A DNA stretch of 64,000 nt, taken from assembly GCA_947629335.1 (NCBI GenBank), contig CANRDI010000007.1, forward strand, positions 1-64,000, written 5' to 3'. The translations under genes and the position numbers were made by a program. This DNA is from an uncultured Clostridia bacterium. GTDB taxonomy: Bacteria; Bacillota; Clostridia; Oscillospirales; Ruminococcaceae. This document shows positions 1-64,000 of this stretch, in pieces. Within the stretch, counting starts at the first letter, position 1. Each line of letters begins with the position of its first letter. The notes beneath the pieces were generated by a model. It was not told where the DNA came from, did not search any database, and saw nothing but the letters and a program-made list of their open reading frames with translations.

Positions 1-340
1 TGGGGGAAAACTTTTGAAAAAGTTTTCCCCCAAACCCCTTTTCAAAACTTTTATGTAACGTGCTGTAAGGGAAATGCGCTTCCGCTCTCTGACCGTGCAG
101 CAAGTCGCGGCACATGAATTTTTTGGGGGAAAACTTTTAAAAAAGTTTTCCCCCAAACCCCTTTTCAAAACTTTTATGTAACGTGCTGTAAGGGAAATGC
201 GCTTTCGCTTTCCGACCGTGCAGCAAGTCGCGGCACATGAATTTTTTGGGGGAAAACTTTTGAAAAAGTTTTCCCCAAACCCCTTTTCAAAACTTTTATG
301 TAACGTGCTGTAAGGGAAATGCGCTTCCGCTTTCCAACCT
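1..340. repeat. Tandem array of repeat family A (about 2.8 units of 123 bp)
   Basis: Units begin at 1, 124 and 247, and the third is cut short near 340. Each unit opens with a long hairpin (GGGGGAAAAC arm, short loop, GTTTTCCCCC arm), then AAACCCCTTTTC, then a segment with ATGTAACGTGCTGTAAGG and a purine/pyrimidine tail. The units differ by only a few bases. The same module recurs near 25.4-26.2, 38.6, 50.4 and 51.1-51.5 kb. I see no believable gene in it. The window edge cuts the array, so more units may lie to the left. Confidence 0.9.
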
Positions 341-356
341 TCGCGCAAGCGGCATA

Positions 357-385
357 TTGACAAAACAAATTTTCGGTGATATAAT
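357..385 (+). promoter_or_regulatory. Consensus promoter of the GH5 cellulase gene
   Basis: TTGACA (357-362) and TATAAT (380-385) are both perfect matches with a 17-bp spacer. The start would fall near 392, exactly where a 9-bp hairpin (392-418, AGCGTTTGC arm) begins. The transcript should therefore carry a 5'-terminal stem-loop, which may stabilise it. No operator is evident. Confidence 0.85.
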
Positions 386-463
386 TAAAATAGCGTTTGC
401 GGTTGTAAAGCAAACGCTTTCGGAAAATTCAATAAAGTTTTACGGCAGAACTTGGAGGTTTTT

Positions 464-1606
464 ATGAAAAAATTCTGCGGCAAGATCGCCCTTGCGGTGT
501 TTATGTCAATTACTCTTCTGTGCGGCTGTACGCGCGAATTCAAAGGAAACTCAAATAACTTCGGCTCAAATTCGAGCGAAAGTTTTAACAATTCGGAAAT
601 TTCTTCGGAAAGTTATTTTAACAGTTCGGATACCTCGGATACCGAGCAGAGCGGTGACGAAAGCAATTCTTCCGACAACAACACCGCGACCACGCCCGTT
701 TCCGCTCACGGACAGCTTTCCGTAAGCGGCACATATCTTGTCGATAAAAACAATCAGCCGTACCAGCTCAGAGGAATGAGCACGCACGGACTTACATGGT
801 TTCCCGATTTTGTAAATGAACAGGCTTTCCTGACGCTCAGAGACGACTGGAACACAAATGTTGTGCGGTTGGCGATGTATGTTGACGAATGGAACAACGG
901 GCAATGCTATATGAACAACAAGCAAGGCAGCCGCGATCTTCTTGAAAAGGGCGTTGAACTATGCATAAAGCTCGATATGTACGCGATTATCGACTGGCAT
1001 GTCTTAAATCCCGGAGATCCGCTCAAATACACAAACGAAGCCACAGAGTTTTTTGACTACATCTCAAAAAAATATGCAGGCAGACCGAACGTTATCTACG
1101 AGATATGCAACGAACCTAACAGCGGCGCAAGCTGGGACGGAAACGTAAAGCCTTATGCGGAAAAAATTATCCCCGTCATCAGAGCGAACGATCCCGACGC
1201 TGTGATAATAGTGGGAACTCCGACATGGAGCCAGGATATTGACCAAGCGCTTGCAAACCCGCTGAATTTTGACAACGTTATGTACGCTCTGCATTTTTAT
1301 GCGGACACCCACCGCGACGATCTCAGAAACCGTCTGCAAAACTGTGTAAATGCGGGACTTCCCGTATTTGTATCGGAGTTTGGATGCTGCGACGCTTCGG
1401 GAGGCGGCGGAAACAACTTTGCCGAAACAACAAAATGGCTCGACCTTCTTGACAGCCTTAATGTAAGCTACTGCAACTGGGCGCTGGCGAACAAAAATGA
1501 GACTTGTTGTGCGATAACAGGTTCGGGCGGCGCAAACGGAAACTGGACAGACGATCAGCTCTCCGAAAGCGGAAAATGGATAAGAAACCGTTTCAAAAGC
1601 TATTGA
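464..1606 (+). CDS. GH5 (subfamily 2-like) endoglucanase lipoprotein
   Basis: Predicted secreted cellulase (endo-beta-1,4-glucanase), 380 residues. The start at 464 follows GGAGG at 454-458; an upstream TTG at 452 overlaps that site and is unlikely. Residues 1-22 form a lipoprotein signal ending in the lipobox LCGC, with Cys22 as the lipidation site. Residues about 25-80 are a Ser/Asn/Asp-rich linker. Residues about 82-378 are a GH5 barrel: the acid/base Glu217 lies in ICNEPN, the nucleophile Glu305 in VSEFG, and HFYADTH precedes the last strands. No carbohydrate-binding or dockerin module is present. The protein is expected on the outer face of the membrane. The gene ends 14 bp inside the convergent XRE regulator gene. 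Confidence 0.93.
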   Translation: MKKFCGKIALAVFMSITLLCGCTREFKGNSNNFGSNSSESFNNSEISSESYFNSSDTSDTEQSGDESNSSDNNTATTPVSAHGQLSVSGTYLVDKNNQPYQLRGMSTHGLTWFPDFVNEQAFLTLRDDWNTNVVRLAMYVDEWNNGQCYMNNKQGSRDLLEKGVELCIKLDMYAIIDWHVLNPGDPLKYTNEATEFFDYISKKYAGRPNVIYEICNEPNSGASWDGNVKPYAEKIIPVIRANDPDAVIIVGTPTWSQDIDQALANPLNFDNVMYALHFYADTHRDDLRNRLQNCVNAGLPVFVSEFGCCDASGGGGNNFAETTKWLDLLDSLNVSYCNWALANKNETCCAITGSGGANGNWTDDQLSESGKWIRNRFKSY

Positions 1607-1874
1607 CGTCGGTTTTATTCAGTATATAAGGCTCGAAAAATCTTTGCTGTATCTCGAAAACATCTACTTCGAGAGCTGTACATAGTTTGAGCCAAATTAT
1701 CCAGTTCGGAACATTTTTCCCGCTTTCGATACAGCGAAGATAAACGTCGGTTATCCCGATAATTTCCGAAAGGCGCTCTTGGGTCATTTTGTTTTTGAGA
1801 CGTTTTTCGTGAATGATAGCCGCAAAGACCTTTTTTAGATGTAGTATTTCTTTTTCTTCTGAATGACTTTTCAT
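1593..1874 (-). CDS. XRE-family helix-turn-helix regulator
   Basis: A 93-residue DNA-binding protein made almost entirely of one HTH_3 domain (about residues 12-68, containing MTQERLSEIIGITDVYLRCIE). The start follows AAGGAGT with 8-9 nt spacing. The 3' end overlaps the cellulase gene tail-to-tail by 14 bp, so transcription of the two could interfere. Target genes are unknown. The AT-rich inverted sequence between its own -10 and start codon would allow autoregulation, but that is inference. Confidence 0.85.
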   Translation of the reverse strand: MKSHSEEKEILHLKKVFAAIIHEKRLKNKMTQERLSEIIGITDVYLRCIESGKNVPNWIIWLKLCTALEVDVFEIQQRFFEPYILNKTDVNSF

Positions 1875-1907
1875 TATGTTATACTCCTTAATTGCGAAAT
1901 TAAATTA

Positions 1908-1936
1908 AGTATAACAATTTCAGCAAGATCTGTCAA
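1908..1936 (-). promoter_or_regulatory. Promoter of the XRE regulator gene
   Basis: On the minus strand TTGACA (1936-1931) is followed after 17 bp by TATACT (1913-1908). The leader is short and contains AATTGCGAAATTAA-type dyad sequence that could act as an operator. Confidence 0.75.
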
Positions 1937-2181
1937 TATACCGTTATTTTGCACAAAATCAAGATTTTACTTTTGCAATGCGGTTTTATAAGGAAATTGT
2001 TCGATCATACAAAATATTTTTCGTCCTATTCGTATAATATCCGACATATTTTTATCCGATTTTATACAATAATTTCAGCAATCAACAGATGTACAGTGAA
2101 AGATAATGCGTGCATACGGGGCTTTTTCAACAGTCTGAAATTTGAATTTTTATACTGTAGGAATAATATTTTTTCTCTTTC
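1937..2181. other. Intergenic region with a remnant of repeat family B
   Basis: This stretch holds no convincing gene; the plus-strand open frame here lacks a ribosome site and family-like sequence. About 2095-2160 resembles the right arm of repeat family B, with ATAATGCGTGCATACGGGGC, then CAACAGTCTG and TTTTTATACTG. Confidence 0.6.
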
Positions 2182-2213
2182 AAAAATTGCCCGACTGTTC
2201 GGTCGGGCAATTT
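2182..2213 (-). terminator. Rho-independent terminator of the hepT-mntA operon
   Basis: A 12-bp stem (AATTGCCCGAC arm) is followed on the minus strand by TTTTT. It lies about 20 bp beyond the hepT stop codon. Confidence 0.8.
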
Positions 2214-2234
2214 ATTCACATTTTTAAATCGGGA

Positions 2235-2600
2235 TCATTTTTGAGATTGTTCTTCAATCTGAGCAATCTGTTCTTTACAAAATTCATATAATTTAGGTAT
2301 ATCCTCGGTAATTGTTTCCCAGAGTGAATCTGAATCAATATTCCCATATTCATGAGCAACAACATTGCGCAGTCCTTGTATTTGACGCCACGGTATTTCA
2401 CCGCAAGTATATTGCTTGTACTCGTCTGACAAATGTTTCGCAAGCTCTCCTATCTGAAGTACGCACATTGCTGCTGCATTACGATATACCGAGTTTGTTT
2501 CAAAATTTTCTTTTTGAGTTTGAAAATGACTGTTTGCTTCTTCGATTTGTTCAATGTAGAAAATAATGTTTTTCAACAACTCTAAGTCACGACTGTTCAT
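2235..2600 (-). CDS. hepT: HepT-like RNase toxin (DUF86)
   Basis: A 121-residue HEPN-domain protein, the usual HepT size. The catalytic RX4HXY motif is intact as Arg78...His83-Glu-Tyr85 within RNVVAHEY. In the characterised Shewanella pair this toxin is an RNase silenced when its partner adds AMP groups to the motif tyrosine. The start overlaps the 3' end of mntA by 14 bp, so translation is probably coupled with the antitoxin made first. The motif match suggests an active toxin. Confidence 0.9.
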   Translation of the reverse strand: MNSRDLELLKNIIFYIEQIEEANSHFQTQKENFETNSVYRNAAAMCVLQIGELAKHLSDEYKQYTCGEIPWRQIQGLRNVVAHEYGNIDSDSLWETITEDIPKLYEFCKEQIAQIEEQSQK

Positions 2601-2892
2601 ATATCATTACCTCATCGCTATGAATTCTGTCTAAGAAACCCTTGTCCAGACTGTTTGTTGTGAGCAGGTCAACTTCCTTGTCAAGCGCCCCGCATATATC
2701 CAACCGCATACCGCTGAGAGCGAACAGACCGCGCAGTTTTCCTTTGTCAATACGAAGGTCAATGTCACTATCCGCAGTAGCGCACCCTTTTGCATATGAT
2801 CCGAACAGATATACGCGTTCCACGCCGTACTTTATTGCAATAGGAATAATACGACCTTTAATTTCGGCAATAGTATAAATTTTGTCGCTCAT
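2587..2892 (-). CDS. mntA: MntA-like nucleotidyltransferase antitoxin
   Basis: A 101-residue minimal nucleotidyltransferase. The GSX10DXD signature is complete: Gly31-Ser32, ten residues, then Asp43 and Asp45. In the known MntA-HepT system this enzyme transfers AMP from ATP to the toxin's HXY tyrosine. The start follows a GGGGGCGG-type site. The first gene of the pair encodes the antitoxin, as is usual for this type VII system. The protein is cytoplasmic. Confidence 0.9.
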   Translation of the reverse strand: MSDKIYTIAEIKGRIIPIAIKYGVERVYLFGSYAKGCATADSDIDLRIDKGKLRGLFALSGMRLDICGALDKEVDLLTTNSLDKGFLDRIHSDEVMIYEQS

Positions 2893-2969
2893 TTTGACCG
2901 CCCCCTTTTATACAGTATACCACACTTTGCAGAAAAAAGCAATCCCGTTTTATCTCCCTCCCGCTGCTG

Positions 2970-3134
2970 TACAGTGTATAGTTATCTGCGAACGCAGATA
3001 ATATTCAAATTGTTTTTAAATTAGAAGTGTATAGGCTTGAACACGCGTGAGTTCAAGCCTATGCGTTATAATTCCGAAACAATCAGATAAAATCCGCCGC
3101 AGGCGGATACCTCAACTATTTACTATACACTGTA
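2970..3134. repeat. MITE-like element of repeat family C with terminal inverted repeats
   Basis: A 165-bp non-coding element is bounded by the 13-bp inverted repeats TACAGTGTATAGT (2970-2982) and ACTATACACTGTA (3122-3134). Inside are an AGGCTTGAAC/GTTCAAGCCT hairpin and a CCGCCGCAGGCGG palindrome. The outer TA on each end would fit a TA target duplication as made by IS630/Tc1 transposases, but no transposase is present here. A related copy lies near 5946-6080. Confidence 0.7.
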
Positions 3135-3143
3135 TACAAAGCG

Positions 3144-3174
3144 AAAAGAGGTTAGAATTCAAAATTCTAACCTC
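3144..3174 (-). terminator. Terminator of tRNA-Ser
   Basis: The 12-bp perfect stem GAGGTTAGAATT/AATTCTAACCTC (3148-3174) is followed on the minus strand by TTTT. It starts 4 nt after the encoded CCA of the tRNA. Confidence 0.8.
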
Positions 3175-3177
3175 TAA

Positions 3178-3268
3178 TGGCGGAAAGAGAGGGATTCGAA
3201 CCCTCGAACGGGTTTAGCCGTTACACGATTTCCAATCGTGCGCCTTAGACCAGCTCAGCCATCTTTCC
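3178..3268 (-). tRNA. tRNA-Ser (anticodon GGA)
   Basis: The minus strand folds as a class II tRNA. The acceptor is GGAAAGA/TCTTTCC and the anticodon stem CACGA/TCGTG holds the loop TTGGAAA with anticodon GGA. The T arm carries GGTTCGAATCC, and the long variable arm is typical of serine. The discriminator is G, and the 3' CCA is encoded (3180-3178). It reads UCC and UCU codons. Confidence 0.96.
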
Positions 3269-3285
3269 ACAACTATTACCGTAAT

Positions 3286-3314
3286 ATTGTACCACATTTG
3301 TTTAATTTTGTCAA
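3286..3314 (-). promoter_or_regulatory. Promoter of tRNA-Ser
   Basis: TTGACA (3314-3309) and TACAAT (3291-3286) are spaced by 17 bp. The start would be about 11 nt before the mature tRNA 5' end. Confidence 0.8.
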
Positions 3315-3386
3315 TAGGTTTTTCATTTTTTTACAGCAAATATACAGATAATATATGCTGTCGGCCGAAATGCGGAGTAAAAGTTA

Positions 3387-3515
3387 CGGACTGTGGATAA
3401 AGAAACCTATGCCTGCATTTTTGCCTACGGCAAAAACCGCTGAACTGCGCAGGCGGCTTTTTTGTGCCTGCCGCCGACGCAGTAACAATGCAAATGGTTC
3501 TTTATCCACAGTCCG
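3387..3515. repeat. Palindromic element with GGACTGTGGATAAAG ends
   Basis: A 129-bp sequence has near-perfect 20-bp terminal inverted repeats: GGACTGTGGATAAAG at 3388 and its complement ending at 3514. The interior is rich in GC palindromes (GCAGGCGGC, GCCTGCCGCC). The GATAAAG end and the GCAGGCACAAA core resemble repeat family B near 11.15-11.25 kb. It looks like a non-autonomous mobile remnant. Confidence 0.6.
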
Positions 3516-3550
3516 ATTGTTCGGGAAATCTCCCTGCTTTGATATTATGA

Positions 3551-3655
3551 TCAGCGGTTGTTGTTCTGGTTCTGCTGATTCTGCTGGCTCTGCTGGTTCT
3601 GCTGGTTCTGCTTGGACTGGTTATTCTGGTTATTCTGGTTATTCTGGTTAGACAT
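3551..3655 (-). CDS. 34-residue Asn/Gln-rich peptide
   Basis: A short frame starts at ATG 3655, 9 nt after a perfect AGGAGG (3670-3665), and ends with TGA. The peptide starts MSNQNNQNNQ, continues with NQQ and SQQ repeats and ends NNNR. It has two charged residues, Lys15 and Arg34. Such a composition recalls small spore or coat-associated peptides of Firmicutes, but I recognise no named family. It lies about 93 bp downstream of the DUF2508-like gene on the same strand and may be co-transcribed. The strong ribosome site and in-register codons support a real gene. Confidence 0.65.
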   Translation of the reverse strand: MSNQNNQNNQNNQSKQNQQNQQSQQNQQNQNNNR

Positions 3656-3748
3656 AATTAAATTCCTCCTGTGAAAATTCACATTTATTAAGCGGATTTT
3701 CTTCCGCAGCAATATTTTGCACAGTTTTTTTGATAATATTCAGCTTTT

Positions 3749-4009
3749 TTATTTTTGATCCAATTCAAACGCTTCGAGCGTCATTCCTTTTTTGCGCGCC
3801 TCGCTGTAAAGCTCATGCAGGCGGCAAAGCGTCGCGTTTTCTTCGTATATCAATGCGTCTATTGCAGAAGGATTATCTGCAAAATTAAAATTTCTTCTTA
3901 TGTCCGAAAGCCTGCTCAAAAGCATATTATATTCTTTCCGCAGTTCGGAATTATCTGCTTTCGGTTTTTGGCGCTTTGTAATTTTATAGAAAATTTCCTT
4001 TATTTTCAT
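3749..4009 (-). CDS. DUF2508 (YaaL-like) small protein
   Basis: An 86-residue, probably cytoplasmic, helical protein. The start at 4009 (MKIKEIF) is preceded by AGGTGAG; an upstream in-frame ATG at 4042 lacks such a site. The segment from ADNPSAIDALIYEENATL to the C-terminus matches the general pattern of the DUF2508/YaaL family, whose function is not established. In Bacillus yaaL lies beside recR and bofA, and neither is present here. Assignment is by pattern only. Confidence 0.6.
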   Translation of the reverse strand: MKIKEIFYKITKRQKPKADNSELRKEYNMLLSRLSDIRRNFNFADNPSAIDALIYEENATLCRLHELYSEARKKGMTLEAFELDQK

Positions 4010-4188
4010 TATTCTCACCTCAATATAATCTATGAGGTACAAAACATTATAAGAACTTTTTTATAATCATTTTCTACAAAAAACTGTCCGAATTTTGAAA
4101 ATTGTAAAATAAGGTCATTTGTGAAATTGGTTTTTTTTAATAAAATTTTCTGTGAATTTTATGCATTATAACATCACGCTCTCATACT

Positions 4189-4230
4189 GAATAAAAAGTC
4201 AAAACTCAGGCTTTATCGACAGCCCGGCGT
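4189..4230. repeat. Partial copy of repeat family B
   Basis: AAAAAGTCAAAACTCAGGCT followed by a TTATCGACAGCC segment matches the left arm of the longer family B element near 53.04 kb. Only this end is present. It sits between the spmB stop and the start of the DUF2508-like gene. Confidence 0.55.
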
Positions 4231-4231
4231 T

Positions 4232-4747
4232 TTATTCGCCCATTAAAAGTTTTACGGTCATTCCGCAAACGATCCACGCCGTACAGTCGGCGGTAAGCGC
4301 CGCGGCAGTTGCATGGCGCGTCTTTTTTGCTTTGACAGCGGAAAAATAGACTGCTATTGTATAAAATGTTGTTTCAGACGATCCGATAAGCGTCGCTGCT
4401 ACGCGCTCGGCAAAACTGTCGGCTCCGTTTGCCGAAGCAATTTCGTTATAAACTGCCATTGCGCCGCTTCCGGAAAAAGGACGCAAAATGACGAGAGAAA
4501 TTGCCTCAGGGGGAAAACTTATCGCTCTGCAAAGGGGCTTTAAGAGTTCTGTAAGCGCTTCTACAGCGCCGCTCGCGCGGAACATACCGACGCATACTAT
4601 CAACAGCACAAGCGCGGGCAAAATATCCGCACAAGTTTTAAGCCCATCTGACGCGCCCTCGCAAAACGCCTTAAAAACATCTACTTTTTTTATTGACGCA
4701 TAAACAAGTATCCCTACCGTAAGAACAGGAATTATATAATCTGTCAT
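4232..4747 (-). CDS. spmB: Spore maturation protein B
   Basis: A 171-residue integral membrane protein of the nucleoside-recognition (Gate) domain family. In Bacillus, SpmA and SpmB act together to dehydrate the spore core. The start at 4747 (MTDYIIPV) follows GGAG and overlaps the spmA stop in ATGA, implying translational coupling; the longer frame reaching 4840 runs inside spmA and is not used. The conserved RPFSGSGAM and GSSETTFYTIAVYF segments are diagnostic of SpmB. Confidence 0.93.
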   Translation of the reverse strand: MTDYIIPVLTVGILVYASIKKVDVFKAFCEGASDGLKTCADILPALVLLIVCVGMFRASGAVEALTELLKPLCRAISFPPEAISLVILRPFSGSGAMAVYNEIASANGADSFAERVAATLIGSSETTFYTIAVYFSAVKAKKTRHATAAALTADCTAWIVCGMTVKLLMGE

Positions 4748-5337
4748 AATTCTCCTCGTTTGCGGCGTTTTATTTTTGACATTATCTTTGCCGATACTAC
4801 CGCAATAAACAACGAATACGCCGAAACTATCCACACGCACGGCAATATCCCCATAGGGTCTTGTGCGCCGTTTGCCTCGCGCAGAGCGGCGGCTGTCGCG
4901 GGAATTATCTGTAGGCTCGCCGTATTCAGCACCGCCAGCATTATCATATCATTTGTCGCATATTCTCCGCTGTTCTGTTCTTCGGATATTGCTTTCATTG
5001 CCGCTAAGCCGAGCGGAGTAGAGGCGTTTCCGAGACCTAAAATATTTGCGGCAATATTTGCGCAGATAAGTCTCATAGCTTTCCCGTCTTTCTTTACGTT
5101 TTCAAACAATTTTCCGAGCGGAACAGACAGCAACCTTGACAGCTTTTCAAGCAGCCCCGCTTTTTCAGCCACCCTCATAAGTCCGCTCCAAAAGCACATT
5201 ATCCCGCAGATAGAAATAACAAGCTCTACCGCTTCGCCTGATTTTGAAAGGATACTTTCCGAAAGCTCGCCTGTTTTTCCGTTGAATACTGCAAAAATAA
5301 ACGAAATTACAGGAATGATGACCAAAATCACTTTCAT
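4744..5337 (-). CDS. spmA: Spore maturation protein A
   Basis: A 197-residue polytopic membrane protein, partner of SpmB in spore core dehydration. Conserved segments are GIMCFWSGLMRVAEKAG, NIAANILGLGNASTPLG and the ASLQIIPAT stretch. It is the first gene of the spmA-spmB pair, joined by a 4-bp ATGA overlap. Together with abrB downstream on the other strand it marks the host as a spore former. Confidence 0.93.
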   Translation of the reverse strand: MKVILVIIPVISFIFAVFNGKTGELSESILSKSGEAVELVISICGIMCFWSGLMRVAEKAGLLEKLSRLLSVPLGKLFENVKKDGKAMRLICANIAANILGLGNASTPLGLAAMKAISEEQNSGEYATNDMIMLAVLNTASLQIIPATAAALREANGAQDPMGILPCVWIVSAYSLFIAVVSAKIMSKIKRRKRGEL

Positions 5338-5394
5338 ATTTTCACCTTTTCTGGTAATTACTAAAAATTTTGTAAATTTTTGTCAAGAAATATA

Positions 5395-5423
5395 TTGACA
5401 AATTTGTCATATTATGGTATAAT
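5395..5423 (+). promoter_or_regulatory. Consensus promoter of the abrB-like gene
   Basis: TTGACA (5395-5400) and TATAAT (5418-5423) are both perfect with a 17-bp spacer. The leader is about 95 nt. Confidence 0.85.
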
Positions 5424-5528
5424 ACAATTGTAAAGCAAATATTACAGATTTTAATGCTGCAAATGTGTGAAAAATCGGTAATAAATGCACGAAAACTTTA
5501 ATTGACGAAAAAAAGGGGGAATTTTATT

Positions 5529-5798
5529 ATGGTAAAATCAACGGGAATTGTACGCAAAGTGGACGAGCTTGGGAGAGTGGTCATTCCTATCGAGCTTAGA
5601 CGCAATTTAGGTATCGACGACCGCGACGGTCTTGAGATCTTTGTAGAAGAAGATCAGATCATTCTTAAAAGATATTCTCCGTCCTGCATTTTTTGCAGCA
5701 ATGCGGGAAACATCATTAAATTCAACGAAAAGAACGTCTGCACAAACTGTCTTGAAAAGCTCAAAGCGCTTTCTGTTGAAAATCAGCAGACAACCTGA
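5529..5798 (+). CDS. AbrB-family transition-state regulator
   Basis: An 89-residue regulator. Residues 1-47 are the AbrB swapped-hairpin DNA-binding domain (VKSTGIVRKVDELGRVVIP). The C-terminal half holds two CXXC pairs (Cys53/Cys56 and Cys71/Cys74) that form a likely zinc ribbon, a layout common in clostridial AbrB proteins. The ATG at 5529 is preceded by an AAGGGGG ribosome site; the in-frame upstream start at 5502 is not. In Firmicutes such proteins repress stationary-phase and sporulation genes during growth. Targets here are unknown. Confidence 0.92.
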   Translation: MVKSTGIVRKVDELGRVVIPIELRRNLGIDDRDGLEIFVEEDQIILKRYSPSCIFCSNAGNIIKFNEKNVCTNCLEKLKALSVENQQTT

Positions 5799-5857
5799 CT
5801 GTTAAAATTATATTCGGCAGAAGTTCTGAAAATGACAATCCCACGGCAAACATAAAA

Positions 5858-5906
5858 ATGCCCCGTTTTATCAGATACATATTTCCTCTGATAAATCGGG
5901 GACATT
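5858..5906 (+). terminator. Bidirectional-looking terminator after abrB
   Basis: CCCCG-TTTATCAGA and TCTGATAAA-CGGGG form a long stem with an A-rich 5' flank and a TTTTTA 3' flank, so it could end transcription in either direction. Confidence 0.7.
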
Positions 5907-5945
5907 TTTATACTGCCATGCATTTAATATAGGATTACTGCCGAA

Positions 5946-6080
5946 GTCAGTGTACAGTTTATATTGTATAGTAAACAGCAGAATGTATAAGCCGCAGGCG
6001 GATAATATTCAGATCTTTTTTGAATTGAAACCAATAGGCTTGAACCCATTTTGGTTCAAGCCTATTTGCTTATAACGGCG
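5946..6080. repeat. Second copy of repeat family C (right end degraded)
   Basis: GTACAGTTTATATTGTATAG starts the element. The CCGCAGGCGGATAATATTCA core and the AGGCTTGAAC/GTTCAAGCCT hairpin match the copy at 2970-3134. The right terminal repeat is not recognisable. The element abuts the 3' end of the 845-residue gene. Confidence 0.6.
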
Positions 6081-6094
6081 GTTTTGGGGAAAAT

Positions 6095-8632
6095 TTACTT
6101 TTTTCTTCTTACGTTAGGATTGTCGTCAGGCTCGCGCATTATCACATCAAAAAGCCGCTTTGTCTTATTCGATTTCGGATGTTTCTTTTCCTTTAGAATA
6201 TCAAGCTCCGAGCGGGGATCTTCTTCCTTAAATACATTTCTGTCCTCCGTCCATATGCCCGAAGGAGCGTTTTCTTTTGTTATCTTGCTCGGATATTCGC
6301 GTGCTTCGCTTTCTTCCCATTCGGGAGAAGGCTCGTTTTCATCTTCCGTATTTTTCACTAAGCGGCGGCGTTTCGTGCTTTCTTTCTCAAAACGTTCCTC
6401 GGTATTCGCAGTGTTTTGAGAATTTTCGAGAACGTCAAAAATGCTGTTTACATCCTTAAACGGCTCTTTGTCAGGCTCTGAAACAAGCTCGGTCGGTATT
6501 CTCCTGATCCTCGGCTGCTCTGCATTTTCTTCGGACAGTCCGACATCTTCGGGCAGTGCGCGCGAAACAATATCGATCTCCGGCGGCTGAGGAACAACAT
6601 TCGCTCCCGACATCTTTCCGTATGCCGATATTGCAGCCGCATTCTTCTTTATCACTCTCGTCCTCGGAACAGGTTTTGCTTCCTCACGCTCGGTTTTTTC
6701 GGTTCTATCGGTTCTCTCGGCTTTCCCGGAAAGTTTTTGCTCGGACTTCGGCTCTGTTTTTTTATTGCTCCGAACAAATTCTTCCTGCTCGAAAAACGAC
6801 TTGAACTCATTCTTATCTTCTTTTCCGACCGTTTCCTCAGGCTCGGAAAACTGTTTTTGTTCGGTTCGTCCGCGCAGCGCTTCAAGCTCCGCCAAAAGCC
6901 TGTCCTCTATGCTTTCGGGGATATTCGACTGCATTTCGGCTCTTGTTTCCTCAGAACGCACTCTTGTTTCCTCAGAACGTGCTCTTGTACCATCAGCACG
7001 CGCTCTTGCTTCCTCCGAACGCACAAACGTGTCTTTGACATACGGTTCGGTTCTCCGCTCAAAAGGCTCGGTTCGCGGAGAGTTTTTGCCCTCCGCGTCA
7101 GATTTCGGCTCTTCCTGCTGAGGCGCAAACGGGCGGAAATCGGCAGGGTTCGGTCGGGAAGTATAATTTTCCTCGCCTCGCGGTTCTCCTGCACGGATAA
7201 TGTGCGAGATCCTGCGCTCGCCTGTCCTGCGCGCAACCGAAGGCGAAACAAAAAATCCGTCTTTGGGAGACTGTTGAGCAAATGCCTCTTGAAAATCAGA
7301 GTTCTCAGGTTCTTCGGGTTCGGGCTTCTTTAGAGAACTGCGCTCTATCCTTTCGGGGACAAACGGCTTTACTATGCGCTCTTTACTGCCGCTTTCCTTC
7401 GGAACTTCAACTATCGGCTTACTTTTTGAAATATCTACCGTAAGCGAATAATCAAGGAAATCGTCAAATTCTTCGGGAGATATTTCGCCCGTGCGGACTT
7501 TATCCATCATTGCTGTCATATAAGAATACCAGTTTTCGTATTCTTTGGTGTTCATTGTACTTCCTACGCGGGAATACACTTCGTCCGTTACCGAGCGGGA
7601 TTTTTCCTCAAGTTCGGGCGTCATGCGCTTCGGCGGATTTTCTTCAAGGTATTCGTCAAGACAGCTCTTTCCGTTATGGAGATAATTACAATAATCCTCG
7701 TCGTAATCCTTTCCTCTGTAATACCGCTTTTTGCATTTCGGACATACGGCAAGATAGCCTCCCGACTCGATTATCGCGTCTATTTCAAGATCTACGACAG
7801 CTTTAAGGCTGCACGGCATATAGATCTTATCATACTTTTCCATTTTGCTCCGCATGATATTATAACTCGAAAGCTCTGCGGAAAGTCCGTTTTTCATTCG
7901 TGAAAATGCGTCCATAGCTATCTCGTCTGAAATTCCCGTATAATCTTTTATGTCGGAATAATCGTCCGAATAGTCGAAATCCGCCAGAACATTTCGTATT
8001 ATGTCCTTTGATATCGACGGAAACATAAAGGGAGAATTAGGTATCCTTCCGATAGAAAAGACCTTTGTTTCTCCGAGTTTATCGATTCGGCACCCCATTT
8101 CGCTCGCGGTGACGGAAAACATAAGGTCGAAATAATTTCTCCGAGCCGCCGCGTCCGCCGCAGATTTAATGCCGTTCATAAAAACAAATTCGATCTTGCT
8201 TACGGCATAATCCCTTATACGAAGGATATTGAGCCACTCGTTTATCGCGCGGTTATACCTGAACTCGCAGAGCCTTTGGAAAACGGCTTTTTCAAATTTT
8301 GTACGGCAGGAGATAAATCTGTTCCAGAGCGTGCCTGTGCCAACGTTGTCGCGCCTGCAAAGAAAATCTATATAACAGTCTATCGGCAGTTTTTCATATA
8401 TAGTACGGATATGGTGTTCAATATAACAGTGCGCGGTCTGTATATCGCGTTTAAGCTCGGCAAAACGGTCAAAATCTATCTCGCCTGTCTTTTGCGCCTC
8501 GCTGCACGCTTCTACCGCTCTCTTTGCGAAATATGACAGGTCATAATCGCAAAAATCGAGCAGCGTCGACGGATACCGCAGCACATATATTTCATTCGAG
8601 CTTTGCCCGACCAGCTTCAGCGTTTTATCCAT
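6095..8632 (-). CDS. Large zinc-finger protein with disordered charged tail (DUF6076-like)
   Basis: An 845-residue protein of unknown function with no signal or membrane segment. Residues 1-330 look folded and alpha-helical and end in a likely zinc site with Cys297, Cys300, Cys315 and Cys324 (CPKCKKRYY start). From about residue 335 on, the chain is highly charged and low in complexity, and includes a run of RSEETR/RARADGT-type repeats near 550-590. The N-terminal part resembles DUF6076-type proteins of Clostridia, which is a weak recognition. The start at 8632 follows AAGGAG. The gene lies 19 bp downstream of the membrane protein gene and is probably co-transcribed with it. Confidence 0.75.
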   Translation of the reverse strand: MDKTLKLVGQSSNEIYVLRYPSTLLDFCDYDLSYFAKRAVEACSEAQKTGEIDFDRFAELKRDIQTAHCYIEHHIRTIYEKLPIDCYIDFLCRRDNVGTGTLWNRFISCRTKFEKAVFQRLCEFRYNRAINEWLNILRIRDYAVSKIEFVFMNGIKSAADAAARRNYFDLMFSVTASEMGCRIDKLGETKVFSIGRIPNSPFMFPSISKDIIRNVLADFDYSDDYSDIKDYTGISDEIAMDAFSRMKNGLSAELSSYNIMRSKMEKYDKIYMPCSLKAVVDLEIDAIIESGGYLAVCPKCKKRYYRGKDYDEDYCNYLHNGKSCLDEYLEENPPKRMTPELEEKSRSVTDEVYSRVGSTMNTKEYENWYSYMTAMMDKVRTGEISPEEFDDFLDYSLTVDISKSKPIVEVPKESGSKERIVKPFVPERIERSSLKKPEPEEPENSDFQEAFAQQSPKDGFFVSPSVARRTGERRISHIIRAGEPRGEENYTSRPNPADFRPFAPQQEEPKSDAEGKNSPRTEPFERRTEPYVKDTFVRSEEARARADGTRARSEETRVRSEETRAEMQSNIPESIEDRLLAELEALRGRTEQKQFSEPEETVGKEDKNEFKSFFEQEEFVRSNKKTEPKSEQKLSGKAERTDRTEKTEREEAKPVPRTRVIKKNAAAISAYGKMSGANVVPQPPEIDIVSRALPEDVGLSEENAEQPRIRRIPTELVSEPDKEPFKDVNSIFDVLENSQNTANTEERFEKESTKRRRLVKNTEDENEPSPEWEESEAREYPSKITKENAPSGIWTEDRNVFKEEDPRSELDILKEKKHPKSNKTKRLFDVIMREPDDNPNVRRKK

Positions 8633-8651
8633 CGTAATGCTCCTTTTTATT

Positions 8652-9431
8652 TCATTCTTCTTCGTCCAGCGGTTTTACCAGATACGGATTTTCACGGCGT
8701 ATTCCCTCTACATACGGAACGTCTCTTTCCTCGCCGTCCACCCTTTCTGTTGACCAGCGCACAAGATCGTCGGTTAATGTTTCATATTCGGCAGTATGAA
8801 GATGTTTACAGCCGATAACTTTTTTACATATTCCCAAAGGTATTTTTACATCTTCCGTCGTTGTTTCAACATAATAAGATACTGTTTTTCTCATTCCGCT
8901 TTCCTGAAGGTATCTTACTATGCGATAATCTCCGCTTTCGGAAACATATTCATATGAAGTATCTCTGCGCGAAAGATCCACGTCTGTAAGGCTGATGCTT
9001 CCGATAAACATATTTATTGCAATATATGCCGCAATGCCTATTACAAAAAACAAGAGATACAGCGTTCCGAAAACGGTTTTAAGCGTTTCATTTGAACGTG
9101 CGCAGAAAAATGCCACAACCATTACTACCGCGGGAGGTATCACGATAAACCAATGCCCGAAGCCGAAAATGACAAGCGTCAGTACTACAAGAGGTATCAG
9201 GAATGTGTTTACCTGAGTAATGACCTGTTTTCTGGTGAATACAAGAAGTCCCATTGCCGCAAAATTGACGAATAAATACAGCACAAACAGCGGCGTAGGA
9301 TTTTCAAGCACCATATAATATCCCATACATAGCCACGCTACCCAAATAAGGAACCCCGTATATCCATAGCACGCGACCGCTACGCCTCGCCTGAACCATA
9401 CATTCTTTAAAAAAGCTACAACCTTATCCAT
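8652..9431 (-). CDS. Membrane protein of unknown function
   Basis: A 259-residue protein with about five hydrophobic helices between residues 12 and 140, followed by a soluble C-terminal domain of about 110 residues rich in charged residues. The start at 9431 (MDKVVAF) is favoured because the GAGGAC ribosome site overlaps the upstream in-frame ATG at 9446. I recognise no family. It shares an operon with the zinc-finger gene downstream. Confidence 0.75.
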   Translation of the reverse strand: MDKVVAFLKNVWFRRGVAVACYGYTGFLIWVAWLCMGYYMVLENPTPLFVLYLFVNFAAMGLLVFTRKQVITQVNTFLIPLVVLTLVIFGFGHWFIVIPPAVVMVVAFFCARSNETLKTVFGTLYLLFFVIGIAAYIAINMFIGSISLTDVDLSRRDTSYEYVSESGDYRIVRYLQESGMRKTVSYYVETTTEDVKIPLGICKKVIGCKHLHTAEYETLTDDLVRWSTERVDGEERDVPYVEGIRRENPYLVKPLDEEE

Positions 9432-9760
9432 ATTTTGTCCTCGCATATTTTATGACCAAATTCCGTTTTAAGCTCATAAGCTGCCCGCAGATACGCGCCG
9501 TAAATTCTTTTTAAAAAAGCGCGTTCTTTGTGGTAAAACATAAAGGTCTGTTAAGAATAAAATCACAATATTACTCATATTATATTGTATAACAAATTCA
9601 AAAAAAAATCAAGTCTTTTATAAAAAAATATGAGACTTTAACTCCTGCTTCTTTGACATGACCCGCACAGAAAACAAAAAGTCCCCGAAAAAAGGAGGAC
9701 GCAGCTTGTATAAAAACTGTCGAGAAATGCAATTCGACTTTATATAACGTTCTCGGCTTA
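9432..9760. other. Intergenic region between the membrane protein gene and ftsZ
   Basis: AT-rich and without a credible gene. A minus-strand TATAAT near 9585 could be the -10 of the downstream membrane gene, but I found no -35 at a good distance. The 66-residue minus-strand frame here overlaps the ftsZ terminator and has no supporting features. Confidence 0.5.
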
Positions 9761-9794
9761 AAAAAACTGATGTCCCCAAATATCGGGGACATCA
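9760..9794 (-). terminator. ftsZ terminator
   Basis: TGATGTCCCC and GGGGACATCA (9768-9794) form a perfect 10-bp stem. It is followed on the minus strand by AGTTTTTTT, 19 bp past the ftsZ stop. Confidence 0.88.
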
Positions 9795-9812
9795 GCAAGC
9801 AATGTTATTATA

Positions 9813-10982
9813 TCAGTTTTCTCTGCTCTGATTGAACTTTCTGAGAAGAGTATCAATTCCGTCGGTTTCTCCAAAGCCGCCCCTGCGAACCTCTGCCGAA
9901 GCGGGAGCAGACGTATCTGCGTCGTCGAAGATCGAGCTTTCCGCCGCATTCTTCTCGGTATTTACCGCAACATTTACAGCCGCGTCGTCTTCTTCCATAA
10001 AGTCGGTAGCTATCGCAATTATAGATATTTCGTCCTTTTCAAGCGTATCGTCGAAAACAACTCCGCACTTATATTTCGCTTCGGTATCGAAATTCTCCGT
10101 AATCTTCTTCATAAGAGCGTCAAACTCTTCAAGCTCGAACGATTCGGGCAGGCTTACATTCAGCAGACCGCGCCTTGCGCCCGAAATAGACGTTTCGAGA
10201 AGCGGGCTGTTCATAACCTCTTCGATAGCCTCTTCGACCTTTCTGTCGCCCTTTCCCGTACCTATCGCCATATGCGCTACTCCCGACTCGCGGAGCGTAG
10301 AGCATATATCTGCGAAATCTATATTCAGATAACCCGTCTTATGGATAAGCGAAATAATTCCCATAACCGCCTTTGTAAGTATTTCATCTACCTTTTCAAA
10401 AGCGTTCTTTATGGTAATGTTGCTTCCTTTAAGCTCTTTTATGCGTTCGTTCGGAACTACGATAAGCGCGTCTACGTTCTTTTTCATCTCGTTTACGCCC
10501 TTTAACGCCTCGCGCATCTTCGGCTTTCCCTCGAAATCAAACGGCTTTGTAACTACGCCTACGGTAAGTATTCCCTTTTCCTTTGCTATAGAGGAAATAA
10601 CAGGAGCCGCGCCTGTACCCGTTCCGCCGCCCATTCCCGCAGCTACAAAAAGCATTGACACTCCGTCGAGCTTATCGGCAATATCGTCGCGGTTTTCCTC
10701 TGCGGACTGTCTGCCGCGTGTCGGGTCGTTTCCCGCGCCCTGTCCGCGGGTCGTTTTTCTTCCGATCTGGATACGCGTCATCTTGCTTCCGTCTTTGCTT
10801 CTGAGAGCCGCAACGTCGGTATTTGCTATAACATATTCAACGTCGCCCACTCCGGAATTTACCATATGTTCGACCGCATTTCCGCCCGCTCCGCCAACGC
10901 CGAAAACCATTATCTGGGTAGCAAGCTGAAAATCCTCGGCAACTTCAAATCCATCATCTATATTTTCCGGTACAAAAGCCAT
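9813..10982 (-). CDS. ftsZ: Cell division protein FtsZ
   Basis: A 389-residue tubulin-like GTPase that builds the division ring. The signature GGGTGTG is at residues 118-124 inside AAGMGGGTGTGAAP, and the T7 loop NIDFADI is intact. A variable acidic linker follows, then a C-terminal tail (GIDTLLRKF) that should bind membrane anchors. The ATG at 10982 sits 10 nt after AGGAGG; a TTG two codons upstream is too close to it. The gene is last in the dcw cluster but has its own promoter, and no ftsA precedes it. Confidence 0.97.
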   Translation of the reverse strand: MAFVPENIDDGFEVAEDFQLATQIMVFGVGGAGGNAVEHMVNSGVGDVEYVIANTDVAALRSKDGSKMTRIQIGRKTTRGQGAGNDPTRGRQSAEENRDDIADKLDGVSMLFVAAGMGGGTGTGAAPVISSIAKEKGILTVGVVTKPFDFEGKPKMREALKGVNEMKKNVDALIVVPNERIKELKGSNITIKNAFEKVDEILTKAVMGIISLIHKTGYLNIDFADICSTLRESGVAHMAIGTGKGDRKVEEAIEEVMNSPLLETSISGARRGLLNVSLPESFELEEFDALMKKITENFDTEAKYKCGVVFDDTLEKDEISIIAIATDFMEEDDAAVNVAVNTEKNAAESSIFDDADTSAPASAEVRRGGFGETDGIDTLLRKFNQSREN

Positions 10983-11057
10983 ATTCAAAAATCCTCCTTA
11001 ATATTATCCTCGGATTTAACATTCTTATTATGCATTCTTTTTTATGCACTACTGTTC

Positions 11058-11086
11058 ATTATAGCACAACTCACAAAAAATTGCAA
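11058..11086 (-). promoter_or_regulatory. ftsZ promoter
   Basis: On the minus strand TTGCAA (11086-11081) and TATAAT (11063-11058) are 17 bp apart, giving ftsZ transcription independent of the upstream dcw genes. Confidence 0.75.
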
Positions 11087-11140
11087 CTATTTTTTTATAA
11101 TTTTCCATATATTTATTTCATAGAATGACGAATAATGTAA

Positions 11141-11455
11141 AAATTCCGATTGTAGATAAAGCCCCGCCTGCGTCGCAGCGTTATCCGCCGCAGGAGGATA
11201 ATGAGGCGGCTTACTGCGGCAGGCACAAAGGCTGTTTGCATTGCCGCTTCAGCGTTTTGCGCCATGAGCATAACGCTTGTATATCGGGGCTTTCTCAACT
11301 GACCGAGTTTTGACTTTTTATACAGTCCGTTAAATATTCGGCTTCCGATAAAGTCGCGCCTGTGTTGCAGCATTATATTCTGCGCGCATAACGCGTGCAT
11401 ATCGGGCTTTCTCAACTGACCGAGTTTTGACTTTTTATACAGTCCGAAATATTTA
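11141..11455. repeat. Two copies of repeat family B between ftsQ and ftsZ
   Basis: Two related units end in the same segment, CTTTCTCAACTGACCGAG followed by TTTTGACTTTTTATACAGTCCG-type sequence, at about 11290-11328 and 11408-11446, offset by 118 bp. Each contains GCATAACGC and a GTTATCCGCCGCAGG-like palindromic core or its relic. The 121-residue minus-strand frame through here is a translation of the repeat. Confidence 0.75.
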
Positions 11456-12715
11456 ATTTGTTTCGGGAGATACGGCATTATTCCCGATATTAGGCAAAGC
11501 GCTGTTATTCGGGCGTACAGCGGGTTTTTCGGGATTAGAGAGCGAGATTATAACGCTTTCGTTTTCTCCGATCTCGGTTTCAATAAGAGCTTTTGCGACA
11601 AGGAATTTGCTTTCAAGTTCAGACGCGCTTCCGAGATTTAAAATAATTCTGTTATCAACCGTTACTTTCGGCGAATATCTGTCGGAAATGTCGATCTCCG
11701 TGACATCTGTCAGCTTTGCCGCTTCAAGAATATCTATCATTTCCCACGGCAGATCGTTTTTGGTTTCGTTTTTTGACTTGACCCAAGCGCCAAGCTCAAG
11801 ACTTTCAGGCTCGAAACCTTTAAGCGTCAAAATGCCGCTCGTATCGTCAAGATATTTGATTATTCTTCCTCCGCGCGAAACCGCGGCGTTCTTGCCATTT
11901 TCGCAGATGCAGAAGCATATATCGGCTTCTTTTACGGTAATGACGAGCTTTGTGGGGAATGATTTTCTGACCTCTGCTTCGTCTATGAAAAGGCATTTGT
12001 CGACGATGTTCTTTGCCGCTTTATCCGCGTCAATATGCAGAAGATTATCGCCCACGCCGAGTTCCGAGCCTGTGATAATTTGTTCGGGAGTATAGCGTAT
12101 ATTTCCCGACACTTCTATCTGCGTACAGCGAAACAGCACCGTATTTGACAGTATTATCAGAACTGTCACGATAACTATTGCGAAAAGGATATAATACAAT
12201 ACATAATTTCTGCCGCGGAAGCTGCGCTTTTTCTTTGCGGGAGTTTTTTCATTCATTACGCGCGCAAGTTCTTTGTCGGCTTTTTTGTTGAACATTGCAC
12301 CGCGTTCGGCAGCGGTTTTCTTTGGAGCTTTACGGAATTTTCTGCGCTCGGTGTTTCCGGGAAGATTGCCTTTTGATTTTACAAATTCGGACTGTTTATA
12401 ATTGTTGTCGGGTTTTTTCGCCTTACGCTTTGCGAATAATTTCGGTTTTACGGGTCTTTTCTGCTTAGAATTGTCGGCAGGCTGTCGGTTGGCACTTGCA
12501 GGCTGCCTGTTGGCACTTGCAGGCTGCCTATTGGCATTTGCAGGCTGCCTATTGGCACTTGCAGGCTGCCTGTTGGCATTTGCAGGCTGCCTATTGGCGT
12601 TTGCAGGCTGCCTATTGGCGTTTGCAGGCTGCCTATTGGCGTTTGCAGGCTGACGCGACGCATTATCGGCAAACTTACGCTTTCCGATCTTTTTTTGGGC
12701 AGATTTTTTGTTCAT
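11453..12715 (-). CDS. ftsQ: Cell division protein FtsQ/DivIB with heptapeptide repeat
   Basis: A 420-residue bitopic divisome protein. The long basic cytoplasmic tail (1-170) contains nine tandem copies of an NRQPANA-type heptapeptide (residues about 20-82). Residues 171-193 are the single membrane helix. The extracytoplasmic POTRA domain begins at about 196 (FRCTQIEVSGNIRYTPEQI) and the beta domain follows to about 385. FtsQ/DivIB bridges FtsL and FtsB and controls septal synthesis. The repeat tail makes the protein longer than the usual 260-290 residues. It starts 28 bp after murA. Confidence 0.9.
   Translation of the reverse strand: MNKKSAQKKIGKRKFADNASRQPANANRQPANANRQPANANRQPANANRQPASANRQPANANRQPASANRQPASANRQPADNSKQKRPVKPKLFAKRKAKKPDNNYKQSEFVKSKGNLPGNTERRKFRKAPKKTAAERGAMFNKKADKELARVMNEKTPAKKKRSFRGRNYVLYYILFAIVIVTVLIILSNTVLFRCTQIEVSGNIRYTPEQIITGSELGVGDNLLHIDADKAAKNIVDKCLFIDEAEVRKSFPTKLVITVKEADICFCICENGKNAAVSRGGRIIKYLDDTSGILTLKGFEPESLELGAWVKSKNETKNDLPWEMIDILEAAKLTDVTEIDISDRYSPKVTVDNRIILNLGSASELESKFLVAKALIETEIGENESVIISLSNPEKPAVRPNNSALPNIGNNAVSPETN
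12470..12658. repeat. 21-bp minisatellite inside ftsQ
   Basis: Nine nearly identical 21-bp units (GGCTGCCTATTGGCGTTTGC on the plus strand) encode the NRQPANA/NRQPASA heptads. Most unit differences are single bases. Perfect in-frame units make copy-number change by slippage likely without breaking the frame. Confidence 0.92.
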
Positions 12716-12743
12716 ATTTTCACTTCCCGTAAATAACCTATTC

Positions 12744-14018
12744 CTAAACGGAGCTTATCTTCTTTATATCCGCTCCGACAGAACGCAGCGCGTTTTCTAT
12801 GCTTTCATAGCCGCGCTCGATAAAATTCACGCCGCTTATTTCCGTTGTGCCCTCTGCGGCAAGTGCCGCTACGACAAGCGCCGCGCCTCCCCGAAGTTCC
12901 GAAGCGCAGAGCTTTGCGCCGGAGAGCTTTTTTACTCCCTCGATAACGCAAACTCTTCCCTCGACTTTTACAGACGCGCCGAGCCGCACAAGCTCGGAAA
13001 TATGACGAAAACGATTTTCAAATATTGTTTCAACAAAGACCGACGTTCCCTCGGCGGTCGTGCAAAGCGCGGTAAACGGGGCTTGAACGTCCGTAGGAAA
13101 GCCCGGATAGGGCATTGTACGAACGGTAGACGGAGCGGTGAGCTTTTTGCGGCTGTTCAAATAAATTTTCCCGTCGCCGTATGTATATGTCCTTACTCCC
13201 ATCTGCTCCAAAACGGGGATAAATCCGTTCATCTGCGAAGGGTCGCAATGCGTTAATATCAGTTCTCCGCGAGTTATTGCGGCGGCGCACATATATGTGC
13301 CCGCGACAATTCTGTCTGGAATAACGGTGTGTTCCGCGCCAGAAAGCTCCGTAACTCCTTCGATACGGATAGTGCTTTCGCCTGCGCCGCTTATTTTCGC
13401 GCCGAATTTGTTAAGACAATCCGCCAAATCAACTATCTCAGGCTCCCGCGCGGCGTTATGTATCTCGGTAACTCCCTTTGCAAGCACCGCCGCAAGCAGA
13501 ATGTTTTCCGTCGCTCCGACTGACGAAAAAGAGAGCGTTATTTTCGCTCCGCGAAGTCCCGAAGGCGTCTGACAATCGAGATATCCGTGTTCTTCGGTAA
13601 TTACCGCGCCCATTTGTTTCAGCGCGGACAAATGCAGGTCGATAGGTCTCGAACCTATTTCGCATCCTCCCGGAAAAGACAAGCGGCAGCGCCCCGTTCT
13701 TCCGAGAATTGAACCGAGAAAGATCACGCTTCCTCTCATGCGGCGCATAAGGTTTTCGGGAATTTCATTTTCGGAGATGTGCGACGCGTCAACTGTCACC
13801 GTATCGCCGCTTCTGCGGCATTTACAGCCCAAGCGCGTAAGTATCCGGCAAGCCGCGTCAATGTCCGAAAGTTTCGGACAATTATGAAAAATGCTCTCGC
13901 CATGCACCAAAACCGCCGCCGATAAGATCGGCAAAGCACTGTTTTTCGAGCCTTGTACGGCAATTTCTCCCTCAAGCCGTTTTCCGCCGTTTATTATCAG
14001 TCTCGCCTGATTATCCAT
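12744..14018 (-). CDS. murA: UDP-N-acetylglucosamine 1-carboxyvinyltransferase
   Basis: A 424-residue enzyme for the first committed step of peptidoglycan synthesis: transfer of enolpyruvate from PEP to UDP-GlcNAc. The active-site cysteine is kept (Cys119 in FPGGCEIGSRPIDLH), so fosfomycin sensitivity is expected. The UDP-GlcNAc-binding QGSKNSALP lies at the N-terminus. The start at 14018 follows GAGGTGAT. It sits between murG and ftsQ. Confidence 0.96.
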   Translation of the reverse strand: MDNQARLIINGGKRLEGEIAVQGSKNSALPILSAAVLVHGESIFHNCPKLSDIDAACRILTRLGCKCRRSGDTVTVDASHISENEIPENLMRRMRGSVIFLGSILGRTGRCRLSFPGGCEIGSRPIDLHLSALKQMGAVITEEHGYLDCQTPSGLRGAKITLSFSSVGATENILLAAVLAKGVTEIHNAAREPEIVDLADCLNKFGAKISGAGESTIRIEGVTELSGAEHTVIPDRIVAGTYMCAAAITRGELILTHCDPSQMNGFIPVLEQMGVRTYTYGDGKIYLNSRKKLTAPSTVRTMPYPGFPTDVQAPFTALCTTAEGTSVFVETIFENRFRHISELVRLGASVKVEGRVCVIEGVKKLSGAKLCASELRGGAALVVAALAAEGTTEISGVNFIERGYESIENALRSVGADIKKISSV

Positions 14019-14077
14019 AAGATCACCTCTCAACAAATATGCTACGGCATAATATGTTGAAAGAGATCGTTTGGTGA

Positions 14078-15208
14078 TTAGCTCATATTATCGTCGAAAA
14101 GCTCCATTATTTCTTTGAGTATCTTATCCGAAGCGTTCGATTTTTTCATAGAGCCTGCGTTTTTTTCCATTTCAAGAAGCGCGTTTCTGTCGAAATACAG
14201 CCTTGAAACCGTTTCAACAAGAAGCTCTCCCGTAAGATTTTTATCCTCTATGATAATAGCCGCGTTTTTATCGGCTAAAGTTTTGGCGTTGAAATACTGG
14301 TGATTTTCGGCTGCCTGAGGAAACGGCACAAGCACCGACGCCCTGCCTATCTCGGTAAGCTCGGTCACGGTCATTGCTCCCGAACGCGAGATAATAAGAT
14401 CCGCCGCGCACATACAGGTATACATATTGTCGATATAATCACAAAATATATGGCGGCTCTTGTCCTCGGTTATGCCGTTGTTTTTAAGCTCGTCATAAAA
14501 CATATCGCGGTGTTTTGAACCGTAGGAATGGATATGGTTTATGCTTCCTGTGTCATGCTCCCATGCGATAAGTCTTGCGACAGCGGAAGTTATCCGGTTT
14601 GCGCCGAGACTTCCTCCGAAAGACAATATTGTAAAATCGTCGGAAAGTCCGAGGCGTTTTCTTGCGGACTGTCTGTCCTCGATAGGGATATTTGTCCGAA
14701 GCGGATTTCCCGTCACGATGCAGCGCGAGGTATCCTTTAAATACTTCTCTGCGTCCTCTGACGCCAAAAGTACTTTATCCGCCTTTTTTGAGAGCATTTT
14801 TGTGGTAAGTCCCGGATAGGAGTTGCTCTCGTGAGTTACGGTCTTTACGCCCATTGCCGCAGCCTGCGAAAGCACCGTTGCGGTGACATAGCCGCCAGTC
14901 CCGACGGCAAGTTCGGGCTTAAACTCTTCGATTATCTTTTTCACCGCGTGTTTTGCGGAAATGAAGTAGCAATATGCCGCTTTTATGTTTTTTACGGCGT
15001 TTTTCGGCGTGGGCTTTCTCTGAAAACCCATCATCTCTACTCCTCTGAACTCGTAGCCTGCTTTCGTCACGAGCTTTTTTTCCATTCCGTCGGGCTTTCC
15101 CACAAACAATATATTTGTTTCGGGAAACACGCTCTTCATCTTATCCGCTATGGCGAGAGCGGGATTTATATGTCCTGCTGTTCCGCCTGCGGCAAATAAC
15201 ACGTTCAT
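14078..15208 (-). CDS. murG: Lipid II synthase MurG
   Basis: A 376-residue GT28 glycosyltransferase that adds GlcNAc to lipid I at the inner membrane face. The N-terminal GGTAGHINPALAIA loop, the central SFGGSLGANRI and the C-terminal ISRSGAMTVTE and PFPQAAENHQYFNA motifs are all intact. It lies 12 bp after ftsW. Confidence 0.97.
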   Translation of the reverse strand: MNVLFAAGGTAGHINPALAIADKMKSVFPETNILFVGKPDGMEKKLVTKAGYEFRGVEMMGFQRKPTPKNAVKNIKAAYCYFISAKHAVKKIIEEFKPELAVGTGGYVTATVLSQAAAMGVKTVTHESNSYPGLTTKMLSKKADKVLLASEDAEKYLKDTSRCIVTGNPLRTNIPIEDRQSARKRLGLSDDFTILSFGGSLGANRITSAVARLIAWEHDTGSINHIHSYGSKHRDMFYDELKNNGITEDKSRHIFCDYIDNMYTCMCAADLIISRSGAMTVTELTEIGRASVLVPFPQAAENHQYFNAKTLADKNAAIIIEDKNLTGELLVETVSRLYFDRNALLEMEKNAGSMKKSNASDKILKEIMELFDDNMS

Positions 15209-15220
15209 TTTTTCACCTCG

Positions 15221-16438
15221 TTATCTGAGCTTTGCTCTCTTGCTTATGGACAACAGAAGTCCCATTTCCCATAATTGCAGCATAAGCGCCGTGCCGCCGT
15301 AGCTGAAAAACGGCATTGAGATACCCGTATTCGGTATACAGCAAAGGCACACGCCTATGTTCAGCAAAGCCTGAAGTCCGATATGAAACGTTATTCCCGT
15401 AGCCATAAGACAGCCGAACCTGTCCTCGGCATGAGAAGCTATAACAAACCCGCGCATTACGAAAACGACAAACAGAACGATAACTACCGCGCCGCCCACA
15501 AATCCGAATTCTTCGCAGAGTATCGAATAAACAAAGTCGTTTACTGCAAACGGGAGATAATAATATTTTTGAGTAGAGTTTCCGAAGCCCTTACCCCAGA
15601 TACCTCCCGAACCTATTGCGAGAGCGGACTGGTAGTTTTGATAAGACCTGTCGCCCGGCTCGGAAAGCGGGTCCATATACAAAACTCTGTCGCCGAAATA
15701 TGTAAATCCCGAAAGAGAGATAACCACGATTATTACTACCGCAGCCAATATTGCCACGGGAATAACGGGTTTTGTATTTATTCCTCCGACAAAGAGTATG
15801 ACCGCGCATATTGCCGTCATAATAAGCAGACCTGAAAGGTGAGACTGTATCTTGCCCATTATAAATGCGACAAGTACAAACAGCAGTGCGGGTTTTCCTA
15901 TTCCTACCCAAAAGCGCCTTATGCTGTCGGAATTTTTATGAATGTAATACGCCATATAGATTATAAGGCTTACTTTCAGAAAGTCCGAGGGCTGAAATGT
16001 TCCGAAAAGCGGTATTTGAAGCCAGCGCTTTTGTCCTGCCTCAGCTTCAACTCCGAAAATGCACAGAAAATTCAGGAAAAGCGTTAATACGAGAAACGCC
16101 TGCGCTATGGTGAATTTAAATTTCCCGCCGAACCACCTGAACTCATGCCGCAGTATGCGATAGTCGAAAAAGCACAGGAAAAACATTCCCACAAGACCTA
16201 TCGCCGCGGCTATCACCTGTCTTACGATATATGCAAAGCTGTCGCCGTTGTTGTCGGCATAAGACTGGGCGTGTCCCGCGGAAAACATCATGGTAAGCCC
16301 GAATACAAGAAGCACCATTATTATTACCGTCATAGGCATATCGACTCTGCCCTGACCCGAAAAAAACCGTATCTTGTTCGGGTCTTTTTTCTTTCCCGCA
16401 GCTTGTTTTGGGGCGCGGGTCATATTCGCTTGCTCCAT
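15221..16438 (-). CDS. ftsW: SEDS peptidoglycan glycosyltransferase FtsW/SpoVE
   Basis: A 405-residue polytopic protein of the SEDS family with about ten helices. Diagnostic segments are the catalytic-loop region MDPLSEPGDRSYQNYQS, GGIWGKGFGNSTQKYYYLP and a C-terminal GISMPFFSYGGTALM. It polymerises lipid II at the septum with the class B PBP encoded upstream. The start follows GGAGG at 5-nt spacing. Whether it serves division or the spore cortex cannot be told from sequence. Confidence 0.95.
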   Translation of the reverse strand: MEQANMTRAPKQAAGKKKDPNKIRFFSGQGRVDMPMTVIIMVLLVFGLTMMFSAGHAQSYADNNGDSFAYIVRQVIAAAIGLVGMFFLCFFDYRILRHEFRWFGGKFKFTIAQAFLVLTLFLNFLCIFGVEAEAGQKRWLQIPLFGTFQPSDFLKVSLIIYMAYYIHKNSDSIRRFWVGIGKPALLFVLVAFIMGKIQSHLSGLLIMTAICAVILFVGGINTKPVIPVAILAAVVIIVVISLSGFTYFGDRVLYMDPLSEPGDRSYQNYQSALAIGSGGIWGKGFGNSTQKYYYLPFAVNDFVYSILCEEFGFVGGAVVIVLFVVFVMRGFVIASHAEDRFGCLMATGITFHIGLQALLNIGVCLCCIPNTGISMPFFSYGGTALMLQLWEMGLLLSISKRAKLR

Positions 16439-16463
16439 AGCTTCCTCCGATTTGCAATAACTT

Positions 16464-17507
16464 TCACTGTTTTGAGAACATCATAAATGCAAGAAATACC
16501 GAAAGCGCGCCCGTTATCACTGTAATGAGCGAAAATACAACGTCTATTTTCAGCTCGCTCCAGCCGCTCATTTCAAAATGGTGATGTATAGGCGTCATTT
16601 TGAAAACGCGCTTTCCCTCTTTGGTGTGATATATCTTCTTTGTTATCTTGAAAACTGTCGTCTGGATTATAACGGAAAGCGCCTCGAAAACGTAAATTAT
16701 CCCCGCCGTGACCATTAGAAACTCCGCTTTACAGCCTACTCCGAGCGCGCATACGATACCGCCTAAAAACATTGAGCCGGTATCTCCCATAAACACCTTT
16801 GCGGGCGGGAAATTCCACACAAGAAATCCTATCAGCGCTCCCGCCGTACAGAATGCAAGAAGAGACTGTCCGAACATTCCGAGGATACCCGCAATTGCCG
16901 CGAACGCCGCGCAGTATACGACCGTCACCAGCGAACAAAGCCCGTCAATGCCGTCTGTAAGGTTCACGGCGTTTACGAGATAAAGTATCCCCAGTCCCAT
17001 AATAGGATAATAGAATATCCCCAAATCCCACTGCCAGCCCCACGGAAACGCTATGACCGTTCTCGCAAAGCCGCTGATATAAATTGTCGCAAAATATGCG
17101 GCGATTATCATGACCTGCAAAATTATTTTCTGTATCGGCGTAAGACCCTCGTTCCGCTTTTTTGCGACCTTTATGAAATCATCCAAAAATCCGACCGCGC
17201 CGAAAAATACCGCCATGACCGCTCCCGACAGAGAAACGACAAATTCGCGCCTGTCGCCGCCCGTAAAGTCCGCGCCGCTAAAGCCGTATATTATCATTCC
17301 GACGGCGAAAGTGACTGCGACCGCCGTTATGAACATAATTCCGCCCATTGTGGCGGTGCCCTGCTTTTTCGCGTGCCATTTCGGTCCTATATCGAGTATC
17401 GTCTGCCCGTATTTCAGCTTATGCAGCCACGGTATCACCACAAACCCCAAAAGCCATGCCGTCAGAAACGACGCCGCGGCGGCGATAACATTTGTCCATT
17501 CGTTCAT
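16464..17507 (-). CDS. mraY: Phospho-N-acetylmuramoyl-pentapeptide transferase
   Basis: A 347-residue polytopic membrane enzyme that makes lipid I from UDP-MurNAc-pentapeptide and undecaprenyl phosphate. NAVNLTDGIDGL, FMGDTGSMFLGG and TPIHHHFEMSGW are intact. The expected next gene, murD, is absent; ftsW follows directly. Confidence 0.97.
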   Translation of the reverse strand: MNEWTNVIAAAASFLTAWLLGFVVIPWLHKLKYGQTILDIGPKWHAKKQGTATMGGIMFITAVAVTFAVGMIIYGFSGADFTGGDRREFVVSLSGAVMAVFFGAVGFLDDFIKVAKKRNEGLTPIQKIILQVMIIAAYFATIYISGFARTVIAFPWGWQWDLGIFYYPIMGLGILYLVNAVNLTDGIDGLCSLVTVVYCAAFAAIAGILGMFGQSLLAFCTAGALIGFLVWNFPPAKVFMGDTGSMFLGGIVCALGVGCKAEFLMVTAGIIYVFEALSVIIQTTVFKITKKIYHTKEGKRVFKMTPIHHHFEMSGWSELKIDVVFSLITVITGALSVFLAFMMFSKQ

Positions 17508-17520
17508 AGGTTTCCTCTTT

Positions 17521-18855
17521 TTATTCTATTCTGTTTGCTATTTCTTCCATTTTCATTCCGCGGCTTCCCTTAAACAGAACATTGTCGCCGCTTTTTAAAT
17601 TGTGGTTCAGAATTTCTGTAAGCTCCGACTTGTTCTCGCTGTAAAACACAGGAAATTCGCGTTTGAAAAGCTCGTCGCGGAGCGCCTTCATTTCCTTTCC
17701 AAACAAAAACGCCATATCCGAATTTTTCTCGACATTATCCGCCAGCCCCGCGTGGAGCTTTTCCGACATTTCCCCAAGCTCCAGCATATCGCCCAAAACC
17801 GCAATTTTCCTGCCGTTCATAGTTCCTAAGACCGAGAGCGAGCTTTTCATTGAATCGGGACTTGCGTTATAGCAGTCAAGGATAAGCGTATAGCCGTTTT
17901 TCTTTTCTATTTTCTGCCTCATTCCCGAAGCTTCATAATTCATAAATGCGGGGATTATCTCCATTGGGGTCATTCCGAACTCAATCCCGACGCAAAACGC
18001 CGCCAAAGCGTTTAAAACGTGATGTTCGCCTATCGCGGGAACGCCCGCGCTGTATTCTTTCCCGTCATAATGCAGCGTAAACGTTTCGCTGCCGTTTTCG
18101 AAGACGATATTGTCCGCAAAGACGTCGTTTGCCGGCGAAAATCCGAAGCGTACTGTCTTTCTGTCAACGTTCACGGTTTTAAGCATTTCGTCGTCGCCGT
18201 TTATGATAAGCGGCGCGTTTTCGTCTGTTCCGTCGAGAATCTCAAGTTTTGCTTTCAATATATTTTCGCGTGTTTTCAGATTTTCTATATGACACCAGCC
18301 GATATTCGTTATCACCGCGCAGTCGGGGTGCGCAGCCTTTGAGAGCGCGCTTATCTCGCCAAGGTCGCTCATGCCCATTTCAATAACTGCTGCTTTATAA
18401 TTTTCGTTCAGTCCGAAAAGCGTTTTCGGAAGTCCTATGTCGTTATTGAAATTGCCCTCGGTTTTAAGGGTCGGAAATTTGCTGTTTAAAACCGCGAAGA
18501 TCATATCCTTTGTCGAGGTCTTTCCGACAGAACCCGTAACTCCGCAGAGCTTTACGTTAAATTTATCCCGATAATATCTTGCAAGTTTAAGCTGTGCAAT
18601 TCTCGAATTTTCAACATATATAACAGGTTTTTCAACATCCGAGGCTTTGTTTTCAACATCCGATATTGCCGCCGCAGCGCCGTTTTCAAACGCTTTTGCG
18701 ATAAACTCGTTTCCGTCGAAATTTTCGCCCTTTATTGCTATAAAAAGCGCTCCGCTTTCTATTGCGCGCGTATCGGTCGAAACCGAGCTTATTTCCGCGT
18801 CGTTTCCGACAAGAACGCCGTTTGCTGCTTTTGCAATTTCTTTTGCCGTAAACAT
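17521..18855 (-). CDS. murF: MurF D-Ala-D-Ala-adding ligase
   Basis: A 444-residue Mur ligase that adds D-Ala-D-Ala to UDP-MurNAc-tripeptide. The ATP loop is GVTGSVGKTSTKD (about residues 110-122). ITNIGWCHIENL and the C-terminal LILDCYNASPDSMKSSL motif are diagnostic. Its ribosome site AGGTGA overlaps the murE stop region, so translation is likely coupled. Confidence 0.95.
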   Translation of the reverse strand: MFTAKEIAKAANGVLVGNDAEISSVSTDTRAIESGALFIAIKGENFDGNEFIAKAFENGAAAAISDVENKASDVEKPVIYVENSRIAQLKLARYYRDKFNVKLCGVTGSVGKTSTKDMIFAVLNSKFPTLKTEGNFNNDIGLPKTLFGLNENYKAAVIEMGMSDLGEISALSKAAHPDCAVITNIGWCHIENLKTRENILKAKLEILDGTDENAPLIINGDDEMLKTVNVDRKTVRFGFSPANDVFADNIVFENGSETFTLHYDGKEYSAGVPAIGEHHVLNALAAFCVGIEFGMTPMEIIPAFMNYEASGMRQKIEKKNGYTLILDCYNASPDSMKSSLSVLGTMNGRKIAVLGDMLELGEMSEKLHAGLADNVEKNSDMAFLFGKEMKALRDELFKREFPVFYSENKSELTEILNHNLKSGDNVLFKGSRGMKMEEIANRIE

Positions 18856-18861
18856 ATCACA

Positions 18862-20316
18862 TCACCTGCCGTTTTTAAAATAATTTTCTACGATCTCTTT
18901 TTCGTCAAAATGAAGATATTCGCCGTCTATCGCCTGATAGTCCTCATGACCCTTTCCGCAAAGTGCGACTATATCTCCTTTTTCGGCAATTTCAAGCGCT
19001 CGGATAACCGCTTTTTCGCGGTCGGTAAATTCTTCGTACAAAACGCCGTTCGGTATTCCCTTTACAACATCATCTATGGTCTTCTGCGGGTCTTCATGGC
19101 GCGGGCTGTCGGTCGTTACAATGAGATAATCCGAATATTTTGCGGCGGTTTTTCCCATGTCGGGGCGCTTTCCCGCGTCGCGCTCTCCCGCCGCTCCGAA
19201 AAGGCAGATTAGGCGGTTTTTCGCAAGAGGTTTCAGCGTTGACAAAAGTTTTTCAAGTCCGTCCTCGGTATGCGCATAGTCTCGGATAACTGTAAATTCC
19301 CCGCTGTAAAGCGTTTCGAGCCGTCCGCTCACGCCCTTTATGCTTTCAAGCGCGTTTACAAGCCCACTCATATCGAACCCCAACAAACTGCACATAACAA
19401 CAGCCGTCAGAGCGTTCATAACGTTATATCTTCCCGTAAGCGCAAACCGCACGGGATAGCTTTTTCTTGCAGACCTGTCAGTGAAAATAAACTCCGCTTT
19501 ATCGGGATATATTTTTATAAACTCGGCGTAAAAGTCCGCCTCGGAACATATCGAAACGGTTTTCAGAGGAACGCCTTTTCTTTTGCAGTATTCCGCCGCT
19601 TTTTTGCCGTATTCATCATCAATATTGACTACGGCGCTTTCGCAGTTGTCAAAAAGCGAGAGCTTTGCCGCGAAATAGTTTTCCATTGTCTTATGATAGT
19701 CCAAATGGTCGCGCGTGAGGTTTGTAAACGCGCCGACGCGAAAACAGTTCTTTGCGAAACGGTGCTGTGCAAGCGCCTGACTTGACGCTTCGACAAAGCA
19801 ATACTCGGTATTCTGCTTTACCATTTCCCCGAAAAGCGAGTATAATTTTCGCGGTTCGGGAGTTGTAGGAGGACCGTCGTGGGAATAATGAAGCCCGCCG
19901 CCCGCGTCCGTTCCGAGCGTTCCGATAACTCCCGTCCTGCGACCGAAATATCTCGTAAGCTGAGCGCAGAGGTTTGCAATTGTCGTCTTTCCGTTAGTGC
20001 CTGTAACGGCGCATATTTTAAGCGTTTTTTCGGGATTGCCGTAAAAATTCGACAGCAATTCGGGATAGACCACGCGCGAATTTTTCACGTTTATCTCTTT
20101 TTTTATTCCGAGTTTTTTCTGCGTTACAACTGCCGCCGCGCCAAGTTCAACAGCTTTTTCGGCGGCAGAATGTCCGTCGAAATTTTCTCCCTCGATACAT
20201 ACGAAAACGTTGTCTTTTTCAATTTCGCGGCTGTCGGAAGTAACTCCCGAAACATTGCTCTCTCTCATATCTTTCGGAATATCCGAAATATTTTCAAAAA
20301 GCTCGCTTAATTTCAT
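18862..20316 (-). CDS. murE: MurE UDP-MurNAc-dipeptide ligase
   Basis: A 484-residue Mur ligase adding the third stem-peptide residue. The ATP loop AVTGTNGKTTIANL and the carbamylated-lysine region are intact. The specificity motif reads DSPRHEDP: it keeps the Pro-Arg of the meso-diaminopimelate type (DNPR) rather than the lysine type, so meso-DAP is the likely substrate. The ATG at 20316 is preferred to a TTG three codons earlier, which lies on the GGAG site. Confidence 0.95.
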   Translation of the reverse strand: MKLSELFENISDIPKDMRESNVSGVTSDSREIEKDNVFVCIEGENFDGHSAAEKAVELGAAAVVTQKKLGIKKEINVKNSRVVYPELLSNFYGNPEKTLKICAVTGTNGKTTIANLCAQLTRYFGRRTGVIGTLGTDAGGGLHYSHDGPPTTPEPRKLYSLFGEMVKQNTEYCFVEASSQALAQHRFAKNCFRVGAFTNLTRDHLDYHKTMENYFAAKLSLFDNCESAVVNIDDEYGKKAAEYCKRKGVPLKTVSICSEADFYAEFIKIYPDKAEFIFTDRSARKSYPVRFALTGRYNVMNALTAVVMCSLLGFDMSGLVNALESIKGVSGRLETLYSGEFTVIRDYAHTEDGLEKLLSTLKPLAKNRLICLFGAAGERDAGKRPDMGKTAAKYSDYLIVTTDSPRHEDPQKTIDDVVKGIPNGVLYEEFTDREKAVIRALEIAEKGDIVALCGKGHEDYQAIDGEYLHFDEKEIVENYFKNGR

Positions 20317-20321
20317 TTCTA

Positions 20322-22877
20322 TCAATCTCCGCGGTCGTTTACCAAAAATGTTACTTCGACGACAGAACCTTTATAGCCCACAAGTCCTTCGGGAAGGCTT
20401 TGGCTTACGGCGACTGCATTTGCGTTTTCTGCCGCTCCGCCCGATATCTTTATGTTAAATCCTGCGTTCACTATCTTTTCGTTTGCCTCCGCAACACTCA
20501 GCCCCAATACGTTAGGAACTGTGCCGGTCTCGATATTGCTGTCGTCAAAATAGACTACGACTGTCGAGCCTTTAGGTATGCTTTGTCCCGAACCGGGTAT
20601 CTGCGCGGTAGCCTTTTCGTCGCCTGTTACATTTCCGACAAAGCGCACTTTAAAGCCGTTTGTGGTAAGATAAGTTTCGGCATTCATAGGTACGTTTCCG
20701 ATAACATTCGGAACTACCGCGTCCATTTTCTCCTGTTCTTCGGCAGTATATGTCGGGTAAATTCCCATATGCGAAAGACCCTCGTTGAATACCGAGGATA
20801 TGACAGGCGCGGTAACTGTCGAGCCGTAATATGCCTCGCCCGTCGGCGTGTCCGCCATAACAAGCATAACTATCTGCGGATCGTCCATAGGTACAGCCGC
20901 GGCAAATGTCGAAACATATGTCATTTTAGCTCCCGCCGCCGATCCGCCCGCGGCATTGTATTCATCTATGCGCTCGGCTGTTCCCGATTTTCCGCCTATT
21001 CTGAATCCGGGGATATAGGCGTTGCTGCCGCCGTTTTGATTAACTATCGTTTCAAGTATCCCGCGCATCTCGGCAGATGTTTCCTCGGAAATTACCTGAC
21101 GCTTTATCTCGGTCTCCTTTGTTTCGACAACGTTTCCGTCGCTGTCGAGTATTTTATCTACAAGGTGCGGCGTTACAAGATAACCGCCGTTTACAATAGC
21201 CGCAAATGCCGTACACATCTGGATAGGCGTTATTTTGTTCGTTTGTCCGAACGAGGATACCGCAAGCTCTACGGGACCCATATTCGCCCTGCGGACATAA
21301 AGGCTCTGCGCTTCTCCGGGGAGATCTATCCCCGTTTTCTCGGTAAAGCCGAACGCCTCGAAATAATCGCAGAACTTATCGCGCCCAAGCGCCTGACCTA
21401 TTGCGATAAAACAGGGGTTGCACGAGTTTGTAATAGCGCCTTGAAGGTCTAACAAACCGTGTCCCCAGCTTCTCCAGCAGCTTATGCTCTGCCCTGCTAC
21501 AACAGCAACGCCTGTGCAGGTATGCTGCCACGACTTATCTACGACTTCCTGGTCAAGAGCCGAAGCGCAGGTGACTGTCTTAAATACCGAACCGGGATAA
21601 TAAAGCTCGTTTACGCCCTTATTTTTCCACTGACGCTCGCGGAGAACGGCTTTAAGCTCGTCTATTTCCTCGTCGGTCGCTCCCGAAGCAACAAGGTCGG
21701 CGAGCTGTTGTTTTTCATATGCTCCGACAATTTCCGAGGGGTCGTTTAAGTCATAAGACGGAGTTGTCGCCATGGCGATTATGCCGCCTGTCTTACAGTT
21801 CATCATTATACAGCTCGCGCGGTTTATTATCTTATACTGTGAAACACACTGTTCGAGATATTTCTCACAATAGTGCTGCATTACCTCGTCAAGCGTCAGC
21901 ACAAGGCTGTATCCGTCTACCGACGAATAGTAATAATCCTCCGCATACTGAACGCCGTGACCCATTCCGTCAGTCGTATAATAAGCCTTTCCGTCCGTTC
22001 CGCGCAGATAGTTGTCATAATATGCTTCAAGCCCGTAAACGCCGTAGCCGTCGAAATTTGTAAATCCTATAACAGACGAGGCGAGCGTTCCGTTCGGATA
22101 ATAGCGCTTGCTTGACTGCTCGGTGGTAATGCAGTCCGACGAAATGCCGTTATCGGTCATAAACTTCTGGATTATGGTAACTTCGGGCTTTTCGACCTTG
22201 CGTTTTACTATATAATAGCCCTTGTCGTGGTTCTTGCATTCGTCGATAATGTCCTGCGGGTCGACGCCTTCGAGGACTGTTGACAATTCATCTGCGATAA
22301 GCTCGTCAAGCGGAACATATTCTTTAAGCGGCTCTTTATCGGGATTTTTGTCGGCAGTCCACCGTTCAAGCTCTTTCTGATACGCCTTTTGACGATCCTG
22401 TTCGGCAAGATACACCGCCTTCGGAGCTAAAATAACATTCCAGACCGTCGAGCTTTGCGCCAAGACCGAGCCGTTCGCGTCATAGATCGTTCCTCTGTTT
22501 GCCATAATGGAAAGCTCGCGGGTCTGCTGGGTCATGGCGAGCATTTTCCATTTATCTCCCTCAAGAACGGTATATTTCAGAAGATTGTACCCCACAAATG
22601 CTGAAAATCCGAAAATGCCTATAAGTATCACGAGCTGTCTGCCGCGATAGCCTAATATCGGCTTTTTATCGACCTCTTCTTCGTCTTTCCTCTTCACAAA
22701 AAGCGCAAATCTTTTAAACTGCCGTTTTATAAACTGTCCGAACGTTTCGCGGGGTTTTCCGTTAGTTCGCTCGGAGTTTTCGGCAGAAGCGCGGGGGGCA
22801 GTACGTTTATCCCGCGGATTTTCCGAGCCTTTCGGCGGGATATTTCTGTTGTTGTTTGAATTTATCACTGAATTCAC
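20322..22877 (-). CDS. Class B penicillin-binding protein with two PASTA domains (SpoVD/PBP2-type)
   Basis: An 851-residue transpeptidase. A charged cytoplasmic tail precedes the single membrane helix (79-100). The dimerisation domain follows (NRGTIYDANG), then the catalytic domain with Ser430-X-X-Lys433 (YPGSVFK), Ser485-Cys-Asn487 and Lys630-Ser-Gly-Thr633. Two PASTA domains occupy about 717-783 and 785-848. It cross-links septal or cortex peptidoglycan with the SEDS partner. The dcw cluster has only this one PBP gene where Bacillus has two (pbpB and spoVD). Confidence 0.93.
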   Translation of the reverse strand: MNSVINSNNNRNIPPKGSENPRDKRTAPRASAENSERTNGKPRETFGQFIKRQFKRFALFVKRKDEEEVDKKPILGYRGRQLVILIGIFGFSAFVGYNLLKYTVLEGDKWKMLAMTQQTRELSIMANRGTIYDANGSVLAQSSTVWNVILAPKAVYLAEQDRQKAYQKELERWTADKNPDKEPLKEYVPLDELIADELSTVLEGVDPQDIIDECKNHDKGYYIVKRKVEKPEVTIIQKFMTDNGISSDCITTEQSSKRYYPNGTLASSVIGFTNFDGYGVYGLEAYYDNYLRGTDGKAYYTTDGMGHGVQYAEDYYYSSVDGYSLVLTLDEVMQHYCEKYLEQCVSQYKIINRASCIMMNCKTGGIIAMATTPSYDLNDPSEIVGAYEKQQLADLVASGATDEEIDELKAVLRERQWKNKGVNELYYPGSVFKTVTCASALDQEVVDKSWQHTCTGVAVVAGQSISCWRSWGHGLLDLQGAITNSCNPCFIAIGQALGRDKFCDYFEAFGFTEKTGIDLPGEAQSLYVRRANMGPVELAVSSFGQTNKITPIQMCTAFAAIVNGGYLVTPHLVDKILDSDGNVVETKETEIKRQVISEETSAEMRGILETIVNQNGGSNAYIPGFRIGGKSGTAERIDEYNAAGGSAAGAKMTYVSTFAAAVPMDDPQIVMLVMADTPTGEAYYGSTVTAPVISSVFNEGLSHMGIYPTYTAEEQEKMDAVVPNVIGNVPMNAETYLTTNGFKVRFVGNVTGDEKATAQIPGSGQSIPKGSTVVVYFDDSNIETGTVPNVLGLSVAEANEKIVNAGFNIKISGGAAENANAVAVSQSLPEGLVGYKGSVVEVTFLVNDRGD

Positions 22878-23008
22878 CTCTCCAAAAAAACCAAAAAAGC
22901 AAAGCCTATGTTTACTTGCCCTCCATTTTTCGCGCCCCTGAGAGTAAGCAACGGTCAGCCTTGCTGTTTTCAGCCGACGGCATAGCTTGTCAACTCTATA
23001 TTATGCCG

Positions 23009-23503
23009 TCAAAATCCAATGTATTCCAAAACCCCGTCCCACCAGGATTTGATCCTGCCAATAAAACCGAGATCTTCTTCCTGCTCTACTTTTACAAGAT
23101 TTTCGGTATTTACGCTTATGTACTTTTTTTGCGACGGAGAAACTTTTGTCATTCCGAGCGTTTCTTCGGCATATTTTTCGATATACGACGTATTTACCGT
23201 ACTTTCGAGCTTGTTCTGCAAAAGCGTGTTGTCGTCGAGCGCGTTTTGAAGCTCGTCCTGCTGGTCTTCGATCATAAGCGCCATTTCGTCCATTTTGGTG
23301 TTTGAATAATTCACCGCGCAAAGCGCCGCAAGAACTACTACCGCCGCCGCCACGACCTTAAACTTTGAACCGCTTTTTGAAACCGACGGCGCTTCGGAAA
23401 GCCTCAGTTTAGGGTTTGCCTCGCGCTTTTCGCGGTTTTCCCTGTTCGACCTGTCGAAAAGAGAAAGGTCATATGCAAGATTTGAGTTATTGTGGTAGCT
23501 CAT
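23009..23503 (-). CDS. ftsL: FtsL-like divisome protein
   Basis: A 164-residue bitopic protein: a charged cytoplasmic tail, one membrane helix at about 48-66, then a coiled coil (DEMALMIEDQQDELQNALDDNTLLQNKLES). FtsL/DivIC family members are short and poorly conserved, so the call leans on topology and on position between rsmH and the PBP gene. It should form a complex with FtsQ and the SEDS-PBP pair. Confidence 0.85.
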   Translation of the reverse strand: MSYHNNSNLAYDLSLFDRSNRENREKREANPKLRLSEAPSVSKSGSKFKVVAAAVVVLAALCAVNYSNTKMDEMALMIEDQQDELQNALDDNTLLQNKLESTVNTSYIEKYAEETLGMTKVSPSQKKYISVNTENLVKVEQEEDLGFIGRIKSWWDGVLEYIGF

Positions 23504-23518
23504 CGGTCTCCACTCCTT

Positions 23519-24460
23519 TTATGTCCTTATTTTTTTTATCACTCTGAGCTTTGCGCTTCTGCTTCGCGGATTTTCTGTTATCTCTTTTTCGCTCGGCGTT
23601 ATCGGTTTTTTTGTCAATAATTCTCCGCGCGGAAGTTTTCCGCATACGCATACGGGAAATTCCGGAGGGCAGGTACAGCCTGTACAAAAATTTCTGAAAC
23701 TGTTTTTAACAATTCTGTCCTCTAAAGAATGAAACGTTATGACCGACATTTTTCCGCCGGCTTTCAGCCGCTCAAATCCTCTTTCGAGCGCCTCCGAAAG
23801 CGCGTTAAGCTCGTCGTTTACTTCAATTCTTATCGCCTGAAAGCTCTTTCTGCAAGGATTTTTCTCGCGCCTGTACGCCGCGGGAACGCTGTTTTTTATT
23901 ATCTCTGCAAGCTGTCCCGTCGTTTCAATAGGCTCTTTCGCACGAAAATCGACTATCCCCTTTGCGATTTTCGGCGCAAATTTTTCCTCGCCGTATTCAA
24001 ACAATATCCGCTTTAGCTCTTCAAGCCCGTATTCATTTACAACATCACGCGCGGACGCACCCTCGCCGCTCATTCTCATATCAAGCGGCGCGTCGTTATG
24101 AAACGAAAATCCGCGCTCGGCGTCGTCGAGCTGATGCGACGAAACGCCAAGATCAGCGATTATCCCGTCGAGCGCCTTTATTCCAAGCTCGTCAAGGACC
24201 TCGCTTATTCTTCTGAAATTCGACTTTACAAATATCACAGGCAGCCCTTCGAGCCGCTTTTTTGCGGCATCTATAGCCTCAGGGTCGGTATCCAGACAAA
24301 TAAGCTTTCCGCCCGTTTTCGGGTCTAATCTTTTTGCAAGCTCAAAGCTGTGACCGCCGCCGCCCGTCGTAAGGTCAGCATAGACGCCGCTTTTTTCCCC
24401 AAAAGCGCCGTCAACCGTTTCTTTTAAAAGCACCGAGATGTGTGAGAATTCGATCCCCAT
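23519..24460 (-). CDS. rsmH: 16S rRNA (cytosine1402-N4)-methyltransferase
   Basis: A 313-residue SAM-dependent methyltransferase that modifies C1402 in the ribosomal P site. Diagnostic segments are HISVLLKETVD, DLTTGGGGHS, DLGVSSHQLDDAERGFSF and FHSLEDRIVK. The start shares one base with the mraZ stop (TGATG), so translation is coupled. Confidence 0.96.
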   Translation of the reverse strand: MGIEFSHISVLLKETVDGAFGEKSGVYADLTTGGGGHSFELAKRLDPKTGGKLICLDTDPEAIDAAKKRLEGLPVIFVKSNFRRISEVLDELGIKALDGIIADLGVSSHQLDDAERGFSFHNDAPLDMRMSGEGASARDVVNEYGLEELKRILFEYGEEKFAPKIAKGIVDFRAKEPIETTGQLAEIIKNSVPAAYRREKNPCRKSFQAIRIEVNDELNALSEALERGFERLKAGGKMSVITFHSLEDRIVKNSFRNFCTGCTCPPEFPVCVCGKLPRGELLTKKPITPSEKEITENPRSRSAKLRVIKKIRT

Positions 24461-24879
24461 CAGATCCCCAACTCTCCCTGTGCAATGTCGAAATCAACAG
24501 TATCAAAGACCTTTGAATATTCTTCCCACGCGGATTTGTCCCATATCTCCGCGCGGTCAGCCATACCTACGACCACGACCTCGCCCGTAATTCCCGCATA
24601 AGTTCTCAGCGCCGCGGGAAGCGCTATCCTGCCCTGCTTGTCCGGCTCTGCCTCGCAGGCGCTTCCGAATATAAATCTTTGTACGATAAGCGCGTTTTTC
24701 GAGGAATTGCCCTTTAATTTATCCCGCAGAGCATCCCAACTTTCGCCGGTATAAACAGTAAGACATTTTTCATTAATGCTTTTGGAAATATAGAAATGTT
24801 CGCCGAGTTCTTTGAGCAGCTTCGCGGGAAAATTCATTCTTCCCTTTGCGTCGACCGTATGCTCGTACTGACCGTACAT
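24460..24879 (-). CDS. mraZ: Transcriptional regulator MraZ
   Basis: A 139-residue AbrB-fold protein with two copies of the DXXXR motif (DAKGRMNFP and DKQGRIALP). MraZ forms a ring and binds tandem boxes upstream of its own dcw operon. The start at 24879 (MYGQYEHT) follows AAAGGGGGAT; the frame extends upstream to 24945 without a ribosome site. Confidence 0.95.
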   Translation of the reverse strand: MYGQYEHTVDAKGRMNFPAKLLKELGEHFYISKSINEKCLTVYTGESWDALRDKLKGNSSKNALIVQRFIFGSACEAEPDKQGRIALPAALRTYAGITGEVVVVGMADRAEIWDKSAWEEYSKVFDTVDFDIAQGELGI

Positions 24880-25017
24880 TTCTTTATCCCCCTTTCCGAA
24901 AGCGTTAATCCCCCATGAAATCTGTCTTTTTGCCGTTCTCCTCAAACGGCGTTTTCGTAGAAAATTTCCCCATTTTTTTAATTTTTTCGGTCGAAGTGAT
25001 TTTTCAGTGAATTTTTA

Positions 25018-25052
25018 AACCATTTTTATAAATTTTTAACCACTTTTCCCCA
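25018..25052 (-). promoter_or_regulatory. Putative MraZ operator (phased TGGGG/TGGTT boxes)
   Basis: On the minus strand TGGGG (25052-25048), TGGTT (25042-25038) and TGGTT (25022-25018) sit on a strict 10-bp phase, with one phase position (25032-25028) unmatched. This follows the TGGGN-N5 pattern known for MraZ in enterobacteria and contains AAAGTGG as reported for mycoplasmas. The first box starts about 8 bp past the -10, so bound MraZ would cover the transcription start. Confidence 0.65.
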
Positions 25053-25059
25053 CAATCAT

Positions 25060-25088
25060 ATTATATCTCAATTATCCGAGAATTTCAA
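25060..25088 (-). promoter_or_regulatory. dcw operon promoter
   Basis: TTGAAA (25088-25083) and TATAAT (25065-25060) on the minus strand are 17 bp apart. The leader to mraZ is about 170 nt. Confidence 0.75.
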
Positions 25089-25288
25089 GAGAATTTTCAG
25101 AAAAGATAAGATAAACTTTTGTTCACATTTTTGTGCATTTTTAACAAAAATCAATATTCAAGTATGTAGAAAATCAATCATTTTTTCAGGAAATTTTTAC
25201 AATATATAGAATTTTTTCTCCGCCAAAAAACTATATCTTGGGCTTTAGGCGAGTTTTTTTGACAATTTTCGCGTTAAAATTTCCGAAT
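25089..25288. other. AT-rich spacer upstream of the dcw promoter
   Basis: Very AT-rich, with no reading frame of note and no clear motif. It separates the dcw promoter from the terminator and repeat block to its right. Confidence 0.5.
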
Positions 25289-25323
25289 AAAAAAACCGTG
25301 CGGCAATTTACGTTCTGCCGCAC
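25289..25323 (-). terminator. Terminator downstream of the polyamine operon and repeats
   Basis: GTGCGGCA/TGCCGCAC (25298-25323) forms a stem followed on the minus strand by GGTTTTTTT. It is the last transcription stop before the dcw promoter. Confidence 0.75.
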
Positions 25324-25396
25324 AGCGTGTTACATAAAAGTTTTGAAGGGGGGTGGGTATTAGAGGTTAGAGGTTAGAAAAAATCGGAGAGCGGAA

Positions 25397-26220
25397 GTGC
25401 ATTTCCCTTACAGCAAGTTACATAAAAGTTTTGAAAAGGGGTTTGGGGGAAAACTTTTTCAAAAGTTTTCCCCCAAAAAAATTTTAGACGCACACCCATT
25501 TTGTGGTTATTCTGTTTATTACTGTGGGAAAACCAAACCGCGGAGGGAACCTGCCGGTTCCCCCGCTCCCCCTCCAGCAGATTGCCGTTTCAAATGCAAG
25601 CCATTTGAAACGGCAATGCGGGGAAAACTCTTGTTTTCCCCGCACCCTTTAGCGCTAAGCTTCGCTTGTTTCGCGGCTTCGCCGCGACCAGAGAGGAAAC
25701 TTTTTTGAAAAAAAGTTTCCTCTCTGGACTCTCTTTCAAAAAACTTATGTGCCGCCGCTTGCGCGGCGGTCGGAGAGCGGAAGTGCATTTCCCTTACAGC
25801 ACGTTACATAAAAGTTTTGAAAAGGGGTTTGGGGGAAAACTTTTTCAAAAGTTTTCCCCCAAAAAATTTTAGACGCGCACCCATTTTGTGGTTCTTCTGT
25901 TTATTACTGTGGGAAAACCAAACCGCGGAGGGAACCTGCCGGTTCCCCCGCTCCCCCTCCAGCAGATTGTCGTTTCAAATGCAAGCATTTGAAACGACAA
26001 TGCGGGGAAAACTCTTGTTTTCCCCGCACCCTTTAGCGCTAAGCTTCGCTTGTTTCGCGGCTTCGCCGCGACCAGAGAGGAAACTTTTTTGAAAAAAAGT
26101 TTCCTCTCTGGACTCTCTTTCAAAAAACTTATGTGCCGCCGCTTACGCGGCGGTCGGAGAGCGGAAGTGCATTTCCCTTACGGCACGTTACATAAAAGTT
26201 TTGAAAAGTTTTCCCCCAAA
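25397..26220. repeat. Tandem duplication of a composite repeat (386 + 384 bp, plus partial third copy)
   Basis: Copies start at 25397, 25783 and 26167, the third ending near 26220. Each contains, in order, the inverted family A hairpin (GGGGGAAAAC arm), a CCATTTTGTGGTT segment, a CCGGTTCCCCC palindrome, a hairpin built from GTTTCAAATGC, a second hairpin (GAGAGGAAAC arm) and a CCGCCGC-GCGGCGG tail. The two full copies are almost identical. The open frames through them are simply translations of the repeat. Confidence 0.9.
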
Positions 26221-26247
26221 GCAGATTGTATATCGGATAATTTAAAG

Positions 26248-26898
26248 TCAATTAAAAGCCTCGTTCCTCACAAAAAAGAACCTCGCAAGATTTCCCTGAA
26301 CAAACTCGGCTATGACAAACGTCCGCGTTTCTTCCGAATAGCAGAATGTATATTCCCTTTTAAGCAGCGGATCGCACTCTATCTTTTCCAGATCTACGCC
26401 GTTTTCGCGCAGCAGCCGCACTGCGTCCTCAGGCTCTTCTGCAATAAAAACACTTTTCATGCCCATAAGCACATTGCAAAGCATTACCTTTATAAGCTCG
26501 CTTATCACATCATCAGACGGGAGAACCTGCGTTTCGGCTTGCGTTCCGAGATGAATAAGGAAAACGCGGGGATCTTCGGACGCTTCGTTTTTTACCGCTA
26601 TCTGATATTCCCCGACCCGCCCCACGCACAAAAGCGCAAGATCGCCGAATTCTTCCGCCGAAAAATGCATTATCGTCATAAGGTTCGGGTGAAAAAATCT
26701 TACGCTCCCGCTCTGGCGGTTTACGGGAAGATAAGCGTATTTTGCCAGAAATTCTTTGAGCAAATACGGCATAATAATGCCGCGCTCGTTTTCATTTACC
26801 TCAAATTCGTTTTTTTCAAAGCCGTCGGTCGCGTCACCGTAAATGATCTTCAATATCGCAAACGGCTTCATATTGTACTGAACGGGCATTTTATTCAC
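26248..26898 (-). CDS. Unknown protein coupled to nspC
   Basis: A 216-residue protein with no signal or obvious membrane segment; I recognise no family. It begins with GTG at 26898, which overlaps the nspC stop, so it is probably translated by coupling; an in-frame ATG three codons on is an alternative start. The chain looks like a mixed alpha/beta globular domain (for example LLCVGRVGEYQIAV and VISELIKVMLCNVLMG). Its place as last gene of the polyamine operon suggests, without proving, a polyamine-related role. Confidence 0.7.
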   Translation of the reverse strand: MNKMPVQYNMKPFAILKIIYGDATDGFEKNEFEVNENERGIIMPYLLKEFLAKYAYLPVNRQSGSVRFFHPNLMTIMHFSAEEFGDLALLCVGRVGEYQIAVKNEASEDPRVFLIHLGTQAETQVLPSDDVISELIKVMLCNVLMGMKSVFIAEEPEDAVRLLRENGVDLEKIECDPLLKREYTFCYSEETRTFVIAEFVQGNLARFFFVRNEAFN

Positions 26899-28043
26899 AG
26901 CCTTTCTTTAAAATTCTCATAGCCGAATTTTTTCAGCAATCCGACCCCGCCGCTTTCTTTAAGCAAATATATCGACGGAAGCGGCATTCCGTTAAAGGTG
27001 TTGTTCTTGCAGATTGAATAGATAGCCATATCCTCGAAAACGAGCCTGTCGCCCGATTTAAGCTCTTTGTCAAACGAATAGTCGCCGATTATGTCCCCCG
27101 CAAGGCAGGTGTTCCCGCCAAGACGGTAGGTGTACTGCTTCTTATTCGGCAAGTCAGCGCCTGTTATGTTTGGTCTGTACGGCATTTCTAAGACATCGGG
27201 CATATGACATTCTGCCGAAGCGTCGGTTATTGCAATATTAACGCCGTTTTCGGTCACGTCAAGCACGCTTGTCACCAGATACCCCGCGTTCAACGCAACA
27301 GCCTCGCCCGGTTCAAGATAGACCTCCAAGCCGTATTTTTCGCGGAAGTCCTTGATTGTCTTTATCAGCAGTTCAACATCATAATCCGCTCTTGTGATAT
27401 GATGACCGCCGCCGAAATTCACCCACCTTATCCTGTCGAACATAAACCCGAATTTTTCAACGAAGTGCGGCAATGTTCTTGCCAGAACGTCCGCGCCCTG
27501 TTCGCACATGGTGTGAAAATGAAGTCCATCAATGCCGTCAACAAGCGGCAAATCCTCCGTGAATTGCGCGAGAGTTGTTCCAAGGCGAGAGCCTGCAAAG
27601 CACGGGTTGTAAATGTCGGTTTCTATCTCGCTGTATTCGGGATTTACGCGGATTGCCGCCTCTATATAACGCTCGGAACTGCGCGTTTTTTCGCAGTATT
27701 TTGCCCACTGCCGCGGAGAATTGAACACAATATGCGTGCATATTTTCAACAGCTCGTCGAAATCCTGTTCGGGAAATGCGGGAGAAAAAACATGATTTTC
27801 GCGTGAAAACGGCTTTGCCATTTCTTCATAGCCCAATTTCGCCTCAAACAAGCCGCTCGCTGTGCAGCCGTCAAGATACTCTGCAATAAGCGGGTAGGTC
27901 TGATACACCGAATACGCCTTTTGCGCGAGCAGGATTTTGCAGCCCGCGCGCTCTCTGACGATCTTTAAAACCTCAAGGTTTTCCCTCAGCTTTTTCTCGT
28001 CAATGACGTAACAGGGCGTTTCGACTTTATTTATCCAATTCAT
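26895..28043 (-). CDS. nspC: Carboxynorspermidine/carboxyspermidine decarboxylase
   Basis: A 382-residue PLP enzyme of the alanine-racemase fold. The PLP lysine is Lys42 (LLAQKAYS). HFHTMCEQ, WVNFGGGHH, LEPGEA and GNTCLAGD follow as in NspC. It removes CO2 from carboxy(nor)spermidine made by the dehydrogenase encoded upstream. The start follows AGGTGAA (28058-28052) at 8 nt. Substrate length (spermidine or norspermidine) cannot be told from sequence. Confidence 0.93.
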   Translation of the reverse strand: MNWINKVETPCYVIDEKKLRENLEVLKIVRERAGCKILLAQKAYSVYQTYPLIAEYLDGCTASGLFEAKLGYEEMAKPFSRENHVFSPAFPEQDFDELLKICTHIVFNSPRQWAKYCEKTRSSERYIEAAIRVNPEYSEIETDIYNPCFAGSRLGTTLAQFTEDLPLVDGIDGLHFHTMCEQGADVLARTLPHFVEKFGFMFDRIRWVNFGGGHHITRADYDVELLIKTIKDFREKYGLEVYLEPGEAVALNAGYLVTSVLDVTENGVNIAITDASAECHMPDVLEMPYRPNITGADLPNKKQYTYRLGGNTCLAGDIIGDYSFDKELKSGDRLVFEDMAIYSICKNNTFNGMPLPSIYLLKESGGVGLLKKFGYENFKERL

Positions 28044-28057
28044 TTGAGCCTGTTCAC

Positions 28058-28165
28058 CTAATTCTTTTTACTCAGCGCAATGCTTGATACTATCGCGTAA
28101 ATCACCGTTCCCGCTATTGCGGGTATCAGCAGATAAAACACCGCTAATAAGCAGACTATATAAAA
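28058..28165 (-). pseudogene. Possible 3' remnant of a membrane protein gene
   Basis: An open minus-strand frame without a plausible start reads as a hydrophobic helix with a basic end (LLAVFYLLIPAIAGTVIYA, then a Ser-rich stretch and SKKN) and stops at 28060-28058 inside the nspC ribosome site. Upstream it breaks at an in-frame TAG, then runs into repeat DNA. This looks like the tail of a gene lost by deletion or repeat insertion, but chance is not excluded. Confidence 0.3.
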
Positions 28166-28195
28166 ACCACATTGCTATTTTAGTTTATTGCGGGT

Positions 28196-28265
28196 TCTGT
28201 TTATGCGGGGGCTCTGCCCCCGCACCCCCGCCAAAGGAGCCAGCTCCTTTGGAATCCTTTTAACC
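28196..28265. repeat. REP-like double hairpin
   Basis: GCGGGGGC-TCT-GCCCCCGC and CCAAAGGAGC-CA-GCTCCTTTGG are two adjacent strong hairpins between the dehydrogenase gene and nspC. The first resembles the GCGGGGGCGAAGCCCCCGC motif near 38.66 kb. They may attenuate read-through into nspC. Confidence 0.6.
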
Positions 28266-28320
28266 TATCCATTAGAGGTTTTTCTGCGGTCTGAATAAGT
28301 TCTTCCATTGTCAAATCCTT

Positions 28321-29523
28321 TCAGTCAACCAAAACGGGATTTCTGTCCTCTTCCCAAGGCAATCCCCACTTATTTAATGCGTCCATAAACGGGTCGGGGT
28401 CGAACTGTTCGACATTCCACACGCCCGCTTTCTTCCATTTGCCCGTAAGAACCATCATTGCGCCTATCATTGCGGGAACGCCCGTTGTATAGGAAATTGC
28501 CTGCGAGCCGACTTCTTTATAACATTCCTGATGATCGCAGATGTTGTAGAGGTAATAATTCTTGTCCTTACCGTCCTTTTTGCCGCGGAAAATGCAGCCT
28601 ATATTCGTCTTGCCGACGGTTCTCGGACCGAGTGACGCAGGGTCGGGGAGTACTGCCTTCAAAAACTGAAGCGGCACTATTTCCCTGCCCTCGAACATAA
28701 TAGGCTCAATGCTTGTCATTCCCACGTCTTTAAGGCATTGGAGGTGGTTTAAATAACTCTGCCCGAACGTCATAAAAAAGCGTATTCTCTTTATGCCCTT
28801 GATGTTGAGCGCAAGGCTTTCAAGCTCTTCATGATGCAGCAAATACATATCCTTTTCGCCCACGCCTTTGAAGTTGTACACGCGCTTTATCTCCATAGGC
28901 TCGGTTTCGACCCACTTGCCGTCCTCGATATAGCTGCCTTTTGCGGAAACCTCGCGGATATTGATTTCGGGGTTGAAATTTGTTGCGAAAGGATAACCGT
29001 GGTCGCCGCCGTTGCAGTCCAAAATGTCGATATAGTTTATCTCGTCAAACTCGTGCTTTTGTGCGTATGCCGAGAAAACTCCCGTAACTCCGGGGTCAAA
29101 TCCGCAGCCAAGAACGGCGGTAATGCCCGCCTTTTCAAAGCGCTCTTTATACGCCCACTGCCACGAATACTCGAACTTTGCGGTATCTTCGGGTTCGTAA
29201 TTCGCCGTGTCGAGATAATCCACCTTACATTCAAGGCAAGCGTCCATAATGTGCAAGTCCTGATACGGCAATGCAATATTCATCACAATATCGGGCTGAT
29301 AGGATTTAATCAATGCGACAAGTTCGGGAACATTGTCGGCATTTACGGCAGCCGTTGTGATAACGGTTTTCGTTTTGTCCTGCCATTTTTCCTTTAATGC
29401 GTCGCACTTTGCTCTCGTCCGCGACGCTATCATAATTTCCGAAAAGACCTCGCTGTTCTGGCAGCATTTTGCAACGACAACCGAAGCAACTCCGCCCGCG
29501 CCTATTATCAATGCTTTGCTCAT
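28321..29523 (-). CDS. Carboxy(nor)spermidine dehydrogenase (saccharopine dehydrogenase family)
   Basis: A 400-residue NAD(P)H-dependent enzyme that couples aspartate semialdehyde to a diamine. The Rossmann loop GAGGVASVVVAKC is at the N-terminus. DYLDTANYEPEDTAKFEYSWQWAY and GCGFDPGVTGVF are diagnostic of the family. With nspC downstream it completes the aspartate-semialdehyde route to a triamine. The start follows TAGGGGG. The diamine could be putrescine, diaminopropane or agmatine. Confidence 0.92.
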   Translation of the reverse strand: MSKALIIGAGGVASVVVAKCCQNSEVFSEIMIASRTRAKCDALKEKWQDKTKTVITTAAVNADNVPELVALIKSYQPDIVMNIALPYQDLHIMDACLECKVDYLDTANYEPEDTAKFEYSWQWAYKERFEKAGITAVLGCGFDPGVTGVFSAYAQKHEFDEINYIDILDCNGGDHGYPFATNFNPEINIREVSAKGSYIEDGKWVETEPMEIKRVYNFKGVGEKDMYLLHHEELESLALNIKGIKRIRFFMTFGQSYLNHLQCLKDVGMTSIEPIMFEGREIVPLQFLKAVLPDPASLGPRTVGKTNIGCIFRGKKDGKDKNYYLYNICDHQECYKEVGSQAISYTTGVPAMIGAMMVLTGKWKKAGVWNVEQFDPDPFMDALNKWGLPWEEDRNPVLVD

Positions 29524-29594
29524 AGCTTATTTACCCCCTAAAATTATATTTATTCTTTCGGGCAATGCCCGATAACATTCATCAACAGTATAAC

Positions 29595-30227
29595 TCACAT
29601 CATCAATACATACGTCATAAGACATACCGCCCCGGAGACAAGCGCGCCGATAAGCGACGACATTATCACCGCCGCAGCGCCCCTTGTCCTGATTTTCTCC
29701 GAAGCAACAAGCCTATACCTCAGCAAAAACAATCCGACAGCAGAAAACAATCCCGCGAAAGCGCCTATCCTGCACCAAGCGACGCGCTCGTAAAGCGTAT
29801 CAATATAAAGCGTTTCACTCACCCCGTAATCGGACGAATAGTTTTTCTGCCTTATGATATCGCTTATTTGTTCGGGAGCTGTCTTTACAATTCCCTTTAC
29901 GGTCATAAACTCTTTTGCAAAGCCGTTTTCGGTGTTGAATTTATCATTCCACGAGCTGTCCGCGCGGACAAGCATTTTGCACATTCCGCTTTTATCAACA
30001 ACAAGATAATAATAATCGTTCCATGCTTTTATTACTCTGAAAAATTTATGCTCAAGTCTTGCCGCACGAAAGCCTGCATAAATCGTTATCTCCACGGCTT
30101 CGCCCTCGCTGTAGTCGTCGCCCGCGGGTTTGTTCAGCTCTATAATGCCGACGACAAGCTGGTAGATCGTAATTGCCACCACTATCAGCATAAAAATCGG
30201 AATTTTAATCGGAATTTTTGTATTCAT
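29595..30227 (-). CDS. Membrane protein of the polyamine operon, paralogue 3
   Basis: A 210-residue protein with one N-terminal helix (about 11-29), an extracytoplasmic domain of about 110 residues and two C-terminal helices. It shares this layout with the next two genes upstream and also the segment LYIDTLYERVAWCRIGA, which corresponds to LYADAGYKTAGVFKITTG of paralogue 2. It is the most diverged of the three. No known family is recognised. It lies between the other paralogues and the dehydrogenase gene. Confidence 0.75.
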   Translation of the reverse strand: MNTKIPIKIPIFMLIVVAITIYQLVVGIIELNKPAGDDYSEGEAVEITIYAGFRAARLEHKFFRVIKAWNDYYYLVVDKSGMCKMLVRADSSWNDKFNTENGFAKEFMTVKGIVKTAPEQISDIIRQKNYSSDYGVSETLYIDTLYERVAWCRIGAFAGLFSAVGLFLLRYRLVASEKIRTRGAAAVIMSSLIGALVSGAVCLMTYVLMM

Positions 30228-30263
30228 TCACATCTCCCGCTGCTGAAACTCCTACTTATTCAA

Positions 30264-30902
30264 CTAAATAAACCAAACCATTATTACAACCAATGACAAA
30301 AACGATACAACAAGCCCCGCGACAACTGCTTTTCCGCCTGTGCTGTTCAGCATTTGAAGCGCGTGAAGTCTGACTATCGTTATAATCAAAGCGGCGATAA
30401 TAAGTATCAGCGCGCCCGTCGTTATTTTAAAAACGCCTGCCGTTTTATAGCCTGCGTCGGCATACAAATACTCGTTTATCGAAACGCCGCTGTCCGACAG
30501 CCAGTCGTTTATTTCGCTCGTGTAAAGTCCGCTTTTGGGGGCAGTCCTCCGCAAAAGTGCGGTTATATGTACGTCGCCGCGCGCAAACCCGTCCGAGTCG
30601 AAATTATCCTCGATCCATTTCTCGCTTGCAAGGACAACATACTCGTTTGCGCCGTCCTCGCTTACCGTGAGGTAAAAATGCTCCTGCCGCGTGGGGATAA
30701 ACCCAAACAGCTTGTGCGAAATTACCCACACTTCCAGCGCATAATACGCGTCGTATTCGATAACTTCGCCGTCGCCCGCAGTTTCAACAGGCGCGGTCGG
30801 GGCTGTCAGATCGTGTATGCCGCCAATTATTGACATCACAAGGACAATCGCGGCACATACCGAAACTATGATAATGCTTAACCTGCTGTTTCGCGCCCTC
30901 AC
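30264..30902 (-). CDS. Membrane protein of the polyamine operon, paralogue 2
   Basis: A 212-residue protein starting with GTG at 30902 after GGGGAG. One N-terminal helix (about 8-28), an extracytoplasmic domain and two C-terminal helices. The segment before the second helix (YLYADAGYKTAGVFKITTG) aligns with YYADVGYTFTAVLKIVAG of paralogue 1. The function is unknown. Its position suggests a role at the cell envelope linked to polyamines, which is inference. Confidence 0.75.
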   Translation of the reverse strand: MRARNSRLSIIIVSVCAAIVLVMSIIGGIHDLTAPTAPVETAGDGEVIEYDAYYALEVWVISHKLFGFIPTRQEHFYLTVSEDGANEYVVLASEKWIEDNFDSDGFARGDVHITALLRRTAPKSGLYTSEINDWLSDSGVSINEYLYADAGYKTAGVFKITTGALILIIAALIITIVRLHALQMLNSTGGKAVVAGLVVSFLSLVVIMVWFI

Positions 30903-30957
30903 TATTCTGCTCTCCCCTTTGCTTCACTCAACATACTGTTCACCCTGTATTCTATTT

Positions 30958-31602
30958 TCAGTTTATCACTATCATCAAAACAATAAACGCCAGAAGCTGA
31001 ACTATAAACGCTATGCACATTATATTGCCGCTCGTTTTGTTTAGTATTTCCATTCTGAACAACAGCGACATCATCACAAACGTTATTGCGGCAGTGAGCA
31101 GTACTATTCCCGCGACAATTTTCAATACGGCGGTGAACGTGTACCCGACATCGGCGTAATAAATGTTGCTTACCCGCCCAAGCTCGGCAATATCCTCGTT
31201 TATCTTCGCAATGTCAAGCGCGCCGTTGTCCTTTACAGCCTTTAACATTGCTGTAATTTTAACGGGAGAGTTTGCAAGACCCTGGGCGCTGAAATTCTCC
31301 GAGAACCAGTTTTCGTCAGCCTTTATCACAACAGGATTAAACCCGTCCGCGCCCGACGTGACGTAATATTTTTCAACATACATGTGAAACGCGCCCAAAA
31401 AGCTGTGCCGCACCTCGCAGACCTCCTGCGCGTAAACAGCGTAATACTCCTGAATATCGCCGCTTACAGCTTTGTCATGCTCAACAGGCTCGGCGAAAAG
31501 CTCGGAAAGCCCCGAAACGACAGTATGAAAGAAAAACACTCCGACCAGAATTACTATTATGACAGTGCATATTACTACGGTTTTTCTGTCGGTTACTTTC
31601 AT
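30958..31602 (-). CDS. Membrane protein of the polyamine operon, paralogue 1
   Basis: A 214-residue protein with the same one-plus-two helix layout and an extracytoplasmic central domain. The ATG at 31602 overlaps the speE stop in ATGA, which ties its translation to spermidine synthase; the longer frame to 31716 lies inside speE and is not used. No family is recognised. No catalytic or metal-binding motif is visible. Confidence 0.78.
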   Translation of the reverse strand: MKVTDRKTVVICTVIIVILVGVFFFHTVVSGLSELFAEPVEHDKAVSGDIQEYYAVYAQEVCEVRHSFLGAFHMYVEKYYVTSGADGFNPVVIKADENWFSENFSAQGLANSPVKITAMLKAVKDNGALDIAKINEDIAELGRVSNIYYADVGYTFTAVLKIVAGIVLLTAAITFVMMSLLFRMEILNKTSGNIMCIAFIVQLLAFIVLMIVIN

Positions 31603-32462
31603 AGATCCGCTCCCTTTGTTTCGCGCAGCACGTCTCTTACGTTCTGCGGCAGCGCAAAGCAGCCTATATGCACAAAGCGGTTGTAATAGTAGGTTTTGAG
31701 TTCCTGAGACAGCCACCAGTCGGCATTGAAATCATCAACGGGGTGGAATTTCTTTGAAGCAAAACCGAACAGCCAATGCCCCGACGGATAAGTCGGAATG
31801 TGCGCCTGATAAACGAGCGCAATCGGGAAAAACGACTTTATGCGGCTGTGAGCGCGTTTCATTGCCTGAGCATACTCATCATAAAACGTGCTTTCGTGCT
31901 GATTTACAAGTATTCCGTCCGCAGTCAGTGCTTTGTAGCAATTGCCGTAGAACTCCTTTGTGAACAGACCCTCGCCCGGTCCGAAAGGGTCGGTGCTGTC
32001 TACAATTATTAAATCGTATTCATTCTCCGCGCCTCTGACAAATTTAAGACCGTCCTCATAATAAATATGAACGCGCTTATCATCAAGTGAACAGGTCGTC
32101 TGCGGGAGGTATTCCCTGCAAAGCTCGACCACGCGCCTATCTATCTCGACCATATCTATATGCTCCACGCTCTTAAACCTGCAAAGCTCGCGTATTGTTC
32201 CGCCGTCGCCCGCGCCTATAACCAGAACGCGCTTTATGCAGGGATTTACCGAAAGCGGCACATGGGTTATCATCTCGTGATATATCTTCTCGTCCTTTTC
32301 GGTCAGCATAAGACAGCCGTCAAGCACAAGTATCCTCCCGAAATCAAAGCTGTCAAGAATGTCTATTTTCTGAAACTCGCTCTGCTCGGACGCTAAATGT
32401 TCTTTTATTTTTATCGAGAATTTCACGCCCGATGTGTGATTTTCCGTGAACCAAAGTTCCAC
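31599..32462 (-). CDS. speE: Spermidine synthase (polyamine aminopropyltransferase)
   Basis: A 287-residue aminopropyltransferase that moves the aminopropyl group of decarboxylated SAM to a diamine. GAGDGGTIREL binds decarboxylated SAM, and VDSTDPFGPGEGLF plus the YEDG segment complete the site. The length is normal. SpeD in the same operon supplies the donor. The 3' end overlaps paralogue 1 by 4 bp. Confidence 0.95.
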   Translation of the reverse strand: MELWFTENHTSGVKFSIKIKEHLASEQSEFQKIDILDSFDFGRILVLDGCLMLTEKDEKIYHEMITHVPLSVNPCIKRVLVIGAGDGGTIRELCRFKSVEHIDMVEIDRRVVELCREYLPQTTCSLDDKRVHIYYEDGLKFVRGAENEYDLIIVDSTDPFGPGEGLFTKEFYGNCYKALTADGILVNQHESTFYDEYAQAMKRAHSRIKSFFPIALVYQAHIPTYPSGHWLFGFASKKFHPVDDFNADWWLSQELKTYYYNRFVHIGCFALPQNVRDVLRETKGADL

Positions 32463-32489
32463 AAATGTTCTTCCTCCTGTTAGATGTTA

Positions 32490-32655
32490 GATGTTAACGC
32501 ATTATACACGCATTATCCGCCACAGGCGGAAAACGCTGTAAGAGGTAAGAGTTTGAAGCGAAACGCGCTTTTTCTCTTAAATAACGTTTGGGGCAGTACG
32601 GATAGAACAACCTTTCCTATCTAATGTTGATTTGATTTCAACTCTTACCTCTACT
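32490..32655. repeat. Inverted-repeat element inside the polyamine operon
   Basis: AGAGGTAAGAGTTTGAA (from 32540) and its complement TTCAACTCTTACCTCT (to 32654) flank about 80 bp. Just left, CGCATTATCCGCC and AGGCGGAAAACGCTG match the core of repeat family B in reverse. The element separates speE from the upstream membrane gene and could form a large hairpin in the operon mRNA. Confidence 0.65.
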
Positions 32656-33241
32656 TTGGCGGTCGGTTTATATAGCTCGGCTTTACAAACAGCTTTACAA
32701 GCCACAACGGGAGCTTGTGCGCATTGCACATGACCCAGACCGAGAAACCGACAAAGACCGCCCAGAGCGCCGCAAAAATGCCGAAAATTATTGAACAAGT
32801 CTGCTTTTGCTCGGCGTCGCTTTTTTCTACCGCCGTTTGGTAAACAAGCGTTCTTCCGCCAAATTCCGCGCTTACAAGGCTGTCTTTTGCGGTTATCACC
32901 GAAAGCCTGTCGCCCTCTTTAAGCGACAACACTCCGTCAATGTCGCAGGCACTCGCCCACACGGTATATTCATTTCCCGAAAGCGTAAACACCATACTGT
33001 CGTTTTTGCGGGATATTCCCTCGAATGAAAGTTCCGCTTCGGCATAGTCGCTCTTGTTCAGTCCCAAATTCATTGAGAATATCCAACATCCGACTATATA
33101 CGCGAAAATCAGCGCCCAGATAAATATAAACTCTCCGGGGCTTCGGACGTTGCCGTTGAACAGCTTGCTGCGGCTGTTGTATTCGCGCATTTTGCGCTTG
33201 TAGTTGTGTTTTTGTATACGGGTGTTGTTCTTTCGTCCCAT
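32651..33241 (-). CDS. Membrane protein coupled to speA
   Basis: A 196-residue protein with a basic N-terminus, a first helix (about 37-56), an extracytoplasmic domain of about 75 residues and a second helix near 145-168 before a short amphipathic end. The start shares one base with the speA stop (TAATG). It is not clearly homologous to the three paralogues further down but has a related layout. The function is unknown. Confidence 0.75.
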   Translation of the reverse strand: MGRKNNTRIQKHNYKRKMREYNSRSKLFNGNVRSPGEFIFIWALIFAYIVGCWIFSMNLGLNKSDYAEAELSFEGISRKNDSMVFTLSGNEYTVWASACDIDGVLSLKEGDRLSVITAKDSLVSAEFGGRTLVYQTAVEKSDAEQKQTCSIIFGIFAALWAVFVGFSVWVMCNAHKLPLWLVKLFVKPSYINRPPK

Positions 33242-34695
33242 TATTTTATGACTTGGAGATATTCCACCCTCATATCGCGGCAGCCCGTAACGTTACAGCC
33301 CTTTTCCTTTGCGAATTTTATATAATCGAGAATGTCCTCAGTTATGCGCTCTCCGGGAGCTAAAATAGGTATCCCCGGAGGATAGCACATAACAAACTCG
33401 CTGCAAACCCTGCCTGCCGTTTTATCTATGGGCATGGTTTCCTGCTCGGCGTAAAATGCCTGCTGGGGAGTTGTCACAACTATCGGGTTTATATACTCGT
33501 GGTCGAACAGCCCCGCGGGAGATTTTGCGTACAGCCGCTTTATCTCGCTGAGTGCGCCCAGCAGCCTTTCAATCTCAAGCGCCCTGTCCCCGCCCGTGAT
33601 TATCGCTAAAATATTTCCTATATCGCCGAACTCTATCTGTATTCCGTATTCATCTCGCAGCAAATCGTAAACCTCAATTCCCGCAAGACCTATCTCTCTT
33701 GTATGAACGGACAGCTTAGTGCTGTCAAAAGCATAAAAATCTGCGCCGTTGCAAAGCTCCGAGCCGAAAGCGTAATAACCGCCCGCCTTGTTTATCTCGC
33801 TTCTTGCATAATCCGCAAAGCTGACGGTTTTTTTGTAGAACTCCGCGCCGTTCTGCGCTAAATTTCTCCGCGCAAGGTCAAGCGACACCATAAGCAGATA
33901 GCTCGCGCTGGTGGTCTGAGTAAGGTTTATTATCTGGCGCACATAGTCGGGGTCAACGCTCTTTCCCATAAGCAAGACCGCGCTCTGCGTAAGGCTTCCG
34001 CCCGTTTTGTGTACGGACACCGCGCACATATCCGCTCCGCAGCTCATTCCGCTCGGCGGCAAATCCTTTCCGAAATAAAAATGCGTTCCGTGAGCCTCGT
34101 CGCAAAGCGCCATAAGCCCGTGTCTGTGAGCAATATCGACAATTGCTTTCAGATTTGAACATATCCCGTAATAGGTCGGGTTGTTCACTAAAACAGCCTT
34201 TGCGTCGGGGTTTTCCTCTATCGCCTTTTCAACATCAGCGGGCGTCATTCCCAAAGGAATACCTAACTGTTTGTTCTCGCCGGGATTTACATAAACAGGA
34301 ACAGCCCCGCACACCACAAGAGCGTTTATCGCGCTTCTGTGGACGTTTCGGGGAAGAATTATCTTTTCGCCCGCCTTGCAGACGGACATTATCATCGCCT
34401 GTACAGCGCCCGTCGCGCCGTTTACAATAAAAAACGAGTTTTCCGCGCCGAATGCGTCCGCGCAAAGCTCCTGCGCCTCTTTTATCACGGAAACGGGGTG
34501 GCAGAGGTTGTCGAGGGGCTTCATGGAATTAACGTCGTTTTTAAGGCAGTCCTTGCCTAAAAAGTCCGTAAGGACCTCGTTTCCGCGCCCGCCCTTGTGT
34601 CCGGGGACGTCAAACGGAACAACGCGGTTCAGACGATGCTCCGTCATTGCCTCGTAAAGCGGGGCGCGGGTCTGGTCAAGTTTCAAATCCCACAC
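33241..34695 (-). CDS. speA: Arginine decarboxylase (fold type I, Orn/Lys/Arg family)
   Basis: A 484-residue PLP decarboxylase of the compact Gram-positive type. The PLP lysine is Lys230 in SVHKTGGSLTQ. FDVPGHKGG, NGATGAVQAM and DEAHGTHFYF are intact. Gram-positive members next to speE generally make agmatine from arginine, but lysine or ornithine cannot be excluded from sequence. No agmatinase or agmatine deiminase gene is in the window. Confidence 0.9.
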   Translation of the reverse strand: MWDLKLDQTRAPLYEAMTEHRLNRVVPFDVPGHKGGRGNEVLTDFLGKDCLKNDVNSMKPLDNLCHPVSVIKEAQELCADAFGAENSFFIVNGATGAVQAMIMSVCKAGEKIILPRNVHRSAINALVVCGAVPVYVNPGENKQLGIPLGMTPADVEKAIEENPDAKAVLVNNPTYYGICSNLKAIVDIAHRHGLMALCDEAHGTHFYFGKDLPPSGMSCGADMCAVSVHKTGGSLTQSAVLLMGKSVDPDYVRQIINLTQTTSASYLLMVSLDLARRNLAQNGAEFYKKTVSFADYARSEINKAGGYYAFGSELCNGADFYAFDSTKLSVHTREIGLAGIEVYDLLRDEYGIQIEFGDIGNILAIITGGDRALEIERLLGALSEIKRLYAKSPAGLFDHEYINPIVVTTPQQAFYAEQETMPIDKTAGRVCSEFVMCYPPGIPILAPGERITEDILDYIKFAKEKGCNVTGCRDMRVEYLQVIK

Positions 34696-34718
34696 CGCCT
34701 TTCAGTATGAAAATATGG

Positions 34719-35528
34719 TCAATAGATATTCATTCCGCTGAATATCTCGATCATTTCGCGCCTTAAACTGTTTGTAATTTCAAGGCGCTCCTGCGGGTGA
34801 ATTTCGTAAACGTCGGTATTAAAAAGATAGTTTTGAAGTTCTATTTCCTTTATAAGCATTTTTGTGTGGAAGATATTGGACTGGTATACGTTTACGTCCA
34901 TTGCGTCGTATTTCGTAAGCGTTTCGGGATTTATGAAATCCTGAATGGACGTCATATTGCTGTCGATAAAGAATTTCTTTCCCGAAACATCGCGCGTAAA
35001 TCCTCTCACACGGTAATCTATAATAATTATATCCGAATCAAACGAGCCGATAAGATAATCAAGAGTATTCAGCGGCGAAATTTCTCCGCACGTCGCAACA
35101 TCTATATCAACTCTGAACGTCGAAATAGCCTTGTCGGGGTGATATTCGGGAAAAGTATGGACGGTTATATGGCTCTTATCGAGGTGAGCGTGGATAGTTT
35201 CGCCGTTCATATTGGAAAAAAAGCCCATTCCTTTGTTGCACGACCCGTCAATATGCGTCTGGTCTATGCTTCCCTCTGCAAACAAAACGTTTACCGACGC
35301 GCCCTGCGGGTCGTAGTCCTGTTTGGAGATATTAAGAACTGTCGCGCCGATTTTCTCCGTAACGTCGCACAAAATGCGCGTAAGACGCTCGGAATTATAC
35401 TGTTCGTCGATATACGAGATATAATCCTTTTGTTCACGCTCGCTTTTTGCATAACAAACATCGTAGATGTTAAAGCTGAGAGTTTTCGTGAGATTATTGA
35501 ACCCATACAAAGACAGCTTTTTCTCCAC
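34719..35528 (-). CDS. speD: S-adenosylmethionine decarboxylase proenzyme (E. coli type)
   Basis: A 269-residue pyruvoyl enzyme of the long bacterial class. Self-cleavage is expected before Ser119 in LDKSHITVHTFPE, giving the pyruvoyl alpha chain. It supplies decarboxylated SAM to SpeE. It starts with GTG at 35528, 7 nt after GGGGGA, and is first in the polyamine operon. Confidence 0.95.
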   Translation of the reverse strand: MEKKLSLYGFNNLTKTLSFNIYDVCYAKSEREQKDYISYIDEQYNSERLTRILCDVTEKIGATVLNISKQDYDPQGASVNVLFAEGSIDQTHIDGSCNKGMGFFSNMNGETIHAHLDKSHITVHTFPEYHPDKAISTFRVDIDVATCGEISPLNTLDYLIGSFDSDIIIIDYRVRGFTRDVSGKKFFIDSNMTSIQDFINPETLTKYDAMDVNVYQSNIFHTKMLIKEIELQNYLFNTDVYEIHPQERLEITNSLRREMIEIFSGMNIY

Positions 35529-35550
35529 TTCCCAATCCCCCTTATACTTG

Positions 35551-35573
35551 CGGGGCGAAAGCCCCTTTTTTAT
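35551..35573. other. GC hairpin in the speD leader
   Basis: GGGGC-GAAA-GCCCC lies about 25 nt before the speD start and has a T-run on the plus strand only. On the speD transcript it is a stable stem near the ribosome site; on the plus strand it would end stray transcription. Confidence 0.5.
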
Positions 35574-35604
35574 TTCAGATAAATTTATCTGTACAGTCGT
35601 AAAA

Positions 35605-35633
35605 ATTATAACATATTACAAGCAAAAAATCAA
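35605..35633 (-). promoter_or_regulatory. Polyamine operon promoter
   Basis: TTGATT (35633-35628) and TATAAT (35610-35605) on the minus strand are 17 bp apart. It diverges from the PHP gene promoter about 50 bp away. Confidence 0.7.
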
Positions 35634-35681
35634 CAATTTTTTTAAATATTTTTTATCATTGCTCCTATTTATAATAATGTG

Positions 35682-35710
35682 TTGACAAAAAAACGGAAAA
35701 GTGGTATAAT
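35682..35710 (+). promoter_or_regulatory. Promoter of the PHP gene
   Basis: TTGACA (35682-35687) and TATAAT (35705-35710) are perfect with a 17-bp spacer. The leader is about 75 nt. Confidence 0.85.
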
Positions 35711-35792
35711 ATATATGTATGTTGTACAAAGCCGCAGTTTGTGTATAAACTCGTTCAGCACAAGACTTGCGGCAGATAAAAGGGAGGCTTAT

Positions 35793-36635
35793 ATGAAGGC
35801 AGATCTGCATTGCCATACAACTATTTCGGATGGCTCGCTGGGAATTTCGGATATTATCAGACAGGCGGACAGAGATGACGTGCGCTGCATAGCAATTACA
35901 GACCACGACAGTCTGGCGTCGTTGTCGCGTTCTTCTATTCTCGGTCAAAGATATAATGTAAACGTTATACCCGCCGTTGAATTTTCGGCATTTGACAGCG
36001 CCAGAGACAAAAAAGTACATATTATATGCTATATGCCGAAAAAGCCCGACAGGCTTGAGGGGCTTTGCCTTCGTACAAGCGACGGCAGAATGAAGCTCGG
36101 AAAAAGTCTGGCTATGAAAGTTCTTGAAAAATACCCGATAACTCTCGAAAGCATTCTGCGCTATTCGGCGGGGAGCAAGGCTATTTACAAATGCCACATA
36201 ATGCACGCGCTTATGGACTACGGCTATACGACAGAGCTTTACGGAAGCGTTTACGACGAGATATTCGACGCGAAAGACGGGCTGTGCGCAGAACAGGTAA
36301 GGTCCGAGGCGGATTTTTATCCCGACGTGAGATTTGTACTGACGATGATAAAAGCCGCGGGAGGCATTTCCGTTATCGCTCACCCGAAAGTTTTCGACAG
36401 TCTTGACCTTATCGAAGAACTGGCAACAGAAAAGCTGATAGACGGAGCGGAAGTCTGGCATTCAAGCGCGGACGAGAAAACGCAAAGGGATATTGCAGGC
36501 ATCTGCGAAAAACATGACCTTATACAAACGGGCGGCTCGGATTTCCACGGGTTTTACAACCACTATGCCATTCAGATAGGTTCGCTTGTTACTCCCGACG
36601 AAGAGCTTAAAAAGATTATCTCTTTGGAAACATAA
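35793..36635 (+). CDS. PHP-domain phosphoesterase (TrpH/YciV-like)
   Basis: A 280-residue PHP metallo-phosphoesterase. Metal ligands are visible in ADLHCHTTISDG, ITDHDSL, VEFSA, IAHPK and GGSDFHG. Relatives act on nucleoside 3',5'-bisphosphates or as a 5'-3' exoribonuclease on short RNAs. The start at 35793 follows GGGAGG; the frame runs further upstream past the promoter. The next gene begins about 50 bp on. Confidence 0.88.
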   Translation: MKADLHCHTTISDGSLGISDIIRQADRDDVRCIAITDHDSLASLSRSSILGQRYNVNVIPAVEFSAFDSARDKKVHIICYMPKKPDRLEGLCLRTSDGRMKLGKSLAMKVLEKYPITLESILRYSAGSKAIYKCHIMHALMDYGYTTELYGSVYDEIFDAKDGLCAEQVRSEADFYPDVRFVLTMIKAAGGISVIAHPKVFDSLDLIEELATEKLIDGAEVWHSSADEKTQRDIAGICEKHDLIQTGGSDFHGFYNHYAIQIGSLVTPDEELKKIISLET

Positions 36636-36683
36636 ATTTTACTTGTGACGCGGTTCGATAAATCGGGACTTGGAGAAACGGGA

Positions 36684-37343
36684 ATGGATAAGTATATTGA
36701 ACTTAAAAATAAATTTGAAGCAAACAAAGATGATGAAAACGCCAAAGCAATGGCGAAATATATGAGAAACCAATTTACATTCTATGGTTTGCCTACTCCG
36801 AAAAGAAAAGCGGTTTACAAGGACTTTCTCAAAGCCGAGAAAAGCAAAAAGGTCATTGACTGGGATTTTCTCGACAAATGCTATGAGGACGAGTACAGAG
36901 AATTTCAATATTTGGTTTATGATTATCTTATTGCAATGAAACAGTATGTGACCTTTGACGATATGCCGAAAATCAAAAATTACATACTTGAAAAATCTTG
37001 GTGGGATACGATAGACTTTTTATGCAAGGTCATAGGAGATGTCGGTCTCAGAGATGACAGGATAAAGGGGCTTATGGTAAAATGGTCGGAAGATGAAAAT
37101 TTATGGGTCAGAAGAACGGCTATTGAACATCAGCTTTGTTTAAAAGATAAGACCGACACGGAATTACTGGAAAAAATAATAACAAACTGTTTCGGCAGTA
37201 ATGAGTTTTTTATAAATAAAGCCATAGGTTGGGCATTGAGAGAATATTCAAAAACCGACCCCGCATGGGTGAGAGGTTTTATTGAAAAGCATGAAAAGGA
37301 AATGGACAGTTTAAGCATCAGGGAAGCAAGCAAATATATCTGA
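36684..37343 (+). CDS. AlkD-like DNA alkylation repair protein
   Basis: A 219-residue HEAT-repeat protein of the AlkC/AlkD DNA glycosylase superfamily, which excises positively charged alkylated bases. Family segments are YMRNQFTFYGLPTPKRKA, EKSWWDTIDFL and LWVRRTAIEHQL. The ATG at 36684 has GGAG 8 nt upstream; the in-frame GTG at 36645 has none. Confidence 0.9.
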   Translation: MDKYIELKNKFEANKDDENAKAMAKYMRNQFTFYGLPTPKRKAVYKDFLKAEKSKKVIDWDFLDKCYEDEYREFQYLVYDYLIAMKQYVTFDDMPKIKNYILEKSWWDTIDFLCKVIGDVGLRDDRIKGLMVKWSEDENLWVRRTAIEHQLCLKDKTDTELLEKIITNCFGSNEFFINKAIGWALREYSKTDPAWVRGFIEKHEKEMDSLSIREASKYI

Positions 37344-37395
37344 CAACAGCCTTCCCCGAAACACTTTTGCAAAGAAAAGGTAAAGGAGAACAAAA

Positions 37396-38556
37396 ATGGA
37401 CATCAAAGAAAAATCACTCGAAATGCACGAAAAATGGCACGGCAAAATCGAAGTCATCTCCCGCGCTCCCATAAAAACGCGCGAAGATCTTTCAACGGCG
37501 TATACTCCGGGAGTTGCGCAGCCGTGTCTTGAAATACAAAAAGACCCCGACCTTGCGTATAAGTACACGAGAAAAGGAAACCTCGTGGCGGTGATTACCG
37601 ACGGAACGGCTGTTCTGGGATTAGGCGACATCGGCGGTCTTGCGGGAATGCCCGTTATGGAGGGAAAATGCTGTCTGTTTAAAGAATTCGGCGGCGTGGA
37701 CGCGTTCCCTCTTTGTGTAAAAAGCAAGGACGCGGACGAAATTGTGCGCACAATAGAACTTATCTCGGACAGTTTCGGCGGAATAAACCTTGAAGATATT
37801 TCCGCGCCGAGATGTTTTGAAATTGAAAGAAAGCTAAAGGAAAAGCTCGATATCCCCGTGTTCCATGACGACCAGCACGGAACGGCTATAGTAGTAGGCG
37901 CGGCGCTTATAAATGCAGCCAAATGCGCGGGAAAGGAGCTTAAAAATATCACCGTAGTCATAAACGGAGCAGGCTCGGCGGGAATTGCCATAGGGAAATT
38001 TTTGCTTAATCTCGGAATAGGAAACCTGATAATGGTAGACCTTTGCGGTATAATCAACCGTGATGACAACTATGAAAATCCCGCTCATGCCGAAATAGCA
38101 AAAGTAACCAACAAAAACAACATAAAAGGCACGCTTGCGGACGCGCTTAAAGGAGCGGACGCTTTTGTGGGAGTTTCAAAGCCTAATCTCGTTACGCCCG
38201 AAATGGTAAAGTCAATGGCGGATAAGCCCATTCTGTTTCCTATGGCGAACCCGAACCCCGAAATTACATACGACCTCGCAAAAGAAAGCGGAGCGTATAT
38301 TGTCGGAACAGGGCGCTCGGACTATCCGAACCAGATAAACAATGTTCTGGTATTTCCGGGAATATTCAAGGGCGCGCTTTCGGTAAGGGCAAAGGCGATA
38401 ACGGAAGATATGAAACTTGCGGCGGCGAAGGCTATTGCGGCGCTTGTTCCGGAGGAAAAGCTTTCGCCCGAATACATTATCCCCTCGGCACTTGACAAGA
38501 GCGTTGCGGACGCGGTGGCGAAGGCGGTAGCCGACTGCTGGACAAAAAACAACTGA
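37396..38556 (+). CDS. Malic enzyme (NAD(P)-dependent)
   Basis: A 386-residue oxidative decarboxylase converting malate to pyruvate and CO2. STAYTPGVAQPC, FGGINLEDISAP, FHDDQHGTAIV and the Rossmann loop INGAGSAGIAIG are intact. It is the short bacterial form without a phosphotransacetylase domain. Repeats and a hairpin follow the stop codon. The coenzyme cannot be told with certainty. Confidence 0.94.
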   Translation: MDIKEKSLEMHEKWHGKIEVISRAPIKTREDLSTAYTPGVAQPCLEIQKDPDLAYKYTRKGNLVAVITDGTAVLGLGDIGGLAGMPVMEGKCCLFKEFGGVDAFPLCVKSKDADEIVRTIELISDSFGGINLEDISAPRCFEIERKLKEKLDIPVFHDDQHGTAIVVGAALINAAKCAGKELKNITVVINGAGSAGIAIGKFLLNLGIGNLIMVDLCGIINRDDNYENPAHAEIAKVTNKNNIKGTLADALKGADAFVGVSKPNLVTPEMVKSMADKPILFPMANPNPEITYDLAKESGAYIVGTGRSDYPNQINNVLVFPGIFKGALSVRAKAITEDMKLAAAKAIAALVPEEKLSPEYIIPSALDKSVADAVAKAVADCWTKNN

Positions 38557-38574
38557 TGTAAAAACAGGCGAACC

Positions 38575-38840
38575 ACGCGGCGGGAGCGTACATAAGTTTT
38601 TTGAAAAGGAGTTTGAGGGAAAACTTTTTTTCAAAAAAGTTTTCCCTCAATAGGGGCGCGGGGGCGAAGCCCCCGCAAAGAAAAAATCAGCTTGAAAAAG
38701 TAATATTTGTTTTCCCCACACCCTTTAGCGCAAAGCTAACGCTTGTTTCGCGGCTACGCCGCGACCAGAGAGGAAACTTTTTGAAAAAAAGTTTCCTCTC
38801 TGGACACTCTTTCAAAAAACTTATGTGCGCCGCTCGTTAA
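38575..38840. repeat. Repeat cluster after the malic enzyme gene
   Basis: Two long hairpins of the family A type are present: GAGGGAAAAC arms at 38608-38652, and GAGAGGAAAC arms at 38767-38803 matching the inner module of the 25.4-26.2 kb duplication. A GCGGGGGC-GAA-GCCCCCGC hairpin lies at 38660-38677. No gene is present up to 38941. The first hairpin probably ends malic enzyme transcription. Confidence 0.8.
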
Positions 38841-38941
38841 GCGATTTTAAAAAGAAATGTGCCTCGCCGCTCAAAACAAATTCTAACCTCTTACTTCTAA
38901 CCTCTAAGGGGGAACATAATTAAAACAAAGGAGTGTCTGAT

Positions 38942-39202
38942 ATGACTTATGAATATTCACCAAAAGGTGTTTGTTCGCAAAGAATGATTTTCGAGATAGA
39001 GAACAATGTTGTAAAAAGCCTTAAGGTAATCGGAGGCTGCAACGGCAATTTGCAGGGAATTTCAAGGCTCGTGGAAGGACTGCCTGTGGACGAAGTTATA
39101 AAAAGACTTGAGGGCATACGCTGCGGAATGAAGTCTACTTCTTGTCCCGATCAGGTGTCGCGTGCGCTGAAGGCAATTAAAGAAGCGGAGGAAAACGGCT
39201 GA
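38942..39202 (+). CDS. TSCPD-domain protein (TIGR03905-like)
   Basis: An 86-residue protein with the C-terminal TSCPD motif (MKSTSCPDQVSRAL) and GGCNGNLQGISRL. The TSCPD domain otherwise occurs at the end of ribonucleotide reductases, and small stand-alone versions are common in Clostridia with no assigned role. The start at 38942 follows AAGGAG. The stop shares a base with metF, so the two are coupled. Confidence 0.85.
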   Translation: MTYEYSPKGVCSQRMIFEIENNVVKSLKVIGGCNGNLQGISRLVEGLPVDEVIKRLEGIRCGMKSTSCPDQVSRALKAIKEAEENG

Positions 39203-40068
39203 TGAAAATTCCCGATCTTTTTAAAAGCGGAAAAACGGTTTTTTCTTTTGAAATTTTTCCTCCGAAAAAAGACGGCTCTATTGAAACCGTTTACAAGACG
39301 CTCGACGGGCTTTCAGACCTAAATCCCGATTTTATAAGCGTTACATACGGCGCGGGAGGGAGCGTTCCGGGAGCTTCGACCCGTGAGATTGCCTGCATTA
39401 TAAAAGAAAAATATCATACAAACAGCATTGCGCACCTCACCTGCGTAAACTCGACAAAAGAGGACATTGACCGTTTTATTGAAGAGTTTAAGCTGTCGGG
39501 GATTGAAAACGTACTCGCGCTGAGGGGAGATATAAATCCCGAAATTGAGCCGAAACACGATTTTCCCCATGCGTCAGACCTTATCTCATATATGAAAGCA
39601 AGAAGCAATCTTTCGTTTTCGGGAGCTTGTTATCCCGAAGGGCATACGGAATGTGACAATCTTGACGAGGACATTGAAAACCTTAAAATAAAGGTCGAAG
39701 CAGGCGCCGAACATCTCATTTCTCAACTGTTCTTTGACAACAGCGCGTTTTACAGGTTTATCGACAAGGCGCGCGCAAAAGGAATAAACGTGCCTATAGA
39801 AGCGGGGATAATGCCGTGTGTAAATGCAAAGCAGATCCAAAGAATGGTTTCAATGTGCGGGGCGTCGCTTCCGCAGAAGTTTACAAGGCTTATCGCAAAG
39901 TACGGCGAAAATCCCGAAGCAATGCGCGACGCGGGTATAGCGTATGCTGCCGACCAGATAATAGACCTTGCGGCAAACGGCGTTGACGGAGTTCACCTGT
40001 ACACTATGAACAACCCGTATATTGCCCGAAAAATAAGCGAAAGCGTTTCAAACGTTTTAAAATCGTAA
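39202..40068 (+). CDS. metF: 5,10-methylenetetrahydrofolate reductase
   Basis: A 288-residue TIM-barrel flavoenzyme supplying methyl-THF to methionine synthase. FSFEIFPPKKDG, VTYGAGGS, ALRGD and QLFFDNSAFYRF are diagnostic. The gene overlaps the TSCPD gene by one base (TGATG) and is followed after 91 bp by thiG and a MetH activation-domain gene, which fits one-carbon metabolism. Confidence 0.95.
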   Translation: MKIPDLFKSGKTVFSFEIFPPKKDGSIETVYKTLDGLSDLNPDFISVTYGAGGSVPGASTREIACIIKEKYHTNSIAHLTCVNSTKEDIDRFIEEFKLSGIENVLALRGDINPEIEPKHDFPHASDLISYMKARSNLSFSGACYPEGHTECDNLDEDIENLKIKVEAGAEHLISQLFFDNSAFYRFIDKARAKGINVPIEAGIMPCVNAKQIQRMVSMCGASLPQKFTRLIAKYGENPEAMRDAGIAYAADQIIDLAANGVDGVHLYTMNNPYIARKISESVSNVLKS

Positions 40069-40159
40069 GCATGCGCAATTATTAAACAAATGCGCGGTAA
40101 TCGGGGTTTTACGGATTTTACAACAGACCCAAAAATCATAAACAAAAGAAGGAATTAAA

Positions 40160-40921
40160 ATGGAAGACGTATTGAAAATCGGAAATAAGGAGTTTCACTC
40201 ACGGTTTATTTTAGGCAGCGGAAAGTTCGACCTCGACCTTATAAACGCGGCAGTTCAGAACGCGGGCGCGGAGATAATAACGCTCGCGCTTCGCAGAGTA
40301 AACAGCTTTACGGGGAATATTCTCGAACATATCCCGAAAGGAGTTACGCTGCTTCCGAACACATCGGGAGCAAGAAACGCCGAAGAAGCTGTCAAAATAG
40401 CAAAACTTGCAAGAGAGGCAGGCTGCGGCGAATTTATCAAGATAGAGGTCATTCACGACTCGAAATATCTGCTTCCCGACAACTATGAGACTGCAAAAGC
40501 ATGCGAAATGCTTGCGAAAGAGGGATTTACGCCGCTTCCGTATATGTATCCCGACCTGTACGCGGCGCGCGACATGAAAAACGCGGGTGCGGCGGCGATT
40601 ATGCCGCTCGCAGCGCCGATAGGCTCGAACAAGGGACTTGCAACAAAGGAATTTATCCGCATTTTAATTGAAGAGATAGACCTTCCGATAATCGTAGACG
40701 CGGGTATTGGCAGACCGTCTCAGGCGTGCGAGGCAATGGAAATGGGCGCGGCGGCAGTTATGGCAAACACTGCAATTGCAACTGCGGGAAACATCGTGCA
40801 GATGGCGGAAGCATTCAAAAATGCAATAAACGCAGGACGCGCGGCATATCTTTCGGGGCTTGGCAGAGTTTTGGACAAAGCCTCGGCAAGTTCCCCGCTC
40901 ACGGGATTTATAAACGACTGA
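40160..40921 (+). CDS. thiG: Thiazole synthase ThiG
   Basis: A 253-residue TIM-barrel enzyme that assembles the thiamine thiazole ring from deoxyxylulose phosphate, dehydroglycine and ThiS-thiocarboxylate. The Schiff-base lysine is in [10 protein letters not shown], and [11 protein letters not shown] plus [12 protein letters not shown] bind phosphate. No thiS, thiF or thiH lies nearby and no TPP riboswitch is visible in the 91-bp upstream gap. It overlaps the next gene by one base. Confidence 0.95.
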
Positions 40922-41604
40922 TGAACGGAGAGGTTATCGGAATAGACCGCGAAAATGCATACAGATATATGGGTTTTCGAGAGCCGTTTTCGGAAAATGT
41001 TGACATGAAAACTGCCGAGACCGCCGATAAGTGCGAAGCCGAGCTGCTGAAAACGGCAAGACCGAAGTTTATTTGGCGGGTTTTCAACATTTTACGAAGC
41101 GGAGAAGATGTTTTTCTTGACGGCTGTGATTTTATGCTTTCGGGAAATGACATCAAAAAACATCTTTCGGGCTGTGAAAAAGCGGCAATTGTCTGCTCGA
41201 CGCTTTCGGCGGACTGTGACAAATTTATCGCAAAAATGAGCGTCAGAGGCGCGCTCGAAATGCTTGTGAGCGACGCTTTGGCAAGCGCGTTTATCGAGCA
41301 GATAAGCGACAGCGCCATTAAAGACCTGACGGAGAAAAACAAAGGATTTACGGCGACATGGGTTTTCGGCGCAGGGTATGGAGATTTTCCGCTTGAAATT
41401 CTGCCGAAACTTATTGCGGCGGCTGACGCGGAGCGGAAAATCGGAGTTTCTACTACTGCCGCAAATACGCTTATTCCGACAAAATCTATTGTAGGCATTG
41501 CGGGATTGTCACGAGAAATGCAGAATGTTTCGGTAAAGTCATGTGACAACTGCAATATGCGCGACAGATGCGAGTTCCGCAAAAAGGGCGAAGTTTGCGG
41601 ATAA
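40921..41604 (+). CDS. MetH activation-domain protein (B12-dependent methionine synthase)
   Basis: A 227-residue stand-alone activation domain that would bind SAM and allow reductive remethylation of cobalamin in a split methionine synthase. The start at 40921 overlaps the thiG stop (TGATG); the same frame continues upstream inside thiG and is not used. The tail ends in a Cys-rich segment (CDNCNMRDRCEFRKKGEVCG), common in Clostridia and perhaps a metal site. Confidence 0.85.
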   Translation: MNGEVIGIDRENAYRYMGFREPFSENVDMKTAETADKCEAELLKTARPKFIWRVFNILRSGEDVFLDGCDFMLSGNDIKKHLSGCEKAAIVCSTLSADCDKFIAKMSVRGALEMLVSDALASAFIEQISDSAIKDLTEKNKGFTATWVFGAGYGDFPLEILPKLIAAADAERKIGVSTTAANTLIPTKSIVGIAGLSREMQNVSVKSCDNCNMRDRCEFRKKGEVCG

Positions 41605-41610
41605 AAATTC

Positions 41611-41683
41611 GAGGGGAACAAGGTTTCCCCTCTTTATTTTTTATGCAGCAAACAGCGCGTGGGATTTCCACGCGCTGTTTTAT
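41611..41683 (+). terminator. Two successive terminators after the metF-thiG operon
   Basis: GAGGGGAA/TTCCCCTC (41611-41632) with a TTTATTTTTTA tail is followed by CAGCGCGTGG/CCACGCGCTG (from 41655) with TTTTATT. They also lie between the convergent LRR gene and this operon and may serve both. Confidence 0.75.
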
Positions 41684-41704
41684 TGAGGAAGTAAGCTGCT
41701 TAGA

Positions 41705-42766
41705 TCAGTGCTTTTTCTTTGCAACAACAACCGCCGCGCCCGCAAGTGCAAATATGCCGAGCGACATTGCAATGCCGCCGAAGCCTGTGTCGGGGCTTTC
41801 GGTGCTTCCGTTGTCAGAGCCGCTGTTTGAATTTTCAGCGTCGGAGCTGTCGGAAGAAGATGAGTTGTTTGCTTCGCTGTCAGTTGAAGATGAAGTGGTG
41901 GGATCGCTTGAACTGCTCGGAGTATAGGAACTGCTCGGTGTATTTGAACTACTGTCAGAGGAACTGCTCGGTGTATCGGAGCTGCTCGGAGTATTTGAAC
42001 TGCTGTCAGAGGAACTGCTCGGTGTATCGGAGCTGCTCGGAGCATTTGAACTGCTGTCAGAGGAACTGCTTGAACTTTCGGGCTTTGGAGCAGCGCCGTA
42101 GTTGTAATGTACTTCTGTGGTTTCGGCAAGACCGATATTCTCAACGTCCGAAATTGTCCTCCACTGCTGCTTAGAGCCGGTAAAATAAATATCGCTTATG
42201 TTTGCGGAGAATGTGGGAATAACTTTTCCGCTTATCCAACCTCCTGTGAAAGATATGCCTGTGTGTATGATAATACTTTTCAGTACTGCACAGTCCCCAA
42301 ACGCCCCGACACCTATAGTTTTCACGCTTTCGGGAAGAGTATATGTCGTTCCGGATTTAGCCGCAGGATATAATACAAGCTCTATTTTGTTCTTTTCAAA
42401 CAAAATTCCATCGGCAGATGAAAAGTTTTTGCTTTCCTCTGAAACAATTACCTCTTTAAGTTTAGAACAGCCTACAAAGCTGAAACTATTTATATATGTA
42501 ACACTTGCGGGAATTTCTAAAGTTTCAAGGTTTTCACATACATTTAATCTGCATCCTATTTCTTTAACTCCTTCGGGAATAACGATTTTCGTCGCCTTTT
42601 TTCCCTCGTCGGTAATTTCTGTTACAACATTTTTTTCAATAACAAAATACCCGTTTTCGTCAACTGTGCTTTCCGTCTGCGAGTTTTCCGCAGCCGCTGC
42701 GGTGACAACAGTCGTTGTCATCAATGCACTTGCTAAAATAATTGCGCTAAGTTTTTTGATATTCAT
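41705..42766 (-). CDS. LRR_5 (BspA-like) surface protein 1, sorting-signal end
   Basis: A 353-residue secreted protein. Residues 1-26 are a signal peptide (MNIKKLSAIILASALM start). Residues about 45-215 hold about five LRR_5 repeats of the type IPEGVKEIG...LETLEIPASVTYI. Residues about 230-320 are a Ser-rich stalk with 17-residue tandem repeats (SSSDTPSSSS pattern). The end is SPDTGFGGIAMSLG, a hydrophobic helix and KKKH, resembling a noncanonical sortase signal. BspA-like LRR proteins often bind host or plant surfaces. It is the shortest of the three paralogues here. A structured leader precedes it. Confidence 0.85.
   Translation of the reverse strand: MNIKKLSAIILASALMTTTVVTAAAAENSQTESTVDENGYFVIEKNVVTEITDEGKKATKIVIPEGVKEIGCRLNVCENLETLEIPASVTYINSFSFVGCSKLKEVIVSEESKNFSSADGILFEKNKIELVLYPAAKSGTTYTLPESVKTIGVGAFGDCAVLKSIIIHTGISFTGGWISGKVIPTFSANISDIYFTGSKQQWRTISDVENIGLAETTEVHYNYGAAPKPESSSSSSDSSSNAPSSSDTPSSSSDSSSNTPSSSDTPSSSSDSSSNTPSSSYTPSSSSDPTTSSSTDSEANNSSSSDSSDAENSNSGSDNGSTESPDTGFGGIAMSLGIFALAGAAVVVAKKKH
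41920..42075. repeat. 51-bp tandem repeat in the stalk of LRR protein 1
   Basis: About three 51-bp units (GAACTGCTCGGTGTATCGGA on the plus strand) encode the 17-residue Ser/Asp/Asn/Pro repeats. Differences are few, so length variation between strains is likely. Confidence 0.85.
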
Positions 42767-42977
42767 TTATATCCTCCGTATTCTTTGCGGTATAAATTAT
42801 TTCAGCGCAATTTTCCCGCAAAAACAAAAAGTGCGCAGCCGAAGCCGCGCACTGTAAAAATGCAAGCTCCGAATTGCTGCGACACAAATTCTTTTTCCTA
42901 AAAAACGGTATAGAAAAGCGAGCACTTTTACCAAGGTAAAAGTAACCGATTTTTAGGAAATTATTCAATTGCGTCGC
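42767..42977 (-). promoter_or_regulatory. Structured leader of LRR gene 1 (candidate attenuator)
   Basis: The minus-strand leader has a closing stem with 5' TGCGACGCAA and 3' TTGTGTCGCA. Inside are a long stem (TTTCCTAAAAA/TTTTTTAGGAAA) capped by ACTTTTACC/GGTAAAAGT. Next come GCAGCAAT and a TTGCATTTTT segment, then a terminator-like hairpin GTGCGCGGC-TTCG-GCTGCGCAC with TTTTTGTTTTT (42852-42821). A TTTTGCGG...CCGCAAAG stem ends just before GGAGG. The same plan precedes the other two LRR genes. Confidence 0.65.
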
Positions 42978-42983
42978 AACATA

Positions 42984-43012
42984 ATTATACCATCTTATGA
43001 ACATTTTGTCAA
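42984..43012 (-). promoter_or_regulatory. Promoter of LRR gene 1
   Basis: TTGACA (43012-43007) and TATAAT (42989-42984) on the minus strand are perfect with a 17-bp spacer. Confidence 0.85.
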
Positions 43013-43162
43013 TACCCCGCGCAAATTTTTCCTAATGAAACAAAACAACAGCGCGCCCAAAGCCTTGAGCGCGCTGCTTTATTTCTTTATAAAATACATC
43101 AATGATATTTGTGCATAATGTCAAAAGATTTGTGATAAGTAACTGAAAAAATAAAATTGTCG

Positions 43163-43191
43163 TTGACATTTTGGTAAAAATTTTATATAAT
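43163..43191 (+). promoter_or_regulatory. Promoter of uxaC
   Basis: TTGACA (43163-43168) and TATAAT (43186-43191) are perfect with a 17-bp spacer. No catabolite operator is evident. Confidence 0.85.
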
Positions 43192-43231
43192 AAAAATGCC
43201 TAATTATTTTTAAAAAAGTGAGGTATTGTAA

Positions 43232-44632
43232 ATGAAAAAATTTATGGACGAGAATTTCCTTCTCTCAACCGAAACCGCGCAAAAGCTGTTTCACAACTAT
43301 GCGGCAAAGATGCCTATTATTGACTATCATTGCCACATAAATCCCCGCGAGATCGCCGAGGACAGACAGTTTGAAAGCATAACCCAGGTCTGGCTCGGCG
43401 GCGACCACTACAAATGGCGTCTTATGCGCTCGGCGGGCGTTGACGAAAAGTATATCACGGGCGACGCTTCCGAAAGAGAAAAGTTCCAGAAGTGGGCGGA
43501 GACCCTCGCAAAGGGCATCGGAAACCCCCTGTTCCACTGGAGCCACCTCGAACTTCAGCGCTTTTTCGGCTATAACGGCGTTTTAAACGGCGATACCGCA
43601 GAGGAAGTCTGGCAGCTCTGCAACAAAAAACTTGCCGATAAGAGCATGAGCGTGAGAAACCTTATCAAGCAGTCCAACGTTGAGGTCATCTGCACAACTG
43701 ACGACCCGATTGACAGCCTTGAATGGCATAAGAAAATCGCCGAGGACAGCACTTTTGATGTAAAGGTTTATCCCGCATGGCGTCCCGACAAGGCTATGAA
43801 TATCGACAAGCCCGATTTTGCCGACTATATGAAAAAGCTCGAAGCTGCAAGCGGAGTTAAAATCGGCTCTTGGGCTGACCTTAAAAAGGCTCTCGAAAAC
43901 AGAATGGATTTCTTCGGCACAATGGGCTGCCGCGTTTCCGACCACGCGCTTGAATACGTTTACTATGCTCCCGCGTCAGACGAGGAAATTGAAAAGATAT
44001 TTGCTAAGAAAATGAGCGGAGAGCTGTCCTGCCCCGAATGCGTAAAGAAATTTAAGACCGCGTTTATGCTGTTTATGGGCGAACAATGCCACAAGAGAAA
44101 CTGGGTAATGCAGCTTCACTATGGCTGCAAGCGCGACAACAACACCGCTATGTTCAATAAGTTGGGTCCCGATACGGGATTTGACTGCATAAACAACTAT
44201 GCTCCGTCAAGCGAAACAGCTGACTTCTTAAACGCGCTTGAAATGAACAAGTCGCTTCCGAAAACTATCATTTACAGCCTCAACCCCAACGATAACCAAG
44301 CGATAGACACAATTTTAGGCTGCTTCCAGAGCAGCGAAGCCGTAAGCAAGATACAGCACGGCTCGGCTTGGTGGTTCAACGACCACAAGGTCGGAATGAC
44401 CGACCAGATTACTTCTCTCGGAAACCTCGGCTATCTTGCGGGATTTGTCGGAATGCTGACCGATTCAAGAAGCTTTTTGAGCTACCCGCGCCACGAGTAT
44501 TTCCGCAGAATACTCTGCAACGTATTCGGAAACTGGGTAGAAAACGGCGAGTATCCGAATGACGAAAAGCTGCTCGGCGAAATGGTCTGCGACATCTCCT
44601 ACAACAACACAAAGCGCTATTTCGGATTTTGA
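43232..44632 (+). CDS. uxaC: Glucuronate/galacturonate isomerase
   Basis: A 466-residue amidohydrolase-fold isomerase converting glucuronate to fructuronate and galacturonate to tagaturonate. FLLSTETAQKLFHNYA, IIDYHCHINPREIAED, TTDDPIDSLEWH and QLHYGCKRDNN are diagnostic. It has its own promoter and terminator and stands 15 kb away from uxaB-uxaA, which carry out the next steps. It lies between two LRR genes. Confidence 0.97.
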   Translation: MKKFMDENFLLSTETAQKLFHNYAAKMPIIDYHCHINPREIAEDRQFESITQVWLGGDHYKWRLMRSAGVDEKYITGDASEREKFQKWAETLAKGIGNPLFHWSHLELQRFFGYNGVLNGDTAEEVWQLCNKKLADKSMSVRNLIKQSNVEVICTTDDPIDSLEWHKKIAEDSTFDVKVYPAWRPDKAMNIDKPDFADYMKKLEAASGVKIGSWADLKKALENRMDFFGTMGCRVSDHALEYVYYAPASDEEIEKIFAKKMSGELSCPECVKKFKTAFMLFMGEQCHKRNWVMQLHYGCKRDNNTAMFNKLGPDTGFDCINNYAPSSETADFLNALEMNKSLPKTIIYSLNPNDNQAIDTILGCFQSSEAVSKIQHGSAWWFNDHKVGMTDQITSLGNLGYLAGFVGMLTDSRSFLSYPRHEYFRRILCNVFGNWVENGEYPNDEKLLGEMVCDISYNNTKRYFGF

Positions 44633-44651
44633 TTTGATCCCATAATACAAC

Positions 44652-44683
44652 TCAGACCGCGGGTTTCCGCGGTCTGAACTTTT
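44652..44683 (+). terminator. uxaC terminator
   Basis: TCAGACCGCGG/CCGCGGTCTGA forms an 11-bp stem followed by ACTTTTTATA, 20 bp past the stop. Confidence 0.88.
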
Positions 44684-44782
44684 TATAAGTCAAATCTGCG
44701 TTAAAGCGTTATCAGCCGCAGGCGTATAACGAGAGCATACGGGTCTTTCTAAACAGACTTGGATCTGACTTTTTATACGGTT
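44684..44782. repeat. Repeat family B copy downstream of uxaC
   Basis: AAGTCAAATCTGCG starts and GATCTGACTTTTTATACGG ends the element. The core is GTTATCAGCCGCAGGCGTAT, followed by ACGAGAGCATACGGGTC. The arms are imperfect inverted repeats. Confidence 0.65.
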
Positions 44783-44787
44783 TTATG

Positions 44788-44820
44788 CCTGCCGTTTTTC
44801 GGCAGGTATTATTTTTTTTA
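44788..44820 (+). terminator. Rho-independent terminator-like hairpin
   Basis: CCTGCCG-TTTTT-CGGCAGG is followed by TATTATTTTTTTT. It would insulate the LRR gene 2 promoter from uxaC read-through. Confidence 0.75.
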
Positions 44821-44828
44821 AAAAACCA

Positions 44829-44857
44829 TTGACAAATTGCGGGGATTGTGATAGAAT
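44829..44857 (+). promoter_or_regulatory. Promoter of LRR gene 2
   Basis: TTGACA (44829-44834) and TAGAAT (44852-44857) are 17 bp apart. The start would be at the first base of the leader's closing stem (about 44863). Confidence 0.8.
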
Positions 44858-44862
44858 GAAAA

Positions 44863-45084
44863 TGCTACACAACCGAATATTTGTCTATAAAGGTTGCACT
44901 ATACCTATAGGTAAAAGTGCAAGCTCTTTTCGTGCATCCTTTATAGAAAATGGAACACGGTTGTGTAGCAGCAATGAGCTATGCATTTTTCGTGCGTAGC
45001 TTCGTGCTGCGCACTTTTTTATTTTGCGGGAATTGCGCGCGGCAATAATAAAAACAGACCGCAAAAAGAACGGAGGACATTAAA
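44863..45084 (+). promoter_or_regulatory. Structured leader of LRR gene 2 (candidate attenuator)
   Basis: P1 pairs TGCTACACAACCG (44863-44875) with CGGTTGTGTAGCA (44958-44970). P2 pairs CTATAAAGG (44885-44893) with CCTTTATAG (44938-44946). P3 pairs TTGCACT with AGTGCAA. AGCTATGCA (44977-44985) can pair with TGCGTAGCT (44993-45001). That pairing competes with the terminator GTGCGTAGC-TTCGT-GCTGCGCAC (44992-45014) followed by six T. A TTTTGCGG...CCGCAAAA stem precedes GGAGG. Confidence 0.7.
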
Positions 45085-47343
45085 ATGAAAGCAAGAAAAC
45101 TCAGCGCAATTCTTTTGGCAGGCGCGCTAATGGCAACGCCCGCGGTTACTACGACGGCAATGGCGGAAAGTTCGCAGGAGGAATACCAAGATTGGTACTA
45201 TGAAGACCCGACTGGAAATCTTTTTATAGCAAAAGCTACACACGCTGTAATAGGTCTCACAGAGAAAGGAAAAAATGCTAAAGACATAGTTATTCCCGAA
45301 GGAGTGGGATCAATTTTTGAGTATGCTTTTGAAGATTGTACGAATATTGAAAGCATTGTTATCCCGGATAGTGTGAATTACATTATGACTCGTGCATTTG
45401 CCGGATGTACAAACCTCAAAAATATAACTTTCCCTGAGTATATGACCGAAATTGACAGCGGCGCTTTTGCCGGAACACAGTGGCTCGAAGATAGAAGAAA
45501 GGAAAATCCGCTTGTTATAGTAAGCAACATATTGATCGACGGAACGACATGTTCGGGAGATGTTACTATTCCCGAAGGCATTACAACTATTAACGTATCT
45601 GCGTTTTCCGGATGTGAGGGTCTTGAAAACGTTACTATTAAAGGCGCGAGTACTATTGGATTATGCGCTTTTTACAGATGCACAAATCTTAAAAGCGTGA
45701 CAATAGAAAGTGTTACAAATATCGATGCGATGGCTTTTGAAGAATGTACAAGCCTTACGAGCGTAACGCTGCCGAGAAATACTTACTATATGGAACGTAA
45801 TGCTTTTAGCGGCTGTGAAAATTTAAAAGATGTATATTTTAATGGCACTATAGAAAATTGGAACGATATATTGGTTGGTTTCCGTAACCGTTCCTTTAAA
45901 GGAGACCATTATGTATCGGATTTTGAATATCCTATGGGAAGCGGACCGCATGAAGAATTTAACAACAAAACCGCGCAGGAATATGTGTTTGGAGACGCCG
46001 AGATACATTTTGCCCAGACCTTTGACGAAAACGGATTGTGTATAGTTGATAATGTTTTAGTTGACTGCCGTAGCGATGTTAAGAACGTCGTTATTCCTAA
46101 TAATGTCGTAGGAATCGGAGAAAGCGCTTTTAAAGACTGCAAAGCGCTTGAAAGCGTGACCATTCCGGAAAGCGTAAAGACTATAGGAGCGAAAGCTTTT
46201 GATAACTGCGAAAGCCTTGAAAGCATAAAGATCCCCGACAGCGTGACAGAGATAGGCGATCGTGCTTTTTATAACTGCAAAGATCTTAAAGCAATAAATG
46301 TTTCCGACAAAAACAAAAACTATTGTTCAATTGATGGGGTTTTGTTTGAAAAGGATATAAAAATATTGCTTTGCTATCCTGCAGGCAAAACAGATAAATC
46401 ATATTCAGTTCCGGAAAGCGTTACAAGTATAGTACAAGAGGCTTTCAGAAATTGCATAAATCTCGAAAAAATAGATCTTCCAAAAAAATTAAAAATTATA
46501 GATACATCTACATTTTATAACTGTACTAATCTTAAAAGTATTGATATCCCCGACGGCGTAACCGGCATTGGAAGAGAAGCTTTTACTTTATGTATAAATC
46601 TTACTAACGTAATAATTCCCAAAAGCGTGACAAGAATTGAATATGGGTCTTTCTTAAAAACTCAAAACCTGAGTGATGTGTATTATACGGGTTCGCAAGA
46701 ACAATGGGAGCAAATCGAAAATATAGAAGGCTCGTATCTTGGAAGTACAGTCAAAATTCATTACAACCATGTCCGTCCAACAAAATTCACCGACGAAACC
46801 ACGGGCATAGAAGCTTCGGCGGATAACGGCGTTATACCCGACGGCGCGGCACTCTCCGTAAATGCAGTAACAGACAAGACTGACGATACAAAGGTTACTT
46901 ACGAAATTTCAATCAAGGGCGCTGACGGCAAAGAGGTTCAGCCGAAGGACGGCAAAGTTACCGTAAAAATCCCCGTTCCCGAAAAGTTCAGCGGCAAGGA
47001 GATTTTCGTTTACCGCGTAGAAGCCGACGGAAAATATACCAACATGAACGCGGAAACTGACGGCGATTATATCGTATTTACTACCGACCATTTCAGCGAG
47101 TATGTAATTTCCACAAACGGAACTCTTGCCGATACGACCGAAAGCTCGGACAGCGATAATTCTTCCGACAACTCCGACAGCGAAACAAGCTCGGACATCG
47201 AGACTTCCGACAACAGCTCCGACAGCGAAAGCAGCGGCTCGGATAAATCCCCGAACACAGGTTTCGGAGGTATTGCAATGTCGCTCGGAGTGTTTGCACT
47301 TGCGGGCGCGGCGGTTGTTGTTGCAAAGAAAAAGACACGCTGA
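45085..47343 (+). CDS. LRR_5 (BspA-like) surface protein 2, sorting-signal end
   Basis: A 752-residue secreted protein. Signal peptide 1-29 (MKARKLSAILLAGALMA start). Two blocks of LRR_5 repeats fill about 50-290 and 325-565 (VVIPNNVVGIGESAFKDCKALE type). A module of about 110 residues (565-675) ending TDHFSEYVIS is shared with LRR protein 3. A Ser/Asp-rich stalk follows, then SPNTG at 722-726, a hydrophobic helix and KKKTR. It is likely attached to the envelope and may bind substrate or host. It has its own promoter, leader and terminator. Confidence 0.87.
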   Translation: MKARKLSAILLAGALMATPAVTTTAMAESSQEEYQDWYYEDPTGNLFIAKATHAVIGLTEKGKNAKDIVIPEGVGSIFEYAFEDCTNIESIVIPDSVNYIMTRAFAGCTNLKNITFPEYMTEIDSGAFAGTQWLEDRRKENPLVIVSNILIDGTTCSGDVTIPEGITTINVSAFSGCEGLENVTIKGASTIGLCAFYRCTNLKSVTIESVTNIDAMAFEECTSLTSVTLPRNTYYMERNAFSGCENLKDVYFNGTIENWNDILVGFRNRSFKGDHYVSDFEYPMGSGPHEEFNNKTAQEYVFGDAEIHFAQTFDENGLCIVDNVLVDCRSDVKNVVIPNNVVGIGESAFKDCKALESVTIPESVKTIGAKAFDNCESLESIKIPDSVTEIGDRAFYNCKDLKAINVSDKNKNYCSIDGVLFEKDIKILLCYPAGKTDKSYSVPESVTSIVQEAFRNCINLEKIDLPKKLKIIDTSTFYNCTNLKSIDIPDGVTGIGREAFTLCINLTNVIIPKSVTRIEYGSFLKTQNLSDVYYTGSQEQWEQIENIEGSYLGSTVKIHYNHVRPTKFTDETTGIEASADNGVIPDGAALSVNAVTDKTDDTKVTYEISIKGADGKEVQPKDGKVTVKIPVPEKFSGKEIFVYRVEADGKYTNMNAETDGDYIVFTTDHFSEYVISTNGTLADTTESSDSDNSSDNSDSETSSDIETSDNSSDSESSGSDKSPNTGFGGIAMSLGVFALAGAAVVVAKKKTR

Positions 47344-47363
47344 TTTCATACCTTTCCTCTATA

Positions 47364-47402
47364 GGCGTTCTCCGACAATTTTTGGAGAACGCCTTTTTTT
47401 TA
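47364..47402 (+). terminator. Terminator of LRR gene 2
   Basis: GGCGTTCTCC/GGAGAACGCC forms a 10-bp stem followed by eight or more T. Confidence 0.9.
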
Positions 47403-47486
47403 AAAAATTTTCGATTTTACTGTAAAACTGCTGTAAAATTGTATGCGAAAATTGTTGATTTCCTACAAAATTGTTTATTTTGGCTG

Positions 47487-47515
47487 TTGACATTTGTGTA
47501 AAATTATGTTATAAT
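47487..47515 (+). promoter_or_regulatory. Promoter of the GGDEF/EAL-FIST operon
   Basis: TTGACA (47487-47492) and TATAAT (47510-47515) are perfect with a 17-bp spacer. Confidence 0.85.
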
Positions 47516-47562
47516 TATATTGAATATATATGGGAGTAATTTATAAATAGGGGGTGTCGGAA

Positions 47563-49245
47563 ATGGAGCTTATACACACTGAACAAAAGCATCTTTTTGA
47601 CGATATAAAAAATTGTCACCCTAAGAATTATGATGAATTTAATTCGCTTTCCAAAAATGCTGTGGAAAATATCGCCGAAACATTCGGAATTGTAAAGGCA
47701 GAGTATTTGCTGTCCTTAAAGCGTCTTGCCGACCCCGACCTTTCAGCAAAAGAGGTCGTTATTTATGAAAATAATTCCCCGATAAAAAACGAACCGCTTC
47801 GGTTTGAATATGAACTTTCGTCCGAAGGAACAGCCGCTTTTTCGGTTTATACCGAAAAGAGCAAAAACGAACTGACAGCGGACGAAATTTGGCAGATAGA
47901 AGTCGATTTCAGACAGCTTTATTATATACTGAATGGGCTTGTGCTCGAATTGTCATGCGAAAAGCTCTCGCTCGTGGATCATCAGACGGGTATTCCGAAC
48001 TCAAAAGCGTTTATGCGTTTTGCCTCGGATATTATCAAAAATGGCTCTGCGAGCAATTATACCGCGCTTTTCTTCAATATCCGAAATTTCAAGTCGGTAC
48101 ACCGCGAACTTTCTTATGTCGAGGGAAATAATGTCCTGATAAAATACAGCCGCATGATACAGGACGCGATAACAAAAAAGGAAATTGTAGCCCGTACAGG
48201 CGGGGATAATTATATTGCGCTTATACTTAACGACCACCTCGATTATTTCCTCGACCTTTTGCAGAATATGATAGTATTCTACGAAAAGGACGGGAAAAAA
48301 CTGACCTTTATGTTCGGCGCGTCAATCGGCGCTCTGAAACTTTCGGACGAGTATGATATCGGCGATATCATGCTTAATACAAATGTTGCATATCAGAACG
48401 CAAGAGAAAATCGACAGCTTTTTAAGCTGTATGATAAACAGTCAAGCATGAGCCTTATCGAAAGAAAGATAATACTTTCACAGTTTCATAAGGCGCTCAG
48501 CGACAGAGAATTTTATGTCGTTTATCAGCCTAAGGTCGGCGTTAAGGACAGAAAACTCAGAGGCGCGGAGGTTCTTGTGCGCTGGCATCACGACGGCGGA
48601 GATATTATGCCGGGAAGTTTTGTATCTATTCTTGAACAGGACGGCTGTATCTGCACGCTTGATTTCTTTATGCTCGAAGAGGTGTGCAAGCTCCAGAAAA
48701 AGCTCATTGACCAAGGTCTTGAACCCGTAAGGATATCCGTAAATTTCTCAAAGCGCCACCTTACAAACAATAAACTTGTAGAAGAGATAGCCTGCGTTAT
48801 TGACCGCTACAATGTTCCGCACGAGTTTATCGAAGTAGAGCTTACCGAGGGAGAAAATTCGTATAATCAGGGTGTTATGAGCGATGTCGTAAACGATCTC
48901 GGCTCGCTCGGAATAAGAACTTCTATAGATGATTTCGGAACGGGTTATTCGTCGCTCGGAATGTTGAAACTGCTGAATTTAGACGTTCTGAAAATTGATA
49001 AGAGCTTTATTCCCGAAGCGCCGGTAGATGATAACGATAAGAGCTTTCTCATGCTCAAAGGTATAATAACTCTCGCAAAAAGTTTAGGACTTACGATTGC
49101 AGCAGAGGGTGTTGAAACAAACGCTCAGTTCGAGCTTATCGAAAGTCTCGGCTGCGACATAGTACAGGGATTTATTTTCGACAAGCCCCTGTCGGAAAGC
49201 GAGTTTATCGAAAGAATAAAGCATAAGGATTACGTTCTTGAATAA
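47563..49245 (+). CDS. Degenerate-GGDEF/EAL c-di-GMP phosphodiesterase
   Basis: A 560-residue cytoplasmic protein. The N-terminal region of about 140 residues has no recognised sensor. The GGDEF domain (about 145-300) has its site changed to GGDNY, so cyclase activity is unlikely. The EAL domain (about 305-550) keeps the ligands: EVL replaces EAL, and then come SVNFS, ELTE, DDFGTGYSS, KIDKSF, EGVET and QGFIFDKP. It probably hydrolyses c-di-GMP. The start at 47563 follows AGGGGGTG. It forms an operon with the FIST gene 24 bp on. Confidence 0.9.
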   Translation: MELIHTEQKHLFDDIKNCHPKNYDEFNSLSKNAVENIAETFGIVKAEYLLSLKRLADPDLSAKEVVIYENNSPIKNEPLRFEYELSSEGTAAFSVYTEKSKNELTADEIWQIEVDFRQLYYILNGLVLELSCEKLSLVDHQTGIPNSKAFMRFASDIIKNGSASNYTALFFNIRNFKSVHRELSYVEGNNVLIKYSRMIQDAITKKEIVARTGGDNYIALILNDHLDYFLDLLQNMIVFYEKDGKKLTFMFGASIGALKLSDEYDIGDIMLNTNVAYQNARENRQLFKLYDKQSSMSLIERKIILSQFHKALSDREFYVVYQPKVGVKDRKLRGAEVLVRWHHDGGDIMPGSFVSILEQDGCICTLDFFMLEEVCKLQKKLIDQGLEPVRISVNFSKRHLTNNKLVEEIACVIDRYNVPHEFIEVELTEGENSYNQGVMSDVVNDLGSLGIRTSIDDFGTGYSSLGMLKLLNLDVLKIDKSFIPEAPVDDNDKSFLMLKGIITLAKSLGLTIAAEGVETNAQFELIESLGCDIVQGFIFDKPLSESEFIERIKHKDYVLE

Positions 49246-49269
49246 TCAATGGCGAAAGGAGCTTTCGGA

Positions 49270-50382
49270 ATGATAAAGTGTACTTTTGGCATCGGAAGAA
49301 ATAAAGATGACGCGCAGTTGTGCGTAAAAGAAGCGGTCAAGGACTTTAAAGATCCTAAGCTGATCGTGTTTTTTTCAGACGAATATGATTTTTGCGATTA
49401 TGCCCGAATAATTCATTTGCTGTTTCCGAAATCAGTTTCTATAGGCTGTTCGGCATATAGGCTCTGGGGAACATACGGTTCGGAGAAAAATGTTCTTAAA
49501 GTACTCGGAATAGAGGACGGAATTGAAGTCAGCGCGGACGTTTTTCCAAAAGCGGATAATTTTGCGCTCACCTATGCGGACAGGGTAAAAAGCTGTGTAG
49601 ACAATATCGGCGACACCGAAAACACTGTTTGCGTGGAGTTTACCGTTCCATATAAAAATTACGAGGAATATGCCCTCGTCGCGCTGAACAGCGTGCTTTT
49701 GAGAAAAGAGATACCTGTTATCGGCGGAACTGCCGCAAACGATAATACGACCGAAAATGCCTATGTCGCTCTTAACGGGGAGATTTATGAGGACGGCTGT
49801 GTGTTTGCGCTGATAAAGAACCTCGGCGGGAAAGTAAGGCTGTACCGCGAGAACATTTATGTCCCTCTTACTGAAAGGCAGTTTGTCACGACTAAAGCGA
49901 ACAGCGTTTCAAGAACGGTTATGCGTTTAGGTTCAAAGACAGCCGCCGAAGTTTACGCGAGCGAACTGGGAATTTCGGTAAACGAGATAAAAAAGGAAGA
50001 TTTCTTCTACCACCCTCTCGGACGGCGCGTCGGAGACGAGACATATGTCACGGCAATTTACGAGGCAGGCACAAACGGAAGCCTTAAAAACCTCGCAAGA
50101 ATACACGAGGGAACAGATATTTCCGTGATGAAAGTCGGAGATTATAAGAAGATAACGGAAGAGACTTTTGCGAAGATAAAGAGAGAAAATCCCGATGTGT
50201 CGCTTGTTATTTTGTTCAACTGCCTCGCAAGGACGATACTTTATGAAGATGAAAACGCTGTGGACGATTATCAGCGGCGGCTTGTGGAAGAATTTCCGAA
50301 CAGCATAGGGTTTTCGTGCTGCGGCGAGCAAATGGGAACAAAGCACTTTAACCACACCGCACTGTTTCTGGTTTTTGAATAA
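49270..50382 (+). CDS. FIST-domain sensory protein
   Basis: A 370-residue protein with FIST_N (about 20-200) and FIST_C (about 210-355). FIST domains are thought to sense small ligands, perhaps amino acids, in signal transduction, and often adjoin GGDEF/EAL genes as here. Supporting segments are VSIGCSAYRLWG, VIGGTAANDN, VVPLTERQF-like VPLTERQFVTTKA and GFSCCGEQMG. The ATG at 49270 has AAAGGAG 8 nt upstream; the ATG at 49249 has no ribosome site. It probably feeds the phosphodiesterase upstream. Confidence 0.85.
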   Translation: MIKCTFGIGRNKDDAQLCVKEAVKDFKDPKLIVFFSDEYDFCDYARIIHLLFPKSVSIGCSAYRLWGTYGSEKNVLKVLGIEDGIEVSADVFPKADNFALTYADRVKSCVDNIGDTENTVCVEFTVPYKNYEEYALVALNSVLLRKEIPVIGGTAANDNTTENAYVALNGEIYEDGCVFALIKNLGGKVRLYRENIYVPLTERQFVTTKANSVSRTVMRLGSKTAAEVYASELGISVNEIKKEDFFYHPLGRRVGDETYVTAIYEAGTNGSLKNLARIHEGTDISVMKVGDYKKITEETFAKIKRENPDVSLVILFNCLARTILYEDENAVDDYQRRLVEEFPNSIGFSCCGEQMGTKHFNHTALFLVFE

Positions 50383-50389
50383 GTACAAT

Positions 50390-50660
50390 TATTGGGGAAA
50401 ACTTTTGAAAAAGTTTTTCCCCAAACCCTTTTTCAAAACTTTTTATGTAACGTGCTGTAGAGGAAAGCGTTTCCGTTCTCCGACCGCGCCGCAAGGCGCG
50501 ATACATAAGTTTTTTGAAAAGGAGTTTGAGAGGAAACTTTTTTTCAAAAAAGTTTTCCCTCAACAGGGGCGCGGGGGCAGCGCTCCCGCAAACATTAAAA
50601 AGCCCTAAAGGGAGCGGGGAAAACAAGAGTTTTCCCCAATTTCCGGTTTAAAATGCAAGC
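50390..50660. repeat. Repeat family A copy plus related hairpins after the FIST gene
   Basis: TGGGGAAAACTTTTG opens a forward family A unit (about 50391-50500), with GTAACGTGCTGTAGAGG in place. A second long hairpin with CATAAGTTTTTTGAAAAGG and GAGGAAAC/GTTTTCCCTC arms follows (50512-50562), then a degenerate GCGGGGGC-GCTCCCGC hairpin. It probably terminates the FIST operon. Confidence 0.8.
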
Positions 50661-51020
50661 ATTTGAAACCGGAAACCGCTGTTGGGTTCTTCCACAGTTA
50701 TAAGCAAGCGAACCACGAAACAGTCAGCGCCGTGTTTTCGCGCAGCGAAAACGCGAACGGAGCGAAGCGGAGTGAGCAGCTGCGCAGCGCAGCGAGCAGC
50801 ACGGCGCGTCCGCTCGGAGAGCGTGCGGGGTGTGGAAGATGGCTGCGGGTGCGTGCGCTTGAGTTAAGAGAAACGTAAATGGAAACGTTGAAGGTGTAGG
50901 GTTTTTTCGGTTTGGTTTTCCAACTGTGTGGAGTAAGCGGAAAATGAAACAGGTGTGCGCCTATGAACCAAAGTAACAAATAACAAAGCTAAAACCGCAA
51001 GGTTTTCAAGAGGAAAAACG
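50661..51020. other. Intergenic region without recognised genes
   Basis: GC-rich in its left half (GCGCAGCGAAAACGCGAACG, GCGCAGCGCAGCGAGCAGC) with small direct repeats, then AT-richer. Frames are short and lack ribosome sites. A GTTTAAAATGCAAGCATTTG palindromic stretch at its left edge matches the inner hairpin of the 25.4-26.2 kb repeat. Confidence 0.5.
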
Positions 51021-51475
51021 CAAGGGAGAAAACTTTTGAAAAAGGTTTTCTCCCTTGAACCCTCTTTCCAAAACTTTTATGTGCCGCGCCTCACGGCGCG
51101 GTCGGAAAGCGGAAGCACTTTTCCATTGCTGCAAGTAACATAAAAATTTTGAAAAGGGGTTTGGGGGAAAACTTTTTCAAAAGTTTTCCCCCAAAAAAAT
51201 TTCAAAAAACTTTCGTGTCGCGCCTTACGGCGCGGTCGGAAAGCGGAAGCACTTTTCCATTACTGCAAGTAACATAAAAGTTTTGAAAAGGGGCTTGGGG
51301 GAAAACTTTTTCAAAAGTTTTCCCCCAAAAAAATTTCAAAAAACTTTCGTGTCGCGCCTTACGGCGCGGTCGGAAAGCGAAAGCACTTTTCCATTACTGC
51401 AAGTAACATAAAAGTTTTGAAAAGAGGTTTGGGAGAAAACTTTTTTAAAAGTTTTCTCCCAAATAATTCGCAAAA
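51021..51475. repeat. Tandem array of repeat family A (134-bp period)
   Basis: GTCGGAAAGCG starts units at 51101, 51235 and 51369, a strict 134-bp spacing; the last unit ends near 51470. Each contains the reversed family A module with GCAAGTAACATAAAA, a GGGGTTTGGGGG segment and the GGGGGAAAAC/GTTTTCCCCC hairpin. A GGCGCGGTC-linked palindrome joins the units. A related hairpin lies at 51022-51060. The array reaches to 15 bp from the 3' end of the minus-strand CCA gene. Confidence 0.9.
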
Positions 51476-51489
51476 ACTGCTATGCAAAA

Positions 51490-52983
51490 TCACTTTTTCT
51501 TTCTGAAAAGCGGTTCGGAGCGCCTGCCCTTTGCCTTTGACGCCTCTTTTTCCCTTTCCTTTTCGGCGCGTTCGCGGTTTCTGTCCTCAACAATTTTGTC
51601 GAGCTTTGACTTGCTCTTTTGTGCAATGTCCAAAAGCATAAGACGGTTGTTGAACGAGGGCTTGTCGAGAACAACATCAAACAGCGCGTTCATAAGCTGA
51701 TCCGCCTCTGCGTCGCTTTTCACAAGACGGCGTTCGATAAGCTCGCGCTTTGTAATCGCAAGCTGACTTATATCATAACATTCGCCGTTGGTCATTATTT
51801 CGTTCAATGCCTCAAGACTTGCCCGCAATTTCACCGTCATTTCCGTTTCGGTTTCGACCTTTCTCGCGCGGCTGTCGGCAATTTCACATTGCAGCAGGCT
51901 CTTTAAGTCCATTGGTCCGAGTTCCCTTATAAGCGCTTTAAGTCCCTTTCTGTCTTCGGGAATACGATAATCATGGTGATAAATAAGCCAGCTTATCCTG
52001 TCGAACATATCTTTCGAAAATTCAAGGCGGCGCATTATTCCCTCTGCCAACAGTCTTCCGCGCTCCCCGTGACCTTTAAAATGCCCCGCGCCCTTTGCGT
52101 CTATAGCCATACAGTCGGGCTTTCCAAGGTCATGAAACAGCATTGTAAAGCGAATTATCGGGTCGGGCAGCGCATACCCCACCGATTTTGCAATATGCGT
52201 CCAGACGTCAAAATCATGATGTCTGGTCTGCTGCTGAAAGCCGATACAAGGCTCGATTTCGGGAATAACACACTTTAATATCGCCGAGTTTTGTTCGAGC
52301 GCTCTTGCCGCGAATTTGCCCATAATAATGCGCTTTAGTTCTTCGCGTATCGCGCTTTTATCCGCATATTCAAAACAAGAAGAGTTTGCAAGCATACAGT
52401 CGCGGGTCTTAGCCTCTATTTCATATTCGTCCTCCGCACAATAGCGTATCGCTTCAAGCAGCCGCGAGGGACGAACCGTAAAACTGCGCGACATATCGTA
52501 AATGACCTCGGTCGTTTTTTCTTTTCCCGTTTTTACATTTATCGTCACGTTTTCGCCTATCGCAACGACCTGTTTTACTTCTCCCGAAAGCGCGGCTTTC
52601 GCGTTATACGGGTCGATAAGCCCTGTTTTCGGAGAATACGCCATTGCGTTCATTGTAAAACCTCTGCGCGCAAGGTCGGTTTCAAGATCGTCCGCATAAA
52701 CTACGCGGTTTCCGAATACTTCTTTTCTGTAAGGAGATATCTGTACGACCATTCCGAGGATAGTCACCAATATCTCGCCGCGTGCCGCGCCTTCTTCGGA
52801 AAGCCTGTAGTTTCGGAAAGTAAAAAGAATATCGTTTATTTGTGCGTTTGTTACAACATCAAAATCCTGAGGGGAGTTTCCAATAAAAAGTTCTCTCAGA
52901 CATTCTCCGACAACATATGCCTCAAATCCGACAGATTCAAGTCTGTCAAGAACTTCCGTTACCTGATCCGGCAATATTATCAT
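51490..52983 (-). CDS. CCA-adding enzyme/poly(A) polymerase family protein (class II) with HD domain
   Basis: A 497-residue tRNA nucleotidyltransferase-like protein. The head has the catalytic DFD in NSPQDFDVVT and RRGFTMNAMAY; the neck has RPSRLLEAIRY. An HD domain (about 260-375, RHHDFDVWTH and FHDLGKPDC) and a charged Lys/Glu tail follow. The usual GG...RD loop reads VGECLREL, a departure from consensus. The likely role is adding or repairing tRNA 3' CCA. The tRNA-Ser in this window already encodes CCA, so repair is plausible. Confidence 0.88.
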   Translation of the reverse strand: MIILPDQVTEVLDRLESVGFEAYVVGECLRELFIGNSPQDFDVVTNAQINDILFTFRNYRLSEEGAARGEILVTILGMVVQISPYRKEVFGNRVVYADDLETDLARRGFTMNAMAYSPKTGLIDPYNAKAALSGEVKQVVAIGENVTINVKTGKEKTTEVIYDMSRSFTVRPSRLLEAIRYCAEDEYEIEAKTRDCMLANSSCFEYADKSAIREELKRIIMGKFAARALEQNSAILKCVIPEIEPCIGFQQQTRHHDFDVWTHIAKSVGYALPDPIIRFTMLFHDLGKPDCMAIDAKGAGHFKGHGERGRLLAEGIMRRLEFSKDMFDRISWLIYHHDYRIPEDRKGLKALIRELGPMDLKSLLQCEIADSRARKVETETEMTVKLRASLEALNEIMTNGECYDISQLAITKRELIERRLVKSDAEADQLMNALFDVVLDKPSFNNRLMLLDIAQKSKSKLDKIVEDRNRERAEKEREKEASKAKGRRSEPLFRKKK

Positions 52984-53027
52984 AAAAAAACTCTCACCTC
53001 ACCAAAATAGACAAAAAGCCTACAGAC

Positions 53028-53157
53028 TGCATAAAAAGTCAACCTTTAGGCTGTCGATAAAGCCGCATCTGCGACGCAGCGTTTTCCGCAGCAGGCGGAT
53101 AATGCGTGCATACATGAGCTTTCTCAACAGCCTGAGTTTTGACTATTTATACAGACT
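53028..53157. repeat. Repeat family B, most complete copy
   Basis: AAAAAGTCAACC with AGGCTGTCGATAAAGCC (left) and GAGCTTTCTCAACAGCCT with GAGTTTTGACTATTTATACAG (right) are long imperfect inverted arms. The core GCAGCGTTTTCCGCAGC-AGGCGGATAATGCG lies between them. It sits between the divergent CCA and EF-G-like genes and contains no frame. Confidence 0.75.
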
Positions 53158-53239
53158 AAAAACCTATTTTAATTATACAACATCTTGCACATATATTCAA
53201 TAGGAAATTGTGAAAATTTGAAAAAATCCACAAAAACAC

Positions 53240-53268
53240 TTGCATTTTGTGAAACAATATTGTATAAT
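53240..53268 (+). promoter_or_regulatory. Promoter of the EF-G-like gene
   Basis: TTGCAT (53240-53245) and TATAAT (53263-53268) are 17 bp apart. The leader is about 58 nt. Confidence 0.75.
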
Positions 53269-53332
53269 ATCATTAAACGGCGTAATATTGTCAAAAACTG
53301 CGCTGTATAAATCAAATTTCGGGAGGTTCACT

Positions 53333-55354
53333 ATGAAAACTTTTTCGGCTGACGCAATAAGAAACGTGGTTCTTGCGGGACACGGCGAAAGCGGCAAGAC
53401 CGCGCTTGCCGAGGCAATGCTCTATAAGTGCGGCTTAACAGACAGGATTGGCACTATCGCCGACGGAAATACCGTCTGTGATTTTGACGCCGAGGAAATA
53501 AAGCGTAAAATTTCAATAAACGCCGCTATCGCAAATATGGTCTGGAAAGATAAAAAAATAAACGTTATAGACGCTCCCGGACAGTTTGATTTTGTCGGCG
53601 GAATGTACGAGGGTATACGCGCGGCTGAAAGCGTTATTGTCTGCGTAAACGGAAAAGACGGCGTGTGCGCGGGAACTCAAAAGGCATATAAGCTCGCAAT
53701 GAAATACAATAAGGCTTGTATGCTTGCGGTCACTTGTATGGAAGTTGAAAACAGCGACTTTTACCGCGTATTTACTCAGATGAAGACCGAGTTCGGACCG
53801 ACGGTATGTCCGATTGTTGTGCCTTACGACAAGAACGGTCCTGTCGAGGCTTACATAAATCTGCTTACAATGAAAGCGTATAAATACGACAAAAAAGGCG
53901 TTCCGACAGAAGTTGAAATGCCTGCGTCGGAAAACAGAATTGCAGGACTTCGCGCGGCAATGGCTGAGGCTGTCGCGGAAACCAACGAGGAGTTTATGGA
54001 TAAGTTCTTTAATGAAGAAGAATTTACTCACGAAGAACTCGTAAAAGGTATCCATGACGGCGTTGCAAACGGAACTATAACGCCAGTTGTGTGCTGCGCC
54101 AACGATACTCTTTCGGGAGTTGATATGCTGCTTGACGCGGTAGTTTCAATGCTGCCGTCGCCTAATGAAAGAAAGCTCGAAAAAATTGACGGCGAGGCTG
54201 TCGAATATGACGAAACAAAGCCGCTGAAAGCTGTCATATTCAAGACTGTTGCAGACCCGTTCATCGGAAAGATAAGCTATGTAAAGGTCGTTCAGGGAAA
54301 GCTCACGTCAAAGACTGTTCCCGTTTCGACAAGCGGAGCGGAACTTCGTTTCGGAAAACTTATGACAGTTGTCGGCAAAAATCAGGAAGAAGCCTCCGAG
54401 ATAAGAGCGGGCGACATCTGCGCGCTCACAAAGCTTGACGCAAACACGGGCGACACGCTCTGCGACCCGTCCGACCTCAGAGCATTAGAGCCTATGGAAT
54501 TTCCGAAAGCGTGCTATTTCCGCGCGGTGAAAATTGCCGCAAACGGCGACGAGGGCAAGCTCGGAGCGGCGATAAGACGGCTTTTGGAGGAGGACAGAAC
54601 GCTCGAATATATCCACAACCACGAAACCCACGAGCGCATTATCGGCGGTCTTGGCGAACAGCATATCGACGTCGCGGTGGCGAAACTTAAAAGCAAGTTT
54701 GGAATTGACGTGACGCTTTCTGAGCCGAAAGTGGCATACCGCGAGGCGATAAAGAAAAAAGTGCTTATCGAAGCCAAACACAAGAAACAGTCGGGCGGTC
54801 ACGGACAATACGGACACGTTAAAATCGAGTTTGAGCCGTATGACGGCGAAGAACTTAAATTCGAGGAGAAAATTTTCGGCGGCTCTGTTCCGAAAAACTT
54901 CTTCCCCGCGATTGAAAAGGGATTGCAGGAAAGCTGCGAGAAAGGCTCTATCGGCGGTTATCCTGTTGTAAGGCTCAAAGCTACGCTTATTGACGGAAGC
55001 TATCACCCTGTTGACAGCTCCGAGCTTGCGTTCAAAACTGCCGCGTCAATGGCTTTCAAGAGCTGTATGGAACAAGCTGAACCTTATCTTCTTGAACCGC
55101 TTAGCAGCTATAAGATACTTGTTCCCGACGACAAACAGGGCGACGTTATAAGTGTTTTGTCAAAGCGCAGAGGCTCTGTAATGGGAATGAACAGCATTGG
55201 CGAGGGAATGAGCGAGATAAACGCCGAAGCTCCCGACGCGGAAATGATGGATTTCGCGCTTGTTTTAAGGCAGATAACTCAGGGGCTTGGAGAGTTCACG
55301 TCCGAGTTTTCAAGATATGAAATGCTGCCTGCGGGAACTGAGATAAAAAAATAA
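53333..55354 (+). CDS. EF-G-like translational GTPase paralogue with altered G motifs
   Basis: A 673-residue protein with all five EF-G domains by length and by the domain IV-V segments (KQSGGHGQYGHVKIEFEP, GSVPKNFFPAIEKGLQES, HPVDSSELAFKTAASMAF, SKRRGSVMGMN). The P-loop is GHGESGKT (16-23). Switch II reads DAPGQFDF, so the catalytic His of DXPGH is Gln. NKXD is not recognisable (TCMEVENSDF). GTP binding or hydrolysis may be changed. Firmicutes carry such EF-G2-type paralogues of uncertain role beside the true fusA. The start follows GGGAGG. Confidence 0.88.
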   Translation: MKTFSADAIRNVVLAGHGESGKTALAEAMLYKCGLTDRIGTIADGNTVCDFDAEEIKRKISINAAIANMVWKDKKINVIDAPGQFDFVGGMYEGIRAAESVIVCVNGKDGVCAGTQKAYKLAMKYNKACMLAVTCMEVENSDFYRVFTQMKTEFGPTVCPIVVPYDKNGPVEAYINLLTMKAYKYDKKGVPTEVEMPASENRIAGLRAAMAEAVAETNEEFMDKFFNEEEFTHEELVKGIHDGVANGTITPVVCCANDTLSGVDMLLDAVVSMLPSPNERKLEKIDGEAVEYDETKPLKAVIFKTVADPFIGKISYVKVVQGKLTSKTVPVSTSGAELRFGKLMTVVGKNQEEASEIRAGDICALTKLDANTGDTLCDPSDLRALEPMEFPKACYFRAVKIAANGDEGKLGAAIRRLLEEDRTLEYIHNHETHERIIGGLGEQHIDVAVAKLKSKFGIDVTLSEPKVAYREAIKKKVLIEAKHKKQSGGHGQYGHVKIEFEPYDGEELKFEEKIFGGSVPKNFFPAIEKGLQESCEKGSIGGYPVVRLKATLIDGSYHPVDSSELAFKTAASMAFKSCMEQAEPYLLEPLSSYKILVPDDKQGDVISVLSKRRGSVMGMNSIGEGMSEINAEAPDAEMMDFALVLRQITQGLGEFTSEFSRYEMLPAGTEIKK

Positions 55355-55369
55355 CGCAATAAATCAAAG

Positions 55370-55397
55370 CGCGGGAATGAATTTCCCGCGTTTTTTT
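55370..55397 (+). terminator. Terminator of the EF-G-like gene
   Basis: CGCGGGAA/TTCCCGCG forms a stem followed by TTTTTTTG. Confidence 0.88.
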
Positions 55398-55512
55398 GTT
55401 GAAATTGATAAAATTTTATCCGATTTTAAAAAATTTTTTTATTCTTTTCGAGAGTGAATATTCATTTTGGCTTATCTATGCGGTTTAAGCGGTTTTTACG
55501 GTAAAATTCATA

Positions 55513-55543
55513 TTACAGAATTTAAAAGTGCCTGTGGTATAAT
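55513..55543 (+). promoter_or_regulatory. Promoter of LRR gene 3 (extended -10)
   Basis: TATAAT (55538-55543) is preceded by TGG, an extended -10. The only -35-like sequence, TTACAG (55513-55518), is 19 bp away, so the extended -10 probably matters most. Confidence 0.6.
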
Positions 55544-55549
55544 TAAGGT

Positions 55550-55745
55550 ACGGCATAATTTTTTCTATTTTACAATAACACTTTCTCCTTTAGTGTACGG
55601 GTTTAATAGGGAAAGAATTGTGCTGCGGCAATTTGAAGCCGGCATTTTTAAAGGTGCGCGGCTTCAATGCTGCGCGCTTTTTGTTTTTGCGGGAATTGCG
55701 CGCGGCAAAAAAAATATACCGCAAAAAGAACGGAGGATTTTTTAA
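55550..55745 (+). promoter_or_regulatory. Structured leader of LRR gene 3 (candidate attenuator)
   Basis: GCATAATTTTTTC (55553-55565) pairs over 13 positions with GAAAGAATTGTGC (55611-55623), enclosing an ACACT/AGTGT hairpin. TTGAAGCC (55633-55640) can pair with GGCTTCAA (55660-55667). That pairing competes with the terminator GCGCGGC...GCTGCGCGC plus TTTTTG (55656-55683). The TTTTGCGG...CCGCAAAA stem and GGAGG are as in LRR gene 2. Confidence 0.65.
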
Positions 55746-58316
55746 ATGAAAGTAAGAAAACTAAGCGCAATTCTTTTAGCAGGCGCGCTAATGGCAACAC
55801 CCGCGGTTACTACGGCGGCAATGGCTGAAAGCTCGCAGACGGACAGCGCCGACAGCACACAAAACATTGTTGACGAAAGCGGAAATCTTATTATTGAGGG
55901 AACTACTGTAACAGGTGTTACAGAAAAAGGAAAGACGGCTAAAGATATAATTATTCCCGATGGTGTGACACATATTGACGTTTCTTTTGAAAGCTGTACA
56001 AATCTTGAAAACGTATATATTCCTGATGATACGGTATTTCCTCTGGACGTTTTTCGCAATTGCAAAAAACTTAAAAACATAAATGTTTCATCGAGAAATG
56101 AGTATGTACGTTCGATAGACGGGGTTCTGTTTCAAGGCAGTAACTACTCCTTAACATTGGTATTTTATCCCGAAGGCAGAACAGATGAAAGTTATTCAAT
56201 TCCCGATGTTTACAATATCGGCGATATGGCGATTTGCAACGATAGTCTTAAAAGCATAACTATACCTTATTATGGTTCATTTTATGGCAATCAGCGTGTT
56301 CTTGATTGTCCAAATCTCACCGACGTGTATTTTTCCGGCACAGAGGAAGATTGGAAGAAAATGTTTGAAGAAAAAACCGCAAAAGATTTCGGCATACCGG
56401 AAACCGCAACTATCCACTATAACAACAATGACGAAAGCAGCGCACAGGATATTGTTGACCCCAGCGGAAACCTTAAAATTGAAGGAACGGTCGTAACGGG
56501 AGTTACGGAGCAGGGTGAAACGGCAACGGAGATAGTTATTCCCGAAGGTGTGACAAAAATCGATAGTTCTTTCTATAGTTGTAAAAATCTTAAAAGCGTG
56601 ACTATTCCCGCAAGTGTTACAAAAATCGGCGAGTTGCCTTTTTACTCATGTGATAGCCTTGAAAGCATAAATGTTTCCGAAAACAATAAAAACTATGTAT
56701 CAGTTGACGGCGTTTTATTCAACAAGGATAAAACAGAACTCATACGTTATCCTTCTGCAAAAGCGAATACTTCTTATACTGTTCCCGACGGCGTTAAAAT
56801 AATTGGCGACTGGGCTTTTGCCCCCGGCGGTTGGTATAACGATGATGAACTTAAGTTTAACCTTACAGAAGTAATCATTCCCGACAGCGTGACGAAAATC
56901 GGCTATGGAGCTTTTTCCGGCAGCTCTATTTCAAGTGTGAAAATCGGCGAAGGCGTTACCGAAATCGGCATCGGAGCATTCGGCTATACCGATCTTACAA
57001 GCGTAACAATTCCCAAAAGCGTAAAAACAATCGGCAATCTAGCTTTTTCAGACTGTAAAAAACTTGAAGAAGTCAAATATTCAGACGGCTTAAAAGACCT
57101 CGGACGCGATGTTTTTGACAATACTCCCTGGCTCGAAAAGAAATCTGATGAAAATCCTCTTGTGGTTATCAACGGCATACTTATAGACGGAAGCAAATGC
57201 AAGGGCGATGTGGTTATTCCTTCAACCGTTACTGTAATCCAGCCTGAAACTTTTGAGGACAACGAAAATATTACAAGCGTTGTTATTCCCGAAGGCGTAA
57301 CCAAAATTGATGTAGACACTTTCAGCGGCTGTACAAAGCTTGAAAACATAACCATTCCGAAGAGCGTAACTTTTATATACGATAGTGCATTTGAAAAAAC
57401 GCCCTGGCTTGAAAACAAGATAAAAGAAGATCCGATGGTTATTGTCAATGATATTTTAATCGACGGCTCAGCTTTAAAGGGCGATGTTGTTATACCGAAC
57501 AATGTAAAAATGATTAGCTATTGCTTTACTAATTTTGGCGAAGAAAAAACCATAACAAGTCTTACATTCGGCAAAAAAGTTAAAACAATGTTTCTTGACG
57601 GTTATTTCCCTGTGCTGTCAGAAATTTATTTCAACGGCTCGCAAGAACAGTTTGATAAAATAGTCGTATACGCTTATCCGCATAAAGGCGGAGCAGCTGA
57701 TATGTATGATCTTTACACGCATATGGACATTCAAACTCTTGAAAAGGGGCATTATGATGCGGGTTGCACATTCCACTTTGCAAAGCCCGTGACCCTTACA
57801 ACCGAAAATGTAGTTCTTGACGCGGAAGCGGGCGTTCTTCCCGACGGCGCAAAGCTGAACGTTGAGCCGATTGCCGATAAAACCGACAGCACAATGGCTG
57901 CTTATGAAATTACCCTGACCGAAAACGACAAGGAAATTCAGCCCGACGGAGATGTCACGGTAAAAATTCCCGTTCCTGCGGCTCTCAAAGGCAAGACCCT
58001 CTATGTTTTCAGAGCTGAAGATGACGGCAAGTACACCAATATGAACGCGAAACTTGACGGCGATTATATGGTATTTACTACCGATCATTTCAGCGAGTAT
58101 GTTGTTACGATTGACGGAACTCTTGCCGACACGCCCGAAAGCTCGGACAGCGACAATTCTTCCGACAATTCCGACAACGAAAGCTCCGACAGCGAAAATT
58201 CAAACAGCGGTTCGGATAAATCCCCGAACACAGGTTTCGGAGGAATTGCAATGTCGCTCGGAGTATTTGCTCTTGCGGGCGCGGCAGTTCTTGTTTCAAG
58301 AAAGAAAACCAAATAA
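55746..58316 (+). CDS. LRR_5 (BspA-like) surface protein 3, sorting-signal end
   Basis: An 856-residue secreted protein, the largest of the three paralogues. Signal peptide 1-29 (MKVRKLSAILLAGALMA start). Two repeat blocks start with near-identical lead-ins (NIVDESGNLIIEGTTVTGV and DIVDPSGNLKIEGTVVTGV), so the N-terminal half looks internally duplicated. LRR_5 repeats run to about 640. The module ending TDHFSEYVV (about 690-790), a Ser/Asp/Asn stalk, SPNTG at 826-830, a hydrophobic helix and RKKTK follow. The role is probably adhesion or binding at the cell surface. Confidence 0.87.
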   Translation: MKVRKLSAILLAGALMATPAVTTAAMAESSQTDSADSTQNIVDESGNLIIEGTTVTGVTEKGKTAKDIIIPDGVTHIDVSFESCTNLENVYIPDDTVFPLDVFRNCKKLKNINVSSRNEYVRSIDGVLFQGSNYSLTLVFYPEGRTDESYSIPDVYNIGDMAICNDSLKSITIPYYGSFYGNQRVLDCPNLTDVYFSGTEEDWKKMFEEKTAKDFGIPETATIHYNNNDESSAQDIVDPSGNLKIEGTVVTGVTEQGETATEIVIPEGVTKIDSSFYSCKNLKSVTIPASVTKIGELPFYSCDSLESINVSENNKNYVSVDGVLFNKDKTELIRYPSAKANTSYTVPDGVKIIGDWAFAPGGWYNDDELKFNLTEVIIPDSVTKIGYGAFSGSSISSVKIGEGVTEIGIGAFGYTDLTSVTIPKSVKTIGNLAFSDCKKLEEVKYSDGLKDLGRDVFDNTPWLEKKSDENPLVVINGILIDGSKCKGDVVIPSTVTVIQPETFEDNENITSVVIPEGVTKIDVDTFSGCTKLENITIPKSVTFIYDSAFEKTPWLENKIKEDPMVIVNDILIDGSALKGDVVIPNNVKMISYCFTNFGEEKTITSLTFGKKVKTMFLDGYFPVLSEIYFNGSQEQFDKIVVYAYPHKGGAADMYDLYTHMDIQTLEKGHYDAGCTFHFAKPVTLTTENVVLDAEAGVLPDGAKLNVEPIADKTDSTMAAYEITLTENDKEIQPDGDVTVKIPVPAALKGKTLYVFRAEDDGKYTNMNAKLDGDYMVFTTDHFSEYVVTIDGTLADTPESSDSDNSSDNSDNESSDSENSNSGSDKSPNTGFGGIAMSLGVFALAGAAVLVSRKKTK

Positions 58317-58346
58317 TTTCATTTCATTAAATCCTTCTTAAATTAA

Positions 58347-58425
58347 AATGCTCCGCGAAAAAATCGTGGAGCATTTTAATTATAAAAACGTCCCGCAGAA
58401 AAACTGCGGGACGGGTTTTTATTCG
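58347..58425. terminator. Two convergent terminators between LRR gene 3 and uxaA
   Basis: AAAATGCTCC/GGAGCATTTT (58347-58380) has T or A runs on both sides and suits both directions. CGTCCCGCAG/CTGCGGGACG (58389-58413) is followed on the plus strand by GGTTTTTATT. Confidence 0.82.
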
Positions 58426-58438
58426 TGAGCGAACTAAA

Positions 58439-59917
58439 TCAAAGAGTAACGCCCGTTTTGAAAATCGCAATGTCGCGCGATCCGTGGCGCTCGTTTACTG
58501 TCTGACGACCGTTCGCAACGTTTACTATAAGCTCTACAAGCTCGCTTAACTTGTCGTCAAAGCTGTCGCCCGTAACTATAGAGCCTGCATCAAAGTCGAT
58601 CCAGTTGTTCTTGCGCTTTGCAAGGTCGCTGTTGGTGGATATTTTTATCGTCGGAACAAAACCGCCGAACGGTGTTCCGCGTCCTGTCGTGAACAGAACC
58701 ATGTGACAGCCCGCGCTCGCAAGATTTGTTACTGCAACCATATCGTTTCCGGGTCCGTTCAACAGGTTAAGTCCGTGACTTGTAAGCTTATCGCCGTCAA
58801 ACAAAACGTCGCAGACCTGCTGAGTTCCGCTCTTCTGCGTGCAGCCGAGCGACTTGTCTTCAAGCGTCGTAATTCCGCCCGCCTTGTTTCCGGGAGAGGG
58901 GTTTTCGTAAACAGGCTGGTCGTGCTTTTGATAGTACTCCTTAAAGCCGTTTACAAGTTTAACTATCTTGCCGAACGTTTCCTCGTCCTTTGCCCTGTCC
59001 ATTAAAAGCTGTTCAGCGCCGAACATCTCCGGAACTTCGGTAAGAACCGTTGTTCCGCCGATAGACGCTATATAGTCCGAAAGCCTGCCGACAAGGGGAT
59101 TTGCGGTAATTCCCGAAAGTCCGTCCGAGCCGCCGCATTTAAGCCCGACTTTAAGACAGGACATATCTTTTTCTACGCGCTTATCGTCCTTTGCCTTGAA
59201 ATACAGCATTTCAAGCAACGCAACACCCGCGGTTATTTCATCGTCAACGTCCTGCGCGATAAGAAACGCCGTGCGCTCTTTGTCATAATCGCCGAGGGTT
59301 TCCTTGAACACGTCCATTCTGTTGTTTTCACAGCCAAGTCCGAGAACAAGAACTCCGCCAGCGTTCGGATGTTTTACCATTCTTTGCAGAATAGTGCGGG
59401 TGCGCTCGTGATCCTCGCCTATCTGCGAGCAGCCGTAGGGGTGAGTATAAGCGAATACGCCGTCAATTCCCTCAAGGTCGGGGTGCTTTTTTATAAACTC
59501 CTCGACAATTTTCCTTGCCTGAGAATTTACGCAGCCGACCGTCGGAATAACCCAAAGCTCGTTTCTTATGCCGACTTCACCGTTTGCGCGTTCGTAAACG
59601 TTTATTTTGGGCGCGGTCTTTTTCTCCATTGGCGTGATTTCCTTGCGGCTGTAGGAATATTCAAGCGTTCCTTCAAGGTTTGTCGCCATATTGTGGCTGT
59701 GAACATGCTCGCCGACAGCGATATCCTTTGTCGCTTTTCCGATCACTTCGCCGTATTTTATCACCTTTTCGCCTGTCTTTATAGGCTTTAACGCGAATTT
59801 GTGACCTTTTTCAATGTTCTCTTTAAGCGTTACGCCCTCGTGTTCTTCGCCTGCTTTAAGGTTTTCGAGCGCGACCGCAACGCTGTCTATAGGGGAAATT
59901 TTAATTGTACTTTTCAT
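58439..59917 (-). CDS. uxaA: Altronate dehydratase
   Basis: A 492-residue iron-dependent dehydratase turning D-altronate into 2-keto-3-deoxygluconate. The N-terminal SAF-like domain (1-90, GEHVHSHNM) and the large UxaA domain (GIRNELWVIPTVGCVN, YGCSQIGEDHERT, GLKCGGSDGLSGITANP and FTTGRGTPFGG) are complete. It follows uxaB after 3 bp, so the pair is an operon that completes hexuronate breakdown begun by UxaC. Confidence 0.95.
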   Translation of the reverse strand: MKSTIKISPIDSVAVALENLKAGEEHEGVTLKENIEKGHKFALKPIKTGEKVIKYGEVIGKATKDIAVGEHVHSHNMATNLEGTLEYSYSRKEITPMEKKTAPKINVYERANGEVGIRNELWVIPTVGCVNSQARKIVEEFIKKHPDLEGIDGVFAYTHPYGCSQIGEDHERTRTILQRMVKHPNAGGVLVLGLGCENNRMDVFKETLGDYDKERTAFLIAQDVDDEITAGVALLEMLYFKAKDDKRVEKDMSCLKVGLKCGGSDGLSGITANPLVGRLSDYIASIGGTTVLTEVPEMFGAEQLLMDRAKDEETFGKIVKLVNGFKEYYQKHDQPVYENPSPGNKAGGITTLEDKSLGCTQKSGTQQVCDVLFDGDKLTSHGLNLLNGPGNDMVAVTNLASAGCHMVLFTTGRGTPFGGFVPTIKISTNSDLAKRKNNWIDFDAGSIVTGDSFDDKLSELVELIVNVANGRQTVNERHGSRDIAIFKTGVTL

Positions 59918-59920
59918 AGC

Positions 59921-61357
59921 TTACTTACCGAGAAAAGCCTGAAGAGCTTTTCTTTCTCCGTTCTTTACAATGCTTTCAATATAGCCTGCGACAAGCTGTG
60001 CGTTATCGTCAACGTCGAGATCCTGCTCCCAGAGGTCAACCGCAGAGAGCGCTTTCTTCGCCATAGCCGTATAGTCGTTCATCTGCCACAATTCTTTCCA
60101 GAACTCGATATACTTCGGGTCGTCCGCAAGCGCTATATCAGCGTCGCCGCGCTTTCCGCGGTAGAATACCACAAGTGAAGCGAACGAGAACAGAATGTGC
60201 TTGGGCGACTTTCCGAACTTCTCACGATAATCGTTATATGTCGGGAGAAGTCTGGTCTTGAACTTCGTAGTGGAATTAAGAGCTATAGACATAAGCTCGT
60301 GACGGATAAACGGGTTCTTGAAACGCTCTACGACGCTGTTTGCAAATGCGTCCATCTGGTCCTTCGGAAGATTTATCGTCGGCTTTATCTCGTCATTTAT
60401 AAGCTCGGCTACAAACTGCCCTACATCAGCGTCCTCTACGCTCTCGCGGACCGTATCAATTCCCGAAAGATATGCAACGGGAACCATTGCGGTATGAGAA
60501 CCGTTGAGTATTTTAACCTTGCGCTGTTTATAAGGAGTGATGTCGTCGGCGAATATAACGTTAAGTCCCGACTTGTCAGCGGGAAGTTTTTCCTGTACAA
60601 ACGGCTCTTTTTGGAGTACCCAGAGGTGGAAAATTTCGCCTTTTACAATGTTGTTGTCGTTAAAGCCCATTTCCTCGCGTATAGCGTCAGCGTTATCGCG
60701 CGGATAACCGGGAACTATTCTGTCAACGAGTGTGCTGGTATAATGGCAGGCGGTCGTCATCCAGTTTATGAACTTTTCGTCCATATTATTTATCTTTGCA
60801 AGCTCTACGAGGCATCTTTTAAGCTCGTCGCCGTTGTGGTCGATAAGCTCGCATGGAACTATCGCAAGACCCTTGTTCATATCGCCGCCGAAATGGTCGT
60901 ATCTTGCTTTAAGAAGAGCAAGAAGTTTTCCCGGAAAGCTCTTGGGGCATTTTGTAAGGTCGGTATCGGTCTTGTCGAGCGCAATTCCCGCCTCTGTTGT
61001 ATTGGAAATAACGATCTCCAGATCTTCGCTCTTTGCATAGCCGAGGAATTTGTCATACTGCTCGAAAGGATTGATAAAATCCTTCAGAACGTCGATAATG
61101 CGCTTGCTCTGGACTTTTTCGCCCTTGTCGATACCTTCAAGGCAGAGCGTATAAAGTCCGTCCTGTTTTTCAAGGTCAGCCACTCTGCCCATAGGCATCG
61201 GCTGTACGACCGCAACGCCCGCATTTATTACGCCTGCGTCGTTAAGATTTTGTAAGATCCAGTCAACAAACGCGCGCAAGAAATTTCCTTCGCCGAACTG
61301 AATAATTTTTACAGGTCTGTCGACCGCCTGAAAATTGCTTCTGTTCAAATCTTTCAT
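59921..61357 (-). CDS. uxaB: Tagaturonate reductase
   Basis: A 478-residue NADH-dependent polyol dehydrogenase of the mannitol dehydrogenase family. VKIIQFGEGNFLRAFVDW binds NAD, and KVKILNGSHTAMVP contains the catalytic Lys and Asn/His set. It reduces tagaturonate to altronate, the substrate of UxaA next door. The start at 61357 follows GAGG at 8 nt; a GTG three codons upstream overlaps that site. Fructuronate reductase (UxuB) is a less likely alternative given the neighbour. Confidence 0.92.
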   Translation of the reverse strand: MKDLNRSNFQAVDRPVKIIQFGEGNFLRAFVDWILQNLNDAGVINAGVAVVQPMPMGRVADLEKQDGLYTLCLEGIDKGEKVQSKRIIDVLKDFINPFEQYDKFLGYAKSEDLEIVISNTTEAGIALDKTDTDLTKCPKSFPGKLLALLKARYDHFGGDMNKGLAIVPCELIDHNGDELKRCLVELAKINNMDEKFINWMTTACHYTSTLVDRIVPGYPRDNADAIREEMGFNDNNIVKGEIFHLWVLQKEPFVQEKLPADKSGLNVIFADDITPYKQRKVKILNGSHTAMVPVAYLSGIDTVRESVEDADVGQFVAELINDEIKPTINLPKDQMDAFANSVVERFKNPFIRHELMSIALNSTTKFKTRLLPTYNDYREKFGKSPKHILFSFASLVVFYRGKRGDADIALADDPKYIEFWKELWQMNDYTAMAKKALSAVDLWEQDLDVDDNAQLVAGYIESIVKNGERKALQAFLGK

Positions 61358-61373
61358 ACTCAGCACCTCAAAA

Positions 61374-62783
61374 TTACATCTTTATATTGTCTTTGGTCTT
61401 GTGGTTCTTTATTCGCAAAAGGCACACAATACCTATTACCACCGACATCAGCCCTATGCCGACATTTGATATGAGCATCGCTATTCCGAGGCTGACTGCT
61501 TTAAGCTCCGGGAAGCAGTTTATCATTATCAGCATTGAGGGGATCCTGAATACAAACAGTCTCGACAAATTGCACACCATCGAAACTTTTGTATAGCCCA
61601 GACCGTAAATAAGTCCGTTTACCGCCGAATTTACGCCGAGCGCAATTATTCCTATCCTCTCATACGAGAATATTTTTTGGATAAGTTCGGCTTCTTCCTG
61701 ACCGCCGTCGCCTGCAAAAAAATTTGAAAGCGGCGTGCTGAATATTGTGAGAAGTATAAAGCCGACTATCGTTATAAAAAGGTTTAACGCGAGCGTACAG
61801 AAAAATACCTGTATCATCCGCTTATACTGCTTTTGGCTCAGGTTATAGCTTATAACCGAGCTTTCGGCGTCTTCGCTGTAGGAGGTAAGATGCGTCACAG
61901 AGCCGCTTATCTGGTTTGAAACGCCGAGCGCGCCGGGGGCTTTTTCGTCAATATTCACCGCAAGTCCGTTTACAATGACCTTTCCCATAGAAAAAACGAA
62001 TTTTCCGAGAGATACGGGTATTGACAGCGAACACAAGGGCTTGAAAAAGTCCTTGTTGAACATAACGTTCTTGGCGCTGAACTTAAAGAGATACGTCTTT
62101 CTGACCAGATTTATCAGTGCATATGAAGTCACGGACAAGTCCGCGCAGAGCGTTGCCCATGCGACCCATAATGTTCCCAGTTTGAACACCGTCACATAAA
62201 CCGTCGTAAGCACGAGCTTCATCGACATTGACATAATGTTTATAAGCGTTATGTTCATCATAGCGCCGCGGGCTTTTTCAAGCCCCATAAACACCTGGTT
62301 AAAAAGTCCTACTCCTATCGAAATGATCTGGATACGGAAATATCCTATTCCCAGTTTTACCATCTCGTCGTTAAACTGACCGAGCCTCAAGATCGGTTCT
62401 GCAAGCAGCTCTATGGCTATTATCAGCCCTATCGCCAAAACAAAAAACGACTCAAGCGTAGTATTCGCGGCCTTTTTCGCCTTGTCATACTCTCCGCGCC
62501 CGATAAGCCTTGATACTATTATGGAGCTTCCCGTGGCAAAACCTGCGCCGAGCGCAGTTATAAGCGCCTTTATCTGCGAGATCATAACGACGCTCGAAAG
62601 CGCGTTATTATCGGTCGTTGAAACGACAACAGTGTCAATGACGCTGCTTATGTACGAAAAAGCTCCCAATGCCATAAGCGGAAGGGAAATCCTCAGCACG
62701 ACCATCATAGGATTGCCGTACAGGATAAGTTCCCTTCGTTTTCTATCCTTTTCGCTTACGGCAGTGCTGTCTGTGACTGCCAT
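61374..62783 (-). CDS. MATE-family efflux transporter
   Basis: A 469-residue polytopic protein with 12 predicted helices in two homologous halves, typical of MATE exporters driven by Na+ or H+. It has the usual GNPMMVVLRISLPLMALGAFSY start and LIGRGEYDKAKKAANTTL loop. The substrate is unknown. It lies 16 bp upstream of uxaB on the same strand and may be co-transcribed with it, so a metabolite cannot be excluded as substrate. Confidence 0.9.
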   Translation of the reverse strand: MAVTDSTAVSEKDRKRRELILYGNPMMVVLRISLPLMALGAFSYISSVIDTVVVSTTDNNALSSVVMISQIKALITALGAGFATGSSIIVSRLIGRGEYDKAKKAANTTLESFFVLAIGLIIAIELLAEPILRLGQFNDEMVKLGIGYFRIQIISIGVGLFNQVFMGLEKARGAMMNITLINIMSMSMKLVLTTVYVTVFKLGTLWVAWATLCADLSVTSYALINLVRKTYLFKFSAKNVMFNKDFFKPLCSLSIPVSLGKFVFSMGKVIVNGLAVNIDEKAPGALGVSNQISGSVTHLTSYSEDAESSVISYNLSQKQYKRMIQVFFCTLALNLFITIVGFILLTIFSTPLSNFFAGDGGQEEAELIQKIFSYERIGIIALGVNSAVNGLIYGLGYTKVSMVCNLSRLFVFRIPSMLIMINCFPELKAVSLGIAMLISNVGIGLMSVVIGIVCLLRIKNHKTKDNIKM

Positions 62784-62843
62784 TAAAATCCTTTCTCAAA
62801 GCGTATTGTATCAATACTCAACTCCGTTCTGCAAGGGGATAAC

Positions 62844-63947
62844 TCAGCTGTTTCTGAGCTTAATACGCTTTTCTGTAGCTTTATCAAACAGATATACGCT
62901 CTCAAAAGGAACAGCAAATTCAAGTTTTGAGTCAACTGCGGGCGATTCGTGCGGCTCTACTTTGAGTATAGCCTTTACGCCGCGAATGTCAACATAAACG
63001 TTGGTATTGTCGCCGAGAAGCTCTGTAAGCTCTACTGTACAGCTAAACTTGAATGCATTTCTTACGTCCGCCTTTTCAACAAGCTTTACTGCTTCGGGGC
63101 GGAAACCGAATACGACATCCTCGTGCTCATACTTGTCGATAACTTCTTTATCGGCAATAGGTGTAAGGTCAACAAGGTTATCGTTTATATTGAGTTTTCC
63201 GTCGTTTACGGTGGACTCGATAAAGTTCATCGGAGGTTCGCCGATAAAGCCTGCCACAAACATATTTGCGGGGTTGAAATACAGATCGTACGGAGTTCCG
63301 ATCTGCTGGACATAACCGAGCTTCATAACGACTATCCTGTCCGCCATCGTCATAGCTTCGGTCTGGTCGTGCGTTACATAGATCGTAGTTGCGCCGGTCT
63401 CACGGTGGATCTGTGTGATCTCTGAACGCATCGTAACTCTCTGCTTTGCGTCGAGGTTTGAAAGCGGCTCGTCCATAAGGAAGATCTCGACCTTACGGAT
63501 AATTGCGCGTCCAACCGCAACTCTCTGTCTCTGTCCGCCCGAAAGCGCACGCGGAAATCTGTCAAGATAATCCGTAAGACCAAGTATCTTTGCGGTTTTG
63601 TAAACTCTCTCCTCGATAACGTCATCATCAACGCCCTCAAGCGTAAGTCCGAACGCGAGGTTATCATATACGGTCATGTGAGGATAAAGAGCGTAGCTCT
63701 GGAACACCATCGCGATACCGCGTTCGCGGGGACTTTTTTCGTTGGCTCTTTCTCCGTTTATGAGAAAGTCACCGCTGCTTATGTTTTCAAGTCCCGCGAT
63801 CATTCGGAGAGTTGTCGATTTTCCGCAGCCTGACGAGCCGACAAATACGATAAACTCACCCTTCTCAATTTCAAGATTGAAATTGTGAACGGCGTGAAAT
63901 CCGTTCGGGTAAATTTTGTTGATTCCCTGTAAAGTTAAATATGCCAT
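62844..63947 (-). CDS. Sugar ABC transporter ATPase (MsmK/UgpC type)
   Basis: A 367-residue ATP-binding subunit of carbohydrate uptake systems. Walker A GSSGCGKST, signature LSGGQRQRVAVGRA, Walker B IFLMDEP and switch His (YVTHDQ) are intact. The C-terminal 120 residues are the MOI/TOBE regulatory domain of this family. No permease or binding protein is beside it in the window. In Firmicutes one such ATPase often serves several sugar transporters. The start follows GGGAG. Confidence 0.94.
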   Translation of the reverse strand: MAYLTLQGINKIYPNGFHAVHNFNLEIEKGEFIVFVGSSGCGKSTTLRMIAGLENISSGDFLINGERANEKSPRERGIAMVFQSYALYPHMTVYDNLAFGLTLEGVDDDVIEERVYKTAKILGLTDYLDRFPRALSGGQRQRVAVGRAIIRKVEIFLMDEPLSNLDAKQRVTMRSEITQIHRETGATTIYVTHDQTEAMTMADRIVVMKLGYVQQIGTPYDLYFNPANMFVAGFIGEPPMNFIESTVNDGKLNINDNLVDLTPIADKEVIDKYEHEDVVFGFRPEAVKLVEKADVRNAFKFSCTVELTELLGDNTNVYVDIRGVKAILKVEPHESPAVDSKLEFAVPFESVYLFDKATEKRIKLRNS

Positions 63948-64000
63948 AACGGTACTCCCACTTTAAATTTATTTCCGGTAACGCGATTTCTCCCGTTACT
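63948..64000. other. Window edge upstream of the ABC ATPase gene
   Basis: Only 53 bp remain. AGTAACGGGAG at the very edge on the minus strand partly repeats as GCGTTACCGG, giving a weak hairpin. No promoter or gene can be assigned. Confidence 0.4.

Follow-up and report, generated by a model that had tools for sequence, protein, structure and literature searches.

What are the folded leaders that precede surface-protein genes in this DNA, and what do they do? The window (the whole stretch of 64,000 nucleotides analysed here, from an uncultured Clostridia bacterium) contains three of them, leaders A, B and C, each located 5' of a gene for an LRR_5 (BspA-type) protein; this short folded RNA, found before several surface-protein genes, resembles a switch that turns transcription on or off. 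Based on sequence comparison, we assign a probability of about 0.72 to these leaders belonging to an uncatalogued family of cis-acting Clostridia RNAs that serve as transcription attenuators of riboswitch design, with the gene probably OFF when a pseudoknot is formed. The parts of the three leaders are listed below, with R1 denoting the first covariance model of the family.

42823..42979, minus strand: leader A, P1 to terminator (R1 match of 153.4 bits, E 5.5e-28; this copy is among the building set of R1)
42984..43012, minus strand: promoter of leader A, TTGACA-17-TATAAT (exact string; -10 ends 4 nt before the leader)
42969..42978, minus strand: P1 5' strand, leader A
42878..42887, minus strand: P1 3' strand, leader A
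42922..42932, minus strand: core GGTAAAAGTGC, the pseudoknot 5' strand, leader A
42854..42863, minus strand: GCATTTTTAC, the pseudoknot 3' strand and top of the antiterminator 5' arm, leader A
42861..42873, minus strand: antiterminator 5' arm TTCGGAGCTTGCA, leader A
42826..42852, minus strand: intrinsic terminator, leader A
41705..42766, minus strand: LRR_5 (BspA-type) protein behind leader A (Pfam PF13306, E 2.2e-13)
44862..45022, plus strand: leader B, P1 to terminator (R1 match of 123.7 bits, E 6.9e-22; also among the building set of R1)
44829..44857, plus strand: promoter of leader B, TTGACA-17-TAGAAT (exact string; -10 ends 4 nt before the leader)
44863..44872, plus strand: P1 5' strand, leader B
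44961..44970, plus strand: P1 3' strand, leader B
44884..44893, plus strand: P2 5' strand TCTATAAAGG, leader B
44938..44947, plus strand: P2 3' strand CCTTTATAGA, leader B
44910..44920, plus strand: core GGTAAAAGTGC, the pseudoknot 5' strand, leader B
44983..44992, plus strand: GCATTTTTCG, the pseudoknot 3' strand and top of the antiterminator 5' arm, leader B
44975..44985, plus strand: antiterminator 5' arm TGAGCTATGCA, leader B (the same arm occurs in locus L061)
44992..45020, plus strand: intrinsic terminator, leader B
45085..47343, plus strand: LRR_5 protein behind leader B (Pfam PF13306, E 4.5e-95)
55548..55685, plus strand: leader C, divergent, lacking the pseudoknot core (R1 match of 69.2 bits, E 1e-10; a TATAAT box ends 4 nt upstream)
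55627..55644, plus strand: antiterminator 5' arm, leader C
55653..55682, plus strand: intrinsic terminator, leader C
55746..58316, plus strand: LRR_5 protein behind leader C (Pfam PF13306, E 4.2e-64)

An earlier interpretation made from the letters alone (the sequence-only reading) had named most of these elements, and they are present in the window sequence where it had placed them. Model matches start 1-2 nt 5' of the leader starts that it quoted, and in all three cases the end of the -10 box lies 4 nt upstream of the match. Folded up to the start codon, the leaders have z values against dinucleotide shuffles of -6.65 (44863), -5.32 (42977, minus strand) and -5.71 (55550), and for each of them 0 of 200 shuffles folded as well as the real sequence. 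The pattern GCAATN{4,20}GCATTTTT occurs 3 times in the window, with a shuffle mean of 0.21 and a count of 3 reached by 1 of 100 shuffles. The single element order claimed for the three leaders holds for A and B, but leader C is divergent and does not have the conserved inner core. Compensatory pairs do exist in P1, although their labels had been exchanged: TGCTACACAA/TTGTGTAGCA belongs to the leader at 44863 and TGCGACGCAA/TTGTGTCGCA to the minus-strand leader. Likewise, the antiterminator segment 5' of the terminator, which had been restricted to the second and third leaders, is found there but in fact occurs in all three. A TTTTGCGG/CCGCAAA stem near GGAGG, also proposed as a conserved part, was rejected as a component of the RNA, its pattern being present in only 23 of 161 leaders and in 7 of 12 own-genome copies. 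In the window this stem lies between terminator and Shine-Dalgarno sequence (45022-45076, 42773-42823 and 55685-55736), and the 23 leaders that carry it come nearly all from the source genus.

The window leaders are members of a large RNA family that is common in gut Clostridia. The GCAATN{4,20}GCATTTTT pattern was found at 21 places in the source genome (reversed pattern: 2), ten of which were recognized as leaders by inspection. Nine own-genome leaders were aligned, one P1 position displaying all four Watson-Crick pairs, and the alignment was used to build R1, which returned 22 matches at E <= 1 in that genome. Twelve scored at least 69 bits, among them leader C and a copy truncated by the end of its contig; four were tandem copies of a type designated type-3 (35-50 bits); and the remaining six were weak, several lying antisense to a leader. 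The genome holds 11 normal copies, plus divergent ones. Among 61 related genomes, R1 matched 32 (22 of 37 within the genus and 10 of 24 outside it), and since 15 of the 37 genus genomes gave no match, the RNA is dispensable. The sequence-only reading had proposed a covariance model and a search of Clostridia genomes for homologues with covariation, and a second model, built from 79 sequences, did recover many: 134 of 395 genomes (76 of 172 genera) in a sample of the order and 81 of 393 genomes (48 of 220 genera) in a sample of the class. In a sample of the phylum it matched 2 of 398 genomes, both belonging to the source order. Copy numbers in these surveys are lower bounds, with 7 candidates scored per genome. 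By our reading, the carriers span 38 family codes, 18 in the source order and 20 in the other orders of the class. An exact pattern was located in at least 116 stretches of named genomes; the 80 stretches listed derive from metagenome-assembled genomes and uncultured bacteria (Clostridia, Oscillospiraceae, Ruminococcus, Ruminiclostridium, Monoglobus and others), mostly from animal guts and rumens. The pattern is also found near the end of one contig of a viral collection (L305, IMG/VR, 6517-6547). Leader copies occasionally lie close together on one strand, as tandem riboswitches do (L146:1501-1984, L172:1501-1884 and L182:1041-1675).

The family was compared with catalogued RNAs. At gathering score, the 4227 families of Rfam 15 yielded one tRNA in the whole window and nothing on the leaders, in line with the sequence-only reading, which had suggested an Rfam search and had placed the leader in no known riboswitch class, with T-box and c-di-GMP families absent. 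With the threshold relaxed to E <= 10 around leaders A and B, only sub-threshold hits were obtained, none of them close to its cut-off and the one on leader B being L20_leader (18.8 of 58.7 bits), and 20 loci in relatives, most of them divergent, gave three tRNAs and one Gut-1, none overlapping a leader. Searches of titles and abstract starts found no paper describing the RNA; candidate-RNA lists in supplements lie outside that scope, and a 2017 study reportedly listed 224 candidate RNAs. As far as the Rfam and literature searches reach, the family is therefore uncatalogued.

Comparative analysis of sequences establishes the family, its stems, the pseudoknot, antiterminator and terminator, and the position of the promoter. 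A total of 161 leaders were assembled from 112 rows by removing 11 (seven weak antisense matches and four type-3 copies) and adding leader C and 59 more. Two L132 pieces, L122, L030, L033 (leader C), L126, L128, L130 and then L106 were left out before pair counting. Anchors for the resulting 152 leaders were taken from conserved sequence and not from complementarity (two, L178 and L179, by eye), and counts were made on 90 non-redundant leaders, each differing at 5 or more of 54 anchored bases. In these, pairing across the 12 pairs of the closing stem P1 reaches 99.4%; 11 of the 12 show two-sided changes, and two-sided cells number 158. None of the four measures was reached by shuffles (0 of 300), and partners slid out of register pair at 30-50%. 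On a parsimony tree, P1 shows 84 double changes, 34 single pairing-preserving changes and 5 breaks. Sliding the stem by 1-2 columns leaves no more than 5 doubles and raises the breaks to 105 or more. When halves were swapped among leaders, own P1 halves averaged -18.8 kcal/mol and permuted ones -10.9, and own P2 halves -23.5 against -9.1, with 0 of 5000 permutations as good in either case. The sequence of P2 is not conserved, yet it pairs, and in 80 of 90 leaders the own partner outranks all others in its row. The tree was drawn from the same bases as the pair counts; shuffle and swap tests keep relatedness in, and the tree count removes it only roughly.

A further pairing, absent from the sequence-only reading, is a pseudoknot between the core GGUAAAARYGC inside P1 and GCRUUUUU 3' of P1, a partner also quoted as the segment GCAUUUUU. 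Over 10 tested pairs, of which the outermost is not really paired, 92.2% of cells are paired; two-sided cells number 52, above a shuffle maximum of 38 (0 of 300), and the 7 two-sided pairs and 20 pair types were each reached by 1 of 300 shuffles. For nine pairs placed on the tree, 14 changes are double and 47 are single with pairing preserved, and pairing breaks 20 times, the outermost pair accounting for 11 of these; slid pseudoknots break 53-92 times. Taking slid versions of P1 and pseudoknot together, breaks range from 53 to 152 and doubles do not exceed 8. Slid by -2, the pseudoknot still retains 8 double changes and 36 two-sided cells, because both strands are A/U-rich. In the swap test, own strands average -9.5 kcal/mol and permuted ones -7.6 (0 of 5000 permutations as good). 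The core may also form a local hairpin, P3 (-10.3 against -7.1). Outside the stems, conserved bases comprise AAUA 3' of the P1 5' strand, the GG heading the core and, after the core, CUC with a run of U; we suggest that the U-rich strand CUCUUUUUCG beside the core could form U-A-U triples.

The conserved domain is followed by what reads as an expression platform and preceded by a promoter. Sigma-A-type promoters (at least 9 of 12, gap of 3-9 nt) lie in front of 75 of the 90 leaders, against 44 of 900 mononucleotide shuffles, with a gap from promoter end to leader of exactly 4 nt in 68, 5 in 6 and 7 in 1. Given this spacing, the transcript should start with P1. A conserved structured domain is hence located at mRNA 5' ends across lineages, the transcript start being taken from the promoters, and P1 at that start leaves no room for a Shine-Dalgarno sequence 5' of it, as a leader peptide there would need. 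In all 90 leaders a terminator hairpin of 6 bp or longer is present, and 89 have a T-run. The terminator 5' arm pairs with CGGAGC..GC(A/G), forming the predicted antiterminator. In the wide set, own antiterminator halves average -14.1 kcal/mol and permuted ones -12.1, with 0 of 5000 permutations as good and 72 of 90 own pairs beating the mean of swapped pairs; in the nine own-genome copies alone, the antiterminator has no two-sided change and does no better than shuffles. This covariation with the terminator arm, together with the covarying homologues, bears out the attenuator-like architecture that the sequence-only reading had proposed. Since GCRUUUUU provides both the pseudoknot 3' strand and the antiterminator top, the two structures should be mutually exclusive. 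Median energies, in a calculation that ignores kinetics and pseudoknots, are -14.8 kcal/mol for the antiterminator (computed before the terminator 3' arm exists), -6.9 with the pseudoknot strand blocked, and -16.7 for the terminator. A blocked strand weakens the antiterminator, so pseudoknot formation would lead to termination and its absence to read-through. By sequence and energy, mutually exclusive folds are thus linked to the conserved domain, as in a riboswitch.

The mechanism that we propose runs as follows. RNA polymerase would start at P1 or a few nt from it, and P1 and P2 would fold into a closed domain presenting the core GGUAAAARYGC, with GCRUUUUU emerging once polymerase is past P1. 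Should the core capture GCRUUUUU in the pseudoknot, the antiterminator would remain incomplete and the terminator would stop transcription about 160 nt from the start; should it not, GCRUUUUU would close the antiterminator CGGAGC..GCA/UGC..GCUUCG, consuming the terminator 5' arm, and the gene would be transcribed. It follows that the gene would be turned OFF by a signal, most probably a small molecule, that stabilizes the P1-P2-pseudoknot domain. Switching in the cell, its OFF direction and a small-molecule signal are what we infer from this arrangement. The small molecule is a first guess, made because conserved unpaired bases surround a pseudoknot, and the pocket may be the pseudoknot itself, with a U-A-U triple helix of core, GCRUUUUU and the conserved CUCUUUUUCG strand.

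Several own-genome copies depart from this design. Leader C and five others (four identified by the model and one by reading behind C14:35737) keep the closing stem, antiterminator and terminator-like end wholly or partly, and the core is missing. Core-less copies are found at C14:45411-45563 and C17:12966-13129, 13220-13383 and 13475-13637, several of them in tandem just 5' of a normal copy, and a regular expression for the type-3 core motif, run across the collected loci, recovered just 2 of the divergent set. Leader C and its like have either decayed or represent a variant that responds to a different trigger; in the same vein, either the core-less copies are dead or not every member needs the pseudoknot.

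The genes behind the leaders are enriched for exported proteins. An open reading frame preceded by a Shine-Dalgarno sequence begins within 420 nt downstream of 143 of the 161 leaders (median 35 nt, a count made without a control run), and by a crude rule 113 of these 143 products look exported, 33 with a lipobox. The same rule gives 58 of 80 exported and 15 of 80 with a lipobox in the non-redundant set, and passes 14 of 35 large open reading frames of the window; across named records, it is satisfied by 47 of 64 genes behind a leader and by 188 of 493 other open reading frames (p 1.4e-7). Pfam was scanned with 75 of the 80 non-redundant targets, cut at 450 aa, leaving out one duplicate and four short or doubtful reading frames. 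The link to LRR_5 genes that had been proposed is real but too narrow, LRR_5 (E <= 0.001) being found in 24 of the 75 and the remainder being mixed, with 68 Pfam families overall; the best 25 of these 68 and inspection of targets include an ABC transporter, an AMP-binding enzyme (twice), a sugar transferase and SUFU. In the source genome, LRR_5 genes with a leader are located on contigs C7 (three), C11 and C17, and LRR_5 matches on C4, C5, C9, C10, C14, C25 and C28 have no adjoining leader. Similar AMP-binding enzymes (N-terminal G[FY]PSIDKPWLKYY) follow a leader in two family codes of the order (L066:1682-3031 and L152:134-1483). Ten target proteins compared with PHROGs for a phage link gave one clear hit, in which L184 matched an antitoxin family (E 1.4e-8); the others gave weak hits or none, and several small target proteins were unmatched.

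Such varied targets point to no ligand, and the signal may therefore be a protein or another RNA. The strongest competitor of a ligand-sensing leader, a reading that we take seriously but consider clearly less probable, is a protein-responsive attenuator in which a trans-acting RNA-binding protein on the P1-P2-core domain picks terminator or antiterminator; mixed targets and many copies per genome would suit a protein regulon as well as a ligand. The two antitermination families tested do not, however, follow the RNA. No genome of the 61 has LoaP above the NF033641 cut-off; 56 match below it, and these matches look like ordinary NusG, because 13 of 14 control genomes match too. ANTAR is matched in the source genome, but 6 of the 10 carriers from outside the genus have no match. 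Neither LoaP nor ANTAR is hence supported as a partner.

That the terminated 160-nt product is itself a functional small RNA, with the gene behind it incidental, would fit the promoter at its 5' end and the terminator at its 3' end, which make it a free-standing unit; this we regard as improbable, given that the antiterminator covaries with the terminator arm, that a reading frame follows closely in most cases and that exported proteins are enriched behind the leader.

Still less probable is a new class of riboswitch for c-di-GMP or another GGDEF-made dinucleotide, a ligand hinted at in the sequence-only reading by the neighbouring phosphodiesterase gene. An EAL+GGDEF protein is encoded at 47554-49245 of the window, behind the LRR gene of leader B and followed by a FIST-domain protein, and the GGDEF domain (PF00990) occurs in all 37 genus genomes. 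According to PMC11477304, 12 class I and 4 class II c-di-GMP riboswitches of C. difficile control surface and other genes. Within the genus, however, GGDEF is equally present in the 15 genomes with no RNA match, and outside it 6 of the 10 RNA-positive genomes show no PF00990 match (G042, G046, G056-G058 and G060; completeness 86-98%), a result that argues against GGDEF-made dinucleotides in general and on which c-di-GMP was rejected as the ligand. Diadenylate cyclase (DAC) is encoded in 61 of 61 genomes, with and without the RNA alike, and the known c-di-AMP riboswitch class had no Rfam match in the window or at the 20 relative loci. Mere descent, in which promoter and leader travelled with LRR genes as these were duplicated and regulate nothing, would explain why leaders B and C share their 3' part and, in their genes, the signal peptide, but it is hardly tenable given the same RNA before unrelated genes and in 38 family codes, and the strong pairing constraint, whose covariation already contradicts it.

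The leader RNA is thus real and widespread, and its operation as an attenuator is well supported by the comparative evidence. For the narrower proposal that the attenuator constitutes a new riboswitch class confined, as sampled, to Clostridia, with a signal other than c-di-GMP, a regulon of surface proteins and lipoproteins and up to about a dozen copies per genome, we see even odds; the signal could be an unrecognized second messenger or a host- or diet-derived gut compound. Any orphan riboswitch candidate indicates a signal that matters to the cell, and this one occurs, often in multiple copies, in about one third of the genomes sampled from the order and one fifth of those from the class, its carriers being, among the matches listed, mostly uncultured gut and rumen bacteria. 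As the RNA precedes genes that shape the bacterial surface, its ligand would show how that surface adapts, and the covariance model can serve as an annotation tool.

Among known systems, the c-di-GMP-I and -II riboswitches (Rfam GEMM) are likewise multi-copy 5' leaders; they act at the level of transcription, and the genes they regulate include surface and envelope genes (PMC11477304). The leader RNA differs from them in having no Rfam match and in that some of its carriers have no GGDEF domain. Riboswitches with A-U-rich pseudoknots include the SAM-II and preQ1 types, from which the leader RNA is set apart by its targets, its expression platform and, again, the lack of an Rfam match, but with which it shares a stem domain containing an A-rich segment that pairs with sequence farther 3'. 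Finally, the leader RNA differs from T-box and ribosomal leaders in giving no match to them at gathering score, and from ANTAR- and LoaP-controlled leaders in that the presence of these proteins does not follow it, but it resembles all of these attenuators in opposing a terminator to an antiterminator.
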